A stretch of DNA of 64,000 bases from an archaeon. GTDB taxonomy: Archaea; Nanobdellota; Nanobdellia; Woesearchaeales; GW2011-AR15. The notes below the pieces were generated by a model, which saw nothing but the letters and a program-made list of their open reading frames with translations, did not search any database and was not told where the DNA came from. Shown in pieces: positions 1 through 64,000 of the stretch. The stretch's first letter is position 1, and every line of letters begins with the position of its first letter. The stretch covers positions 52,191 through 116,190 of the forward strand of contig JABHXU010000015.1 in NCBI GenBank assembly GCA_018657065.1. Reading direction: 5' to 3'. Both the position numbers and the translations under genes were made by a program.

Positions 1-1047
1 GCTTGTGTTGAAGATAGTGATGGGGACGGAATAATTGATTATGAAGATAATTGTGCAACAATTTCAAATCAAGATCAAAAAGACGATGATATGGATAAAA
101 TTGGAAATGCATGTGATATTTGCCCAATTGACATATTAAATGATTTAGATTTAGATAGTGTTTGTGGAAACAATGACAATTGTCCAACATTGTTTAATCC
201 AACTCAAAGTAATTATGATTTTGATAGATTTGGAGATAAGTGTGATTTATGTCCAAATGATGAAAATAATGATATAGATGAAGATGGAATTTGTGGTGAT
301 GTTGATACATGTCCAGAAATAAAAAATCCTAACCAAGAAGAAGATTGTAAAAAAATTGAAATTAAAGAAGAAAAATATGATGAAGAAATAACAGTTACTT
401 CAAATTTGGAAGATATTGAATCTTTGGTTGAAGATTCCTATGGATCTTTAAATGTAAGTGAAGAAGAAATAGGTGAGTATGAAGACATTAAAGAATCTAT
501 TAAAATTGAAAAAAAAGAGTTTTATATTGATGGAGAATTATATACACGATACAAAATTACAATAGAAACAGATAATCCAATGCATGATTTTTCTTATTAT
601 CAAAATATTCCAAAATGTTTAGCTGAAAAAACAGATAATATATTTTTTAATGGTAAAAATTATCAAATTATAGAAGCAGATCCAATCATTGCTTGGCATT
701 TTACAGATATTGAAGATAAAGTAGAAATGACTTATGATGTTAAAGGATCAATTAGTGAAAGTTGTTTAGAAGATTTGAAAGATTTTGCATATTCTACTTC
801 GTTTGAAAAAAGTAAGAAACCTTTTGGCTTAATTTTACCAATAGCAGTTATTATAATTGTTGTCTTTGTATTTTTATTATTTGAGCACCATATAAGTGTT
901 AGTGATAGTTATGAAGAGATGCTTCAAAGTAAGGTTAATGATATTAAAAAAAACTATGATATTTCTAACAAAGACAATTTAAGAACACAACTAAGAAACG
1001 AAGGAATGAATGAAAAATATATTCATGAAATAATGAAAAGAATATAA
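1..1047 (+). CDS. Thrombospondin type-3 repeat surface protein with C-terminal TM helix (5' truncated by window edge)
   Basis: Frame 1 is open from base 1 through the listed ORF; repeated DxDxDGxxDxxDNCP-type repeats; TM segment LILPIAVIIIVVFVFLLF. Confidence 0.8.
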   Translation, partial: ACVEDSDGDGIIDYEDNCATISNQDQKDDDMDKIGNACDICPIDILNDLDLDSVCGNNDNCPTLFNPTQSNYDFDRFGDKCDLCPNDENNDIDEDGICGDVDTCPEIKNPNQEEDCKKIEIKEEKYDEEITVTSNLEDIESLVEDSYGSLNVSEEEIGEYEDIKESIKIEKKEFYIDGELYTRYKITIETDNPMHDFSYYQNIPKCLAEKTDNIFFNGKNYQIIEADPIIAWHFTDIEDKVEMTYDVKGSISESCLEDLKDFAYSTSFEKSKKPFGLILPIAVIIIVVFVFLLFEHHISVSDSYEEMLQSKVNDIKKNYDISNKDNLRTQLRNEGMNEKYIHEIMKRI

Positions 1048-1063
1048 TATGAAAATAAAAAAA

Positions 1064-3568
1064 TTATTTTTTGATTTCAACTTCTAAATTATCAGATTTC
1101 CCAAATTCAATATCTTTTGATTTTGTTACAGATTTTAAATCTAAAATAACTGTTTCAAGAAGTTTTCTTTCATCGTCATTACATTTAATGATTAGTAAAG
1201 ATAATTCTTCTTTTAGTGAAAGACTATTTTCAGATTTGAATTTTCTAACATGTGAAAGTATTTGAACTAATAAATCTCCAGTTTTTTCAGAATCTTCATT
1301 TACATAATTTTTATTATATGATGGCCAATTAGAAATATGGATACTTCTTGATTTATCTTTTTTTGCAAAATATAATTGATATATTTCTTCAGTTATATAA
1401 GGCATAATTGGAGCAAAGAGTTTTAAGATGTTTAAAACAATTTCATATAAACCAAATTGTGCAGATTCTCTAGCTCCTTTGTGATAATTCTCAGGATTAT
1501 ATAATCTATCTTTTACAATTTCTAAATAATTATCACAAAATATTTGCCAAAAAAAGATATCAGTTTCATGTTTTGCTTTTGAATATTCATATTTTTCAAA
1601 AGATTCTGTTGCAGATTTAATGAGTTTTTGTAATTTTGTTAAAGCCCATTTGTCCATAACTTCTAATTCATGTTTATCAAAATTATAATCTTTTAAATGC
1701 ATTAAAGCAAATTTACTTGCATTCCAAAGTTTTGTAACTGTTTTGTTTCCAGTTAGTAAATCTTTTTCTTGGAAAGGCATATCATCTCCTAGTTTACTTC
1801 CTGATGACCAGTATCTTAGAGCATCAGCACTAAATTTTTCAATCATAACTTGAGGTGAAATTACATTTCCTTTTGATTTTGACATTTTTCTTCCATGTGG
1901 ATCAAGAGCCCAACCTGAAATTGTTACATTTTCCCAAGGGTTAGTTTTGTGAAGTAATTGTGTTTTTGCTAAAGTGTAAAATAACCAAAAGTTGATAATA
2001 TCATGAGATTGAGGTCTTAGACTCATTGGAAATAACCTTTTTTGTACATCTTTAGGCATAAGCCCTGTTGAGATAAAAGGGGTACTTCCAGAAGTAAACC
2101 AAGTATCAAAAACATCGTGTTCAGGAATTAATTCTAAATCTTTAGAAACACCTTTAGGTCTATCTTTTGTTGGGTCTACAGGTAATTGAGATTCATCAGC
2201 AAAATACATTTTTCCAGATTTATCATACCATACTGGAATGGGAACACCATAATGTCTTTGTCTAGATATGGACCAATCCCAATTTAAACCTTTAATCCAA
2301 TTTTCAAGTCTATGCTTCATGTGAACTGGGTGCCATTTTAATTTGGAACCAGCAACTAAGAATTCTTCTTTTTGATCTAGGTATTTAATATACCATTGTT
2401 TTGAAACAATGTATTCAACTTCAGCACCTGATCTTTCACCAACATTAACAATATGTTCAATTTTTTCTTTTTTAATAACATGTCCTTGTTTTTCTAAATC
2501 TTCAGTTATTTTTTTTCTAGCTTCAGTTGTTAATAATCCCTCATAACTTTTGTTTTTTTCATTTAAAGTTCCATTTTTGTTTAATATGTTTATAGGTTCA
2601 CATTTTGGTCTTCTAGTCATCCATTCAACGCATTCAATTCCACCATATGTGCAAAAATAAACTACGCCAGTTCCATAATCTGCAGCTACAGAAATATCAT
2701 GATCAATTTCAACTAAATTATTTGAAATAGGGATTATAACTTTTTTTCCAATTAAGTCCTTACCTTTAAGTTCTCCTTCTAATTCATAATTAAGATCTTT
2801 AAATTTTTCTTCATATGTTTTTTTCCCAGTAACATAATATTCATTATCAATTTTAAGAGTAACATAATCTCCTTTTTCTTCAACACTCATTCCAACACAA
2901 CCAAAAAGCATTTCAGGCCTAGTTGTAGCATATAACAAATATGTGTCTTTTGAATCTTCAAATCTTGCTTTAATATATACTAAATTTGATGAAAGTTTTT
3001 TATCTTCAAGTTCTGCTTGAGCAATTGCAGATTGAAAAACTCTATCCCACATAATAGGACCTTCTTTTCTATATGCCAGTCCTTTTTTAATAAGTTCTAA
3101 AAATGTTTTTTGAGATGTTTTTCTTGAATGATCATCGATTGTTGAGTATTTTAAATTAAAGTCACAACTCATACCAATATTTTTCCAATCTTGAATAAAT
3201 TTAGGACGTTCTTCCTCTAAATATTCTAAACAAATTCTAATTGCTTCATCTCTAGGAATCTTTCTTAAATTTACTTTTTTATGTTTTTGAACAAGTTTTT
3301 CTGTTGGAAGTCCATTATCATCAGTTCCAAAAGGATAAAAAACATTTTTTCCTTTCATTCTTTGATATCTTATAACAAAATCTTGTTGAGAATATGAAAA
3401 CGCATGACCAATATGCATTTTTCCTGAAATTGTAGGTGGAGGCGTATCTACAGAAAAAACTTCCTTTTTTTTATCATTAATGTCAAATTCATAAATCTTA
3501 TTGTCTTCCCAGTATTTTTGCCATTTAGGTTCTGATATTTTTGAATCATATTTGCTTGGTAATTCCAT
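1064..3568 (-). CDS. valS: Valyl-tRNA synthetase
   Basis: PPPTISGKMHIGHAFSYSQQD, KMSKSKGN, 834 aa class I synthetase. Confidence 0.95.
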   Translation of the reverse strand: MELPSKYDSKISEPKWQKYWEDNKIYEFDINDKKKEVFSVDTPPPTISGKMHIGHAFSYSQQDFVIRYQRMKGKNVFYPFGTDDNGLPTEKLVQKHKKVNLRKIPRDEAIRICLEYLEEERPKFIQDWKNIGMSCDFNLKYSTIDDHSRKTSQKTFLELIKKGLAYRKEGPIMWDRVFQSAIAQAELEDKKLSSNLVYIKARFEDSKDTYLLYATTRPEMLFGCVGMSVEEKGDYVTLKIDNEYYVTGKKTYEEKFKDLNYELEGELKGKDLIGKKVIIPISNNLVEIDHDISVAADYGTGVVYFCTYGGIECVEWMTRRPKCEPINILNKNGTLNEKNKSYEGLLTTEARKKITEDLEKQGHVIKKEKIEHIVNVGERSGAEVEYIVSKQWYIKYLDQKEEFLVAGSKLKWHPVHMKHRLENWIKGLNWDWSISRQRHYGVPIPVWYDKSGKMYFADESQLPVDPTKDRPKGVSKDLELIPEHDVFDTWFTSGSTPFISTGLMPKDVQKRLFPMSLRPQSHDIINFWLFYTLAKTQLLHKTNPWENVTISGWALDPHGRKMSKSKGNVISPQVMIEKFSADALRYWSSGSKLGDDMPFQEKDLLTGNKTVTKLWNASKFALMHLKDYNFDKHELEVMDKWALTKLQKLIKSATESFEKYEYSKAKHETDIFFWQIFCDNYLEIVKDRLYNPENYHKGARESAQFGLYEIVLNILKLFAPIMPYITEEIYQLYFAKKDKSRSIHISNWPSYNKNYVNEDSEKTGDLLVQILSHVRKFKSENSLSLKEELSLLIIKCNDDERKLLETVILDLKSVTKSKDIEFGKSDNLEVEIKK

Positions 3569-3763
3569 TTTAATTATCTCCTTTTATTTTTGGTTTGTTT
3601 TTATTCATAAAAAGTTTTCTAAAGTCTTCTTTCTAAAAATAATCTTCAAAATTTTAGAAGAAAAAGACAATGAAATCTAATTAACCACTACTACAAAAAC
3701 AGATTTCAAAATAATATTCATAAAAATAGTTAATGGATTTTTATATTTAAATTTTGCTCAAAT

Positions 3764-4333
3764 TTAAGTCCAATAACCAACAAGCAATACTGAGAATAGA
3801 CCAATAATTAAAATTAAAAGCATTGCAAGAACTTTAGGATGGAATAATGTTGCTCCAAAATTTGCAGCAAAACTATCTGTGGCAACATCACCTTGACCAT
3901 TAGCAATAACATTATCTGGATCAATTATTGTTCCATTGACTCCGCCACCTACATAAGGGCCTGCAGTATCTCCAAATTTCATAGAAATATTAATTACAAA
4001 TATGACTAATAAACTAACTAAAAGCCAAGTACCTAAATTTTTAGTTAGGCCTGTAGGAAGATCTAGACCAATAGATCTAGTTGCAAGAAAAACAGACATT
4101 ATTATAACCATCATAACAACAGCCCAAGGAACAGTATCACTAATTATTCCAAGCATTTTTGGTTGAAATGCCATAATCATAGAGATTCCAAAAGCTAGTA
4201 ATGCATTAAGACCTTTGTTTCCACCAAAAGGATTTTTGAATAATAAAATTGCATACACTGCAGTAAAGACAAATAAAATTACAAAGACGTCTGAAAAATG
4301 TCCAAGTAATGAAATGTCTAAAAGTGTAGCCAT
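3764..4333 (-). CDS. Multi-TM membrane protein, member 3 of a tandem paralogous trio
   Basis: 189 aa, about 4 hydrophobic segments; similar layout to the two upstream ORFs. Confidence 0.75.
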   Translation of the reverse strand: MATLLDISLLGHFSDVFVILFVFTAVYAILLFKNPFGGNKGLNALLAFGISMIMAFQPKMLGIISDTVPWAVVMMVIIMSVFLATRSIGLDLPTGLTKNLGTWLLVSLLVIFVINISMKFGDTAGPYVGGGVNGTIIDPDNVIANGQGDVATDSFAANFGATLFHPKVLAMLLILIIGLFSVLLVGYWT

Positions 4334-4334
4334 T

Positions 4335-4910
4335 TTACTTCATAGCACCTCCAAATACTTCTTTTACAGTTTCATTTAGAGTTCTTCGTTTTTCTTCAGG
4401 TTTTTCATCTTTAGTGATGAACCATACAATTATACCAAATACTAGGATTGATACTAAAAGTGATCTAGTATGTGGATCAACTATCCAACTTAACCAACCT
4501 GGAGGTCTTGCAAGTAATCCTGACGAAACTAAAAAAGTGTATGCTACAGCAATAATTGAAAATATAACAACCCAACCTTCAAGTCCAGATCCTGCAATGT
4601 TAACATCTTTTCCAAAGACTCCAATTAATAATAATACCATCATACTTGCTACCATTAATACTGAAACATTAGGTAATGCTTTATTTATAACAATAACAAC
4701 ATCGGGACCTCTACCTATAATATGAGGAATGATTGAAGACATGGCGAGGACAAACGCAATAATAATATTAAACCTTCGACCTCCATCACCAAGAATTTTA
4801 GATTTTTGCAAAACAGCAAAAGTTATTGTAAATATCAGTAAAAAAGGTAATAATACATCTAGTAAGCCCAAGCTTTCAAGACCCATAACCCATTGTTGAA
4901 ATACACCCAT
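4335..4910 (-). CDS. Multi-TM membrane protein, member 2 of trio
   Basis: GLLDVLLPFLLIFTITFAVLQKSKILG matches the next ORF's GVYEVLLPFLLIFTLVFAILEKTRAFG. Confidence 0.8.
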   Translation of the reverse strand: MGVFQQWVMGLESLGLLDVLLPFLLIFTITFAVLQKSKILGDGGRRFNIIIAFVLAMSSIIPHIIGRGPDVVIVINKALPNVSVLMVASMMVLLLIGVFGKDVNIAGSGLEGWVVIFSIIAVAYTFLVSSGLLARPPGWLSWIVDPHTRSLLVSILVFGIIVWFITKDEKPEEKRRTLNETVKEVFGGAMK

Positions 4911-4921
4911 TATAATCTCAC

Positions 4922-5521
4922 CTAATCTTCATCTTTTGACTCTTTTTTTTCAGTACCTAAAAACCCATCTCCAGGTTTTCCAGTGATAAATCCCATCATA
5001 CCTACGATAAACAATGTTAATACTAAAGCACCCATTGCACCTGTATTTAAATTATTGACTAAATAGCCCCACCCGAAATATAACCATGGTGTGCCACTTT
5101 CAGTTTTGATTGCATGTAAAAATATACCTAATATCCCTACAAAAATTATACCCATAAATACGTTTTTATATCCTTTAGTTATTTTTAGCTCATCTTTTCC
5201 AGTATGAAATACTCCAACTAAAAGTAAAAAGCAAAAACCAAGTAATAATAAAATAACCATATTACCAATAGCTTCATTTACTGTAGCAACTAATCTTGAA
5301 CTAGCAACAACTATAAATGAAGTAACAAAAGCAAACATACTATTGAGGTTTTTTTTAGCCATTTCATGGCCATTTACTTCTTCAGTTCCAAACGCTCTTG
5401 TTTTCTCTAAAATAGCAAAAACTAAAGTGAAAATTAAAAGAAAAGGTAACAAAACTTCATAAACTCCTAATCTATCAAGAAATTGTATTCCTGTTGTAAA
5501 CGGTGAAGTATAGTCTGCCAT
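4922..5521 (-). CDS. Multi-TM membrane protein, member 1 of trio
   Basis: 199 aa; shared VLLPFLLIFTxxFAxL block. Confidence 0.8.
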   Translation of the reverse strand: MADYTSPFTTGIQFLDRLGVYEVLLPFLLIFTLVFAILEKTRAFGTEEVNGHEMAKKNLNSMFAFVTSFIVVASSRLVATVNEAIGNMVILLLLGFCFLLLVGVFHTGKDELKITKGYKNVFMGIIFVGILGIFLHAIKTESGTPWLYFGWGYLVNNLNTGAMGALVLTLFIVGMMGFITGKPGDGFLGTEKKESKDED

Positions 5522-5597
5522 CTGTATTAAAACTAGATGATTCTTCCTATATAAATGTTTCTAAATGTTTATAAATTGTCCTCTATTACTTCAACAT

Positions 5598-6155
5598 ATG
5601 GAAAAAATATTTTTAAGACTTCGAAAAGATCTAAAAAAAAAAGATGAACTAAGAGAAAAGTCAATTATTAATTCTAGGCCTATTACAAAACATTCTAAGC
5701 AAGCAATTTATGCCATTCATAGAAATGATTTGGGTCAAGCAGAAATTTTAATTAAAGAAGCAAAAAAAGGTATTAGGGAATTAGAAAAATTAAATTATTT
5801 TACTGGAGCATACAATGCAGCTCTTCAAGAATATGCTGAAGCAATTACTTATTTTGATTATGTGAAAACTGGAAAATTAACATCAGATGAAACATTGAAT
5901 ATGGATGCTGAAAATTATTTGCTTGGTATATGTGATTTAACTGGAGAGTTAGGAAGAAGAGCTGTTTTTAGTGTTGTTAATGAAAAATATGAAGAAGTAG
6001 AAAAAATTTGGAAATTTTGTTCAAAAATATATGAGGAATTTTTAAAGTTTGAATTTAGAAATTCTGAACTTAGAAAAAAATCAGATTCAATAAAATGGAA
6101 TTTAAAAAAAATAGAAGAAATATTGTATGAATTAAAATTAAGGGGAAAACTATGA
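5598..6155 (+). CDS. Translin family protein (start likely at internal Met MEKIFLRL)
   Basis: Helical; EYAEAITYFDY, NYLLGICDLTGELGRRAV typical of translin. Confidence 0.85.
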   Translation: MEKIFLRLRKDLKKKDELREKSIINSRPITKHSKQAIYAIHRNDLGQAEILIKEAKKGIRELEKLNYFTGAYNAALQEYAEAITYFDYVKTGKLTSDETLNMDAENYLLGICDLTGELGRRAVFSVVNEKYEEVEKIWKFCSKIYEEFLKFEFRNSELRKKSDSIKWNLKKIEEILYELKLRGKL

Positions 6156-6637
6156 AATTTTTAGAAGCATTAGAAAAACTAAAAGAGTCAGAAATATTCA
6201 AAAATTGGAATAAAGATCACAAAGATTCCTTTTTAGCTCATGGTTTTATTATGAGCTCAGAAAAAAGTGAAGGTGAATGGCAAATTGGATTTTTTAATCC
6301 TAAATCTTTGAAAGTTTTAACTTTTGTTATTTTGAATGAAATTACTATGAATCCAGAATCTGAAGTGATGAATAAGGAGATAATAGCTTTAGATATTAAT
6401 TTAATTAAATCAACAGTAGATGAAGCATTTGAAAAAGCAGATGAAGTTCAAAAAGAAAAATATTCAACACATTTACCACTTAAGAAGATGGCCATACTTC
6501 AAAATTCACCAGAAGGTCAAGTTTGGAATATAACACTTATTACAAGAACATTTAAAACATTAAATATTCATGTTTCAACATTGAATGGAGAGGTTGTTAA
6601 GGATCAATTAGTTGAGATTTTTAGTTTTGATAAATAA
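6152..6637 (+). CDS. Hypothetical protein, coupled to translin gene
   Basis: 4-nt ATGA overlap with the translin ORF. Confidence 0.7.
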   Translation: MKFLEALEKLKESEIFKNWNKDHKDSFLAHGFIMSSEKSEGEWQIGFFNPKSLKVLTFVILNEITMNPESEVMNKEIIALDINLIKSTVDEAFEKADEVQKEKYSTHLPLKKMAILQNSPEGQVWNITLITRTFKTLNIHVSTLNGEVVKDQLVEIFSFDK

Positions 6638-6765
6638 ACTTTTTTGTTTATTACCCCTTATCAATAATATCGATTTGAAATATATATATTTGAAATTGTT
6701 AATCTTTATAAAAGGTAAAATTAATTATAATTTTGTTCTAAGTTTATATGAAATTGGGGTTAAAA

Positions 6766-7194
6766 ATGGTAGATGTACGAATATTAAAAATTGATAGCGA
6801 GATGACAACACCTCATTATGCACATGAAGGTGATGCAGCATTTGATTTAAGATCAGCTGAGGAAATTATTATTCCTGCAAAAGGTCGTTATACTGTGAAA
6901 TCTGGAATTAAAATGGCAATTCCAGAAGGTTATTTTGGTCTTATAAAAGACAGATCTGGATATGCACATAAAAAAGGAATTCATTGTCTTGCAGGAGTTA
7001 TTGATTCAGGATATAGGGGCGAGGTTGGAGTTGTTATGGTTAATTTAGGAGACGAGGATTTTGATATTACAAAGGATATGAGAATAGCTCAAATGTTAAT
7101 TTTACCGGTTCCTAAAACAAATTTAATTTTATCAGAAGATTTAGATGATTCAGTTAGAAATGAAGGTGGGTTTGGTAGTACAGGCACACACTAA
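6766..7194 (+). CDS. dut: dUTP diphosphatase
   Basis: GDAAFDLRS, DRSGYA, GVIDSGYRGEVGV, RIAQMLILP, GGFGSTG; start chosen at internal Met. Confidence 0.95.
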   Translation: MVDVRILKIDSEMTTPHYAHEGDAAFDLRSAEEIIIPAKGRYTVKSGIKMAIPEGYFGLIKDRSGYAHKKGIHCLAGVIDSGYRGEVGVVMVNLGDEDFDITKDMRIAQMLILPVPKTNLILSEDLDDSVRNEGGFGSTGTH

Positions 7195-7203
7195 AAAGAG
7201 GTA

Positions 7204-7311
7204 ATGAAGATGGAAAAACAAACAGTGAACAAAACAACAATAAGTTATAAAGCAATGCAGTCATGTAAGAAATTAGACTCTTTTTTTGAAGAGGAAGAAG
7301 ACACTGAATAA
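7204..7311 (+). CDS. Small acidic-tailed ORF, 35 aa (MKMEKQTVNKTTISYKAMQSCKKLDSFFEEEEDTE)
   Basis: GAGGTA Shine-Dalgarno-like sequence just upstream; not in supplied track. Confidence 0.4.
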   Translation: MKMEKQTVNKTTISYKAMQSCKKLDSFFEEEEDTE

Positions 7312-7357
7312 ATTTAAATAACAATTTTTTTTCTTTTGTAATTATAGTGATTGTTTT

Positions 7358-7585
7358 ATGAGTATAGTAAATGAAATGGATAATACAGAGATCCCGCTCA
7401 AAGTGTTTTTTGCAGCTAGTCAAAAGTCAGGCGGTTGTAGTCATCTAGTTACATTTATGGGACAAAAAACTTGTAAACTTTATAATTATAAATTAGATTC
7501 AAATATGGACACATTATCATATTGTGCAAATTGTGTGGCTAATAAAAAAAAACCTACAAATAAATTAAATGTTAGAGGTCCTTAA
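7358..7585 (+). CDS. Small Cys-containing protein, possible Zn-binding
   Basis: 75 aa with GGCSH...CKLY...YCANCVA. Confidence 0.55.
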   Translation: MSIVNEMDNTEIPLKVFFAASQKSGGCSHLVTFMGQKTCKLYNYKLDSNMDTLSYCANCVANKKKPTNKLNVRGP

Positions 7586-8186
7586 CAGCATTTTTTATTC
7601 TATCAAAAACATCATCTTGACTACCTTTTGCATCAATCATTTTCCAAATATCAAGGTACATTTTAGAAAGTTCAATATATCCTTGTTCAATTTTTTCAAA
7701 AAACTCAACACTTTCTTTTTCATGTTTGTCTCCACCTTGGTCAAATGTTCTAGATAATCCAATTTTAGGATCGAGTTTTAAAAATAATATAATGTCAGGT
7801 TCAAAACCTTTTGTAGCAGTTTTATTTATTTCAAACACTTTGTCCATACCTAAATTTTTAGCATAACCTTGATAAGCAATGCTACTAAGAAAACTTCTGT
7901 CAGCAATTACAATACCTCCTTTATCTAAAACAGGTTTAACAATTTTCCTTAATGATTGGGCTCTAGCGCTAGCATAAAGATATGCTTCACAAGTAGGTAC
8001 CATTTCTTCTTCAAAATCTGTACCTTGAACAAGCTTTCTAATAGCTTCAGCAATTTCAGTGCCTCCAGGTTCTCTAGTCAGAATGACTTCTTTATTTGGA
8101 TATTTTTTTTTTAAATGTTCAAAAAGTCTATCTGCTTGTGTTGTTTTTCCAGTACCAACAACCCCTTCAAGTATGATGTATGTCAT
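7572..8186 (-). CDS. tmk: Thymidylate kinase
   Basis: EGVVGTGKTTQADRL, TREPGGTEIAEAIR, DRSFLSSIAYQG. Confidence 0.93.
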   Translation of the reverse strand: MTYIILEGVVGTGKTTQADRLFEHLKKKYPNKEVILTREPGGTEIAEAIRKLVQGTDFEEEMVPTCEAYLYASARAQSLRKIVKPVLDKGGIVIADRSFLSSIAYQGYAKNLGMDKVFEINKTATKGFEPDIILFLKLDPKIGLSRTFDQGGDKHEKESVEFFEKIEQGYIELSKMYLDIWKMIDAKGSQDDVFDRIKNAVKDL

Positions 8187-8284
8187 CTAAAAAAGCAAAT
8201 ATGTAATGAGTATAAAAAAATTATGGGAAAAATTATAATAAGCTATTTAAATGAGAAATAACTTCTTTTGAGTACAATTATCAT

Positions 8285-8357
8285 GGCGATAGTCGTATAA
8301 CGGTTAGTATCTAGGCCTGTGGAGCCTGGGGAGGGAGTTCGACTCTCCCCTATCGCC
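8285..8357 (+). tRNA. tRNA-His (anticodon GTG), with encoded G-1
   Basis: GCGATAG/CTATCGC acceptor, loop CTGTGGA, T-arm GGGAGTTCGACTCTCCC; G-1 opposite C73. Confidence 0.93.
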
Positions 8358-8502
8358 CTTCTTTTTTATTGTGTGTTTGAGTGTTTTTTTAACAAACAAA
8401 TTTATTTTAGACAAGACGTGTTAAAAGTTTGTGCATTACATTTGTTTATTATCTAGTAAATTATATATATCTTATAAATAAAACAGATTTTGGTGATGAA
8501 TT

Positions 8503-8643
8503 ATGTTAGCAGACACACAAATAATGTTATCAATAATTATAGGTTTACTAATGGCTGTAATTTATACTTTAAGAATAACAGTTATGATGGATAAAAAACT
8601 TAATAAAATTATAAAGCATATGGGAATTCGTGGTTTTGAGTAA
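8503..8643 (+). CDS. Small single-TM protein, 46 aa
   Basis: MLADTQIMLSIIIGLLMAVIYTLRITVMMDKKLNKIIKHMGIRGFE; upstream TATA-like AT-rich region. Confidence 0.5.
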   Translation: MLADTQIMLSIIIGLLMAVIYTLRITVMMDKKLNKIIKHMGIRGFE

Positions 8644-8738
8644 AATTTTAATTATTTTTATTAGTTATTATATTTATATTTACTAAGTTTAGCAAAGATT
8701 AATAAATAAAAAAATCCTATATATTTTGGAAGATTTTT

Positions 8739-9257
8739 ATGCAAGCTAGATTAAAGAATGAAAAACAAATGATTATTGATGCTGCAAAGCAAATGATTAA
8801 GATAGTTTTACCTTTAATTATACTTTTTATCTTGTTTAGATATAAACCCTTAATTTTATTAATTATATTTGAGATATTAGATTTATCAAAATTAATGATT
8901 TTAAGAAAACGATTTTTACAGTTTCCTTTAGATTTAGTGTTTGTGTTTGGAGTGACTGCAGCGTATTACTATTCTTTTTTAATTTCAGTAATAGTTTTTA
9001 TTCTAGGAATAATTAATAGGATTGAAGTAGCTCATATTAAAGATAGACATGTAACAAAATGTATTAGGCATTTTACTTTGTTTTTTTTAACAACAATTTT
9101 GACAAATTATCCATTTTTTACTCTTGCAACATTTATTCTTCTTTTGAATTATGTAATTAAGTATTATGTTTCATTTATGTGGTTTGATGGAAAAATGTAT
9201 TTGAAAAGCTTTTTTCATATTTTTAATTTTATTGTTTCATTAGTTCTTTTTTTTTAA
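8739..9257 (+). CDS. Integral membrane protein, unknown
   Basis: 172 aa, multiple hydrophobic segments. Confidence 0.65.
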   Translation: MQARLKNEKQMIIDAAKQMIKIVLPLIILFILFRYKPLILLIIFEILDLSKLMILRKRFLQFPLDLVFVFGVTAAYYYSFLISVIVFILGIINRIEVAHIKDRHVTKCIRHFTLFFLTTILTNYPFFTLATFILLLNYVIKYYVSFMWFDGKMYLKSFFHIFNFIVSLVLFF

Positions 9258-9340
9258 ATTGAAAAATTATTTTTGAGCTCTTTTCTTTTACTTTAATTAA
9301 CAGTAACTTTTATAAATGACTCCTATTTCCTTTGGAAGTA

Positions 9341-9393
9341 TTGCCCGAGTGGAGAGCGTTAGGGTTCGTATATTCTCGGTGCGTTTATGAAAA
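9341..9393 (+). promoter_or_regulatory. Candidate structured 5' leader of rpsM operon
   Basis: CCGAG (9345-9349)/CTCGG (9375-9379) closing stem; TTTATAAAT TATA-like box about 30 nt upstream; locally GC-rich. Confidence 0.45.
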
Positions 9394-9867
9394 ATGGCAG
9401 ATGAAAAAATTAAACATATCATAAGGGTTGCAAATACAGATCTAAAAGGTCATAAGGCAGTAATTATAGCTATGACAAAGATTAAAGGAATCGGAATCAT
9501 GTTTGCAAATGTTGTTTGTAAAAAAGCAAATGTTAGTATCACAAAAAAAGCAGGACTTCTAAATGAAAATGAAGTTAAAAATCTAACAGATGTAATTGAA
9601 AATCCTTCTAAATATAAAATTCCAATTTGGATGTATAATAGAAGAAGAGATTATGATACTGGTGAAGATACACACCTTATTACAAGTGATTTACACTTTA
9701 CTCAACAGCAAGATGTAAGAAGACTTCAAAAAATTAAATCTAATAGAGGTTTAAGACATGCAGCAGGTCTTCCATTAAGAGGTCAAAGAACTAGATCTAA
9801 CTTTAGAAGAAATAAAGGAAAAGCAGTTGGTGTTAAAAGAAAAAAAGGTAAGGGCGGTAGAGTATAA
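9394..9867 (+). CDS. rps13: 30S ribosomal protein S13
   Basis: GLRHAAGLPLRGQRTRSNFRRNKG. Confidence 0.95.
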   Translation: MADEKIKHIIRVANTDLKGHKAVIIAMTKIKGIGIMFANVVCKKANVSITKKAGLLNENEVKNLTDVIENPSKYKIPIWMYNRRRDYDTGEDTHLITSDLHFTQQQDVRRLQKIKSNRGLRHAAGLPLRGQRTRSNFRRNKGKAVGVKRKKGKGGRV

Positions 9868-9869
9868 AA

Positions 9870-10586
9870 ATGGGAGATCCAAGAAAACTTAGAAAAAAAT
9901 ATTCAACTCCAAGTCATCCTTGGCAAAAGGAGCGAATTGAAGAAGAAAAACTCCTAATGAGAGAATATGGTTTTAAGAATAAAAAAGAACTTTGGAAATT
10001 AAATTCTAAGCTTAAAGACTATAAATCTCAAGTTAAAGCACTTATTTCAAAACATGATGAAGTATCAGAAAAGAAAAAAGCAGATTTAATTAAAAGATTA
10101 CAAGGATTTAATTTATTGTCTGAAAACGCTATTTTAGAAGATATTTTAAGTTTAGGTTTAAAAGATTTATGCGATAGAAGAATTCAAACAGTTGTTGTTA
10201 AGAAAAATTTAGCAAGATCAATTAGTCAAGCTAGACAATTTATCACACATGAACATGTGACTGTTGGAAATAGAAAAATAACTTCACCATCTTATTTAGT
10301 TAGTCATAGTGAAGAATTAATGATTAAATTATCAGATGATTCGCCTTTTAATTCAGAAGATCATCCAGAAAGATTTCCAGAAGAAAATCAGATTAAAAAA
10401 GAAATGAAAGAAGTAGGTTTAGTTCCAGCTGAAGAAAAAACAGAAAAAAAAGTAAAAGTGGAAAAACCAATTATTCCAGATGATGATACTGGAGATGATA
10501 TAGTATTAGAGAAAAAAGAAGAACCTGTTGAAGTAAAAGAAGAAGTAAAAGAAAAATCTCCAAAGGATGAGGTGAAAAAAGAATGA
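9870..10586 (+). CDS. rps4: 30S ribosomal protein S4 with acidic/Lys-rich C-terminal extension
   Basis: [19 protein letters not shown]4 domain [21 protein letters not shown]. Confidence 0.95.
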
Positions 10587-11023
10587 GTGAAGAAAAAAAA
10601 GAACAACCTCCAAAAAGACCTATGAGACCAAGAAGAGAAATGAGATGGGGAGTATGTCATATTTATTCATCTTATAATAACACTATCATTCATATAACAG
10701 ATGTTACAGGTAGCGAAACAATTGCAATATCTTCAGGTGGACAAGTTGTCAAAGCAGATAGACTTGAAAGTTCACCAACAGCAGCAATGGCTGCTTCAAA
10801 AAAAGCAGGAGAAGTAGCATTAGAAAAAGGACTTACTGGTTTACATGTGAAAATTAAAGCTCCTGGTGGACATAATGGTCCAAACAATCCAGGTCCTGGA
10901 GCACAAGCAGCAGTTAGGACATTATCAAGAATGGGTATAAGAATCGGAATAATTGAAGACGTAACACCAATTCCTCATGATGGATGTAGGAAAAAAGGTG
11001 GAAAAAGAGGAAGGAGAGTCTAG
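10583..11023 (+). CDS. rps11: 30S ribosomal protein S11
   Basis: [39 protein letters not shown]. Confidence 0.96.
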
Positions 11024-11025
11024 AA

Positions 11026-11802
11026 ATGGTATCTTTTGAAAAATTATCTCTTAAAGGCAACAAAATGACTTTTTTATTAAAAAAAACAAGTCCTGCTTAT
11101 AGCAATGCATTAAGAAGAATAATGTTAACTGAAGTTCCAGTTATGGCAATTGAAGATGTTGAAATTAAAAAGAATAGTTCAGCTCTTTATGATGAAGTGC
11201 TATCACATAGATTAGGATTAATTCCTTTAACTACAGATTTAAAATCATATGAACTTCCAAAATCACCAGAAGATATTGAAGAAAGAAAAGCAAAATGTAC
11301 ATTAACATTAACTTTGAAAGAAAAAGGACCAAAAACAGTTTATGCATCTGATCTAAAAACATCAGACCCAAAAGTTAAACCAGTTTTTCCTAAAACTCCA
11401 ATTGTTATTTTACTAAAAAATCAAGAAGTTGAACTTTTAGCAGTAGCAGTAATGGGGAAAGGAAAAGATCATGCAAAATGGTCACCTGGACATATCTGGT
11501 ATACATATAAACCAACTTTGAAGATTTCAAAGAATAAAGAATTATTGGAAAAAAATAGAGAAAATTATCCTCCTGAAATATATAATAAAAAAGGAGAAAT
11601 TGATGAAAAAGCAATTTTGGAAAAAAACTTGGTTGATGCAGTTTCACACGTTTGTGAAGATTTAATCAAGGTAGAACATGATGATACTGAATTTGTTTTC
11701 CAGGTAGAAAGCTGGGGACAGTTGTCATGTAGTGAAATAGTATTAAAATCATTTGAAGTATTCAATGAAAAATTAGATGAATTGAATGCTTTAGTTAAAT
11801 AA
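11026..11802 (+). CDS. rpoD: DNA-directed RNA polymerase subunit D
   Basis: NALRRIMLTEVPVMAIEDVEI, LSHRLGLIPL. Confidence 0.95.
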   Translation: MVSFEKLSLKGNKMTFLLKKTSPAYSNALRRIMLTEVPVMAIEDVEIKKNSSALYDEVLSHRLGLIPLTTDLKSYELPKSPEDIEERKAKCTLTLTLKEKGPKTVYASDLKTSDPKVKPVFPKTPIVILLKNQEVELLAVAVMGKGKDHAKWSPGHIWYTYKPTLKISKNKELLEKNRENYPPEIYNKKGEIDEKAILEKNLVDAVSHVCEDLIKVEHDDTEFVFQVESWGQLSCSEIVLKSFEVFNEKLDELNALVK

Positions 11803-11825
11803 AGTTAAGTAAGCTCCCACTCCAC

Positions 11826-11911
11826 GCGGGGGTGGCAGAGCCTGGTCAAATGCGCAAGGTTGAGGGCCTTGTCCCATAGAGGGTGCGCGTGTTCAAATCA
11901 CGTCCCCCGCA
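11826..11911 (+). tRNA. tRNA-Leu (anticodon GAG)
   Basis: GCGGGGG/CCCCCGC acceptor, CAAGG-TTGAGGG-CCTTG anticodon arm, long variable arm, GTTCAAATC. Confidence 0.93.
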
Positions 11912-11923
11912 TCATAAATTAAA

Positions 11924-12271
11924 ATGAAAAACCAACAACTAACATCACTGGTCATGGAATTAAAAGAAGTGTCCAGAAAAAACAATGTAAACATCTGGAA
12001 AAGAGTAGCATCAGATCTAGAAAGACCAAGTAGATTACTTAGAGAAGTCAATCTTACAAGGTTAAATAGATACTGTAAAGCTAACGATGTAGTTGTAGTT
12101 CCTGGAAAAGTATTATCCATGGGATTACTTGACAAGAAGATTACAATAGCAGCTTATAAATTTTCAAAATCAGCATTAATTAAGATTAAAGAATCTGGAA
12201 GTAGTGCAATTTCAATTTATGATTTAGCAAAAAAGAACCCAAAAGGGTCAAAAGTTAGAATTATAGGTTAA
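11924..12271 (+). CDS. rpl18e: 50S ribosomal protein L18e
   Basis: WKRVASDLERPSRLLREVNLTRLNRYC; position in S13 operon. Confidence 0.93.
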   Translation: MKNQQLTSLVMELKEVSRKNNVNIWKRVASDLERPSRLLREVNLTRLNRYCKANDVVVVPGKVLSMGLLDKKITIAAYKFSKSALIKIKESGSSAISIYDLAKKNPKGSKVRIIG

Positions 12272-12327
12272 AAAAACAATGAAAATCAAAAATAATTTTC
12301 AAGCTTCAAATTTCGGAGAAATTTAAA

Positions 12328-12750
12328 ATGATAATAATAGATGCAACCGATTTAATTGCTGGAAGACTTGCAACATTTGCAGCTAAAAAAGCAATCCTAG
12401 GTAACCAAGTAAGAATTATTAATAGTGAAAAAGCTGTTATTTCAGGTAAAAAAGAAAATACACTTCAAGATTATTTAGATAGAATGGCAAGGGGTATTCC
12501 AAGAAAAGGACCTTTTGTTCATAGAAGTCCTGAAAGAATTTTAAGAAGAGTAGTTAGAGGTATGATTGATTATAAAAAACCAAGAGGTAAAGACGCTTAT
12601 CAAAGAGTTTTATGCTATGTTGGTGTTCCTAGAGAATTTGAAGGGAAAAAAACAGCAATTATTGAAGGAGCAAGTAAATCAAAATTACCAAATTTAAAAT
12701 ATATTACAATTTACGATATTTCAAAAAGACTAGGTGCTAAACTTGAGTAA
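12328..12750 (+). CDS. rpl13: 50S ribosomal protein L13
   Basis: IDATDLIAGRLATFAAKKAILG, RGMIDYKKPRG. Confidence 0.95.
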   Translation: MIIIDATDLIAGRLATFAAKKAILGNQVRIINSEKAVISGKKENTLQDYLDRMARGIPRKGPFVHRSPERILRRVVRGMIDYKKPRGKDAYQRVLCYVGVPREFEGKKTAIIEGASKSKLPNLKYITIYDISKRLGAKLE

Positions 12751-13153
12751 AACTAAAGATAAATCAATAAATGCAACAGGAAAAAGAAAAACTGCTATTG
12801 CAAGAGCAACACTAAAAGCAGGAAAAGGAAGAGTTAAGATTAATAATGTTCCTTTAGCTTTATTAAAACCTAAGATGTATAGAATGAGAATCGAAGAACC
12901 TTTAGTTCTAGCAGAAGAAGTTGTAAATAAAGTTGATATATCTGTTAATATTAATGGTGGTGGAGTAATGAGCCAAAGTGATGCAGCAAGAACTGCAATT
13001 GCAAAAGCATTATCTATTCACGATCCTAAATTAAGACAAGTTTTCTTAGATTATGATAGAAACTTAATAGTTGCTGATGCTAGATTTAAAGAAGCTAGTA
13101 AACCAAACAAACATGGTTCAGCTAGAAGTAAAAAGCAAAAATCTTACAGATAG
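12734..13153 (+). CDS. rps9: 30S ribosomal protein S9 (no ATG at the 5' end; GTG/TTG start uncertain)
   Basis: ATGKRKTAIARATLKAGKG, C-term KQKSYR. Confidence 0.94.
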   Translation: MLNLSKTKDKSINATGKRKTAIARATLKAGKGRVKINNVPLALLKPKMYRMRIEEPLVLAEEVVNKVDISVNINGGGVMSQSDAARTAIAKALSIHDPKLRQVFLDYDRNLIVADARFKEASKPNKHGSARSKKQKSYR

Positions 13154-13170
13154 AAATTTTATTTTTTTTC

Positions 13171-14385
13171 TTAACTAATTTTTTTCCAAATTTTTTTATT
13201 GTATCTTATAGTTAGTAAAATTAATCCTGCTATAAATGAAGTTATAAAAATCAATAAAACAGTGGTTGACAATGAAATTACATCAATAAACTTACCGATT
13301 AGAATCATGGAAATTATAGTAAAAAAGGAAGCAGTCATTGAAAAAATACTTAAAACAGTAGCTCTAATTTTTTTTCTTAGATGATGATTAATATAGTTGC
13401 TTACGAGCAGTCCATTTAAACTAGTAAATCCACTAAATATTGCAGCAACAAATACAAATAAATACAGCCTCGTAAAATACATTAGAAATAAGGAAACTAA
13501 AATTGTACTAAATGTAATTAGTATTGACAATTTTTCTTTTAATCTTTTTTCAAAAATGTGAGAAAAATTCATTATTATTAACATGATGATAATAGAAAAA
13601 AATCCAACAATACCATACTGTGGAATTGTAAATCCTTTTGATAATGTATAAGGTGCATCGATTAATTCTCTAAATACCATAAGAAGTGTCATACCTAATG
13701 TTCCATACATAATTAACCATTTTATTTTGTTATGATTTTTAATGTATGTGAATCCATTCTTCATTTGCTTTAAATGTTTTTGAATTAAATTTTTAGTGTT
13801 CTTCTTTTTAGGTTTTTTCTCATACAAAGTATATGTAAATAACCATAAAAAAATTGAAAAAAAAGCACCTATATAAAAAGGATATTTAACATTTAGTGAG
13901 AACAAGTATGGACTAGCTAAAGAAGATATCATTAAAACAACCATAAACACCATTTGCTGTTTAGAGATATATTTCATGTATTGTTTCTCCAGATTATTAT
14001 ATTTTAAACTGTCAAATAGTATTGCTTCCCATGCACCTGATAAAAAAGCACCTCCAAGACCAATAATGGTACTTGCAATTAAAAATGGGACAAAACTCGA
14101 AAAAAATGTAAATATGAAAATGGAAATAGCATGACCCAGTAATCCTAAAACTATTGATTGTTTTCTACCGTACAAATCTGCAAATGCACCAGTAGGAACT
14201 TCAAACAGTAATGTTGTAAATGCTGACACAGCACTAAGAATTCCAATTTGAAAAAAAGTGAGATTATAGTGTTGATAATAAAATATCATCACAGGAATAA
14301 AAAACATTGCAAATCCAGCAAGACCATATAGGACAAATATTTTTAAAATATTTTTTTTGTATTTTTCCTTTATACTTCTAACCAT
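13171..14385 (-). CDS. MFS transporter
   Basis: 12-TM pattern, FEVPTGAFADLYGRKQSIVLG motif. Confidence 0.85.
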   Translation of the reverse strand: MVRSIKEKYKKNILKIFVLYGLAGFAMFFIPVMIFYYQHYNLTFFQIGILSAVSAFTTLLFEVPTGAFADLYGRKQSIVLGLLGHAISIFIFTFFSSFVPFLIASTIIGLGGAFLSGAWEAILFDSLKYNNLEKQYMKYISKQQMVFMVVLMISSLASPYLFSLNVKYPFYIGAFFSIFLWLFTYTLYEKKPKKKNTKNLIQKHLKQMKNGFTYIKNHNKIKWLIMYGTLGMTLLMVFRELIDAPYTLSKGFTIPQYGIVGFFSIIIMLIIMNFSHIFEKRLKEKLSILITFSTILVSLFLMYFTRLYLFVFVAAIFSGFTSLNGLLVSNYINHHLRKKIRATVLSIFSMTASFFTIISMILIGKFIDVISLSTTVLLIFITSFIAGLILLTIRYNKKIWKKIS

Positions 14386-14845
14386 TTTTTGTAATATATT
14401 TTTTTAATATTTTAGGATGATCAAAAGCCATTTTTTCTGGAATTTTATTTACATCAAACCATTTAACTTCAGATACTTCATTATCATGCACAGCAATTTT
14501 TTCTTTTAATTCTGCTGTAAAAAAGATTGTGACATTTTGTCTATTATCATCTCTTTTAGGGTCAGAACTTATTGTGAAAAATTCAACTTCACAGTCATAT
14601 CCTGTTTCTTCTTTAACTTCTCTTCTAGCACATTCTTCAAGGGTTTCATCCCAATCTAAATAACCACCTGGAAAAGCCCAATATCCTTTTAATGGATGAC
14701 CTGCTCTTTTAATTAATAATACTTTATTATTTTTGACAATTAAAACATCGCACGTAACATGTCTAGAATTATATCTTTTACATTCATTACAAAAACTATT
14801 TTTTGGGATATCTCCTTGAGGATAATTTAAAAATTCTAAAGCCAT
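14378..14845 (-). CDS. NUDIX hydrolase with N-terminal Cys motif
   Basis: GGYLDWDETLEECARREVKEETGY Nudix box; CNEC...HVTC. Confidence 0.92.
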   Translation of the reverse strand: MALEFLNYPQGDIPKNSFCNECKRYNSRHVTCDVLIVKNNKVLLIKRAGHPLKGYWAFPGGYLDWDETLEECARREVKEETGYDCEVEFFTISSDPKRDDNRQNVTIFFTAELKEKIAVHDNEVSEVKWFDVNKIPEKMAFDHPKILKKYITKNG

Positions 14846-14882
14846 TTTCTTTTTTTAATAAGAAACAAGTTTATTATTTTAT

Positions 14883-16064
14883 CTAATAATTTATAGATTT
14901 CTTTGAACTTTTAATTATCATAACTAAAACAAGACCCATAAAAAATGCAGAAGTCAATGGTAAAATTCCAGGAGCAAAATAACTTAAAACAAATCCTCCA
15001 ATTAAAGGACCAATCATTTGAGCTAAACTCCCTAGTGAATTTGTTATACCTAGAATTGCACCTTGTTCTTTACCAGATACTTTTTTAGATACACCTCCAA
15101 CTAAAAGAGGTCTTATAACTCCTGCACCTGTTGAAAAAAAAGTTATTGCAAAAACAAGCATCCATCCCTTATTAATTATAGAAGAAATAATTAGACCAAT
15201 TATAACAGAAAATATTCCAAGATTCAAAAGTTTTTTTTCTCCAAAATAGTCAATTAATTTAGGTAGTACTACACCTCTTTGAATTATACTATTTAAACCT
15301 ACATAAGCAAGAAGAAATCCAACTTCTTTAGATTTAAATCCAAATTGTTTGTTTGTAAATAATGCCATTTGACTTGTGAAGGTTATATGGCATATTAGAT
15401 AGAAAAAAAATTGCCAAAGTAGTGATGAAACATCTTTATTTGAAAAATATTTTTTAAAATTATTAAAATGAAATAAATTTCTAAATATCATCTTCTTTTT
15501 TTTCTTTTTAACAGTTTCTTTGAGAAAAAAAGCAGTTAAAAATATTGTTAGCAGACTAATTCCTGCACTTATAAAACAAGGTAAACCAAATCCTAAGCTA
15601 GATATTTCTGCTAAATAACCTCCAATAGCTGGACCTACTAAAAATCCAAATCCAAAAGCAACACCACTTAATCCAAATACTTTGCTTCGATCCTTTTTTG
15701 ATGATATATCACTTAAATATGCTTGAGCGATACTAAAATTGCTTCCTAGTAATCCATCAATTATTCGGGATAAAATAATTAGACCAATTGTATTTGCAAA
15801 TCCTAAGACAATAAAACTAATAAAAGTTGAAAATTGAGAAATAATTAAAAGAGGTTTTCTTCCATAATGATCTGATAATTTCCCCATTATGGGAGATGTC
15901 CAAAATTGAAAAAATGAAAAAGAGAACAGTATGAATCCAATTAACATAGGTGTGGCTCCTAGAGATTCAGCGTATAAAGGTAAAAAAGGTAAAATTAGAG
16001 AAAACCCTAGTACTTCACTAACTTGAATTAAGAATATAATTAAATATTCTTTTTTAAATTTCAT
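14883..16064 (-). CDS. MFS transporter (TetA-like family)
   Basis: GKLSDHYGRKPLL, 12-TM pattern. Confidence 0.87.
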   Translation of the reverse strand: MKFKKEYLIIFLIQVSEVLGFSLILPFLPLYAESLGATPMLIGFILFSFSFFQFWTSPIMGKLSDHYGRKPLLIISQFSTFISFIVLGFANTIGLIILSRIIDGLLGSNFSIAQAYLSDISSKKDRSKVFGLSGVAFGFGFLVGPAIGGYLAEISSLGFGLPCFISAGISLLTIFLTAFFLKETVKKKKKKMIFRNLFHFNNFKKYFSNKDVSSLLWQFFFYLICHITFTSQMALFTNKQFGFKSKEVGFLLAYVGLNSIIQRGVVLPKLIDYFGEKKLLNLGIFSVIIGLIISSIINKGWMLVFAITFFSTGAGVIRPLLVGGVSKKVSGKEQGAILGITNSLGSLAQMIGPLIGGFVLSYFAPGILPLTSAFFMGLVLVMIIKSSKKSINY

Positions 16065-16185
16065 TAAGATTTGGATTCGGATTTTGTTTATATCTCTTGT
16101 GTAAGATTTTTATATAAGATATTCTGATAGATTTATAGTGGGGTGTTAAACTATAATTAACTTAGAGGATATAGCAACATGGACT

Positions 16186-16545
16186 ATGCCAAATACCATG
16201 CATCCACATCCAGATAATTTAGTACTTGGACGAATAGTTCTCGAACCTAAGTACCTATTACCTATGCAATTACATTTTAAGCTTGGATTAATTGAACCCG
16301 AAATTGCTTATCCTCTTTCATATAATTCTAAAAATTATATCGTAGTAGAAAGAAGATCACTAAATGGATTTATTTTATATATTATAGGAGAAAAATCACC
16401 TCCTTTAGGTGCTTTTGAACAAATAGTATTTAATTCACCGATTCTTAATGGATTTTCTCAATCTTATAAAAATCCTTTACAAATTTTTAGTTCAGAAGGT
16501 CTTATAAATTTGACCAGAAAATATTATCCCTTACTTTCCCAATAG
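16186..16545 (+). CDS. Hypothetical protein
   Basis: 119 aa ORF with upstream dyad TTATAGT-N10-ACTATAA. Confidence 0.5.
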   Translation: MPNTMHPHPDNLVLGRIVLEPKYLLPMQLHFKLGLIEPEIAYPLSYNSKNYIVVERRSLNGFILYIIGEKSPPLGAFEQIVFNSPILNGFSQSYKNPLQIFSSEGLINLTRKYYPLLSQ

Positions 16546-16630
16546 TTTTATATATTTTCTAAGAAATTAAAAATATTATATAAGACACATTCTAGTCTTG
16601 ATTGTTTCTTGTATATGTGAGGTAAACAAT

Positions 16631-17062
16631 ATGGCAAAAAAAATTAAATTCAATTACACTGGAAAATTAGATGGTGGAGAAATTTTTGATACTTCTATGC
16701 ATGAAGAACATGGTCATCCAATAGAATTTGAAGTAGGAAAAGGAACAATTATTCCAGGACTTGAAAAAGAATTAATTAGTATGAAAAAAGGTGACAAAAA
16801 AGAAATTTTAGTAAAAGCTGATGAAGCTTATGGACAACCTCAAGAAAATTTGGTTAGAGAACTTCCTAAAGGTCCTGTTCCAGAAGGTATGAAATTAGAA
16901 AAAGGAGCAGTTATTTATCTTAAAACACCAGAAGGACATCCATTTCCAGCTAAAGTTGTTGAAGTAAAAGAAGAAACAGTTCTTTTAGACTTAAATCATC
17001 CATTAGCAGGAAAAGACTTGACTTTTGAAGTTGAGGTTGTTGACATTAGTGAAGAAAAATAA
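16631..17062 (+). CDS. FKBP-type peptidyl-prolyl isomerase (SlyD-like)
   Basis: YTGKLDGGEIFDTS, PGLEKELISMKKGDKKEI, LDLNHPLAGKDLTFEVEV. Confidence 0.94.
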   Translation: MAKKIKFNYTGKLDGGEIFDTSMHEEHGHPIEFEVGKGTIIPGLEKELISMKKGDKKEILVKADEAYGQPQENLVRELPKGPVPEGMKLEKGAVIYLKTPEGHPFPAKVVEVKEETVLLDLNHPLAGKDLTFEVEVVDISEEK

Positions 17063-17215
17063 TTTTTTTTCTAAAGTTTTTTAAATAATTGTATATTACC
17101 TTTTTTTATGATTACTAAATGTAATAATGACGGTAATTGCTCTGTAATTGATTGTGATAACAATTAATTCATTGTTTTTTCTCCTAATTTTGTTAAAATA
17201 CTTCAAAATCTTAAG

Positions 17216-18685
17216 GTGATAAAAATTAATATACCAAGGTCAATGTCAACACAACATCCGGATAATGTATCTCAACCCTTTTTTGTAGATAATTCTATTA
17301 TTGCTGGAGATGATGAAATAAAAGAAGCATTTTATGCTTTTTCTCACCTTAAAATTACAGAACAATTGTGGGATTGTGAAGGAAAAGAAGTTGATAATTT
17401 TGTTATTGAAAAATTACTTACAAAATATCCAGACTTTTTTTCTAAAAAAACATTAGGTAAAGATGTTTTTATTACTTTACGAACACCTAATCCTAGAATA
17501 GAAAAAGATAAAGGAAAATTATTATTAGAAACATTAGAAAGTATTCCAAGAAACTTTGATATTTCTCGTGAGTTTTATAAAAATGGAAAAGCTCCAATTT
17601 TTGAAGTTACAGTACCAATGGTTAGTTCTGCTCAAGAAATTTTAATGGTAAAAAATTATTATGATCAACATGTTATTGGAAAAGCGCATACAAAATTAAG
17701 TGGAATGAAAATTAAAGATTGGGTAGGAGATTTTATGCCTAAAGAAATTAATGTAATTCCATTAATTGAAGATAAAAATAGTATGTTGAAAGCTGACAAA
17801 ATTGTTAGAGAGTATGTTCAAAAAGCAAAAATAAAAAATTATCAAAGAGTATGGTTAGCTAGAAGTGATCCTGCATTAAATTATGGAAATATTTCTGCAG
17901 TTTTAATTAATAGAATCGCATTTCAAAAACTTTACAATCTTCAAAAAGAATTAGGAATTGATATATACCCAATTATAGGATGTGGTGGAGTTCCATTTAG
18001 AGGGAATTTTACTCCAAATACTGCGCAAAGAATTGTAAATGTTTATCCTTCGGTGCAAACATTTACTATGCAGTCAGCATTCAAATATGATTATCCCGAA
18101 GATAAAGTAAGAAAAGCTGTAAGATTAATAGAAAAAACAAAAAGAACACATCCTAATTATGTTGATGAGAAAAAAAGTTTAGAAATAATTGAAAAAGTCT
18201 CGAAAAATTATCAATCTCAAATTAAAGAACTTGCACCAATAGTTAATAAAATGTCTACACATATTCCACAAAGAAGAAAAAGAAAGCTTCATGTAGGATT
18301 GTTTGGATATTCTCGGGATGGATCAGGAGTTAAATTACCTAGAGCAATTAAATTTTGTGCATCACTATATTCATTAGGTTTACCTCCAGAAATACTCGGT
18401 ATGAATGATTTAAATAAAGAAGATTGGAGATTTTTAAGAGAGAATTCAGGTTTAATTGAAGATATGAAAGATGCTATTCAATATTTTAACAAGGATTGTT
18501 TAACTTTACTTTCAGATCAATTAAAAGAACAAATAATTAAGTCATTAAAACCTTTTGAAATTGAAATAAATGAAGCTCATAAAAAAATTACATCAATAAT
18601 AATTGAAGATTTTAAAAATAATAATCTAATATCCCTTTCAGAAAATATTGAAAGAGCAGCATCTATAAGGAGGTTTTTAGGGTAA
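17216..18685 (+). CDS. ppcA: Phosphoenolpyruvate carboxylase, archaeal type
   Basis: RSMSTQHPDNVSQPFF, 489 aa. Confidence 0.92.
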   Translation: MIKINIPRSMSTQHPDNVSQPFFVDNSIIAGDDEIKEAFYAFSHLKITEQLWDCEGKEVDNFVIEKLLTKYPDFFSKKTLGKDVFITLRTPNPRIEKDKGKLLLETLESIPRNFDISREFYKNGKAPIFEVTVPMVSSAQEILMVKNYYDQHVIGKAHTKLSGMKIKDWVGDFMPKEINVIPLIEDKNSMLKADKIVREYVQKAKIKNYQRVWLARSDPALNYGNISAVLINRIAFQKLYNLQKELGIDIYPIIGCGGVPFRGNFTPNTAQRIVNVYPSVQTFTMQSAFKYDYPEDKVRKAVRLIEKTKRTHPNYVDEKKSLEIIEKVSKNYQSQIKELAPIVNKMSTHIPQRRKRKLHVGLFGYSRDGSGVKLPRAIKFCASLYSLGLPPEILGMNDLNKEDWRFLRENSGLIEDMKDAIQYFNKDCLTLLSDQLKEQIIKSLKPFEIEINEAHKKITSIIIEDFKNNNLISLSENIERAASIRRFLG

Positions 18686-18727
18686 TAATGAATTCAGTTT
18701 TATGGAAAAAAGTTAAATTATAATTTT

Positions 18728-18750
18728 CTCACAAGACATTTTCTTGTGAG
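18728..18750. promoter_or_regulatory. Palindrome CTCACAAGA-CATTT-TCTTGTGAG abutting TATA-like GTATTTAAAC
   Basis: Perfect 9-bp arms, seen directly. Confidence 0.6.
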
Positions 18751-18806
18751 GTATTTAAACAAATTAAACAAAATTAATTACAATGATGGAATGAAAATAA
18801 GATAAA

Positions 18807-19964
18807 ATGAATTCAATAAAATTTACCCAAAAAACACTTCGAAAGTTTCATTTAGATCAATTTCCAAAAAAAGAATTGTACTTAGTCATTAATAAATCTT
18901 TCAGAGATAGTTTTTTTGATGTGCTTTCCAACAAAATTGGAGGAACTACAATTCTTAGTAGGAAGTTAGGCGTTGGTTCAGAAACAGTAAGAAGATGGAA
19001 AGTTGGAGATAGAACTTTTCCAAATTGGGCATTGTTACAATTGAACAATCTACTTAGGAAAGAGAAATTTTCAGTTGAAGTAATTGAAAAGAACATTGAG
19101 ATTTTCAGAGGCGAATCTTCAAGCTACAGAATTATTGATCTAGTTTTTCCGTTAGTTGAAGATGAAAGACTAATTAGAATTCTAACACATTTGATGTGTG
19201 ATGGTTATAGTGGAGGTTCAAAACATCTTCCTACTTACGTAAACACTGAAAAGGAATTAATAAAATTATTTGTAAATGACTTGTCTGTTTTTGGTAATGT
19301 TTCTGTTAGTATAAGAAAAAGAAAAACACCAAAGGGAAATAAACATTATTACTCAGTTGAGTTTCCAAGAATCTTTAAACATATTCTTAAAGAAATTTAT
19401 CAATCAGAATTTTATGCAAAAACAGCAAGACTCCCTAAACACTTTTTTAATTTAAATGAGAAATTATCTTCAGAAATAATAAAATGTTTTGGAGATGATG
19501 AAGGATCTGTTAGAGAAAGTTCAATTACGTTTGGATTATCTAATCGATATTTGTTGGAAGACTTTAGAAATATTTTAGTTAAAAACCTAAGAATGAATGA
19601 TAAATTAATTTCGGAAGTAAAAAAGGTGCCAGAGAAAACTTTTTATAATTTTCAAGTTAACAGGAATTTATTAAAAAAATATTATGACTTGATAGGTTTT
19701 AACCACCCAGATAAAAGAAAGCGTCTTGAATTTATATTATCAAGAGAATCAAGATCTGGAAACAAGTATCCAAAAGGTGTTGCAAAGCAAAAAATTGTAG
19801 ATCTTTTGGCTGAAAAACCGAGTTCAGCAATTAGTTTGGGTATGAAGGTTGGTATAAAACCAAAGAATATAAGATTTCATTTAAATAATCTTAAAAAAGA
19901 GAACAAGATTCATGTTTCTAGTTTAGGAGAAAATAATACAAAAATATGGAGTGTTACAAAATGA
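18807..19964 (+). CDS. HTH - LAGLIDADG-like - winged-HTH protein
   Basis: N-term TTILSRKLGVGSETVRRWKVG HTH; LIRILTHLMCDGYSGG and IIKCFGDDEGSVRESSITFGLSN LAGLIDADG-like blocks; C-term ISLGMKVGIKPKNIRFHLNNLKKENKI wHTH. Confidence 0.75.
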   Translation: MNSIKFTQKTLRKFHLDQFPKKELYLVINKSFRDSFFDVLSNKIGGTTILSRKLGVGSETVRRWKVGDRTFPNWALLQLNNLLRKEKFSVEVIEKNIEIFRGESSSYRIIDLVFPLVEDERLIRILTHLMCDGYSGGSKHLPTYVNTEKELIKLFVNDLSVFGNVSVSIRKRKTPKGNKHYYSVEFPRIFKHILKEIYQSEFYAKTARLPKHFFNLNEKLSSEIIKCFGDDEGSVRESSITFGLSNRYLLEDFRNILVKNLRMNDKLISEVKKVPEKTFYNFQVNRNLLKKYYDLIGFNHPDKRKRLEFILSRESRSGNKYPKGVAKQKIVDLLAEKPSSAISLGMKVGIKPKNIRFHLNNLKKENKIHVSSLGENNTKIWSVTK

Positions 19965-21742
19965 TGAGAACAAATACATGTGGTGAATTAAGATCAAAAG
20001 ATGTTGGAAATAAAGTAGAATTATGTGGGTGGACAAATAGTTATCGTGATCACGGTGGAGTTATATTCATAGATTTAAGAGATAAATATGGGTTAACACA
20101 AATTGTATTTGATCCAAGTCACGATAAAAAATCATACAAACTTGCAGATTCATTAAGGAGAGAATGGGTTATTAGAGTTGTAGGAAAAGTTAGATCAAGA
20201 GGAGATTTAGTTAATCCGAAATTAAAAACAGGCGAAATTGAAGTTTTAGCTGATAATCTTGAGATTTTAGGAAAAGCAAATACACCACCTTTAGAAATTG
20301 ATGATGAAAAAGTAGCTGGTGAAGATGTTAGACTAAAATATAGATATTTAGATCTAAGAAGACCTGTTATGCAAAAAAATTTAGTTAATAGACATAAAGC
20401 TATGAAAGCTGCAATGAACTTTTTAGATAAAGAAGGATTTATTCATGTTGAAACTCCTGTTCTTATGAAATCTACTCCAGAAGGAGCTAGAGATTATGTT
20501 GTGCCTAGTAGAGTAAATATGGGTAAATTTTATGCTTTACCTCAAAGTCCGCAATTATATAAACAACTTTTAATGGTTAGTGGAGTGGACAAATATTTTC
20601 AGTTTGCGAAATGTTTACGAGATGAAGATTTAAGATCTGATAGACAACCTGAACACACTCAAATTGATCTTGAAATGAGTTTTGTAAAAAGAGAAGATGT
20701 TTTTGAAGTTGTTGAGGGACTTATGGCATCTATGTGGAAGGAAGTTTTAGGTGTTAAAATTAAAACTCCATTCCCAAAATTAAGTTGGCATGATGCTATG
20801 AATAAATATGGATCAGATAAACCAGATTTAAGATTTGGTCTAGAATTTATGGATGTATCTGAATTAATGAAAGAATCAGATTTTAATGTTTATAAAGAAG
20901 TTATAAAAAGCAACGGTGTTGTTAAATGCTTAAAAGTTCCTAAAGGATCAGACGTTTATTCAAGAAAAGAAATTGATAAGTTAATTGAATTAGCAAAAAC
21001 ACATCATGCAAAAGGTCTTTCATGGATGAAAATTAAGAATGGAAAACCTGAAAGTTCTGTTACAAAATTCTTTAGTGATAAATTACTTGAAAAACTTGTA
21101 AAGCAAGTTGATGCTAAAGAAAATGATATATTATTATTTGTAGCTGATAAATTTGAAATTGCATGTAATGCTTTAGGTCAAGTTAGACTTGAAGTTGGTA
21201 AAAAAATGGATCTAATTAAAGATACATGGCAATTTGCTTGGATTATTGATTTTCCATTATTTGAATGGAATGAAGATGAACAAAAGTGGGATCCTATGCA
21301 TCATATGTTTTGTAGTCCTAGGGATGAATGGGTGGATAAATTAGAAAAAGATCCAGGTGCAGTTATTTGTAATCAGTATGATTTAACTCTTAATGGACTT
21401 GAACTTTGTTCAGGAAGTATAAGGATTACAGATACAGAACTTCAAAAAACAGTTATGAAAGTTGTTGGATTTCCTGAAGCTGAAGCAAAAAAAAGATTTG
21501 GATTTTTACTTGAAGCTTTTAAATATGGGGCACCTCCTCATGGTGGAGTTGGACTAGGATTTGATAGAATTGTTGCTTTAATGAATGGATATACAGATAT
21601 TAGAGAAGTTATAGCATTTCCAAAAAACAAACAAGCACAATGTCCTATGGATGGTTCTCCAAGTGATATTACAGAGAGACAAATGAAAGAATTACATATT
21701 AAACTTGATTTTGTAAAAAAGAAAGAGGTAAAAAAACAATGA
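19961..21742 (+). CDS. aspS: Aspartyl-tRNA synthetase, bacterial type with GAD domain
   Basis: About 593 aa; FRDEDLRSDRQPEHTQ-type motif 2, GAD-domain region, GLGFDRIVALMNG motif 3. Confidence 0.94.
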   Translation: MMRTNTCGELRSKDVGNKVELCGWTNSYRDHGGVIFIDLRDKYGLTQIVFDPSHDKKSYKLADSLRREWVIRVVGKVRSRGDLVNPKLKTGEIEVLADNLEILGKANTPPLEIDDEKVAGEDVRLKYRYLDLRRPVMQKNLVNRHKAMKAAMNFLDKEGFIHVETPVLMKSTPEGARDYVVPSRVNMGKFYALPQSPQLYKQLLMVSGVDKYFQFAKCLRDEDLRSDRQPEHTQIDLEMSFVKREDVFEVVEGLMASMWKEVLGVKIKTPFPKLSWHDAMNKYGSDKPDLRFGLEFMDVSELMKESDFNVYKEVIKSNGVVKCLKVPKGSDVYSRKEIDKLIELAKTHHAKGLSWMKIKNGKPESSVTKFFSDKLLEKLVKQVDAKENDILLFVADKFEIACNALGQVRLEVGKKMDLIKDTWQFAWIIDFPLFEWNEDEQKWDPMHHMFCSPRDEWVDKLEKDPGAVICNQYDLTLNGLELCSGSIRITDTELQKTVMKVVGFPEAEAKKRFGFLLEAFKYGAPPHGGVGLGFDRIVALMNGYTDIREVIAFPKNKQAQCPMDGSPSDITERQMKELHIKLDFVKKKEVKKQ

Positions 21743-21954
21743 AAGCGAGATTTATACCCAACTTATTTGGTGGATTATTACTGACTGCAGGTTTTATTTT
21801 TGTAGGCGCAGTTCTTTACGCACTTCCTGTTTGGTTAATTTGGAATTATTTAATGCCTAGATTATTTAATCTTCCAGTATTGTCTTTACTAGATGCATTC
21901 TTACTAAATCTTTTGACAGGGATATTATTTAGAGGGAAAGAGAAGAAGGATTAA
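21739..21954 (+). CDS. Small 2-TM protein coupled to aspS
   Basis: ATGA overlap with aspS; LPVWLIWNYLMPRLFNLP. Confidence 0.65.
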   Translation: MKARFIPNLFGGLLLTAGFIFVGAVLYALPVWLIWNYLMPRLFNLPVLSLLDAFLLNLLTGILFRGKEKKD

Positions 21955-21960
21955 ATAATT

Positions 21961-24900
21961 TTATTGGGCAGTTGCTACTGTTTTCAATTCATCAGGAATC
22001 AATATAACGTAGTTCATCTGTTGTCCGTTTTCTAGGACTTTATTTATTGTCATAGATTCTTCTGTAAAAATAATTTGAACATTTGAATAAGGATTTCCAT
22101 CAAATTTTGCACTGAGTGTGTCAATAAATCTTTCATCAGCTGGGCTTGGAGCAGGTTTAACTACATCAGTTAAAGATGGATGAGTGTGAGCAGTAGAATA
22201 ATATGGATGTTGGTAGTCTCTACCTCCTAACATTGCACAACTAGTTTCACTGCAATATGAAAATTTCGCAGATTCATCTCTTAAGCTTTGTTCTATCCAT
22301 CCAAAAGGATCTTCTTCCATTCCTGCAGCTTTTGCACCGTCCATAATTTCATCATAAGAATCTGGGTGAAAAAAATCTTCAGGAGTTTTTCCCATTCTAG
22401 CAAGTCTATCCGCTATTGGATCGCTTTTATCAAAAAGCATAGTATTGAATGCATTAAAATCATCCCATCCAGAGTCTGCTATTCTTATATGAACGTCCGC
22501 TGGAGTTCCGGATTCTAAGAGAGAGAAAACATGATCTCCCTCAAGGTTAAAATTTCTAGTTAATATTTGAGACCTAACTTCAGCACTTAAAGTGTTTTGT
22601 TTTGCAATTGTATTAGCGAAATGCTCCATCATTTCATCTGTAATAACTACAAAAGAACCATCGGGAAATTTCAAAACTGTTGCAGTATCACTAATTTTAT
22701 CAAGCATGCTTGCAGGTAATCCTGTAGGAAGATCATCCATTTTTGTACCTAATTCAAATATGGCATCAATTCCATGTCCATCTGCATAATTTAGAATATC
22801 AATATTTCTTCCACCATGACTTACACTAATAATTCTATAATTATCATCATTGAGCATGTTTGATGCTATTTCATCCATACTTAATCTTGTTACATCATCT
22901 ATTAAATTATCAGCCATGCCAAAACCAAATAATTGAAACATATCTTTTCCCACACCAACAAATGTTTGAGAAGCAATATCAGCAAAATTAAGAGCAGTTT
23001 TACCAAATCTAACTGCACCAGTTGAAGTTTTTGCAATAATCGCTTCGCCAGCAAGAGCATAACCTCCTAAAGTCATGGCAAGTGCTGCAGCAACTTCCAT
23101 TGTTGTATCAGGTATCATTTCAGCAACAAATGACGCAGCTTTCATTTTATCAAGCTCTGCTCTTCCTTCAATTGAAGCTGTAAACAAATTGATTAGTGTT
23201 TCATCATCAAATTTACCTAATAGTGGTGCTAGAGATCTAGGTACATTAAATATTTCATTTCCAATTTCAATATATTTATGTGTATATGTTGTTGAGCTAA
23301 AAACTCCACCATTGGTTCGACCAATAGTAGCTAAACTTCCTATTAACTCTTCATAGTTTTGTGCTGTGGCATCAACCATGTCAAGATGTATCATAAAACC
23401 TAATTTTTGTAATTCTAATTCCATAGATTTATCATATAAACCTGAGTCTAAATAACTCTGAGCAGCATTTCCAAGAAGATCCAATTTTGCATTATTTACA
23501 GCGGATTCATCTAATGTACGATCAAAGTTAGAATCTTTTACAAGAGGATAATAAATTTCACCAATTGTTACTCCTGTCATACCTTTTTCAATTGCATCAT
23601 CAATTAAATCAAGTCCTAAAGTATACTTAACTTCAGGAAGTTGTAAAGCTGCTGCTATATTTGGATCTTCACCAAATTCTTTGTTTATTTCAATTAAAGA
23701 TACGCCATTCATTCTTAAGGCATCAATAGTATCAAGACCCCTTAATGATTCTTGATAATCTCTTATTTCATCAAACATATCTTCTTCGTTTCCAAAACCC
23801 CATCTCTTGATGTCATCTGAGACAAGTCCACCAAAAAACATATCCAAATCTGATGCTTTATATGTACCACCTTCCATATCTACTCTATATGGACTATAAA
23901 TATATTCAATTATTCCATTGAGTTCATGAATTTGACTTTCAACAAAAAGTTCAGAACTCATAAGTTTTTGTTTATCTAAAAAGAAATCTTGCATGTCTTC
24001 TAAAGAGCAATCAGCAGTACTACAATAAGTATATGTGTCTCTCCAAGCGTTTTTTTGAAATTTTGTGTTTAAGTAACTATCAAAAATACCACTAACTGCA
24101 ACTTCTCTTTGTTCAAGAAGAACAGATGTTCCAGTACTAAAATATAAATTTTCTACATCAAGATCTTCGTCATTAAATTGATCATATCTAAATGATTCAT
24201 GATGCATCCAAACATTTTCTTCTGGGGTTTCTGGGACCTCTTCAAGGTGGTCTAACCATCTTAAAAGGTATTTTTCATAATCTTCTATTGAAATCATATT
24301 TCCACTATTTGGAGGCATTTCTAGAATTCCATCTTCATCATACTGTTTTAATGTATTTATTTGAAGATTAACTGCATTGATATCCATATTATGAACATTT
24401 AATCCTCCATTTCTATGTATTTCAAACATTTTATCTTCGAGTTGAAGAAATGGATTAAATTCATTGAATATTCTATCTGTAGATGAGAAGGGAGCATCAG
24501 GTGTTCCAAATACATGAATACCGTCGTATCTTCCTTCTCTATATATAGAATCAAGATACATCTCTGTGTTTCCATTAGACATAGATCCTAAATATCCTTC
24601 AGGAGGGTTATCTCCATAAAATTCAAATTCAATATCATGGAGGTTTTCATCAAGGTTAAGCATTAAATAATCGTATTCTAAATCATAATGATTACCTTCA
24701 GTAATAGGTCCATTTTTTCCATATGTTGCAGTAACATATCCTCTTGAAACTGCAGCGTCAGTTAGACTTCCATCATAATTAATATCTTCTCCCCAAAAGA
24801 CAAAACCATGAATCTGTCTAGCATCTAACTCTGAGTGAAGTGTTTCAAGGATGTCAGTTTCGCATTCCAAACAAAATTTAATTGGACCATCTGTAGATGG

Positions 24901-25716
24901 AGATGCACAATGTTCTTTTTCATCAACACAAACATAGCTTTTTTCACCTCGAAGTTCAATAGGTTTTGAGAAATCAATTTCACCAGCAGAGGTGAAAAAA
25001 CTACCATGACCATATATTTCATCATCATCAATAGTTAGATATGCATCATTAAATTGAATTTCACTATCTGCAAATTTAATATTTCCTTCACCTAAAACTT
25101 CAATTTCAACATTTCCAGTTTGAAGGTTTCCATCATTATTAACAATTAAATTATCAAAATTACCTGTAATTTCAACAGAATTTTCGCCTTTAAAAAATGA
25201 AAAACCATAATATGTTTCTTCTTCAAATTCATATTGTAAAAATCCAATTCCTTCGAATTCAGTTAATAAAGAGGCATCAACCGTTTTTCCATTATTTTCA
25301 ATTATACCTTCTTCTGAAATTGTAATACCTGAGGCTAAATCATCTGAAAAAGCAATAGTAAATCCTTCTTGAAGCCCAAACTTAGAGGTTAAAGCACTAG
25401 CTAATCTATCTGGTTTTTCAGAAAACATTGTAAGATCATTAAATCCATGTAAATTTTCACCTAATAATTCATCAGATAATTGATCTAGATTTTTCATAAC
25501 AATACTATCAGGGACTTGGCTTAAATCCTTGAGTGCTTCATTCCAACTAAAATAGCACTCAAAATCACATTCTCCTAGAGTACATGCTTCATAAGACTCA
25601 CAACTACATATTGGAGGATCACAAGAATCTTCTTCTTCTCCAGGAGGTAAATAAGCAATAATTGTTAAGTTGCATAGCAAAAAATAAATTAGAATTAAGA
25701 AAATACTCTTTTTCAT
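21961..25716 (-). CDS. Large secreted protein with C-terminal JAB/MPN-like motif
   Basis: Signal peptide; C-term AHTHPSLTDVVKPAPSPADERF (codons about 22135-22188) resembles JAMM HxH...SxxD; internal hydrophobic segment before C-terminal domain. Confidence 0.75.
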   Translation of the reverse strand: MKKSIFLILIYFLLCNLTIIAYLPPGEEEDSCDPPICSCESYEACTLGECDFECYFSWNEALKDLSQVPDSIVMKNLDQLSDELLGENLHGFNDLTMFSEKPDRLASALTSKFGLQEGFTIAFSDDLASGITISEEGIIENNGKTVDASLLTEFEGIGFLQYEFEEETYYGFSFFKGENSVEITGNFDNLIVNNDGNLQTGNVEIEVLGEGNIKFADSEIQFNDAYLTIDDDEIYGHGSFFTSAGEIDFSKPIELRGEKSYVCVDEKEHCASPSTDGPIKFCLECETDILETLHSELDARQIHGFVFWGEDINYDGSLTDAAVSRGYVTATYGKNGPITEGNHYDLEYDYLMLNLDENLHDIEFEFYGDNPPEGYLGSMSNGNTEMYLDSIYREGRYDGIHVFGTPDAPFSSTDRIFNEFNPFLQLEDKMFEIHRNGGLNVHNMDINAVNLQINTLKQYDEDGILEMPPNSGNMISIEDYEKYLLRWLDHLEEVPETPEENVWMHHESFRYDQFNDEDLDVENLYFSTGTSVLLEQREVAVSGIFDSYLNTKFQKNAWRDTYTYCSTADCSLEDMQDFFLDKQKLMSSELFVESQIHELNGIIEYIYSPYRVDMEGGTYKASDLDMFFGGLVSDDIKRWGFGNEEDMFDEIRDYQESLRGLDTIDALRMNGVSLIEINKEFGEDPNIAAALQLPEVKYTLGLDLIDDAIEKGMTGVTIGEIYYPLVKDSNFDRTLDESAVNNAKLDLLGNAAQSYLDSGLYDKSMELELQKLGFMIHLDMVDATAQNYEELIGSLATIGRTNGGVFSSTTYTHKYIEIGNEIFNVPRSLAPLLGKFDDETLINLFTASIEGRAELDKMKAASFVAEMIPDTTMEVAAALAMTLGGYALAGEAIIAKTSTGAVRFGKTALNFADIASQTFVGVGKDMFQLFGFGMADNLIDDVTRLSMDEIASNMLNDDNYRIISVSHGGRNIDILNYADGHGIDAIFELGTKMDDLPTGLPASMLDKISDTATVLKFPDGSFVVITDEMMEHFANTIAKQNTLSAEVRSQILTRNFNLEGDHVFSLLESGTPADVHIRIADSGWDDFNAFNTMLFDKSDPIADRLARMGKTPEDFFHPDSYDEIMDGAKAAGMEEDPFGWIEQSLRDESAKFSYCSETSCAMLGGRDYQHPYYSTAHTHPSLTDVVKPAPSPADERFIDTLSAKFDGNPYSNVQIIFTEESMTINKVLENGQQMNYVILIPDELKTVATAQ

Positions 25717-26453
25717 TTTTGCACCGCAAACATTAAAGCATATTGTCTAAACTCAATTTTTTCAGATTCAGGATCTGTTATTACATAAATGTCTAATTTA
25801 TTAGGTAGAGGTATTATTGAAATCAACACATCTTGATTTAAAATAAAGGTATAATCATATCTATCAGGATATTCTTCAACTAAATCTATTGCTTTTTTTG
25901 TAACATTCATCATATGACCTAGTCTAACATTATTTACAATTGTAAAATTATTTATTTCACTTTTAAAATTACTAACTTCAATTTGAAAAGGCATATCTAA
26001 GTGAAGTTGAACTTTATTTTCATTAATTTCTGCATCTGAATCAATTAATTCATATGTATATCTATCACCAAATTTTGTTGCGTCATTAATACATTTTTCA
26101 ATATGATCTTCAAAATACAATTCAATTTGTCTTTCTAAAAGACTATTTTGTGGAACCTTACTATGGTCATTGTAGTAATAGGGTAAAGAATAGTTAGCTT
26201 CCTCAAAAATATCACTTGGTAAATTATAATATCCTCCTTGCCTTCCTAAAAAAAAAAGACCTTCTTTTAATATTGTCTCTCCACAAGCTTTAACTAATGA
26301 TTTAATTCTTAGTCTATCACTATGGATTGATGCATATCCAGAAGGAAGTGTTATATCAATATTGCTTCTCCTTAAAACCGAAACAGCACCAATGATTGTG
26401 ATTATCACCAAACCAATGATAATAAAAATAGTAATTTGCCCTTTTGATTTCAT
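25713..26453 (-). CDS. Type IV pilin-like/class III signal peptide membrane protein
   Basis: MKSKGQITIFIIIGLVIITIIGAV N-terminus; ATGA overlap with 21961-25716. Confidence 0.7.
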   Translation of the reverse strand: MKSKGQITIFIIIGLVIITIIGAVSVLRRSNIDITLPSGYASIHSDRLRIKSLVKACGETILKEGLFFLGRQGGYYNLPSDIFEEANYSLPYYYNDHSKVPQNSLLERQIELYFEDHIEKCINDATKFGDRYTYELIDSDAEINENKVQLHLDMPFQIEVSNFKSEINNFTIVNNVRLGHMMNVTKKAIDLVEEYPDRYDYTFILNQDVLISIIPLPNKLDIYVITDPESEKIEFRQYALMFAVQK

Positions 26454-26536
26454 ATATTACTCTTTATTATATTTCATATAAATATTTTTCTTAACAAACC
26501 AAATAATTTTTATACTTTATTTCTTTATTTTTATTT

Positions 26537-27484
26537 ATGATAGAAGTTTACTACTTTGATAAAGCTAAAGATCAAATTAAAAAGTCATCAATTGATAATT
26601 TATCTAAAGAAATAAATTGGATTAGAGTTGTTGATTTAAATGAAGAAAAAATAAACATTTTATCTAAATATTTGGATATACCTAATGAAGAACTTAGAGA
26701 AACACTTGAAGAAGAAGAACGTCCTAAAATATCAGTAAAAAAATATTTAGAAATTATTTATAGAGCACCATATTATATTGATGATGAACTTGAAACACTT
26801 CCTATTTACTTTTATTTATTTCATGATAAAATTGTTACAATAGAAAAAAAACCATTGAAGATTATTGATTTAATTTCACAAAAAATGGAATTAAATAAAA
26901 CAAAATTTCTGTTTAAAAAAGGTCTTCCTTATTTTATTTATTATATAATTGATAAAATAAATGATGATTTTTTATCAAGGATAGATAAAATTGGCGCTAA
27001 AATGGATATTTATGAAAATTTTTCTAAAAAAGAAATGACTGTTAAAGATGTTGAGAAAATTTATGATCAAAGTGTTGCCTTAAGTTTTTTTAATCAGGCG
27101 TTACTTGCTAATTTAGAAGTATTAAACACTTTGAAAAAAGGATATTTTAGAGCAATTCCTAAAAAAGATAATTCACTTTTTGAAGAAGCATATTATGATG
27201 TTCTACAAATTATTGATACTGAGAAAATTCAAAGAGAATCTGTTGCAAATTTAATTAATGTTCATTCAATTATTACATCAACTAGGCTAAATGAATTTAT
27301 GAAACGATTGACAGTAATTGCACTAATTATGGCTGTCCCTACAATGCTCTCAGGATTATATGGTATGAATTTTATTCATATTCCTTTTAGAGATCATCCT
27401 TACGGGTTTTATATAACAACTGTAATGATTTTTATTTTTACATATAGTGTTTATTATTTTTTAACTAAAAGAGAATTACTATGA
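26537..27484 (+). CDS. corA: CorA-like Mg2+/Co2+ transporter
   Basis: Two C-terminal TMs with YGMNF motif. Confidence 0.92.
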   Translation: MIEVYYFDKAKDQIKKSSIDNLSKEINWIRVVDLNEEKINILSKYLDIPNEELRETLEEEERPKISVKKYLEIIYRAPYYIDDELETLPIYFYLFHDKIVTIEKKPLKIIDLISQKMELNKTKFLFKKGLPYFIYYIIDKINDDFLSRIDKIGAKMDIYENFSKKEMTVKDVEKIYDQSVALSFFNQALLANLEVLNTLKKGYFRAIPKKDNSLFEEAYYDVLQIIDTEKIQRESVANLINVHSIITSTRLNEFMKRLTVIALIMAVPTMLSGLYGMNFIHIPFRDHPYGFYITTVMIFIFTYSVYYFLTKRELL

Positions 27485-28056
27485 TAACTACATATTTGTT
27501 TGATTTAGATGACACAATTGTTGATTCAACAATTTATACAAGAATGTATCATAAATTAATTGATGAATTACTTAATAGTTTAAAAATATCAAAGATTGAA
27601 CTCCAACAAGCAATTACAAAACTAAAAAATGAAACAGGAGAACAAAAAATTGATACCTTTGATTTATGTAAAAGTTTAGGTGCAACAGATATTTATTACA
27701 AAGTTTTAGAACGACATATAAAACATACTTATACTTTAAAATATAAAGAAATACCTTCTATTTTTAAAAAAATTAAAGAATCAAATAAAATAATAGGAAT
27801 CGTTACACAATCACAGGTTAAAACAGCAGAACTTTTTTTAAAAAGATTTAGACTTTTTTCATATATTGATTTTATTCAGTCAGGAAAAAAAGAAAATTTA
27901 GTTTTTTGGATGAATTTAGAAAAAAAACATGATTTAAAAAAAGAAAATTGTTTGATGATTGATGATAGTGATGATGTTTTAGAAATTGCTAAGCGTGTAG
28001 GTTACAACATTTTAAATGTTAAAAATTTAGATGATTTAAGTAAGTTTGATTATTAA
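27481..28056 (+). CDS. HAD-superfamily hydrolase
   Basis: FDLDDTIVDS, GIVTQS, MIDDSDDVLEIAKRVG. Confidence 0.9.
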   Translation: MITTYLFDLDDTIVDSTIYTRMYHKLIDELLNSLKISKIELQQAITKLKNETGEQKIDTFDLCKSLGATDIYYKVLERHIKHTYTLKYKEIPSIFKKIKESNKIIGIVTQSQVKTAELFLKRFRLFSYIDFIQSGKKENLVFWMNLEKKHDLKKENCLMIDDSDDVLEIAKRVGYNILNVKNLDDLSKFDY

Positions 28057-28083
28057 AAATTATTCCCTATTTTATTATTTTTT

Positions 28084-28119
28084 CTCAGTAAGATTAAATT
28101 ATTTTGCTAGCTTACTGAG
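28084..28119. promoter_or_regulatory. Palindrome CTCAGTAAG-N18-CTTACTGAG upstream of gat operon
   Basis: Perfect 9-bp arms followed by ATTTTAAAC TATA-like sequence. Confidence 0.5.
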
Positions 28120-28186
28120 GATTTTAAACTTAAATGTGGACTTTTCTAAGTAAATTATTTAAGCGAAAGATTAATACAATATTACA

Positions 28187-28471
28187 ATGAAAATAGACAA
28201 AGAATTAATTACTCACGTTGCAAAAGTTTCTAGACTTAATTTAACAAAAAAAGAAACAGATGAATTTTTGCCACAATTAAAAGAAATATTAAATGCTTTT
28301 AGTGAAATCCAAGAAGTTGAGACTAAAAACACTAAACCAAGTTATCATAGTGTTGAATTAAAAAATGCACTCAGAGAGGACATTCCTGGAAAATGCTTAG
28401 ATGTTAAAACTGCTTTAAAAAATACTAAAAATAAAAAAGATAATTATTTTGTTGGACCCAGAGTGATATGA
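28187..28471 (+). CDS. gatC: Asp/Glu-tRNA amidotransferase subunit C
   Basis: HVAKVSRLNLTKKETDEFLPQLKEIL, LREDIPG. Confidence 0.92.
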   Translation: MKIDKELITHVAKVSRLNLTKKETDEFLPQLKEILNAFSEIQEVETKNTKPSYHSVELKNALREDIPGKCLDVKTALKNTKNKKDNYFVGPRVI

Positions 28472-29193
28472 TTAGGATGGTAAAAAAAATCAAATATGAT
28501 TACATAAGTTTCTCAGTTAGAATTATTGTTATGTTGTTTGTTTTTGGAATGCTTTATAATGCTTATCAAGATCATTTAGATTTTAACGATAGATTAAAAA
28601 AAATCAATCCAGAATTTGAACCCAAAGGACTTGATTGGTTTTCAGTTTTTATTTTTGGAATTATGGGATTTCCAGCATTAGTTTTTATTATTGTAGATTT
28701 AAAAGATAGAAATTCAATTAAGAAAACAAATAGTTATTTGGATAAATTTTCTAAATCGCTTGGTTTTAGAAAGGAATTAAATACATTTCAACAAATACTT
28801 AAACCTAAAAAATACATGTTAAAAGGTCATTATAAAAGTTATGAAGTAACCTTGTCAGCTTTTGAAGGAAATGCAACTTACTTACCTGTTAAATTTTCAA
28901 AGTTTTATTTTATGATTATGATGAAGTCAGGTCAAGGATTTATTGAAACTATATCTTTATGGCAAGATGAAAAAGGAATTAATACAAAAAGAATTTATCA
29001 ATTAAAATCAGGTCAACAACCTTCTAAAGATAATGAAAAGGTATATGATTTTTCTGGTTTAAATCAATTACCAAAAAATTGCTCATTGCAATTTGCAAGA
29101 GATGGTTATATTATTTATACAGATGAGCTTGATATTTTTAAATTAAAAAATATATTGGAATTATCTACTGAATATGCTAAGAGGATAAAATGA
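28468..29193 (+). CDS. Membrane protein, unknown
   Basis: 2 N-terminal TMs; ATGA overlaps on both sides. Confidence 0.75.
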
Positions 29194-29786
29194 AAAAAAA
29201 GAAAATAGATAAAGGAAAAATAATCGCTATAGGAATATTGACTATTGCATTTATATATTTTTTAGTATCATTTTTAAATAATGTTATGGGTGATAAAATG
29301 AAAACAGTTGTTATGCAAACAAATAAAGGAGAAATTGAAATAGAACTATATGAGGATAAAGCACCAATCTCAGTTGAGAATTTTTTATTGTACGTTGAAT
29401 CTGGATTTTTTGAAGGAACAATTTTTCATCGAGTAATACCTGGATTTATGGTTCAATGTGGTGGATTTACTGAAGGTTTAGATAAAAAAGAAACTAGAGA
29501 ACCAATAAAAAATGAAGCAGATAATGGTTTAAAAAATGAAAAATATACTTTAGCTATGGCTAGAACAAGTGAAGTTGATAGTGCAACATCTCAATTTTTT
29601 ATTAACACAGCAAATAATGATTTTTTGGATAATGGAATTAGAGATTTTGGATACGCAGTATTTGGAAAAGTAGTATCTGGACAAGGAATTGTTGATGAAA
29701 TAGAAAACGTGAAAACTACAACAAAAGGACCATATCAAAATGTTCCAGTAGAACCTATATTAATTACAAAAGTGTTTGTTAAATGA
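29190..29786 (+). CDS. Membrane-anchored cyclophilin-type peptidyl-prolyl isomerase
   Basis: [35 protein letters not shown]-terminal TM. Confidence 0.93.
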
Positions 29787-31153
29787 ATAGCATAGATTAT
29801 ATTAAACTCGCAAAAAAAGGAGAGATTGATGTAATTAAGAATACAAAAGAAACAATAAATGAAATTAAAAAAATTGACAAAGACTATAATTATTTTTTAA
29901 TCTTAGATGATAAATTAGATAAAAAAACTACAAAATTGAAAAAAGGAAAGTTATATGGTTTACCAATTTCAATTAAAGATTGTCTATGTGTTAAAGACAT
30001 GGAAAGTAAAGCAGGTTCTAAAATATTAGAAGGATATGATCCTGTATTTGATTCTACTGTTGTAAAAAAAATTAGAGATGAAGGTGGACTAATTGCAGGT
30101 AAAACCTCTCAAGATGTGTTTGGTTTTGGTTCATTTAATACTAATGTAGGAATTGGATACAAAATTCCAAAAAATCCTTTTGATAAAAATAGAGCTACAG
30201 GAGGTAGTAGTGGTGGGGCTGCAGGAATAACTCAAAAATTAAGTAAACCTCATATTGCGATTTCTGAAAGTACAGGAGGAAGTATTGCTTGTCCTGCATC
30301 ATATTGTGGTGTGTATGGTTTTACACCAACATATGGATTAGTTTCAAGATACGGACTTTTAGATTATGCAAACAGTATGGATAAGATTGGAATTATGGCA
30401 AAAGATATTGAAGATGTTGCTTTGATGCTTCAAGTTATTGCAGGTCATGATGATAAAGATTCTACTTCCTCTAATGTAAAAATTCATAATTATACAAAAC
30501 AAGAAAAAAGTAAATTTAAAGTTGCAGTAATTAAAGAATCAATTGGAAAGGGAGTAGAAAAAGAAGTTATTGATAATCTTAAAGAGAAATTAGGAGATAT
30601 AAAATATGATCTTGTATCACTTCCTCTTACTTTTAAATATAGTATTCAAACATATTATCTAATTTCAATGTCAGAAGCATCAACTAATTTAGCAAAATTA
30701 TGTGGTATGAGATATGGGCAACATGGTAAGTTAGAGGAAGAGTTTAATGAATATTTTTCAAAAGTTAGAAGTAAGTATTTTTCCAAAGAAGCTAAAAGAA
30801 GGATAATTCTAGGAACCTTTGCAAGAATGTCAGGATATAGAGATGCATTTTATATAAAAGCGTTGAAAGTTAGAACAAAAATTATTGAAGAGTATAAAAA
30901 ATTATTTTCAAAATATGATTTACTTGTCACACCAACAATGCCTAACATAGCTCCTAAATTTTCTGAAATAAATAAAATGACTCCACTTCAAAATTATATG
31001 ATGGATATAATGACTGCAGGACCAAATTTAGCAGGCTTTCCACATTTATCAATACCTTCTGGTTTTTCTAATGAAATGCCAACAGGATTAATGATTGTTG
31101 CGAATCATTTTAATGAAAAAAATATGATTGATTTTGCGAGAGAAATAAAATGA
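29783..31153 (+). CDS. gatA: Asp/Glu-tRNA amidotransferase subunit A
   Basis: [41 protein letters not shown]. Confidence 0.95.
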
Positions 31154-31938
31154 AACATGTTGGACTAGCACTAGGAAGTGGAGGAGCAAGAGGTTATGCA
31201 CATATAGGTGTAATAAAAATTTTACAAAAAAATAAAATTCCTATTGACTATGTGTCTGGAACAAGTATGGGCGCTGTTATTGGTGCATTTTATGCTTTAA
31301 ATTTGGATGTAGAAAAAATTGAAAAAGTAAGTCTTGAATTTCGAAAACTAGATATTTTAAAAAATCTAGTTGATATAAATAAACCTCACGAGTCTTTGTT
31401 AAAAGGGAAAAGAATTAGAAAATTTCTTGAAAAATATTTTGGTGATAAAACTTTTGATGATACAAAAATACCTTTATTAATCGGTGCTACAAATTTAGCA
31501 GATGGTTCACAAGTTATTTTTAATAAGGGAAAAATTGTAGATGCAGTCATAGCTTCAGCATCAATTCCTGGAATACTTCCTCCATTTGAATACAAGAATA
31601 ATCTTCTGATTGATGGAGGAGTTGCAGAAGGCTTGCCTGTTAGACTTGTTAAAAAAATGGGAGCAAAAATTGTAATTGGTGTTGATTTATATTCAGTTCC
31701 AGATTCAAAAGTAAAAAATAATCAAGCCTTTCATGTTTTAGAAAGAACTTATAATTTGCTTTTGTCAAAGCTTTCAGTTTATCAAGAATCTGAGTATAAT
31801 GGTAAGATTGTAGTTTTAAGGCCAGATACAGGTAAAGGATTTCAAATGTTTTCATTTGATAAAGCAGAACAAAATATAAAAATTGGCGAAGAAGAAGCAA
31901 AGAAACATCTAAAGGAAATTAAGGCGATGTTAAAATGA
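31150..31938 (+). CDS. Patatin-like phospholipase/esterase
   Basis: LGSGGARGYAHIGV, GTSMGA, DGG catalytic dyad region. Confidence 0.94.
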   Translation: MKHVGLALGSGGARGYAHIGVIKILQKNKIPIDYVSGTSMGAVIGAFYALNLDVEKIEKVSLEFRKLDILKNLVDINKPHESLLKGKRIRKFLEKYFGDKTFDDTKIPLLIGATNLADGSQVIFNKGKIVDAVIASASIPGILPPFEYKNNLLIDGGVAEGLPVRLVKKMGAKIVIGVDLYSVPDSKVKNNQAFHVLERTYNLLLSKLSVYQESEYNGKIVVLRPDTGKGFQMFSFDKAEQNIKIGEEEAKKHLKEIKAMLK

Positions 31939-33329
31939 GTTTTAAGAGTGAAGTGGTAATTGGACTCGAAATTCATGTTGAGTTAAATACAAAAACAAAA
32001 TTGTTTTGTTCTTGTCCTACTCAAGGTAAAGAAGAGCCAAATACAAGAACGTGTGAAATTTGTTTAGGACATCCTGGAAGTAAACCTAGAGTTAACAAAA
32101 AGGCAATTCTTTTTTCAGTAAAGTTAGCAAAAGCTTTGAATTGTAAATTAGCAAATCAAATTATTTTTTCTAGAAAAAATTATTTTTATCCAGATATGTC
32201 AAAAAATTATCAAATAACTCAATATGAAACACCTTTAGGTGAAAATGGATTTATTTTACTTTCTGATAAAAAAGTAGGAATAACAAGAGTTCATATTGAA
32301 GAAGATCCTGCAGCACTTGTTCATCCAGGGGGTATAGGGAAAGCTAAACAAGTATTTGTTGATTATAATCGATCTGGGAACCCTCTTTGTGAAGTTGTAA
32401 CTGAACCAGAAATTAATAATCCTAAAGAAGCAAGAGATTTTATGAAATCTCTTATAACAATTTTACAGTATCTAAATATTTTTGATCCAGATATTAATTT
32501 AATTAAGGCTGACGCAAATGTTTCAATTAAAGAATCAGGTTATAAAAGAGCTGAAATAAAAAATATTTCAGGATTTAAAGAAATACAAAGAGCTCTTGAA
32601 TATGAAATATTAAGACAAAAACAAGCTGTTCAAGATGGAGTTTTATTAAAACAAGAAACTAGAGCTTGGGATGCTAAAAAAGGAGTAACTCAATTGCTTA
32701 GAACAAAAGAAACAGAAGATGATTATGGTTATATTTTTGATCCAGATTTGGTTCCTATTGATGTAGATTTATTTAAAGTTAAGGTTCCTGAATTACCTGT
32801 TGATAAACAAAAAAGATACATTAAGGAATATAAAATAAGTAAAGAAGATGCATTTGTTTTAACAAATGAATTTAATTTAACAAATATTTTTGAAAAAGCT
32901 ATAAAAAAAGTAGATTCAATTCTTGCTTCAAAATGGATTAGAAGAGAACTGGTCAGGGTATTAAATTATAACAATATAGAAGTAACTGAAATGAAATTAG
33001 ATATTGAAGAATTTATTTCACTATTAGATTTACTTCAAAATAAAAAAATTACAGATAAAGTAGCTCAAAAAATTCTAGAAGAATTAGCTGTGAAAAAAAT
33101 TAGTGTTAAAAAATATATTAAAGAAAATAAACTTGAAGCAGTATCTGATTCAGGATTAATTGAAAAATTATGTAAAGAAGCAATTAATGAAAACTCTAAA
33201 GCAGTAGAAGATTATAAATCAGGAAATGAAAATTCATTAAATTTTTTACTTGGACAAGTTATGAGAAAATCTAAAGGAAAAGCTAATCCTAAAGAAATAA
33301 AAGAAAAATTAAAAAAATTATTGGATTAA
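31935..33329 (+). CDS. gatB: Asp/Glu-tRNA amidotransferase subunit B
   Basis: VVIGLEIHVELNTKTKLFC, CLGHPG. Confidence 0.96.
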   Translation: MSFKSEVVIGLEIHVELNTKTKLFCSCPTQGKEEPNTRTCEICLGHPGSKPRVNKKAILFSVKLAKALNCKLANQIIFSRKNYFYPDMSKNYQITQYETPLGENGFILLSDKKVGITRVHIEEDPAALVHPGGIGKAKQVFVDYNRSGNPLCEVVTEPEINNPKEARDFMKSLITILQYLNIFDPDINLIKADANVSIKESGYKRAEIKNISGFKEIQRALEYEILRQKQAVQDGVLLKQETRAWDAKKGVTQLLRTKETEDDYGYIFDPDLVPIDVDLFKVKVPELPVDKQKRYIKEYKISKEDAFVLTNEFNLTNIFEKAIKKVDSILASKWIRRELVRVLNYNNIEVTEMKLDIEEFISLLDLLQNKKITDKVAQKILEELAVKKISVKKYIKENKLEAVSDSGLIEKLCKEAINENSKAVEDYKSGNENSLNFLLGQVMRKSKGKANPKEIKEKLKKLLD

Positions 33330-34090
33330 CGATTTTTGTATCTTCTAATGTTTCCAATATTCTCTCCATTATCATTTTTAAGATGTGTGGGTCCATGTTC
33401 TAAAGCGTGGCAACTCATTTTTTCTAGAACTTCTAGAGCTTTTGGAGAAACATATTTTCCAGATGTTGAGATTCTATAGTTTTCATGTTTAAAGACTAGA
33501 CCAATATTTCCCTTAAGGTTACCTCCATTTTGCCATGCACCTGGAAATGTTACAAGTTCAGTTTGGTCAATCATATCTTCTAATTCAAGAATCATTTTAC
33601 TTGGATCCTTAGAGAATTTTTTAGTTGTCCAGTATAAATCAACATCATTAACTCCAGTTTTATTTGATCTGTGTAAAATTCTTTCTTTTGGTACGCTCAC
33701 CATGCTTTTTAAATCTGTAAATTCTGAAATTGGATCCCATGAGTTATTATACCAAGTTAATTCATCATTCCATGGAGAAGCAACATAAATATCTCCTTGA
33801 TGCAATCTCATAACTAAATCAAAATCAACTTCAGAAGGTTTTGTAGCGACAGGTGATAGGGTTGGAAAAGCAATGGTAGTATAAGGTCCAGGAAGTTTTA
33901 ATTCAGGATCGTAAGCTAAACCTAATTCATTCACTTTTACAATGTCTGTTTTATTTACTGAATCACCAATTAGTAAAGTTAGACTTTCTTTTGATAATCC
34001 CTTTGGAATGGGAATTCTTCGTCTTATAATTCTATCTTTGTCCGTCTTTTTTTTTGTCAAATAGTCCGCATATATTTCTAGATATTCCAT
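33326..34090 (-). CDS. Hypothetical protein, no recognised domain
   Basis: 254 aa clean ORF, divergent from alaX. Confidence 0.65.
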   Translation of the reverse strand: MEYLEIYADYLTKKKTDKDRIIRRRIPIPKGLSKESLTLLIGDSVNKTDIVKVNELGLAYDPELKLPGPYTTIAFPTLSPVATKPSEVDFDLVMRLHQGDIYVASPWNDELTWYNNSWDPISEFTDLKSMVSVPKERILHRSNKTGVNDVDLYWTTKKFSKDPSKMILELEDMIDQTELVTFPGAWQNGGNLKGNIGLVFKHENYRISTSGKYVSPKALEVLEKMSCHALEHGPTHLKNDNGENIGNIRRYKNR

Positions 34091-34318
34091 TTTACTACAC
34101 CTTTTTGTATAGCCCAGACTCTACTTGTTTATTCTGAAAAGACAACTTAAAATTGAAGTCTTTTCAATCAAATAATAAAAAGCAGAATTAAGGCTAGATA
34201 GCTAAAGCTAATAACAAAACTTATTGAGTTATTAGTTTTTAGCATCTGATGAGTTATGTTTTCTTAATATTTAAAAGTTTGCATTATGTTTTTATATTAG
34301 AGAATCATCCACTTTCAA

Positions 34319-35500
34319 ATGAAATATCATAAACAGATTTATGAAGATAAACAAAGGATTACTAGTTTAGAAAAAAAAGATTCATTTTTGTTTATTGAAG
34401 TTGAAGATACCATTTTTTACCCAGGAGGAGGAGGTCAGCCTCATGATACTGGAGTAATTGAGAATAATAATTTTCAAGGAAAGGTAGTTGAAGTTTTTAA
34501 AAAAGAAGATAAAATAATTCATAAAGTAAAATCAGTAAAAGGAAGCTTGAAAGTTGGTGATAGTGTTATATTAAAAATTGATAAAGAAAAAAGAGAAAAA
34601 ATAGTACGAATGCATACTGGAGAACATATATTTTACAAATGTTTGGAAAAAGAAATTAAAGGTTTAAAATTAAAAAAAATTGATCTTGATTCTAGTGAAA
34701 GTTCTTTTTTTGTTGAAGCATTAAATTTAACTTGGGAAGACGTTTTTAAAGCTGAAAAATTAGCAAATGAATTAATTGAAAAAGATTTACCAATAATCAA
34801 ACATCATTATACTAAAGAAGAAGCAATTAAACTAGGAAAATTAAGAATTAAGCCTGAAAGAATTAAGTCAAATAATATTAGAGTTATTGAAGTTAAAGAT
34901 TTTGATTGGTCTGCTTGCGCAGGATGTCATTCTAAATCTACGGGATTTATTGGAAATATTTTAATTACAAAGTTTGGTAAAGCAAAAGGAGGATATGAAA
35001 TTAGGTTTAAAGTGAATGTAAAATCTGAATTATATGATTTAGCTAAAACAAGTAGAATAGTAGCATCATTTTTGGAAACAGATCATAATAACATTTTAGA
35101 TAAAATAAAAAAAATAATTGATGATTCTGAAAACTATAAAAATAAATTTAGAGAATTATCCGCAAAATTATTAAGTAATTTTAGTGAAGAAATAATTAAA
35201 GATATTAATTTTATTTATGCACTAGTAGAAGAAGTTGAAAAAAAGCAATTAACAGATAAATCTAATGAATTGTTAAAAGAAAAAACAATAGTGTGTCTTA
35301 TTTCAACAAATAACGATAGATCAACAGTGTTACTTAATTCTTCAAAAGACTTAAAATTAGATGCACCAACTCTTTTAAACACAATTCTTTCAAATTTTGA
35401 TGGAAGAGGAGGAGGAAGAGATAATTTTGCAATGGGTAGTGTTGAATCTAAGTTCAAAGATAATGTTATAGTGGAATTCAAAAAAGAGCTTTCAAAATAA
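34319..35500 (+). CDS. alaX: Alanyl-tRNA editing protein AlaX-L (with DHHA1-like C-terminus)
   Basis: FYPGGGGQPHDTG, HTGEHI, CAGCHSKSTG, FDGRGGGRDNFAMGS. Confidence 0.92.
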   Translation: MKYHKQIYEDKQRITSLEKKDSFLFIEVEDTIFYPGGGGQPHDTGVIENNNFQGKVVEVFKKEDKIIHKVKSVKGSLKVGDSVILKIDKEKREKIVRMHTGEHIFYKCLEKEIKGLKLKKIDLDSSESSFFVEALNLTWEDVFKAEKLANELIEKDLPIIKHHYTKEEAIKLGKLRIKPERIKSNNIRVIEVKDFDWSACAGCHSKSTGFIGNILITKFGKAKGGYEIRFKVNVKSELYDLAKTSRIVASFLETDHNNILDKIKKIIDDSENYKNKFRELSAKLLSNFSEEIIKDINFIYALVEEVEKKQLTDKSNELLKEKTIVCLISTNNDRSTVLLNSSKDLKLDAPTLLNTILSNFDGRGGGRDNFAMGSVESKFKDNVIVEFKKELSK

Positions 35501-35529
35501 TTATATATTACTTTTTCTTTATATATTAA

Positions 35530-35994
35530 ATGAAGGTTAGAAAGTTTAGAAAAGAAGATACATCTAAAGTTTGTTATTTTGTTAGAAGAAATATGAAAGA
35601 AATTCTTCCTGATTTTTATCCTAAAGATGTGGTTGAATTTTTATATAAGCATGAAACACCTAAAAAATTTCTAAAAAGAGGAAAAAATAGAATTTATATT
35701 GTAGTAACAAAGAAAAAAAGAATTTTAGGAATAGCAGGGTTAGAAGAAAATGATGTTAAATCTTTTTTTGTGAATCCTAGTTACCATAAAAAAGGAATTG
35801 GAAATTTATTAATTAGTGAAATTGAAAAAATTGCAAAATTAAGAAAGTTAAAAACATTAACTGTTCATAGTTCTTTTAATGCTGAAGGTTTTTATGCTAA
35901 ATGTGGTTTTAAGAAAATTAGAAAATTTGCAAATAAAGTAGGACCTATTATTCTTGAAGGTATATTTATGGAAAAAAAATTAAATTATGAATAA
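35530..35994 (+). CDS. GNAT family N-acetyltransferase
   Basis: FFVNPSYHKKGIGNLLISEIEKIA. Confidence 0.9.
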   Translation: MKVRKFRKEDTSKVCYFVRRNMKEILPDFYPKDVVEFLYKHETPKKFLKRGKNRIYIVVTKKKRILGIAGLEENDVKSFFVNPSYHKKGIGNLLISEIEKIAKLRKLKTLTVHSSFNAEGFYAKCGFKKIRKFANKVGPIILEGIFMEKKLNYE

Positions 35995-36518
35995 ACCAAT
36001 TGACATTTGTTTTCAACACATTTTGATCCTATTGGTTCTGATGGACCACAAGGTTCGCAAACAACATCATCACACATTAAAGTTGGTTGGTTGATGTTCC
36101 ATTCATCTACATATGCTTTGTTCATTGGCATAGGACACGAACAACAACTATGCTCATATACAATTGAACAATCGTCATCTGTTTGACATGATGTTAAATC
36201 TTGTTCTTGATCAAAAGTTGCTTCACATTTATTATCAATACAATCTACACCTGTTGAAGGTCTACATTTATACATACAATTAGTTTCATAAGACTCAATT
36301 AGATCTTTTATTTTTGAACTTTGATCTTTATTAACAAAAATATTACATCCAAAAGGACATTTGCTTTCAACATCTATACAATCATCTTTTGTATCACAAA
36401 AATTTGCATTGTCAATTTCAACTTGAATGGAGCCTCCATCTATATTTTGGCTTATATTTCTAGAACATGCAGAAATAAGAAAAACAAGCACAATAAACAA
36501 TACTGTTATTTTTTTCAT
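35985..36518 (-). CDS. Cys-rich lipoprotein
   Basis: Lipobox FLISACS; many cysteines. Confidence 0.75.
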   Translation of the reverse strand: MKKITVLFIVLVFLISACSRNISQNIDGGSIQVEIDNANFCDTKDDCIDVESKCPFGCNIFVNKDQSSKIKDLIESYETNCMYKCRPSTGVDCIDNKCEATFDQEQDLTSCQTDDDCSIVYEHSCCSCPMPMNKAYVDEWNINQPTLMCDDVVCEPCGPSEPIGSKCVENKCQLVYS

Positions 36519-36623
36519 TTTGATTATAAATTGTTTTTGAGAGTTAAATATTTTATTGTTTTTTCACTTGACACACACTCGTTTATTTCATTCATTCGTA
36601 ATATCCAGGTCTTGTTCATTTTA

Positions 36624-36653
36624 CTCACAAGACACTGGACATTTCCGTGTGAG
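36624..36653. promoter_or_regulatory. Second CTCACAAGACA...TGTGAG dyad abutting TATA-like ATATATAAAT
   Basis: CTCACA/TGTGAG arms; near match to 18728-18750 with a 7-nt spacer insertion. Confidence 0.5.
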
Positions 36654-36697
36654 ATATATAAATAACATTTATCATTATATTGATTAGGTGATTTTAA

Positions 36698-36784
36698 ATG
36701 AGAAGACCAACAGATGTTATATACCAAATTGAAATGGATTTAAATGAAGAAATAGTAGGAATCTTAAAAGACATTCGTGGATAG
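36698..36784 (+). CDS. Microprotein, 28 aa (MRRPTDVIYQIEMDLNEEIVGILKDIRG)
   Basis: TATA-like box and palindrome directly upstream. Confidence 0.35.
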   Translation: MRRPTDVIYQIEMDLNEEIVGILKDIRG

Positions 36785-36833
36785 GTAGGATTTAAATATA
36801 AGATTTTTTTAAATTAGTTTTTAGGGGGTATTA

Positions 36834-37667
36834 TTGAGTTTTTTAAGTATAGGTATAACTGGAATTAGTGGAGGAGGAAAAAGCACAATTGCCAGAACTA
36901 TTTCTTTAGTTTTTGATGAAATTTTTGGGTCAGAAATTGGTTATATTGAACATGATGATTTATATCATGATAGATCTGTAGTTTTTGAGCTTCAAGGAAT
37001 AAAACATGATGAAAACTTAGATCCTGGCGCAAAAGAAGCATTAAAACAAGTTACATGGGATAGGCTTGATAATTTAAATTATCCAGGAACAATTGATGCT
37101 ATTGTGGCTGCACAAAGGGGTTCTGTTGAAGTTCCTAAATATATTAAAAAAACAGGGATTCATGAACCTAGAGAAGCTCCAATTCAAACAAGAGATGGGC
37201 TTGTTATGGAAGGATTGTTTTTATTATCTCCTGGTTATTCAGAATTCCCTCTTTATAATTCTAAAACTCAAGCAAAGGTTTCTCAGAAAGATATGCAAGA
37301 AGCAATTAATGCACAATTTGATTATAGAATTTTAATATGTTGCGAGGATAGAAAAGTTGCCAATCAAAGGAGAATTGATAGGGATGCTCATATGCAAAGA
37401 TCTGATGAATTAACTGAAAGATTAATTGCTCAAGCAGATGAATTTTATACAAATTGTGTTTTACAATTACAAGTTGATGATCCTAAGTATTTTCAAGCCG
37501 AAATTGATTGTGTAGATACTGAATCATGTATAAAAGGAATTTATGAATTTTTTAAATTAGTTTCTCAAGATAGAGGAGAACAAGATGAAAGATATAAAAT
37601 ATCAAATCCTAAAGCATTGAAATCATCAATAGAAAAACATTACAAAGCAATTGTAGAAGAAAAATAA
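36834..37667 (+). CDS. Uridine kinase/phosphoribulokinase-like P-loop kinase (TTG start)
   Basis: GITGISGGGKSTIAR Walker A; GGGGGT SD before TTG. Confidence 0.8.
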   Translation: MSFLSIGITGISGGGKSTIARTISLVFDEIFGSEIGYIEHDDLYHDRSVVFELQGIKHDENLDPGAKEALKQVTWDRLDNLNYPGTIDAIVAAQRGSVEVPKYIKKTGIHEPREAPIQTRDGLVMEGLFLLSPGYSEFPLYNSKTQAKVSQKDMQEAINAQFDYRILICCEDRKVANQRRIDRDAHMQRSDELTERLIAQADEFYTNCVLQLQVDDPKYFQAEIDCVDTESCIKGIYEFFKLVSQDRGEQDERYKISNPKALKSSIEKHYKAIVEEK

Positions 37668-38873
37668 TCATACTCTTAATAATTCTTTAAGTTCTAGCAT
37701 TATTCTATTTTCAAACTCGTAAACTTTTTCACCGTCTTTTTTATCAGCACTTAATACAGTCATTAATTGTCTGATCATAGATTTTTCAATATCTTTATCC
37801 CAATTAGTTACATTAATTTGCCCAACATGTTCGTTTATAAGTTCAGTTTCAATATCTTTTCCAGTTTCAATTTTTATTTCTTCATATTCTCTAGTTTCCA
37901 ATTTTGTTGTATTACGCATAACAAAATATGCACCTTTATCATAAGCAACATCATAAGCTTTTTTATAATCAATTTCAGATATTTTTCCTGATTCTAAGGT
38001 TCCTTTTATTCTTACTAAAACTAAAGCATCTTTAACATTAATATTATCAAATTGTTCAATTAATTCACTAGTTATATTTTCAGGAATTTTATGATTTGAA
38101 TTTATTTTTATTGTAATCACAGGTTTGACAATAATATCTTTTCTAATAATTTGCCCATTATTATAAATGTAAAATCCACCACCTTTTAATTCTTCAAGTT
38201 CAAAAAAAGTGTTTGGAAATAAGGGTCCAGGATAAATAACATTTTTATATCCTGGTAAATCTTTTTTTTCAACAATATGTACATGTCCTCCAGCATAATA
38301 GTCAAAATTTTTAGGCAATAAAGAAATAGGTGCAGAGTCCATTCTTTCTAAGTGTTTAGGTTTTAATTCTGTGAGTGCTGTATGAAACATGAAAATTTTA
38401 AACCCAGGTTCTTTTTCTAAACTATCTCTATCAAGTTCTTCATAAAAACTTCTTTCAAGCATTCCTCTTTTTCCTAGCATTCCAGTAATCTTTGCATTGG
38501 TTTTTTTGTCAATAGTAAATTTTAATCTTAATTTTGAATTTTCTACAGTTCCTTTTACTACATTAATACAAAGTCCTGCTTGTTCAAGTACATCTAACAT
38601 TGTTCTTCCACTTGGTGAAAAATCATGACTACCTGGAATTAAATAAACTGATATTTCTTTATCACTTAAATTTTTTAAAACTTTTACAACATCTTTTAAT
38701 TTATCAATTCCTGGAAGTGCAGTGTTAAATAAATCTCCAGATATTAAAATAAAATCTACATTTTCTTTAATTGAAATGTCAATAGCTTCAAAGAATGCTT
38801 GAATATTAAGTTCTTTTAATTTAGGATCTCTCCATGCTCCAATGTGACAATCAGCTATATGTGAGAATTTCAT
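37668..38873 (-). CDS. mre11: Mre11/SbcD-like DNA repair exonuclease
   Basis: FSHIADCHIG, LISGDLFN, GSHD, GGHVH. Confidence 0.88.
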   Translation of the reverse strand: MKFSHIADCHIGAWRDPKLKELNIQAFFEAIDISIKENVDFILISGDLFNTALPGIDKLKDVVKVLKNLSDKEISVYLIPGSHDFSPSGRTMLDVLEQAGLCINVVKGTVENSKLRLKFTIDKKTNAKITGMLGKRGMLERSFYEELDRDSLEKEPGFKIFMFHTALTELKPKHLERMDSAPISLLPKNFDYYAGGHVHIVEKKDLPGYKNVIYPGPLFPNTFFELEELKGGGFYIYNNGQIIRKDIIVKPVITIKINSNHKIPENITSELIEQFDNINVKDALVLVRIKGTLESGKISEIDYKKAYDVAYDKGAYFVMRNTTKLETREYEEIKIETGKDIETELINEHVGQINVTNWDKDIEKSMIRQLMTVLSADKKDGEKVYEFENRIMLELKELLRV

Positions 38874-38926
38874 CTTTATTAAATAGATTTTACGTATATT
38901 TAAAGGTTATCTAGAAGATACTAAAA

Positions 38927-40039
38927 CTAAACTCGTTCTTCAAATTCATTTACAAATTTAATTACAGACATTCCAGGTTTAGGAACTTTTTTAGGAAATC
39001 CAAATCTAGAGATACCGTAATCTGTTTTTAAACGTGATACTGATCCAGGAGATACATATGAAAAAGTATCACCTAATTGTTTCGCACCACGAATATGATT
39101 GTTTATATTGTGATAAGCATCTGTAAACATTAATTTGAATATGGCATTAATTCCTAAAAAGTTGAATTCACCTGCATGAGTATGTCCTGAAAAGATGGCA
39201 AGAGGATTTTTAGTTATTTTGCCATTAAATCCATCTAGATTGTGAGCCATAACAAGAACATTATTTTCATCAGGAATAGCATCATTATAATCTTGAGATG
39301 AAGCATCATATATACTTTGCCACCAGTTAATTCTATTTTTATGTTCTTTTGGTTGTTGAGTTTTATAAAAATATAAATCTCTTAAACCAACAATATGAAT
39401 AGGATTTTTTTGATAGTTTAATTTTGTAGATATATTATCTAAATAAGTTAGCCCATAACTTTCAAGTTCTTCTGCTAAACGTATCCATCTACCATTAAAA
39501 TAATCATGATTTCCACAAATGAAATAGGTTGCAGGTCTTCCATTTACATCTGAAAGATTAGGAACATCAACAAGTTCTTCAAAAAAATGTTTATGTTCTT
39601 TGATATTTGATATTTTACCTTCTTTTGATAAATCTCCTCCTACTAAAACAACGTCAATTTTACCTTTTGTTCTTTCAAAATAAGCTCTGTACTGATCTAT
39701 AAAATCTGGAACTGTATCATCAGGTTTTCTAATAAAAGGAAATATTTTTCTAAGTAAACTTGTGTGTCTTTCACCAAGATGTAAATCTGAGATTAAAGCA
39801 ATAGTTAGACCTTCTAGATCTTGGGCATTTGGATGTTTTACTTGAATTTCATGAACACAATCACCGTTAGGAAACATACCTACCTGAGTTTTCCATTCGA
39901 TATCAACAGAACTAGTTCCATTGTAGGGTTCAATTCCAATTCTTTCACGTAAATACCATTTTCTAAATGGAGAATTTAAAACAATTGTTCTTAATTTATT
40001 TCTTAAAGTTTCATTTTCTAATGTATGTTTAAAATTCAT
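38927..40039 (-). CDS. Calcineurin-like metallophosphoesterase
   Basis: LISDLHLG, VGGDLSK, CGNHDYF, SGHTHAGE. Confidence 0.88.
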   Translation of the reverse strand: MNFKHTLENETLRNKLRTIVLNSPFRKWYLRERIGIEPYNGTSSVDIEWKTQVGMFPNGDCVHEIQVKHPNAQDLEGLTIALISDLHLGERHTSLLRKIFPFIRKPDDTVPDFIDQYRAYFERTKGKIDVVLVGGDLSKEGKISNIKEHKHFFEELVDVPNLSDVNGRPATYFICGNHDYFNGRWIRLAEELESYGLTYLDNISTKLNYQKNPIHIVGLRDLYFYKTQQPKEHKNRINWWQSIYDASSQDYNDAIPDENNVLVMAHNLDGFNGKITKNPLAIFSGHTHAGEFNFLGINAIFKLMFTDAYHNINNHIRGAKQLGDTFSYVSPGSVSRLKTDYGISRFGFPKKVPKPGMSVIKFVNEFEERV

Positions 40040-40171
40040 TAGCGAGTTTTACAATTTTTCTTATATTTAAAGGTTCAGTAAATAATTAAAGTCATAGAAA
40101 TGTTTTTAAAGTTCATTTTATAAAAGAATAGTATAAATGGTTTTTTTAATTAAAAAGGAGTTGGTTTAAGT

Positions 40172-43100
40172 ATGAAGAAAATTCTATTAGCTATTATTTT
40201 ACTTGTGATAATGATTTTAAATGTTGGTGCTAATCAACCAGAATATGAGTTTAGTTATTGCAATTCACAATATAATTGTCCAACAGATTATGAATGTTAT
40301 CAACCTCCTATGCCTCTTTGCCCTGAAGGAATGGGTTGTCCTCAAGTAATGCCACAAAAATATTGTAGGCCAATAGATTGTAGTAGTACAATTAGAACAT
40401 TATGGTTACAGCATGATCAGCCTCTTACTTTTGAAGATCATACAATTGAAATTATTGGTTCGAATCCTGATGAAACTCAATGTGGTGTTATTGTTGACGG
40501 TGTTGCAAAATGGGTTAATGTTGATGAAAAAAAAGAATTTTCTGATTTAAGTATAAGGATTCTAGACACTATTTCTGTTCACACAGATCAAGATGTTGTA
40601 AATGATCCAGGTTATTGGATGTGTATTATTAACATTGCAAATCAAATTAATTTTACCTTTGAAAAAACAGATAATGAAGCAAAATTTCATTTTGGAGGTC
40701 ATGATATTTCTGCTGTTGATGTAGGTAATGATTATACAAAATGTGGTATTGAAGTTGATGGTGTTGTTCAATGGATTGATCAAGGAGATAATGAATATTT
40801 TGGAGATCTTAAAATTGAAATTATGCATATTGAAGGGTATCCAGCGGATATAACTCCTTCTTATGACGCAGATGTATGTGAAATTGAAATAATTCCATGT
40901 AGATGTGATAAAGAAAATGATTGTTCGTTTTCTTGTAGTGATAGTGATGGTGGAAAAGACTATAATGAAAAAGGAACAACAACAGGATGGAATTCATATG
41001 GAGGAAATATTAACCAAATTGCAACTCACGTAGACAGATGTGATGGAAGTAATAGAGTTTTAGAATTTTATTGTAATTATATTAATGATCCTCGTGGTGG
41101 AGAAGGATATATTTCTATGCATAATTCTCCTTGTTCAAATGGATGTCAAGATGGAAAATGTGTTGATTCAATTAATACTTGTTCAGACACAGATGGAGGA
41201 ATAAATTATTATGTGAAAGGACACGCACAATCATCAAATTCAAATGTAGAAGGAAGAATTGATTGTTGTAAAAATGAATTTTCAACAAATATGGGAAGTA
41301 CAGTGGATCATATTGGTCCTGGTGGAGGACCTTGTGTAACAAGTGGAAAATATTTACATGAAGGTTATTGTGGTTCAGATAATAATCCAACATCTAAAAT
41401 GTATGAATGTCCAGATGGATGTACTAATGGTGCATGTGTATCAGAGGGATACACTTGCGAACAAATTCAAGATTCATCTTTAGATTATTTTGAAACATGT
41501 AAAAAATCAGGTTATCAAGGTGTTTGTTTTGATAAGCTTACAAAAGAATATCAAGGATGTACAAATGATAATGGAAAAGGTTGTACATCAAGTAATTCTA
41601 ATGCACAAAGAAATATCTTTTGTGAAGTTCCTAGTTCAATGTGTACAGAAACAGATGGCGGAATTAATCTAAATGTAAGAGGAGTTAATAGAAAAGGAAG
41701 TGAAATAAAAGAAGATCATTGTACTTATTGTACTGGTGCTTGTGTACCTGGAGAGATATGCGATTCTACATGTGGTGCAGTTGTAGAATATTATTGTAAT
41801 TCAGCAGGAAATATTATTGAAAAATCACCTCAAACATGTAAGTATGGTTGTGAGTATGGTGAATGTAGGCATAGTTCAGATTATAGATGGAAATTAGTTC
41901 CAGATGTTTATTATGATAAATCAACATATGTTGAAACAGACAGTGGAAGAATTCAAGCAACTTATTTAGGAACCTGTGATAAATTTTGTGGTTCATTAGG
42001 ATTAGATGCTAATCCAAAATGTATTGGTTGGCATGATAAAGCAACATATTGTAGAAAAACAGTTAGTTCAGATGGTCAACTAGCAAGTGCAGGTTCATCT
42101 TGTACAGAATCAGGATTAACAAGTCAAATAGGAGGAGATTATTGTTGTTGTGGTGAATCACAAAATATTAGAGACCCATATATTGCAGATATTTCAGGAG
42201 AAAAATCAAAATACTATGCAAAAGAACCAATTTCTTTAATTATTAAAGCAGTTGAGGGGGATGGAACACCTGCAGAATATAGTGAGGGATTTCATATACA
42301 ATATTATTCTTATTCAACATTAAAAAAAGAAGATTATTTGCAAGAATATGTTCCAACAGGAAATTATAATGCAAGATATTCAAATGGTTATTGGTATATT
42401 GATTTTTGGGCACCTTCAATTCCTGGAAAATATTATACTGATATTGTCTTATATTGTTCTAGAGATAATACAAAATGTTCAAGAGAATATCCAAATTTAC
42501 AAGTAGAAGAAAAATTGTATTATGAAGTGAATGAAAAAACTAATGAATGTTCAGTATCTGGTGAATGTGAAGCAGTATTTTCTCATTGTAGTTGTAGTTA
42601 TTCATGTATGCCTAAAACAGATGAACCTAGAGTTGATTGTGCTAGAGCATGCCCTGAGATATATGTTAAACCACCAACTTGTGAATGTAAAAATGGTGAA
42701 TGCGTAGAAAAATACGAAATTCTACCAGAAAAATGTTCATTTGGACCACAAATTTCTTGTGTAGATAAAGCTAAACTTTGTAGTGGAAATGACTTATCTT
42801 TAATTGCATTAAGAAATAATGTTGGTTTTCCAATTCAAATAAAAAATATTGAAATTACAAATTATAATCAAGAAGCAGTGATTTTCCCAGATAAAGTTCA
42901 ACCAAATGAAATTTTCAAAGTAAAATTTCAAGATTTAAATTTAGCTTCAGGACAATATGCTCACTTTGAAGTAAAGATGGATTATGTAAATTTAGAAACT
43001 GGTTTACAACATTCATTAAATGGAGAAATTCAAGGAAAAGCAGTAAACTGTGGTGAAGATCTTTGTGAAATAGGAACAAGATGTGATAGTAATTATATTC

Positions 43101-44356
43101 AAAAATGCTATCCTGAAGAAGGATGGAGAAATGTTGAATATTGTTCTTATGGATGTGATGACGGAAAATGTAAAGGAGATTGTGGAGATGATAAATGCTA
43201 TGCAGAAGAAATTTATTCATGTGCTGAAGATTGTAATATCTACGAAAATTTACTCATATTAAAAGATATTTGGCCATATCAATTCAAATATGCAAGTCAT
43301 CAAATTGAAGATAATAATGATTATGGGAAACTCTTACTATATGAAGCCACATATATGCAAGGAAGTCATGATTTAGAAGTAGCTGTTGTTCAACTTGAAA
43401 ATGAAGAAATTGCAAATGACGCATTTAAAAAAGAACTTCTAAGAGAAGGTAAATATACTATACAAAAAATTAATGGCTATTTAGTGTATTTAGTTGAAGA
43501 TAGATATGTATGGGTAAATGATAATTATATTATCATGGTTGAAAAGGATGTTAGAAATGCTTATCCTGTGATTGTTGATGAGAAAATTGAAGTTGAAGTA
43601 AGCAAACCAAGTATGATTACTGGAAATGTTGTAAAAGGGGCAGTTTTAACAAAAGAGGCAATTGGAACTGCAGTTCAAAGACTTGAATCTCTAAAAAATA
43701 AATTAGTTGAACAATCAACTGAGAAAATGAGAAATATTAAAGCTGTTTCAAAGCCAATGCCAGGTAGACCTACATCAGTAGTTGAAGCTTATCTAATTAA
43801 ATATCCTTCAACATATGCACATAGTAGTGTTTGTGGGGATGGTATTTGTGATTACTCTGAATTCCAAACATGCATAAAAGATTGTGTAACTCATACTTGT
43901 CCAAATTATATGCCTGTTAGCCCTGAAATAAAAAATAGGTGTATTGAGCTTGGAGGAACATGGGTTACAGGTGAAACTGTCAACGATTGTCCAGTCCCAC
44001 CTTATTGTGTAAATGAAGAAAGAGACGATGAACTAACAGAAGTTGATAAATTAACAATAATTATGAAACTTGAAAGTTTAAATATTCGAATTTTGGAACT
44101 AAAAAATAAGGCTTTAGGTTTAGCCAATTATTATAATGATCTAGGAGAAACTAAAAGAGCAGAAGTTTGGGTACAAGCTGCATCAGATTTTGAGGAATTA
44201 GCAAACAAAATCACAGCAGTTCAAAAAGAAATTCAAAATTCTAATTTAGATAATACAAAAAAACTAATGAAAGAATTTGTTAAAGATGTCAAAGAAAGTC
44301 TCAAAGAGATTATTGGAACAATAATGATTGGTCTAACAGAGGAGGTTGGAAAATGA
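40172..44356 (+). CDS. Giant secreted Cys-rich protein with CxDTDGG repeats
   Basis: Signal peptide; CSDSDGGKDYNEKG, CSDTDGGINYYVKG, CTETDGGINLNVRG; CGDxxCxxxExxxCxxDC motifs. Confidence 0.8.
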   Translation: MKKILLAIILLVIMILNVGANQPEYEFSYCNSQYNCPTDYECYQPPMPLCPEGMGCPQVMPQKYCRPIDCSSTIRTLWLQHDQPLTFEDHTIEIIGSNPDETQCGVIVDGVAKWVNVDEKKEFSDLSIRILDTISVHTDQDVVNDPGYWMCIINIANQINFTFEKTDNEAKFHFGGHDISAVDVGNDYTKCGIEVDGVVQWIDQGDNEYFGDLKIEIMHIEGYPADITPSYDADVCEIEIIPCRCDKENDCSFSCSDSDGGKDYNEKGTTTGWNSYGGNINQIATHVDRCDGSNRVLEFYCNYINDPRGGEGYISMHNSPCSNGCQDGKCVDSINTCSDTDGGINYYVKGHAQSSNSNVEGRIDCCKNEFSTNMGSTVDHIGPGGGPCVTSGKYLHEGYCGSDNNPTSKMYECPDGCTNGACVSEGYTCEQIQDSSLDYFETCKKSGYQGVCFDKLTKEYQGCTNDNGKGCTSSNSNAQRNIFCEVPSSMCTETDGGINLNVRGVNRKGSEIKEDHCTYCTGACVPGEICDSTCGAVVEYYCNSAGNIIEKSPQTCKYGCEYGECRHSSDYRWKLVPDVYYDKSTYVETDSGRIQATYLGTCDKFCGSLGLDANPKCIGWHDKATYCRKTVSSDGQLASAGSSCTESGLTSQIGGDYCCCGESQNIRDPYIADISGEKSKYYAKEPISLIIKAVEGDGTPAEYSEGFHIQYYSYSTLKKEDYLQEYVPTGNYNARYSNGYWYIDFWAPSIPGKYYTDIVLYCSRDNTKCSREYPNLQVEEKLYYEVNEKTNECSVSGECEAVFSHCSCSYSCMPKTDEPRVDCARACPEIYVKPPTCECKNGECVEKYEILPEKCSFGPQISCVDKAKLCSGNDLSLIALRNNVGFPIQIKNIEITNYNQEAVIFPDKVQPNEIFKVKFQDLNLASGQYAHFEVKMDYVNLETGLQHSLNGEIQGKAVNCGEDLCEIGTRCDSNYIQKCYPEEGWRNVEYCSYGCDDGKCKGDCGDDKCYAEEIYSCAEDCNIYENLLILKDIWPYQFKYASHQIEDNNDYGKLLLYEATYMQGSHDLEVAVVQLENEEIANDAFKKELLREGKYTIQKINGYLVYLVEDRYVWVNDNYIIMVEKDVRNAYPVIVDEKIEVEVSKPSMITGNVVKGAVLTKEAIGTAVQRLESLKNKLVEQSTEKMRNIKAVSKPMPGRPTSVVEAYLIKYPSTYAHSSVCGDGICDYSEFQTCIKDCVTHTCPNYMPVSPEIKNRCIELGGTWVTGETVNDCPVPPYCVNEERDDELTEVDKLTIIMKLESLNIRILELKNKALGLANYYNDLGETKRAEVWVQAASDFEELANKITAVQKEIQNSNLDNTKKLMKEFVKDVKESLKEIIGTIMIGLTEEVGK

Positions 44357-44544
44357 AACTAAAAACAATTTTATTTTTAACATTATTTTTAATAATAATA
44401 GGATGTTCTAGAGTTGAAGATCAAGTAGATCAACCTGTTGATATTGATAATTCTAAAGATGCAGTTGAAAATAGTGAAGATGTTGTTGATGGGCTTGATG
44501 AAGTAACAGATAGTTTAAATGACATTGAAAATTTAGTTAGTTAA
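44353..44544 (+). CDS. Small lipoprotein coupled to preceding gene
   Basis: Lipobox LIIIGCS; ATGA overlap. Confidence 0.65.
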
Positions 44545-46066
44545 GGTTTATACCTTCATAACTTAATTCTTTTTTTTTTACATTCATATCTTTTTTTGCA
44601 TAAGTTTCAAATAATGGTATTTTAACAGGTAAAGCAAATCTTGTAAAATTACTTGTAATAATTGCTTCACCTTTATCTAGAGCAGCAATACTTCTTGAAT
44701 CAGAACTTAAATCTTGAGATGCTGATTCAATTATTGCTTGACGTTCAGGTTGCATTTCAATACCTAAAATGATTTTAGTATTCATATTTGCTAATATTTG
44801 TCTAGGAATTAAACTAGGTAATTGAGTTATTGCAGTTAAACCAATTTTAAATTTTCTTCCTTCTCTAGCAATAGTTGAAAAAATGTTAGGTCCTTTTTCT
44901 AAAACTTCTTTACCTAAAACTCTAGGTGCTTCTTCCAATAAAATTGAAATAACTGGTTTATATTCCAATTCTCCTTTTGTTTTATATCTTTTATATCTAG
45001 AAAAGATTTCACTAGCAATTAAAGATCCAACAAGAATTTCAATACTTCCTGAAAAATTTGAGGTGTCAATTACAACAATTTTTCCTTGTTCTAAATTATT
45101 ACATATATCTGCAATTGTTGTTTCACCTGCAGCTGTATCAAATATTCCTCTACAATAAATTTTATTATCAAAGAATTCTAAATTAAGAAGAGAAATTAAT
45201 CTTCTTTTAAGAACTGAGATTGTTCCTTCATTAAATTTCATTCCAGTATCTTCTTCTCTAACAACAGCCTCAATCCATTTTTCTTTGAATCTTCTGTGAT
45301 ATGCTGTAAGCGCTTCTCTTTGAGCTGGGCTCCATTCAGTTGCTCCGTGAAAATGACTTGGTTTAATTTGTTTTAAGTTAATTTTTAAAGATCTTTGACC
45401 TGCAGGTGGATTTTTAGGTGTGTAATAAATTAAATTTTCTTTTTTTGGATGGTCTTTTAATCCTAATTTATTATGTCCATAATATTCATCATGTGGATCT
45501 AAAACTAATATTCCAGCATAATCTTGTTTCATCATAGACCATAGTATTACAGACGCTAAATTTGATTTTCCTCTACCTGTTGTAGCAGGAATTAAAATAT
45601 GATGGCTAAAAACTTTTTTTCCAGGAAGAAAAATATCTACGTCAAGAGTTTTTGATCCAGATCTTAAATTTCCTACATATAAAGGGTTTTTTGGTGTGGT
45701 TAAAAAATTTAAATCTTCTTTATTTACTTCTCTAACATTTGAAAAAAATTTGGGAAGAGATTTTGAAGAAATTGTTTTAGTTTTATTTATTGTAATTAAA
45801 TTTTTTAAAAGAGCTAAATTATAATGTCTAATTTTTTCATCCATTAAATTATATGAACTATCTTCTTCTAATTTCATTCCAGAAACTAGTTCTAGATTAG
45901 AGTCTGAAAGTTGAGAACCAAAAACTAAATCATATACTTGCATTAGATGTTTAGATTCTTTACTCTCAGAAATCATTAGTTCACCTAATTCAATATCTAT
46001 TCCGTGTTTTTGTCTAACAACTATTTCAGAGAACTTTCCAGAGATAATAATACCTTTTTCTCCCAT
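44537..46066 (-). CDS. herA: HerA-like bipolar helicase/ATPase
   Basis: [16 protein letters not shown] Walker [24 protein letters not shown]. Confidence 0.9.
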
Positions 46067-46098
46067 AAAAAGTAAAAAAGGAAAGTTATTTATATTGT

Positions 46099-46992
46099 TT
46101 GTTGAATAGTACTAATATGGGTAAAGGGCAAATCACAATGTATGTGATTTTTGGAATAGTGACTATTTTTATTTTGGGAATAAGTTTACATTTTATTAAC
46201 AATCATAAGAAAAACGAAGTTTTAATTGATGTTGGTGATGAAACTCTAAATTCAGTTTTAGCTCAAGTAAAAAATTATGTTGAAGAGTGTGTATTAGTTT
46301 CTTTAGAATTAGGGATAGCGAATTTTACGAGTCCAAATGGGGGGTATATAGATCCAAAATATAATGAATACTATGGAGATGTAGATGTAGTCAATTATAT
46401 TGAATACCAAGGACATAAAGTTCCTTTTTGGAATGAAGATGCAAAGGATATTAGTCTTAGTTTTGAATCAATAGAACAAAAGCTTTCAAATTTTGTTTAT
46501 GTAGAAACAATGAATTGTATTAATAATATAGATAACGAAATTGAACAAGTGGAGATAAATTTTGCAAAGATTGGATTGATTGACCTTAATGATTTTCAAG
46601 ACATAAACTTAAATGTGCAACTTAACGAAGATGATGTAGATGTTTTTTTTAATCTCCCAATTATTATAATCTCAGGCGAATCAGAAACTTTGATTAATGA
46701 ATTTAGCGCAACATTACCATATAATATCAAACGAAATTTTGAACTAGCCAAGAGGATTTTAAATGAGATAATTGCATCTCAACCAAATTACTACGATATT
46801 CGAGAAAATTGTATTAATTATCCAGTAACAGGAATGCAAAAGATAATTACTCAGGATTATACTATGACACCTGAAGAACATATAACTATTGTGAAAATAT
46901 ATGATTATGAGACAATTAATTATTTGGAAAGAAAAGCGATTTCTTTAATATTTGCTGTGAAAAATTTCAATGTAAGAGGAATGTGTGTATGA
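46099..46992 (+). CDS. Type IV pilin-like/class III signal peptide membrane protein (paralog of 25713-26453)
   Basis: [22 protein letters not shown]; shared GGY block and C-terminal FAV. Confidence 0.7.
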
Positions 46993-48773
46993 AGAAAATA
47001 TTAATTACTTTGTTTTTTTTGACTTTGATAAGTTTTTCTATAGCTGAAGAATGTCCGCCTGGACAAGAAAAAATTATTAGTTACAGTGCTGATAAAAGTG
47101 AAATCTTTGAAGGTTGTTGTGAAGATCTAGATAAACCAACATGCGTGTGGGGAGAAGGAACTTGTTATTATGGTTCTTTTTCAGCAGGGCCTTGGTATTT
47201 ATGTTTTGAAAACAATTGGTATGATTGTAATAGGGAGAGATTAGTAGGAGACTATTATTGTGATTATGAACAAAGAGATGAAAATGGTTATCCTATATGG
47301 ATACCTTTCGAGGATTATGAATCTGGTTGTTTTGGGGAAAATAGCTATTGTGGAATTTGTTTAGGAAAAAATGAATATTGTGGTTTACCATGTACGCCCA
47401 AGTGTGTTGATAACCCAATTTCAAACCCTGACTATGAAGGCACTCCATATAATCAAATTCAAGCAACGAGACAATATACTGGAAAATGTTCTGAAGGAAT
47501 ATGTGTCGAGAGAGATTGTAATTATAATAAATATAGCTATTCTAGTGATTGTTTCACAACAATTCAAGATACGGATTTAGATGGTGTGCCTGATGAATAC
47601 GATAGATGTAAAACCCCGTTTGAACTAAGAAATTTTGAAGTGGATGAATATGGTTGTGCTCCATCAGATTATATTGTGGAAACTGAATGTTCTCATTTGT
47701 TTGGAACAGGGTCTAATATTAATTTTGTTGTGTTTCCTTGTGGTTTTGATGTTCATGAAAAAGTTGTTTTCGAATACTGGTCAAAAAAAATTTCTGATAT
47801 TATTCAGCGAGCAGAGCCTTATAATTCTTATCCTAATGAATATTCAGTGTATTATGTTTGGTCAACAGAAAAAGAAGGTTTTAAAGGTTATTCAGGTTCA
47901 TTAGGAAATCAGGTAGAAGATAGTTCTAAAAAATGTCATTCTGGAAAAGAAGCATCAAAATCAATGATTGACCAGGTATGTGGAAACCTAGAAAACCAAA
48001 TAATTATTGATGTTGCTCATAATAGTGCAGAAGCAGGGGCAGATTATGAGTTTAGTTTTGCTATAGTAAGTGAAGGAACTCCATGGTGTTGTGGAATTTT
48101 AGAAAATTGTTGCTCTATATATGAGAAGAATGAATTACTTGGATATGGTGAAGGATCAGTTAGTGAAGATATGCCCTATATGGTTTTGCATGAAATAGGA
48201 CACTTATTTAAACTGGGACACTCAACTGGGTTTGTTTCCGGAGAAAGTTTGATAGAAGGACAATTTAAAGATTATACAGAAGACTTATACTCTCCAATAG
48301 TATATCCAATTTCCGAAGATAATTATGTGAATGAACCTTGTCCGATTTGGGATTTTCCAGAGGTTCATTATTGGGCAGATTTATTTGGTCAGAGTGTAGG
48401 CTGTTATCAAGGATATTGGGATTATAAACATAGTTATTCAATATTAAATTATGAAATGGAATGGACAACAATGACTACTCCAAGAGAGCCACCTTTTATA
48501 TATAGTCCGATTTCCGCTAGATTAATAGAAATAGCACTAACAGAAGGATATGAAAATTTCATTTCAATGGACTTTCCAAACAAGTGTGAGGATTTTGAAG
48601 ATCAAACAATTCGAGAAGAATGTTTGGTTAAAGCATGTAAGTATGTTGAAGAAGATAGAAAAGAGGAATGTTGTAAAGGAACTCCAATTGAATTAGGAAT
48701 TGATCCTGAAATAGATGAATCTGGAGAAGCCACAAACCCCTTATTTATTGACTGTATGAACTTATATAGTTAA
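46983..48773 (+). CDS. Secreted metzincin-like zinc metallopeptidase, Cys-rich, with TSP3-like segment
   Basis: Signal peptide; VLHEIGHLFKLGHS (48189-48221); TDLDGVPDEYDRCKTP; 10-nt overlap with upstream gene. Confidence 0.78.
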   Translation: MCMKKILITLFFLTLISFSIAEECPPGQEKIISYSADKSEIFEGCCEDLDKPTCVWGEGTCYYGSFSAGPWYLCFENNWYDCNRERLVGDYYCDYEQRDENGYPIWIPFEDYESGCFGENSYCGICLGKNEYCGLPCTPKCVDNPISNPDYEGTPYNQIQATRQYTGKCSEGICVERDCNYNKYSYSSDCFTTIQDTDLDGVPDEYDRCKTPFELRNFEVDEYGCAPSDYIVETECSHLFGTGSNINFVVFPCGFDVHEKVVFEYWSKKISDIIQRAEPYNSYPNEYSVYYVWSTEKEGFKGYSGSLGNQVEDSSKKCHSGKEASKSMIDQVCGNLENQIIIDVAHNSAEAGADYEFSFAIVSEGTPWCCGILENCCSIYEKNELLGYGEGSVSEDMPYMVLHEIGHLFKLGHSTGFVSGESLIEGQFKDYTEDLYSPIVYPISEDNYVNEPCPIWDFPEVHYWADLFGQSVGCYQGYWDYKHSYSILNYEMEWTTMTTPREPPFIYSPISARLIEIALTEGYENFISMDFPNKCEDFEDQTIREECLVKACKYVEEDRKEECCKGTPIELGIDPEIDESGEATNPLFIDCMNLYS

Positions 48774-51700
48774 TAGCTAATATTTGAAATATCCATTTTC
48801 CAAAGACCATGGTTCATTAAACTTAAAACTAAATATTTGTTATCTGCAGTAATGCCTAAAACATTTGCAACATTATATCTAACTTGATTGTTTGTAGTAG
48901 GAAGTCCAGTGTTTAGTGGTTTCCAAAGTTCTCCAGAATTATAACTAATGTAATTACCTTTGTTGCTGCTTAAGAATAAAATATTTTCATTTTTTGGATG
49001 AATTATAATATTATAGAATTCACTTTTATTGTCAAGCCCATTCATAATGTATTCCCAACTATTACTACTGTTTATCGATTTCATAACAACTCCACAAAAA
49101 TCATTTTTATTACAATGAGCTTTGTTTTGACCATTTTTAGTTGCAGTGTATAAAATATTTGTATTATTCTTATCAATAGCAATTGAAAAAGGCCATTGTT
49201 CAGAGGGCATACCTAAACTTTTATGTTCCCAAGTTTTTCCATAATTTACAGACTTAAATATGCTATTATAAGTTCCTGCATATAATATTGAAGAATTATT
49301 TTGATCTTGTGCTATACTCATAGGTCCATCATTTCCAAGTCCTAAACTACTATCTTCCCATGATTTTGCTCCATTTGTTGAAACATATAATCCACTTGGA
49401 AAATTTGCAAAAAATATTTTATTTGGATCTATTTGATCATACAATAATGAAATGGTTGAGTAAGTTCTTCTGTCCCAATGAGTCCAATATTCGTAACCAA
49501 TTGGATATCCCAAGTTTTTCCAATATTTTGTTTTTTTATTTAGTTTAAAAACACCATAACCATTTGAACCTGCAAGGATATCTTCTCCAATAAATTCTAA
49601 TGTTAGTATATCCTTTGAATCAAATCCTTTATTTAATTCAGACCAAGTTTTACCTTGGTTTTTTGAAAAATAGATTCCTGAATTTGATATTAAATATATA
49701 TGGTCTGAATTATTAGGATCAACTCGAACTTCTCTAATTCCTAATTTCATTATTTTTTTATTTTGTCCAAATTTACCATAAAGACCTTGCCAGGTATTTC
49801 CACCATCAATAGATTTAAACACTCCTTTTTTGTATATTCCTAAGTATAAAATTTTGGAATTGTTGGGATCAATTTCTAAACTATAATATCCTTGTTTTAA
49901 TGGATAATCAACTTCAAAAGAAGGAAGAGCAAAATTAATTTCAGACCAAGTTTCACCATTGTTTATTGATTTAAATACACCTCCAGGATATGATGAAGTG
50001 TATAAAATATCTGAGTCTTTTGGATCTGTTTTTATTATAATGTTATGAATTTTTGGTCTTGGTCCAGATGAATTATTCCAGGTAATTGAAAAATTATTAT
50101 TTATTTTTCCAGAATATACTCCACCACCTAATGTTCCAACATAAACATAATTATTTGTAATAACCATATCCCCAATATTTAAAAAATTTAAATTTTTATT
50201 TTGTGAATTCCAAGTTTTTGTTTTATCAGTGCTAAGATAGATTCCTGTTTTAGTAGCAACATAAAATACACTAGAATTTTTAGGGTGCTGTTTTATTTTT
50301 TTAACTGATGAATTAAAGGGATTATTTTTTAAAGTAACATACCAGTTTTGTCCATCATTGTTTGAAACATATACTTCATTTATTATATTATCATCTTTAA
50401 CTCTATTTTTAAGTTTAAAATCTAAATCACTTGCACCAGCAGCATATATATAATCATTTGTTATTAAAAGGTTATTAAAACCAATATCTGGCAATTTTTT
50501 TGAAATATCTATAAATTTTCCTTGTTTTAATTTATACATTCCTTTAATATGTGGGACAGCATATATATCATTATTAAAAGATTCAAAAGAAATGATAGTT
50601 CTTTTTTTGTCTCCTTTTATTTGATTTATAATCTTTCCATTTGATTTGAATGTTGTTCCAGAAATAGGACCTCTAAATATTACATCAAAAAACCCTCTTA
50701 TTTTATTCATAACAGAAAAATACAACTCACCTTTGTGTAAAGTCATTGACATAATTCTATAGTATTTTTTATTATCAAGATTAATAATTTTGTTCCATGT
50801 TATTCCTTTGTCAATAGTTTCATAAATTACAGGTGTTGTTCTATCACTAATCAATATTCTATTTGAATTTGTTTTATCAATAATTATGTCACCGACAGAA
50901 TAAATTGGAGAATTTATTTGAGTCCAAGTTTGTCCTGAATTAATAGATCTAAATAATCCACCACCCCAAGGAGCTGCATAAATAATTTTCTCATTTGAAT
51001 GATCAACAGAAATTTTATGAATATTTGAAAAAGTTAAAAAAGGATTTAGATTTTTCCATGTTTTACCTAAATTATCACTGTAGATAATTTTAGAATTATT
51101 TCCAGTAATTCCTGCATATATTCTATTATTTATATCAAACTCAAGAGCAGTAATGCCTGTGGATTCTTCCTTAAAAACTAATGACCAATTAGCATCAATA
51201 TTATTGTCATTAGTAAATTTGTAAATAGATGAATGATTTTCAAAGAATTTTGGTGAATTAGAAGCAAATAATATTGAATTGTTAGTTGGGTGAAATTCAA
51301 AATCATAGGAGTAATCAGGGGAACCTGAAAGCTGGTAAAAATGCTCAAAATCATAATAATCTTTAAATTTTATATTTGTAGAAGTTGATAATCCATATCC
51401 AAGAATTGATGAAAAAAATAAATCATTTTTGTAATGTTCAATATCATTTACTTTTGCAGCATTAAATAAAGGATTCATAAACGTGAGATTATGTCCAAAA
51501 TTGTCTGATTTATGAATTTCACTTGATTCTGCAGCAAATAAAACTTCAGAAGGATTATGAGGATTGAATTTAATATCTTCAATAAATAATAATTTAAAAT
51601 GTGTTGAAATCATTTCACTTGTATTTCCAAAGTTTTTTGTTAGGTAAGGGATTTGTCCAAAATTTGAAGCAGCAATAATTATATTAGGATCTGTTGGATG

Positions 51701-52891
51701 AAGTTCAATATGATTCATGAAGGGACTAATGATACCATTATCCTTTTTTTCCCATGTCTTCATATTGTCATTTGATTTCAAAAATTGATGATATTTAGAT
51801 AAGCCATAAACCAAGTTGTTATCTTCAGTATCAGGTAGTAATTTATTCATTGCAAAGAATAAATTTTCATTACCTTTCATAATAGGATCAACACCATTAA
51901 TGACTTTGGTAGTTAGATTGAATTCTTGTAAAGGTATTTCAATATAAGCAATAGTTAATAAATCATCTTTGAGAAATAAATTTGAAATTCCATTAGGAGA
52001 TTCAACATTTATTTGTGAAATTGGTAACCATGTTAGTCCATTATCAAAAGATTCAAATAAAGAATCTTGAAAAGATACCATTTGACTAGTCCCATGTAAT
52101 TTGTGCATAAATGATATAATTAAATGACCTGGTTTTTTTTCATCCTTAATTATATCAGATAAAATTAAATGTTTTTTTACAGGTAAATTAACCTTTGTCC
52201 AAGATTCACCTAAATCATGTGATACATAAAGAATTCCATTACTATATTGTCCACTCCCACCTAAATCTGTTTGTTTACCTGTAGGTCCTCCATTACCATG
52301 TTCTCCAGCTTCAATCATTACATAGGCAAAGATCTTATCATCTAAAACTAAAAACTTTGAAAGTTTAACAAAATGAGCAAAATCAAAATTATTAGGAGGG
52401 AGCACTAAATCTGAAAGTTCTTTTTCATTTGGTGAAATGTCAATTACTTTTTGATTGTTAAGATTAATTACAATAAATTTATTGTCTTCCTTTTTTGTAT
52501 TTGAGTTAAAACTAACATAGATGAGGTTATCTTTAATACTAATTTCTTGACAACCTCTAGATTTATTCACAGAAAAAATTTGTTTAAAAATATTATTTTC
52601 ATATTGAAAAACACCTAATCGACTGCATAAAAATAATTGATTATTTTGCATATCTAGTTGTGTGTATTCATAAGAATTATTAATTAAAGACCAAGATTCA
52701 GCCTTATTGTCTGATTTATAAACTCCTCTGTATGTTGTTAAGTATAGTTCATTTGGATTATTTTCATTTTGTACGAAATCAATTACATGTCCTCCTGGAG
52801 GCCAATCCATAGATTCCCATACTAATTCGTTACTATATACAATATTTATTAAGAAAAATAATAATAGAATGATGAGCATAGATTTTCTCAT
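48770..52891 (-). CDS. Giant secreted Asp-box (BNR/sortilin-like) beta-propeller protein
   Basis: At least 10 S-x-D/N-x-G-x-T-W repeats, e.g. SDNLGKTWKNL, KSIDGGNTWQGL. Confidence 0.88.
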   Translation of the reverse strand: MRKSMLIILLLFFLINIVYSNELVWESMDWPPGGHVIDFVQNENNPNELYLTTYRGVYKSDNKAESWSLINNSYEYTQLDMQNNQLFLCSRLGVFQYENNIFKQIFSVNKSRGCQEISIKDNLIYVSFNSNTKKEDNKFIVINLNNQKVIDISPNEKELSDLVLPPNNFDFAHFVKLSKFLVLDDKIFAYVMIEAGEHGNGGPTGKQTDLGGSGQYSNGILYVSHDLGESWTKVNLPVKKHLILSDIIKDEKKPGHLIISFMHKLHGTSQMVSFQDSLFESFDNGLTWLPISQINVESPNGISNLFLKDDLLTIAYIEIPLQEFNLTTKVINGVDPIMKGNENLFFAMNKLLPDTEDNNLVYGLSKYHQFLKSNDNMKTWEKKDNGIISPFMNHIELHPTDPNIIIAASNFGQIPYLTKNFGNTSEMISTHFKLLFIEDIKFNPHNPSEVLFAAESSEIHKSDNFGHNLTFMNPLFNAAKVNDIEHYKNDLFFSSILGYGLSTSTNIKFKDYYDFEHFYQLSGSPDYSYDFEFHPTNNSILFASNSPKFFENHSSIYKFTNDNNIDANWSLVFKEESTGITALEFDINNRIYAGITGNNSKIIYSDNLGKTWKNLNPFLTFSNIHKISVDHSNEKIIYAAPWGGGLFRSINSGQTWTQINSPIYSVGDIIIDKTNSNRILISDRTTPVIYETIDKGITWNKIINLDNKKYYRIMSMTLHKGELYFSVMNKIRGFFDVIFRGPISGTTFKSNGKIINQIKGDKKRTIISFESFNNDIYAVPHIKGMYKLKQGKFIDISKKLPDIGFNNLLITNDYIYAAGASDLDFKLKNRVKDDNIINEVYVSNNDGQNWYVTLKNNPFNSSVKKIKQHPKNSSVFYVATKTGIYLSTDKTKTWNSQNKNLNFLNIGDMVITNNYVYVGTLGGGVYSGKINNNFSITWNNSSGPRPKIHNIIIKTDPKDSDILYTSSYPGGVFKSINNGETWSEINFALPSFEVDYPLKQGYYSLEIDPNNSKILYLGIYKKGVFKSIDGGNTWQGLYGKFGQNKKIMKLGIREVRVDPNNSDHIYLISNSGIYFSKNQGKTWSELNKGFDSKDILTLEFIGEDILAGSNGYGVFKLNKKTKYWKNLGYPIGYEYWTHWDRRTYSTISLLYDQIDPNKIFFANFPSGLYVSTNGAKSWEDSSLGLGNDGPMSIAQDQNNSSILYAGTYNSIFKSVNYGKTWEHKSLGMPSEQWPFSIAIDKNNTNILYTATKNGQNKAHCNKNDFCGVVMKSINSSNSWEYIMNGLDNKSEFYNIIIHPKNENILFLSSNKGNYISYNSGELWKPLNTGLPTTNNQVRYNVANVLGITADNKYLVLSLMNHGLWKMDISNISY

Positions 52892-52972
52892 TACAAATAA
52901 GATATGTGTTTTATTTAAATACGTTTTGATAGATTTGTAAAGAAAAAGTAAAATAATAAAAAAATTTTAAAT

Positions 52973-53206
52973 TTATTTTCTGCCTCTTGCCATTTTAGCT
53001 CTTGAGACATCTCCGTTTTTGTCAACAAAGTATAGGTAACCTGATTCTTTTTTGACTCCAACTTTTGAAACTTTTTCAGCTGAAGCTTTACCTTTTTTTC
53101 TTCCGCCTCTGCTCATTTTAGCTCTTGAGACATCTCCGTCTTTATCAACAAAGTATAGGTATCCTGCTTCTTTTTTAACTCCTGCACTAGCAACTTTTTC
53201 AGCCAT
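52973..53206 (-). CDS. Small basic protein made of two near-identical modules
   Basis: GVKKExGYLYFVDKxGDVSRAKMxRG twice. Confidence 0.8.
   Translation of the reverse strand: MAEKVASAGVKKEAGYLYFVDKDGDVSRAKMSRGGRKKGKASAEKVSKVGVKKESGYLYFVDKNGDVSRAKMARGRK
52991..53080. repeat. Intragenic direct repeat copy 1 (second copy 53114-53203, 123-nt offset)
   Basis: cattttagctcttgagacatctccg... repeated. Confidence 0.85.
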
Positions 53207-53368
53207 TTTTTATTAACCTCCGTTATGGTTTAAAGGGGACTAATTATGATTAAATTGATTATCTTCCCCCTCTCCGTCTATAATTAGAGGGATCTTACTT
53301 TATAAATTTTTCGCGTTTTCTTTATAAAGAAAGCTAAAACTGCCGTCTATAACTTATAATATGAAAAA

Positions 53369-54058
53369 TCACACATTCATGATTTTTAGAACTTTTTTTA
53401 TCTCTTCTTCAGTTGAAGAGCAACCATTTAACTTAATAGCCCATAGAATTGCTTCAAGTAATGTTTTCTTTGGTTTTTGAATATTTAGATAATACTCTTC
53501 AAACAATCCCATTTCATAAGCAATTGAGACTAATTCTAAAGATCTAATAACTTTTACATTTTTTACTACGTCCTTAAAAATATCAACATTTTCTTTATCT
53601 ACAAAAACTCTTTCATGTAGTTTTCTTTCCATTCTATCTTTTACTAAAAGAGTATTCTCAATAATCATTCTTGTCACAAATTCATCAATTACAACAGCAT
53701 TAGCATTTAACAGTTGATATGCAACAATAACTTCAACTTCAGCATATTGAACATTTTTAATATAGTTATCATGGACTTTAAAAAGATTATTAGACATTTT
53801 TAGAAGATGTAATGTTCTAGGTTTAAGCTGAGGGTCATCATAAATTTTTATAACTCCTTCTTGCAATAATTTTAAAATTTGTAATGCTTCAAATTTGAAT
53901 TTTTTGCTAGTTAGTGGTCTATCAATACATTCTCTTTTAACTGAATTAGTTATATAAAACTCTCCTTTAAATTTTTCTTTAAGAGGTTTTAAAATATGCA
54001 AGAGATTATTTAATGATAAATTAATAAGAGGTCCTGTATCAAAAACAAGAGCTTTCAT
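53369..54058 (-). CDS. PIN-domain-like protein
   Basis: KALVFDTGPLINLS, SVKRECID, conserved acidic residues in VVIDEFVTR. Confidence 0.65.
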   Translation of the reverse strand: MKALVFDTGPLINLSLNNLLHILKPLKEKFKGEFYITNSVKRECIDRPLTSKKFKFEALQILKLLQEGVIKIYDDPQLKPRTLHLLKMSNNLFKVHDNYIKNVQYAEVEVIVAYQLLNANAVVIDEFVTRMIIENTLLVKDRMERKLHERVFVDKENVDIFKDVVKNVKVIRSLELVSIAYEMGLFEEYYLNIQKPKKTLLEAILWAIKLNGCSSTEEEIKKVLKIMNV

Positions 54059-54123
54059 AAATTCAACCTCTCTTTTTTGAAAACTCGTTTTACTCCGTTA
54101 TCAAAAACAAGTGCTTTATTCAT
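54055..54123 (-). CDS. 22-aa bridging mini-ORF (MNKALVFDNGVKRVFKKERLNL)
   Basis: ATGA overlaps with both neighbours; N-terminus duplicates the PIN protein start. Confidence 0.4.
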   Translation of the reverse strand: MNKALVFDNGVKRVFKKERLNL

Positions 54124-54659
54124 TTGAATAAACCTCTTGTAAATTCTAATCGTTTTTTCATATTTAGATTATGACCAAAATCATCAACAATTCTTGTTTT
54201 TCCAATATAATCCATTAGATCCCAAATAGATATTCCAATAGAATCAGCAACTTGACCCATTGAAATTCCATGTTCAAACATTCTTGATGCTTTTTTTATT
54301 TGAGCACGTTCAAGTACTTCTTGAATATAATATTTTGTTTTGTTATTAGTTTTAGATATATCTTTTATTATATGTTTTATCTCAGATTCATATAGATTGA
54401 TCTTCCCTTCTTCAATATATTTAATAGCATCATCCAAGTGTGGGAGTAAAAATAAATCTACGTCTTTTTTAGATTGATAAATTTTTGACATAGAATAAAT
54501 TGTAACAGCAATTGTTATTGAATATTTGTCTTGAAAGATTGTAGCATTATGAACAACATGATCACTTAATTCTCTAAGTTTGAAAAGTTCACCTTTTTTA
54601 ATAATTGTAACAGCTTGTCTTAAAACATTTAAAATATCTTTTTTGACAATTGGATTCAT
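54120..54659 (-). CDS. HTH protein upstream of PIN gene
   Basis: MFEHGISMGQVADSIGISIWDLMDYIG HTH-like. Confidence 0.65.
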   Translation of the reverse strand: MNPIVKKDILNVLRQAVTIIKKGELFKLRELSDHVVHNATIFQDKYSITIAVTIYSMSKIYQSKKDVDLFLLPHLDDAIKYIEEGKINLYESEIKHIIKDISKTNNKTKYYIQEVLERAQIKKASRMFEHGISMGQVADSIGISIWDLMDYIGKTRIVDDFGHNLNMKKRLEFTRGLFK

Positions 54660-54700
54660 AGTTTTTTTAAATGCTTAATTTTATATAAATATTCCTCTTC

Positions 54701-56053
54701 ATGAATTTTATGAAAAGAGACTACCTTTTTCTTTTTTTAATCATTCTTTTTCAGTCTACACTTTTAATTAATTATACAATTAAAGATGATTCTGCTTATG
54801 GTTGGGATCAATCTTGGCATTTAATGATTACTGAACATAAATTAAATCAAATTAAGGGAGTTGATATTTCTACATATGAGGTAGAACAAAAATATCCAAT
54901 CTTTGAATTCATAAATAATTATTATCCTCCTTTTTTTCATGTTGCAAGTTTGCCATTTTATGCTGTTTCAAAGTCACTAGATTCAGCTTTATTAGTTAAT
55001 ATCTTTTTTATGGCAATATTAGTTGTTAGTTGTTACTTTATCTCTAAGAAAAAAATTTATTTAAGCATTGCAGTGGCTTTTTTCCCCTTATATAATGTTT
55101 TAATGAGGCAATTTTTAATTGATTATGCATTAGTGTCTCTTATTGCTTTAGCATATTGGTTCTTATTGTATTCCAAGAATTTTAAAGATACTAAATATTC
55201 AATTTTATTTGCATTTGCATTTGCCATTGGTATGTTAACTAAATGGAGTTTTTTTGTATATTTATTGATTCCAACAAGTATTAGTATTCTTAAATCAAAA
55301 AAAATTAAGAATTTAATTTTATCTGGTTCAATTATTTTGCTTTTGATCTCACCATGGTACATTTCAAAATGGAATATTGGATTATTATTTAGAAATGTTA
55401 TGATTTCAATGAATTCTCCTTTATTTTATTTTGGAGAATTATTAACAAATCTGAATATTGTTTTGTTTTTACTTTTAATTCCTGCTATTTTTGAAATTAA
55501 AAAGAGTTACAATTTGATTTTTTTGATAACAATTTTTTCAATAATTCCAAACAAAGATTCTAGATATATAGCACCACTTTATTTATTTGCTTTAAGTTTA
55601 ATATTAAATAAATTTAAGAGATATCAAAAACATATTCTTATTTTTTTAATTGTTTTTAGTTTTGCGTTTAATTCATCTTGTATTAATTTAGATTTAGGAT
55701 CTAAGAATGTTAAAATGATTAATACTAAAGGATATTATCCAAAGTATAATACTATGGATTTTACAATATTAAATGATGTGATTAGAGAAAATAATACTAT
55801 TTGTATAATTGCAGAACATGATTCCATCAATGATGCATTTTTACCTTATTATGTTTATTCAAATAATTTACCAGTAAAAAAAATAATTGGGAATGGATGT
55901 AATCCTTTAAGTTATGATTTATCTATTGTAGGTCCAATCAAAGATACTTGGAGAAAAAAGCAATTTATGAGTTCATATAATTTTTTACAAGAAAATATGG
56001 ATTCATTTGAAATACTTTTTGAAGGTAACTTTTCTATATATAAAAGGCGATAA
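54701..56053 (+). CDS. GT-C-type membrane glycosyltransferase (ArnT/PMT-like)
   Basis: Polytopic; YGWDQSWHLMITEHK near N-terminus; DSRYIAPLY. Confidence 0.7.
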   Translation: MNFMKRDYLFLFLIILFQSTLLINYTIKDDSAYGWDQSWHLMITEHKLNQIKGVDISTYEVEQKYPIFEFINNYYPPFFHVASLPFYAVSKSLDSALLVNIFFMAILVVSCYFISKKKIYLSIAVAFFPLYNVLMRQFLIDYALVSLIALAYWFLLYSKNFKDTKYSILFAFAFAIGMLTKWSFFVYLLIPTSISILKSKKIKNLILSGSIILLLISPWYISKWNIGLLFRNVMISMNSPLFYFGELLTNLNIVLFLLLIPAIFEIKKSYNLIFLITIFSIIPNKDSRYIAPLYLFALSLILNKFKRYQKHILIFLIVFSFAFNSSCINLDLGSKNVKMINTKGYYPKYNTMDFTILNDVIRENNTICIIAEHDSINDAFLPYYVYSNNLPVKKIIGNGCNPLSYDLSIVGPIKDTWRKKQFMSSYNFLQENMDSFEILFEGNFSIYKRR

Positions 56054-56085
56054 ATTTAATAATCACATATATCTAAATATTAAAT

Positions 56086-56658
56086 ATGTATGAAAAATTT
56101 AGAAATGCACTAAAAGATTCAACCAAAGAGGATTCATTTAAAACTAATTTTGGAGAAATTAAAAATTTAAAAGAACTTCGAACTCTTCTTTTTGCTAAAG
56201 GCAAAAAATTATTTAATCAATATGTTGATCATAATGAAAATCATTTTGCTAATTGGATTGAACATGCTTTTAGTGATGATGAACTAGCATCTTCTTTAAG
56301 ATTAACAAATTCTTTTCATACAACTCTTAAAATTCTTGATAGTAGAATTAAATATTTAGAACTTTGGGTTGAACATAATAAAGATAAAGAGGAAATGTCT
56401 CAATTTTTGCTTAAAAATAAAGATTATCACATAAATTTTGAGCCTGAGTTTCATAAATTTGAGACTCTTCAAAACCATAATTTGAATTGGGTCAATGAAT
56501 TCTTTCCAGAAAAAAATAATGAACCAACAAAGACTAATGAAACAAATGATTTTGAACAAAAATTAGGTAGAGAGGTTCAAATGCTTAAAGATCTTCAAAC
56601 AAAATACCAATTTGAAACAAAACCTAGTTTATTCCAAAGAATATTTAAAAAAAAATAA
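56086..56658 (+). CDS. Hypothetical protein
   Basis: 190 aa ORF, NWIEHAFSDDELASSLR. Confidence 0.65.
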   Translation: MYEKFRNALKDSTKEDSFKTNFGEIKNLKELRTLLFAKGKKLFNQYVDHNENHFANWIEHAFSDDELASSLRLTNSFHTTLKILDSRIKYLELWVEHNKDKEEMSQFLLKNKDYHINFEPEFHKFETLQNHNLNWVNEFFPEKNNEPTKTNETNDFEQKLGREVQMLKDLQTKYQFETKPSLFQRIFKKK

Positions 56659-56673
56659 ACTTCTTTAGTTTAT

Positions 56674-57591
56674 ATGATACTTAAACAAATACCTGAAGAT
56701 TTCATTGTTGAAGAAATTCCTAAAATTTCTAAATCAAAATTAGGAAGCTATTTTTATTATAAACTTAAAAAAACAAATTACAATACTGAAAAAATTATTC
56801 AGTTACTTTGTAAAAAACATAATTTACCTAGAAAATACTTTTCTTATGCAGGAAATAAAGATAAAATTGCAATAACAACCCAATATATATCAGTTAAACA
56901 AGAGATACCTGAATTGAAAACAGAAGGTTTTGAAATTAAAAAAATTGGAAGAGGTAAGAATCCAATATCACTTGGAGATTTAAATGGAAATAGATTTATA
57001 ATTACTGTTAGAGATATAACTAAAAAGCCATTTGAAAAATCAGAATTTATTAATTATTTTGGAGAACAAAGGTTTGGTAAACATAATGTGGAAATTGGAA
57101 TTGCTATTTTAAAAAAAGATTTTAAAAAAGCATCATCATTAATTGATTATTTTTTTGTTCAAGAACATTTAAAACAAAAACCTAATGACTATGTAGGTGC
57201 AATACAAAAGGTTCCATTTAAAATTTTAAAAATATATATTCATGCAGTTCAAAGTTATTTTTGGAATAAAGTTGCAAAACAAATTGTTGTAGATGAGATT
57301 CCTCTTATTGCTTTTGATACTGATTTTGAAAATAGTGAGATTGAAAAAGCTTATGACAAGATACTTTTAGAGGAAAAATTATTATTAAGAGATTTTGTTA
57401 TTAGACAATTTCACAATTTAACTCCACACGGTACAATTAGAAAAAGAATAACTAAAGTTAAAGATTTAAAAATAGGAAATTTAGAAAACGATGAATTAAA
57501 TAAAAAAAATAAAAAAATAAAAGTGGAGTTTGTCCTAAACAAAGGGAGCTATGCTACTGTTTTTATTAAATTTTTATTTAGCCAAATATAG
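56674..57591 (+). CDS. truD: tRNA pseudouridine synthase D
   Basis: FSYAGNKDKIAITTQYISV, NYFGEQRFGKHN. Confidence 0.93.
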   Translation: MILKQIPEDFIVEEIPKISKSKLGSYFYYKLKKTNYNTEKIIQLLCKKHNLPRKYFSYAGNKDKIAITTQYISVKQEIPELKTEGFEIKKIGRGKNPISLGDLNGNRFIITVRDITKKPFEKSEFINYFGEQRFGKHNVEIGIAILKKDFKKASSLIDYFFVQEHLKQKPNDYVGAIQKVPFKILKIYIHAVQSYFWNKVAKQIVVDEIPLIAFDTDFENSEIEKAYDKILLEEKLLLRDFVIRQFHNLTPHGTIRKRITKVKDLKIGNLENDELNKKNKKIKVEFVLNKGSYATVFIKFLFSQI

Positions 57592-60500
57592 CAGACAACC
57601 AGCTAAATATTTGTTTTATTAGTGAATTTGTTTCAGCTAAGTCTTCACTTAAATCAGCACATTTCCCACTCATACAAGTGTTACTTTGACACTCATAATT
57701 GTTTTGACATACTGAGTTTTTTCTTAGTTGAGATTCAAATTCTTTGCTAATTCCACAATATGAAGGTTCAGAGTTTTTAACTAATCTAGTTCCATATGGC
57801 AGGCAAGCTCCTTGATAAGTGCAGCCATCGCAATTAGGATCTACAGTTTGAGTGTTACATTTACCTTCATCACATCCAAATTCACAATCATAATATTTAC
57901 TGGATGTTGAATCACCATTACAACTATATTCAAGTAATTTATAAGAATTGATACAGTAATCTGTTGCGCCATTTGGTGTTTCTTTAGATATAACAGTTCC
58001 TTTGTTCCAAGTATTAAATCCTCCATCTGAATCACTACAAACATTAGGAACAACACCTAAAGCTTCATCAATTTCTTTTTTGAAATTTTGATAAGGTTGA
58101 GCTCCTGAAACTAATTTTCCATTAATAAAAAATGCAGGAGTACCTTTAGCACCTTGTTGTTGTCCTTCGTTGAAATCATCGTTAACTTCTTTTTTGTATC
58201 TTTCTTCATCCATACAATTATTGAATCTACTTGATGATAATCCTAAATCTTTAGCCCATTTTTTGAAATTTTCATAACTTAAATCTGCTTGATTTTTAAA
58301 CAATAAATCATGATAATCCCAAAACTCGCCTTGTTCATGTGCACACTCGGCTGCTTGCGCAGCCTTGTATGCATTTTGATGAAAACTGAGTGGGAAATTA
58401 CTAAAAACAAATTTAACTTTTCCAGTATTTATGTATTCTTTTTTTATTTGATCAAAAGTATCATCATGGAACCTTTTACAAAATGGACATTCATAGTCAG
58501 CGTATTCAATAATGGTTACAGGAGCATTACTTTTTCCAAGGTATGGTTCTTCTAAATTATTACTAAGCGTACATTTACCCTCATAATCTTTAGAAACACT
58601 TGCACCTTTTCTAAAACAATCATTACTATATGTTTCTCCATTACATCCGCACACAGGATCATATTGTTCTGTGCAAACTTCGGGTTTGACTTCACAACTT
58701 CCAGACCTTGATCCGCAAGTGTTTAATTCACAAAATTCATTACTTTTACAATCACTGTTACTATAACATAAATCCTCATTTTTGTAAGAGTAAAAATTAG
58801 CAAAATCTGCTTTTGAATGACCACTGACTGTAGCAATTGATACCAAGTAATATTTTTCAATTGCATTTGCGTCTTCATTACCTGCGACAGCTACAGCTAC
58901 AGCATCTGATTCTTCTTTTGCATCTTCAATAAAAACCTCTTCTGTATCACTATATAAATATCTGGAATAAGAATTTCCAACAACATATTTACCTTCATAA
59001 ATACAAGTTTGCCATGTAACTCCAGGTCCTACAGCTGTTCCTACAGCAGTGTCACATGTTTGTTTATACATGTAAACTTTGTGAGCTTCGCCACTTGGAG
59101 AAATGACAATTGTTTTTACAGATCCTACAGCATTTTGACCTGAAATTTCACCAGTTACTTTTACTGTTTCACCTAAATTATAAATTGATTTATCGGTTTT
59201 AACATTGTAAGTGAAGTCATTGTTTTGTATACATTCGCCATTTAAGCAACCATTTGGACAAGTAACATAATCTCCATTCACATGAACATTATCTTCATGA
59301 CAATAGTACTCTCTTAAATGATTGGTGTCTTCGCATTTATCATACCAATATCTAGGATTCTGGCTTGCATCAAGAGCATAGGTTTTACCTTTTTCATAGA
59401 TTTCTCGCCCACCATCAGAATCTGTGCATGTTATAGTTGGTTGAAGTTTACATGCACCATTACTACATCCATAAGGACATTTGTAATATGTATTATCACC
59501 TTGATTATTTGAACAATAAGTTTCAATTAAATAACAATTATTTCCTGTACATTCTCTTGCATAATAGTTTCTTGAAGGATCATTAGGATTACCTCCTAAT
59601 TGGCAGTAATCTTCATCATATCTAGTTACACCATTTCCAGTATAACCTTTTTCATAATAGTTTTTACCATTATCTGAATCAATACAAATATTGTTTCCTA
59701 GGTATCTATCAATAATTTTAATGAAATTTTCTAACGGCTGTGCACCTACAATTATTTCACTATTTATTAAAAATGTTGGAGTTCCTGAAACATCATCATC
59801 ATTAGACATTTCAATATCATCTTCTAATTCTTGTTCAAAGATACCATTTTCAACACATTCTTCCATTTCATCGTCATTAGCACCAACATCTTCGGCATAA
59901 TTATACGCGTCATTCATTGAGCTTGGAGGATTTTGCATCATTAAATCAACGAATTTAAAAAAATCATCTTCTCCTTCTTCATCTAAGATACATTCACCAA
60001 GCATTGCAAATTCATCACCATTTGAGTGAAAAGGCATTGGTTTATTTCTAAATTCAAAACTAATACTATCTCCATATTTATCAAATAATGAACTTATAGT
60101 TGTCCAAGATCTTTGTGAGAATGGACATTGAAATCCTAAATAACCAATTATTTTGACAGGAGCATTTTTAGATCCTTTAACTGGTTCAGGTTGCATTTTT
60201 TGAGTTGGTTCATCAGTGCATCTTCCGTCATTACATCCACTTGGACAAGCTCTATCAACATAAGTTGTTGTTACATAAGGATTTGTACAATAGTATTCTC
60301 TAATACCACATAAACTACCTTCACAATTGTTCCATGGTTGTTTTGTGTTCATGTTTTGACAGTAGTCTGTGTGCTGAGGACCTTCTTCAAATCTAGGTTC
60401 AGTAATTGTTCCTCTTTCATAAATATCAATTCCATCATCTGTTTCGTAACACATTCCTTTTTCATTTGTACATTTTCCTCGATTACAATAAGGGGCATTA

Positions 60501-61342
60501 GTTGGACAGTATACAGGTTTATGAACATTTTTACCATTTTCACAAACAGCTTCATAGAGTTTTCCATATGGTCTATTTGTTGAAAATGAACAATAATCTA
60601 CTGATCCGGAGTTTCCTGATTGAGCTTTACCAACTTGATAATAATTGATTCCACCATCAGAATCTGTGCATGTTTCAGATACACAATCATCAGATAGTAC
60701 AATACCATCATAATTCCAGTCTAAAGAATATACAAAAATTTGGTTATTATTAGCATCTTTAAATCTAATTGAATCATCACCAAAATAGATCCAAGTTCCA
60801 GTATTTGTTTGTGGAGTTTGTCCACCTTTATATTTATCAAAACCATAATTTACCTTATTTGGATTAATTGCTAATCTAATTTCACCTAAGGAACCTAATG
60901 AATATACATCAGATTGATATTCACAATTGTTATCAACTGTGTCTTCATAACTTTTTCCATATGTTAAATCCTTTATAGTAATTTCAGTTTCACCATTAAC
61001 ACATTTGTAATCATCAATTTCTAACATGTGTGTTACTCCATCGTATGTTGTGTATAAAAGTTTAACACCTTCAGGATCCATATAACCATTATGTCCTGAT
61101 AAAAGAAGTGGTTCATCATAATCATCTCCAATTTGGATCTGACCATTGTAATAATAATAAGGAAAATTTACTTCATATCCTTGTTTATTTCTAAAATCTA
61201 TTTGAAATTTATTTCCAAAATAATCGAATTCTAATTCTTCTTTAATATTTTCACAAGTAATAGCATTTGCACTTAATGCTAATAATATAAGTAATGCTGT
61301 AAATATAATATATTTTAATTTTAATTTCATTTTTTCGTTCAC
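57578..61342 (-). CDS. Giant secreted protein: two DsbA-like domains, Kazal domain and CxDSDGG repeats
   Basis: [18 protein letters not shown] and [19 protein letters not shown]sbA-like; [25 protein letters not shown] Kazal; five CxDSDxG motifs. Confidence 0.88.
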   Translation of the reverse strand: [1254 protein letters not shown]

Positions 61343-61522
61343 CTTTTAAATTATTAGTTTCATCATGATTTGTTAGCTGTTATGCTAACTATTTACATTA
61401 TTGTTAAACCAGACCACCTTTTAAATCTTGGGCGGTCCAATAAGGTGTAATAAGAAGAAATAAGTCTTTATTTGATCTAAAAATAATAATAATTGGTCCA
61501 ATTATATAGATTTACCTAAAAA

Positions 61523-62518
61523 TCAGTTGGTTAGCTCTAATTTTTTGAATTTGCCTATTTTTTCAACATCTATGATATGTTTCTTCTCAAGGTTTTCAAT
61601 AACTCTTATTAGCGAAGTTTTAGGAATTCCTACTTCCCTAGAAATCTCGTTTTGGGTTATTCTACAATTTTTTTCCATTAAATATTTGACAACATTTTGT
61701 TCTTTAAAATCAAGAGTTCTCATAATATCATTTGTTCTGTTTCCTGGTTGTGATAAATGAGGTTTTGTTTCAATTTTATTTTTTTCAAATTTTGCTTCTT
61801 TTTTGTTTGTAATTAAAAATATTGAAGCTCCAGCGATTAAAATAAAAACAATGAGAGGCCATAGACTTATTTTTCTTTTATAATTAATAATAGATTTATC
61901 TAATTTAACTTCAATTTGAGAAATTTGACCATGTCCAACAATAACATCTAAGAATCCTGCTCCATCATTAAAATTTGCAAAAACTCTACAATTTCCAATT
62001 GGTGAATATTCATAATTAAATGACCCAAATTTATCAGTTGTTCTTGGATAGTTTTCACCTAAATTATTTGTGCAATCAAATTTCATTTCAGCATTGTTAA
62101 CTAAATTATCAAGATTATCAAGAACCAAACCTTTAATTGATCCAACTTTGAATAATTCAATCTCAACATCATTTATTAGACCATTTTCAAAAACATAGTC
62201 ACCGTAATAATCTTTTCCAGGTGTTTCAAGTAAATCAGTTTTTAATGTCATAAAAATCTGATCTTCACCAAATGAATTTATAACAAATTCTCCTTGATTA
62301 TTTGTAATTACTTCAAATGAATGCTCTTTTTGTTTAATTATAATGCTTAGTATGACAATAGCATTTGCAATTGGTTTTTTTGTTTCTTTTTCGAGCAGTG
62401 ATATTTTTATAGTGTTTTTATCAGGAGGTAAATTTATTGTTGCTTCACTATCTTGAGAATAAGATGTGCTTAGTGAGATTAGAAATAAAAATAGGACAAC
62501 AAGCACTCTTTTTTTCAT
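61523..62518 (-). CDS. Membrane-anchored regulator: extracellular carboxypeptidase-regulatory-like domains, TM, cytoplasmic winged HTH
   Basis: Signal peptide, GSIKGLVLDNLDNLVNNAEMKF, TM, C-terminal NEISREVGIPKTSLIRVIENLEKKHII. Confidence 0.82.
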   Translation of the reverse strand: MKKRVLVVLFLFLISLSTSYSQDSEATINLPPDKNTIKISLLEKETKKPIANAIVILSIIIKQKEHSFEVITNNQGEFVINSFGEDQIFMTLKTDLLETPGKDYYGDYVFENGLINDVEIELFKVGSIKGLVLDNLDNLVNNAEMKFDCTNNLGENYPRTTDKFGSFNYEYSPIGNCRVFANFNDGAGFLDVIVGHGQISQIEVKLDKSIINYKRKISLWPLIVFILIAGASIFLITNKKEAKFEKNKIETKPHLSQPGNRTNDIMRTLDFKEQNVVKYLMEKNCRITQNEISREVGIPKTSLIRVIENLEKKHIIDVEKIGKFKKLELTN

Positions 62519-62570
62519 AATAATTATTATTAATTCAACTTGTTCCTTTTATATTTTATTCTTTATCTTG

Positions 62571-63200
62571 TTATAATTCTAAAACTTCTTTTACTTTGCT
62601 GGCAATTTCATCAATGCTAGATAAAGCACTAACATTTAGAATTTTACCTTGATCTTTATAAAATTCAATCAAAGGTTCTGTTTGTTTTTTGTAAACCTCA
62701 AGTCTAACTTTTACAGATTCAGGTGCATCATCCGGTCTTTGTATTAGTCCGTTTGAACATTTATCACAAATTCCTTCTTTTTGAGGTTTTTTAAACATTA
62801 AATGAAACATTTCTCCACAAGTTTTACATGTTCTTCTTCCTGAAATTCTCTTTACAACTTCTTCTTCATTTAATTCAAAATTAACAACCTTGTCAATATT
62901 TTGAACTGTATCTAAAAACTTTGCTTGTGGAATTGTTCTAGGATAACCATCAAGAATGTAACCTGATTCACAATCATTTCTTTCAAGTCTTTCTTTTGCC
63001 ATTCCATTAGTTACTTCGTCTGGAACTAGATAACCTTGATCCATAAAACTTTGAGCTTTTATTCCTAGTTCAGTTTTATTTTTTATATTTTCTCTAAATA
63101 AATCTCCAGTTGAAATTTGAGGAATATTTACGTTATTAGATAATATTTTTGCTTGTGTTCCTTTTCCTGATCCTGGTGGACCTAAAAATATTAATTTCAT
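62571..63200 (-). CDS. adk: Adenylate kinase (zinc-lid type)
   Basis: GPPGSGKGTQAKIL, GYPRTIPQA, CKTCGEMFH...CDKC. Confidence 0.96.
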   Translation of the reverse strand: MKLIFLGPPGSGKGTQAKILSNNVNIPQISTGDLFRENIKNKTELGIKAQSFMDQGYLVPDEVTNGMAKERLERNDCESGYILDGYPRTIPQAKFLDTVQNIDKVVNFELNEEEVVKRISGRRTCKTCGEMFHLMFKKPQKEGICDKCSNGLIQRPDDAPESVKVRLEVYKKQTEPLIEFYKDQGKILNVSALSSIDEIASKVKEVLEL

Positions 63201-63207
63201 TTATTTA

Positions 63208-63669
63208 TCACCCAAAATAGCTTAAATCATTTTTAATGTCAGTGTCTTTTTCCCATGCTGTTTTTAATTTCGCAACATGTGTTTTAATACTCGGTTTTAA
63301 TTTCACATATGAGTTATAAGAATCAATAATGAATTTAGCATTTTCTTCTTCACCATTATTTATTGATACTAAATTAGAATTTCGTATAATGAGCATTAAT
63401 TCCTTAAACAAAGTGTAAGCTGTCTCTTTTGTATTATCATTTACATATTTTGCTTCGTACAAATCTCTTAGATTAGTTTCAGGTTGAACTATAGTACTCA
63501 TAATCTCTTTATAAAAATCAATCTTTTCAGTTATTTTAATTCTAATTTTTTGAAGAAAGATATAGGATAGTTCTTCAATATCGTCGATGTGAAAATCAAT
63601 ATTTAAATTTTCAAAATCAGGTAGATTATATGTTTTTTTTAATTTATTATATTCTTCTTTTGTTTTCAT
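63208..63669 (-). CDS. Hypothetical helical protein
   Basis: 153 aa ORF, adjacent to adk. Confidence 0.65.
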   Translation of the reverse strand: MKTKEEYNKLKKTYNLPDFENLNIDFHIDDIEELSYIFLQKIRIKITEKIDFYKEIMSTIVQPETNLRDLYEAKYVNDNTKETAYTLFKELMLIIRNSNLVSINNGEEENAKFIIDSYNSYVKLKPSIKTHVAKLKTAWEKDTDIKNDLSYFG

Positions 63670-63743
63670 AACACGATTAGATAAGTGTAAGATATTAAAA
63701 GTTTTTGAAAAAGTTTATATAGAAATTATATAATTGAAATATT

Positions 63744-64000
63744 ATGTGTTTTGCACCGTATGTTTCTTTATCAACATCTATGATTGAATTTTTATTATCA
63801 ATATATTTTTTAACAAAAAATCCTAGGGATAAGTTAAATAGAATGATTGCTCTTATTTCATTTTTACTTGGGCTATATCAATTAAATGAATTTTTGATTT
63901 GCACAACAAGAGCACCAATTTTTACAATACTTGCTATGAGTGTAACAGCTATTTTACCAGCACTAGCAGTATCTTATGCATTAATTATGTGGAGAAAAAA
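63744..64000 (+). CDS. Membrane protein, truncated at window end (MCFAPYVSLSTSMIEFLLSIYF...)
   Basis: Open to window edge, hydrophobic. Confidence 0.6.
   Translation, partial: MCFAPYVSLSTSMIEFLLSIYFLTKNPRDKLNRMIALISFLLGLYQLNEFLICTTRAPIFTILAMSVTAILPALAVSYALIMWRK

What the first reader, a model, noticed from the sequence alone, without database searches (positions are those of the whole stretch)
46099..48773. Two coupled cassettes: KGQIT pilin-like protein + secreted peptidase-motif protein
46099-46992 ([13 protein letters not shown]...) overlaps by 10 nt the secreted HEIGHLFKLGH protein 46983-48773. At 21961-26453 on the opposite strand, a paralogous KGQITIFIIIG protein overlaps by 4 nt a 1251-aa secreted protein with a JAB-like C-terminus. 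Both pilin-like proteins share a GGYY/GGYI block and a C-terminal (L/M)xFAV. The same pairing with two different putative zinc-peptidase effectors suggests a modular export/display-plus-effector system.
Basis: partly seen in the sequence, partly recalled or inferred. Interest (0 to 1): 0.75.

Follow-up and report, generated by a model that had tools for sequence, protein, structure and literature searches.

The report
Archaeal membrane-anchor and secreted-effector gene pairs
Tiny DPANN archaea carry many copies of a two-gene unit that pairs a small pilin-like membrane protein with a large secreted protein whose business end varies (peptidases, cell-wall cutters, toxin-like enzymes), which looks like a widespread and apparently undescribed way of mounting effectors on the cell surface.

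Summary
Both window pairs overlap by a 4-nt ATGA (46989-46992 and 25713-25716). The two KGQIT proteins are homologous, and a third copy in this genome also overlaps a secreted gene.

In two differently drawn locus sets, 40/51 and 39/47 short KGQIT proteins sit directly upstream of a large secreted protein; hydrophobic-N-terminus controls give 4/49 and 7/38. A family profile matches 319 of 380 genomes of the phylum. No Pfam, NCBIfam, PHROGs, PDB or BFVD relative was found. AlphaFold2 gives a confident model (pLDDT 92) with no structural match.

Partners turn over fast (54 sequence clusters in 118 cassettes), yet KGQIT subclades track partner clusters. In three genomes a KGQIT domain is fused in frame to a family that is elsewhere the separate partner. 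That makes anchoring more likely than export.

The partner at 21961-25716 belongs to a family with a shared front and unrelated C-termini. One is a Pfam transglutaminase; JAB-, HD- and ART-like ends rest on motifs only. This is polymorphic-toxin-like, without adjacent immunity genes here.

Best reading: a DPANN surface-display cassette whose anchor holds exchangeable extracellular effectors or adhesins. Physical binding, catalysis and targets are inferred.

The parts
46117..46992 (+). KGQIT anchor protein (P0001, 291 aa): class-III-like signal, one N-terminal TM helix, conserved Cys pair, GGYI, C-terminal FAV
   Evidence: profile E 1.8e-45
46989..46992 (+). ATGA start/stop overlap coupling the two genes
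46989..48773 (+). Secreted partner (594 aa; P0003 is the 596-aa GTG reading): signal peptide, Cys-rich N-terminal half, metzincin/M64-like peptidase domain
   Evidence: homologue of the peptidase domain in G224
47673..48548 (+). Peptidase-like domain of the partner (residues 229-520), shared with a 1393-aa protein of genome G224 that has no KGQIT family member
   Evidence: Pfam M64 E 0.0027, Reprolysin_3 E 0.0033, both below gathering
48189..48221 (+). HEIGHLFKLGH zinc-binding motif (HExxHxxxxxH; position 8 is Lys, not the usual metzincin Gly); SILNYEM downstream resembles a Met-turn
25713..26453 (-). Paralogous KGQIT anchor protein (P0002, 246 aa)
   Evidence: AlphaFold2 model pLDDT 92
25713..25716 (-). 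ATGA start/stop overlap of the second pair
21961..25716 (-). Secreted partner (P0004, 1251 aa) with a conserved front and centre and a family-variable C-terminus
21961..22746 (-). Variable C-terminal domain of P0004 (residues 991-1251), not shared with its relatives
22135..22188 (-). JAB/JAMM-type motif HTHPSLTDVVKPAPSPAD (motif level only; no Pfam match)

Best explanation
Each pair is one copy of a modular DPANN surface-display cassette. Gene 1 (KGQIT protein) is inserted by its class-III-like N-terminus, probably trimmed at KG|Q by the archaeal prepilin peptidase, and stays as a single-pass membrane protein with a conserved, probably disulfide-linked ectodomain. Gene 2, translated through the ATGA overlap, is exported by Sec, has no membrane anchor of its own, and is held on the cell surface by its cognate KGQIT protein. 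The anchor is conserved and the partner is swapped, so the same mount carries peptidases, peptidoglycan hydrolases, adhesin-like repeats or toxin-like enzymes directed at neighbouring cells or the host. Shown here: gene pairing, overlap, homology, cognate co-inheritance, natural fusions, lack of a C-terminal anchor in nearly all partners, partner domain diversity, variable C-termini in the P0004 family. Inferred: signal processing, physical binding, surface location, catalysis and target.
For: Pairing in two differently drawn locus sets, with 22 of 25 genomes having at least one pair. Profile in 319/380 genomes of the phylum, often several copies; tandem cassettes. The KGQIT tree follows partner clusters: 15 changes for 15 clusters (least possible 14); four groups need 5 changes against 49 shuffled. 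KGQIT domains fused in frame to the C1 partner family in G336, G386 and G252 (E 1e-53 to 1e-41), aligning from about residue 245-290 of the partner, with no separate large secreted gene seen directly downstream (G252's fusion lies at a contig edge). Only 2 of 79 partners have a C-terminal TM-like segment. Partner domains: M64, trypsin, SLT, glucosaminidase, LysM, thioredoxin, Kelch, Ig. Prepilin peptidase found in all 20 KGQIT-bearing genomes tested.
Against: No direct binding evidence; no complex prediction was possible. Some KGQIT proteins have no adjacent secreted partner (11/51 and 8/47). Signal peptides were called by hydrophobicity, not by SignalP. The fusions contain only part of the partner (its front part is missing). 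Co-inheritance would also arise from simple vertical descent of an operon. Most partners have no recognisable enzyme domain. In the wider tree the KGQIT proteins next to P0004-type partners do not form one clade (4 changes for 6).
Confidence: 0.6

Rival explanations
1. Type IV pilus tip: the KGQIT protein is a minor pilin that enters a pilus, with the large secreted partner as a tip adhesin, as proposed for minor pilins and PilY1.
For: Class-III-like signal; prepilin peptidase and TadC-type T2SSF genes are present in the genome. The pairing logic matches minor pilins/PilY1 and the DUF2341 tip-adhesin model of PMC4858521.
Against: Position +5 is Phe/Tyr (one Leu), never Glu, in 157 members with the motif. 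The predicted head has no pilin-like match in the PDB. Cassettes lie away from T2SSF genes in the genomes compared. G076 and G017 have KGQIT proteins and a prepilin peptidase but no T2SSF match over cut-off (draft genomes).
Confidence: 0.2
2. Contact-dependent toxin delivery: at least the P0004-type partners are polymorphic-toxin-like proteins that carry a variable C-terminal enzyme into another cell, with the KGQIT protein as launcher.
For: P0004 relatives share front and centre, but the C-termini are unrelated: Pfam Transglut_core (E 6.1e-7, over cut-off) in G365, HD-like and ART-like by motif, JAB-like in P0004. KGQIT gene directly upstream in G190, G553, both G365 copies, G281 and the window. 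JAB, transglutaminase and ART are listed toxin classes (PMC3482391).
Against: No immunity gene next to P0003 or P0004 in the window (convergent neighbours). Three of four C-termini are motif-level only. The family is rare (6/341 genomes). No translocation domain identified.
Confidence: 0.25
3. Co-transcribed but functionally separate surface proteins: both genes encode cell-envelope (S-layer-like) proteins kept in an operon for dosage, without binding.
For: Many partners are Cys-rich, Ig- or Kelch-containing proteins without enzymatic motifs. A DPANN-specific secreted cluster (NEQ255) was noted next to S-layer-like proteins (PMC6393860).
Against: Natural fusions, cognate co-inheritance, fast partner turnover against a stable anchor.
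Confidence: 0.15

Closest known systems
Type IV minor pilin / PilY1-like tip adhesin pairs (and the archaeal DUF2341 tip-adhesin model, PMC4858521)
   Same: Small class-III-signal protein encoded with a large secreted adhesin-like protein
   Different: No Glu at +5, predicted head unlike solved pilins, no linkage to pilus machinery genes seen, partners are highly diverse and include hydrolases, fused forms exist
Bacterial polymorphic toxin systems (PMC3482391)
   Same: P0004 family: constant front and centre plus exchangeable C-terminal enzyme domains of toxin classes
   Different: Archaeal, paired with a membrane anchor protein, no adjacent immunity gene in the window, no RHS/WXG/T5/T6 trafficking domains found
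DPANN-specific secreted cluster cls.004306 (NEQ255), PMC6393860
   Same: DPANN-only secreted protein, widespread (43 of 67 genomes), often next to S-layer-like proteins
   Different: Identity with the KGQIT family could not be tested here; no pairing rule, fusion or effector exchange is described in the text read
Secreted archaeal peptidoglycan hydrolases (PMC12352652)
   Same: Some KGQIT partners carry SLT, glucosaminidase or LysM domains; that paper finds such hydrolases prominent in Nanoarchaeota
   Different: The paper describes hydrolases, not a dedicated anchor-partner cassette (no mention of pilins in the text)

Membership tests
Archaeal type IV pilins (class III signal peptide) | [KR]G|Q cleavage site followed by a hydrophobic helix | tested here: met
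   Q+1 in every member with the motif, K/R at -2, mostly G at -1; TM helix 4-29 in the model
Archaeal type IV pilins (class III signal peptide) | Glu at +5 (QXSXEXXXL) | tested here: not met
   F in 144, Y in 12, L in 1 of 157; E in none
Archaeal type IV pilins (class III signal peptide) | Pilin/archaellin head fold | tested here: not met
   pLDDT 92 model, no PDB match with E <= 0.001, TM-scores up to about 0.3; the long TM helix may depress such matches
Archaeal type IV pilins (class III signal peptide) | Processing by the prepilin peptidase and assembly into filaments | not testable with these tools
   peptidase gene present; processing needs experiment
PilY1-type tip adhesin (partner) | DUF2341 or PilY1 domains | tested here: not met
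   no such Pfam match listed in 86 partners scanned
Polymorphic toxin (P0004 family) | Constant N-terminal part with exchangeable C-terminal toxin domains | tested here: met
   one C-terminus Pfam-supported, three by motif
Polymorphic toxin (P0004 family) | Adjacent immunity gene | tested here: not met
   window neighbours are convergent; candidate 135-aa gene overlaps the end of the G190 copy only
Polymorphic toxin (P0004 family) | Toxicity to target cells | not testable with these tools
   needs experiment
Metzincin / M64 peptidase (P0003) | HExxHxxGxxH/D zinc motif | tested here: inconclusive
   HEIGHLFKLGH has the three His but Lys in place of Gly; Pfam M64 and Reprolysin matches below cut-off; the single-sequence fold failed (pLDDT 31)
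JAB/JAMM (P0004 C-terminus) | E, HxH, S..D metal site in a JAB fold | tested here: inconclusive
   HTHP...S..D present and rare; no Pfam, PHROGs or plasmid tblastn match
NEQ255 / cls.004306 | Sequence homology to NEQ255 | not testable with these tools
   the N. equitans sequence could not be fetched by name

The most novel reading that the evidence does not exclude
KGQIT cassettes are the main, until now unnamed, effector-display or delivery system of Nanobdellota (Woese-/Pacearchaeota-type DPANN): a dedicated anchor with a new fold that presents fast-evolving peptidases, cell-wall hydrolases and polymorphic-toxin-like proteins to host or prey cells, and thus part of the molecular basis of their episymbiotic or predatory life.
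Probability: 0.35. Interest if true: 0.9.

Novelty: new variant of a known kind. Interest (0 to 1): 0.72.

Why it matters
How DPANN archaea attach to and exploit other cells is largely unknown. This gives a countable genetic unit, whose anchor is present in about 84% of sampled genomes of the phylum and can serve as a tag to list candidate host-interaction proteins that sequence similarity alone cannot find, because the partners are mostly orphans. It also makes testable whether archaea of this group use surface-held hydrolases and toxin-like enzymes.

Tried and rejected
Family names: Pfam, NCBIfam and PHROGs gave nothing for the KGQIT proteins; a weak antiporter hit of P0001 (E 0.02) is chance. 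A PDB profile search gave only E >= 0.07. Foldseek against PDB and BFVD gave no credible match. Folding the P0003 peptidase domain alone failed. 'Export apparatus' for the KGQIT protein was rejected because partners have their own signal peptides and fused forms exist. Two P0004 C-terminus hits (G079, G152, E 0.004-0.009) are not in cassettes and were judged chance. The P0004-adjacent KGQIT proteins do not form one clade in the wider tree, so co-inheritance is not perfect.

Full report
The window is part of a 1.49-Mb, 25-contig genome whose relatives in named collections are Woesearchaeota, Pacearchaeota and Nanoarchaeota MAGs, that is DPANN archaea.

Observation. Both pairs exist. The first KGQIT protein is best read from ATG 46117 (291 aa). 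Its stop overlaps the ATG of the 594-aa secreted protein by ATGA at 46989-46992. On the other strand the 246-aa KGQIT protein overlaps the 1251-aa secreted protein by the same ATGA.

Homology. The two KGQIT proteins align weakly but along their length (E 0.009). A profile grown from three seed proteins of this genome finds 79 proteins in the surveyed loci (54 of them short) and covers both window proteins nearly end to end. Conserved features are KRGQ[VI]T.F at the start, one Cys after the TM helix, GGY, a second Cys and FA[V] at the end. A third short paralogue in this genome (C13:242128) overlaps a 502-aa secreted protein.

Pairing survey. The KGQIT members were drawn by similarity to P0002, not by neighbourhood. 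In loci from this class, 40 of 51 short members have a same-strand secreted protein of 300 aa or more within -45 to +100 nt downstream, 14 of them at exactly -4. Size-matched ORFs give 16/237 and ORFs with a hydrophobic N-terminus 4/49. In 80 loci drawn by a different method from named GTDB genomes, the numbers are 39/47 against 18/192 and 7/38; the two sets share some genomes. Fisher p-values are 2e-13 and 3e-9 against the stricter control. Counted per genome, 22 of 25 have at least one such pair. A longer form (about 650 aa) pairs with a partner of about 1650-1930 aa. The profile matches 319/380 genomes of the phylum at E <= 1e-10. Secretion was judged by hydrophobicity, not SignalP.

Partner diversity. 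118 distinct cassettes contain 54 partner clusters, 39 of them singletons. P0003 has matches in 3 and P0004 in 2 of 334 other genomes. Pfam domains among partners include M64 and trypsin peptidases, SLT transglycosylase, glucosaminidase, LysM, thioredoxin, Kelch and Ig-like domains. HExxH occurs in 7 of 79 partners against 4 of 249 other large ORFs. Partners almost never have a C-terminal TM segment (2/79). Archaea lack true peptidoglycan by general knowledge, so SLT and glucosaminidase partners suggest bacterial targets, in line with PMC12352652 and PMC9723730.

Cognate pairs. On a KGQIT tree the partner clusters need 15 changes where 14 is the least possible; the three large clusters and the rest need 5 against 49 shuffled. 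Since several cassette types occur in one genome (for example G072), this is not only species descent, though operon descent explains it too. In three genomes (G336, G386, G252) a full KGQIT domain is fused to the C1 partner family, matching from about residue 245-290 of the partner, without a separate large secreted gene seen directly downstream; the G252 copy lies at a contig edge. This is the strongest sign that the two products act as one surface unit.

The P0004 family. Its front and centre (about residues 1-990) are shared with proteins of G190, G365 (two), G539, G553 and G281; a KGQIT gene lies directly upstream wherever the contig allows. The C-termini are unrelated: transglutaminase-like in G365 (Pfam E 6.1e-7, over cut-off), HD-like in G190 (HDIGY), ART-like in G539, JAB-like HTHP..S..D in P0004 (the last three by eye). 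This is the layout of polymorphic toxins. No immunity gene flanks the window copies, which would fit effectors aimed at other species, but that is inference.

P0003. Its peptidase domain is shared with a 1393-aa protein in G224, a genome with no KGQIT match, so the domain is not tied to the cassette. Pfam M64 and Reprolysin matches are below cut-off, and the single-sequence fold failed.

Anchor structure. AlphaFold2 with 49 sequences gives pLDDT 92: TM helix 4-29, helix 38-71, a third helix 103-125 and a mixed alpha/beta head; no PDB or BFVD match. The two invariant cysteines (57, 121) lie in helices two and three and probably form a disulfide (inference; coordinates were not read). Position +5 after the expected KG|Q site is Phe or Tyr (one Leu) instead of the Glu of the class III motif. 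Prepilin peptidase is present in all 20 KGQIT genomes tested but also in most genomes without the family; T2SSF is not over cut-off in two KGQIT genomes. The KGQIT protein therefore looks like a pilin-derived or pilin-like membrane anchor more than a filament subunit.

Verdict. The cassette is real, widespread and, in the literature that could be searched, undescribed; the nearest mention is a DPANN-specific secreted cluster (NEQ255) near S-layer-like proteins (PMC6393860), which could not be compared. I commit to surface display by a cognate anchor as the most likely function.

Noticed in passing
L060, L063, L068, L076, L077 (also L158, L182 with one gene between); L052, L067, L197: KGQIT cassettes recur directly downstream of DNA replication genes: PCNA (at least 5 loci) and the DNA polymerase II large subunit DP2 (at least 3 loci). 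PCNA and DP2 identities confirmed by Pfam for L060 and L052. Unexplained.
   Followed up: partly
L055:7841-9349: Third cassette partner of this genome (502 aa) has a sub-threshold match to Glyco_transf_88 (E 0.00045 on the C-terminal part, 19.7 bits against cut-off 27).
   Followed up: partly
window 57578-61330 (-): 1250-aa secreted protein with two DsbA/thioredoxin stretches and a Kazal domain; may serve disulfide formation in the many Cys-rich secreted proteins.
   Followed up: no
window 48770-52891 (-): 1373-aa secreted Sortilin-Vps10/BNR beta-propeller protein, convergent with the finding.
   Followed up: no
L098 1873-6363, 8428-12645 and 15796-18261 (own genome, contig C9): Three more proteins of 821-1496 aa with a KGQIT-type N-terminus in this genome, one directly followed by a 1004-aa secreted protein.
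   Followed up: partly
L214:5878-7158, L216:79-1986: Shortened P0004-family proteins (426 and 635 aa) that end before the variable C-terminus, each with a KGQIT gene overlapping upstream.
   Followed up: partly
L197:11292-11699: 135-aa gene overlapping the end of the 1707-aa HD-type partner; a possible immunity gene.
   Followed up: no
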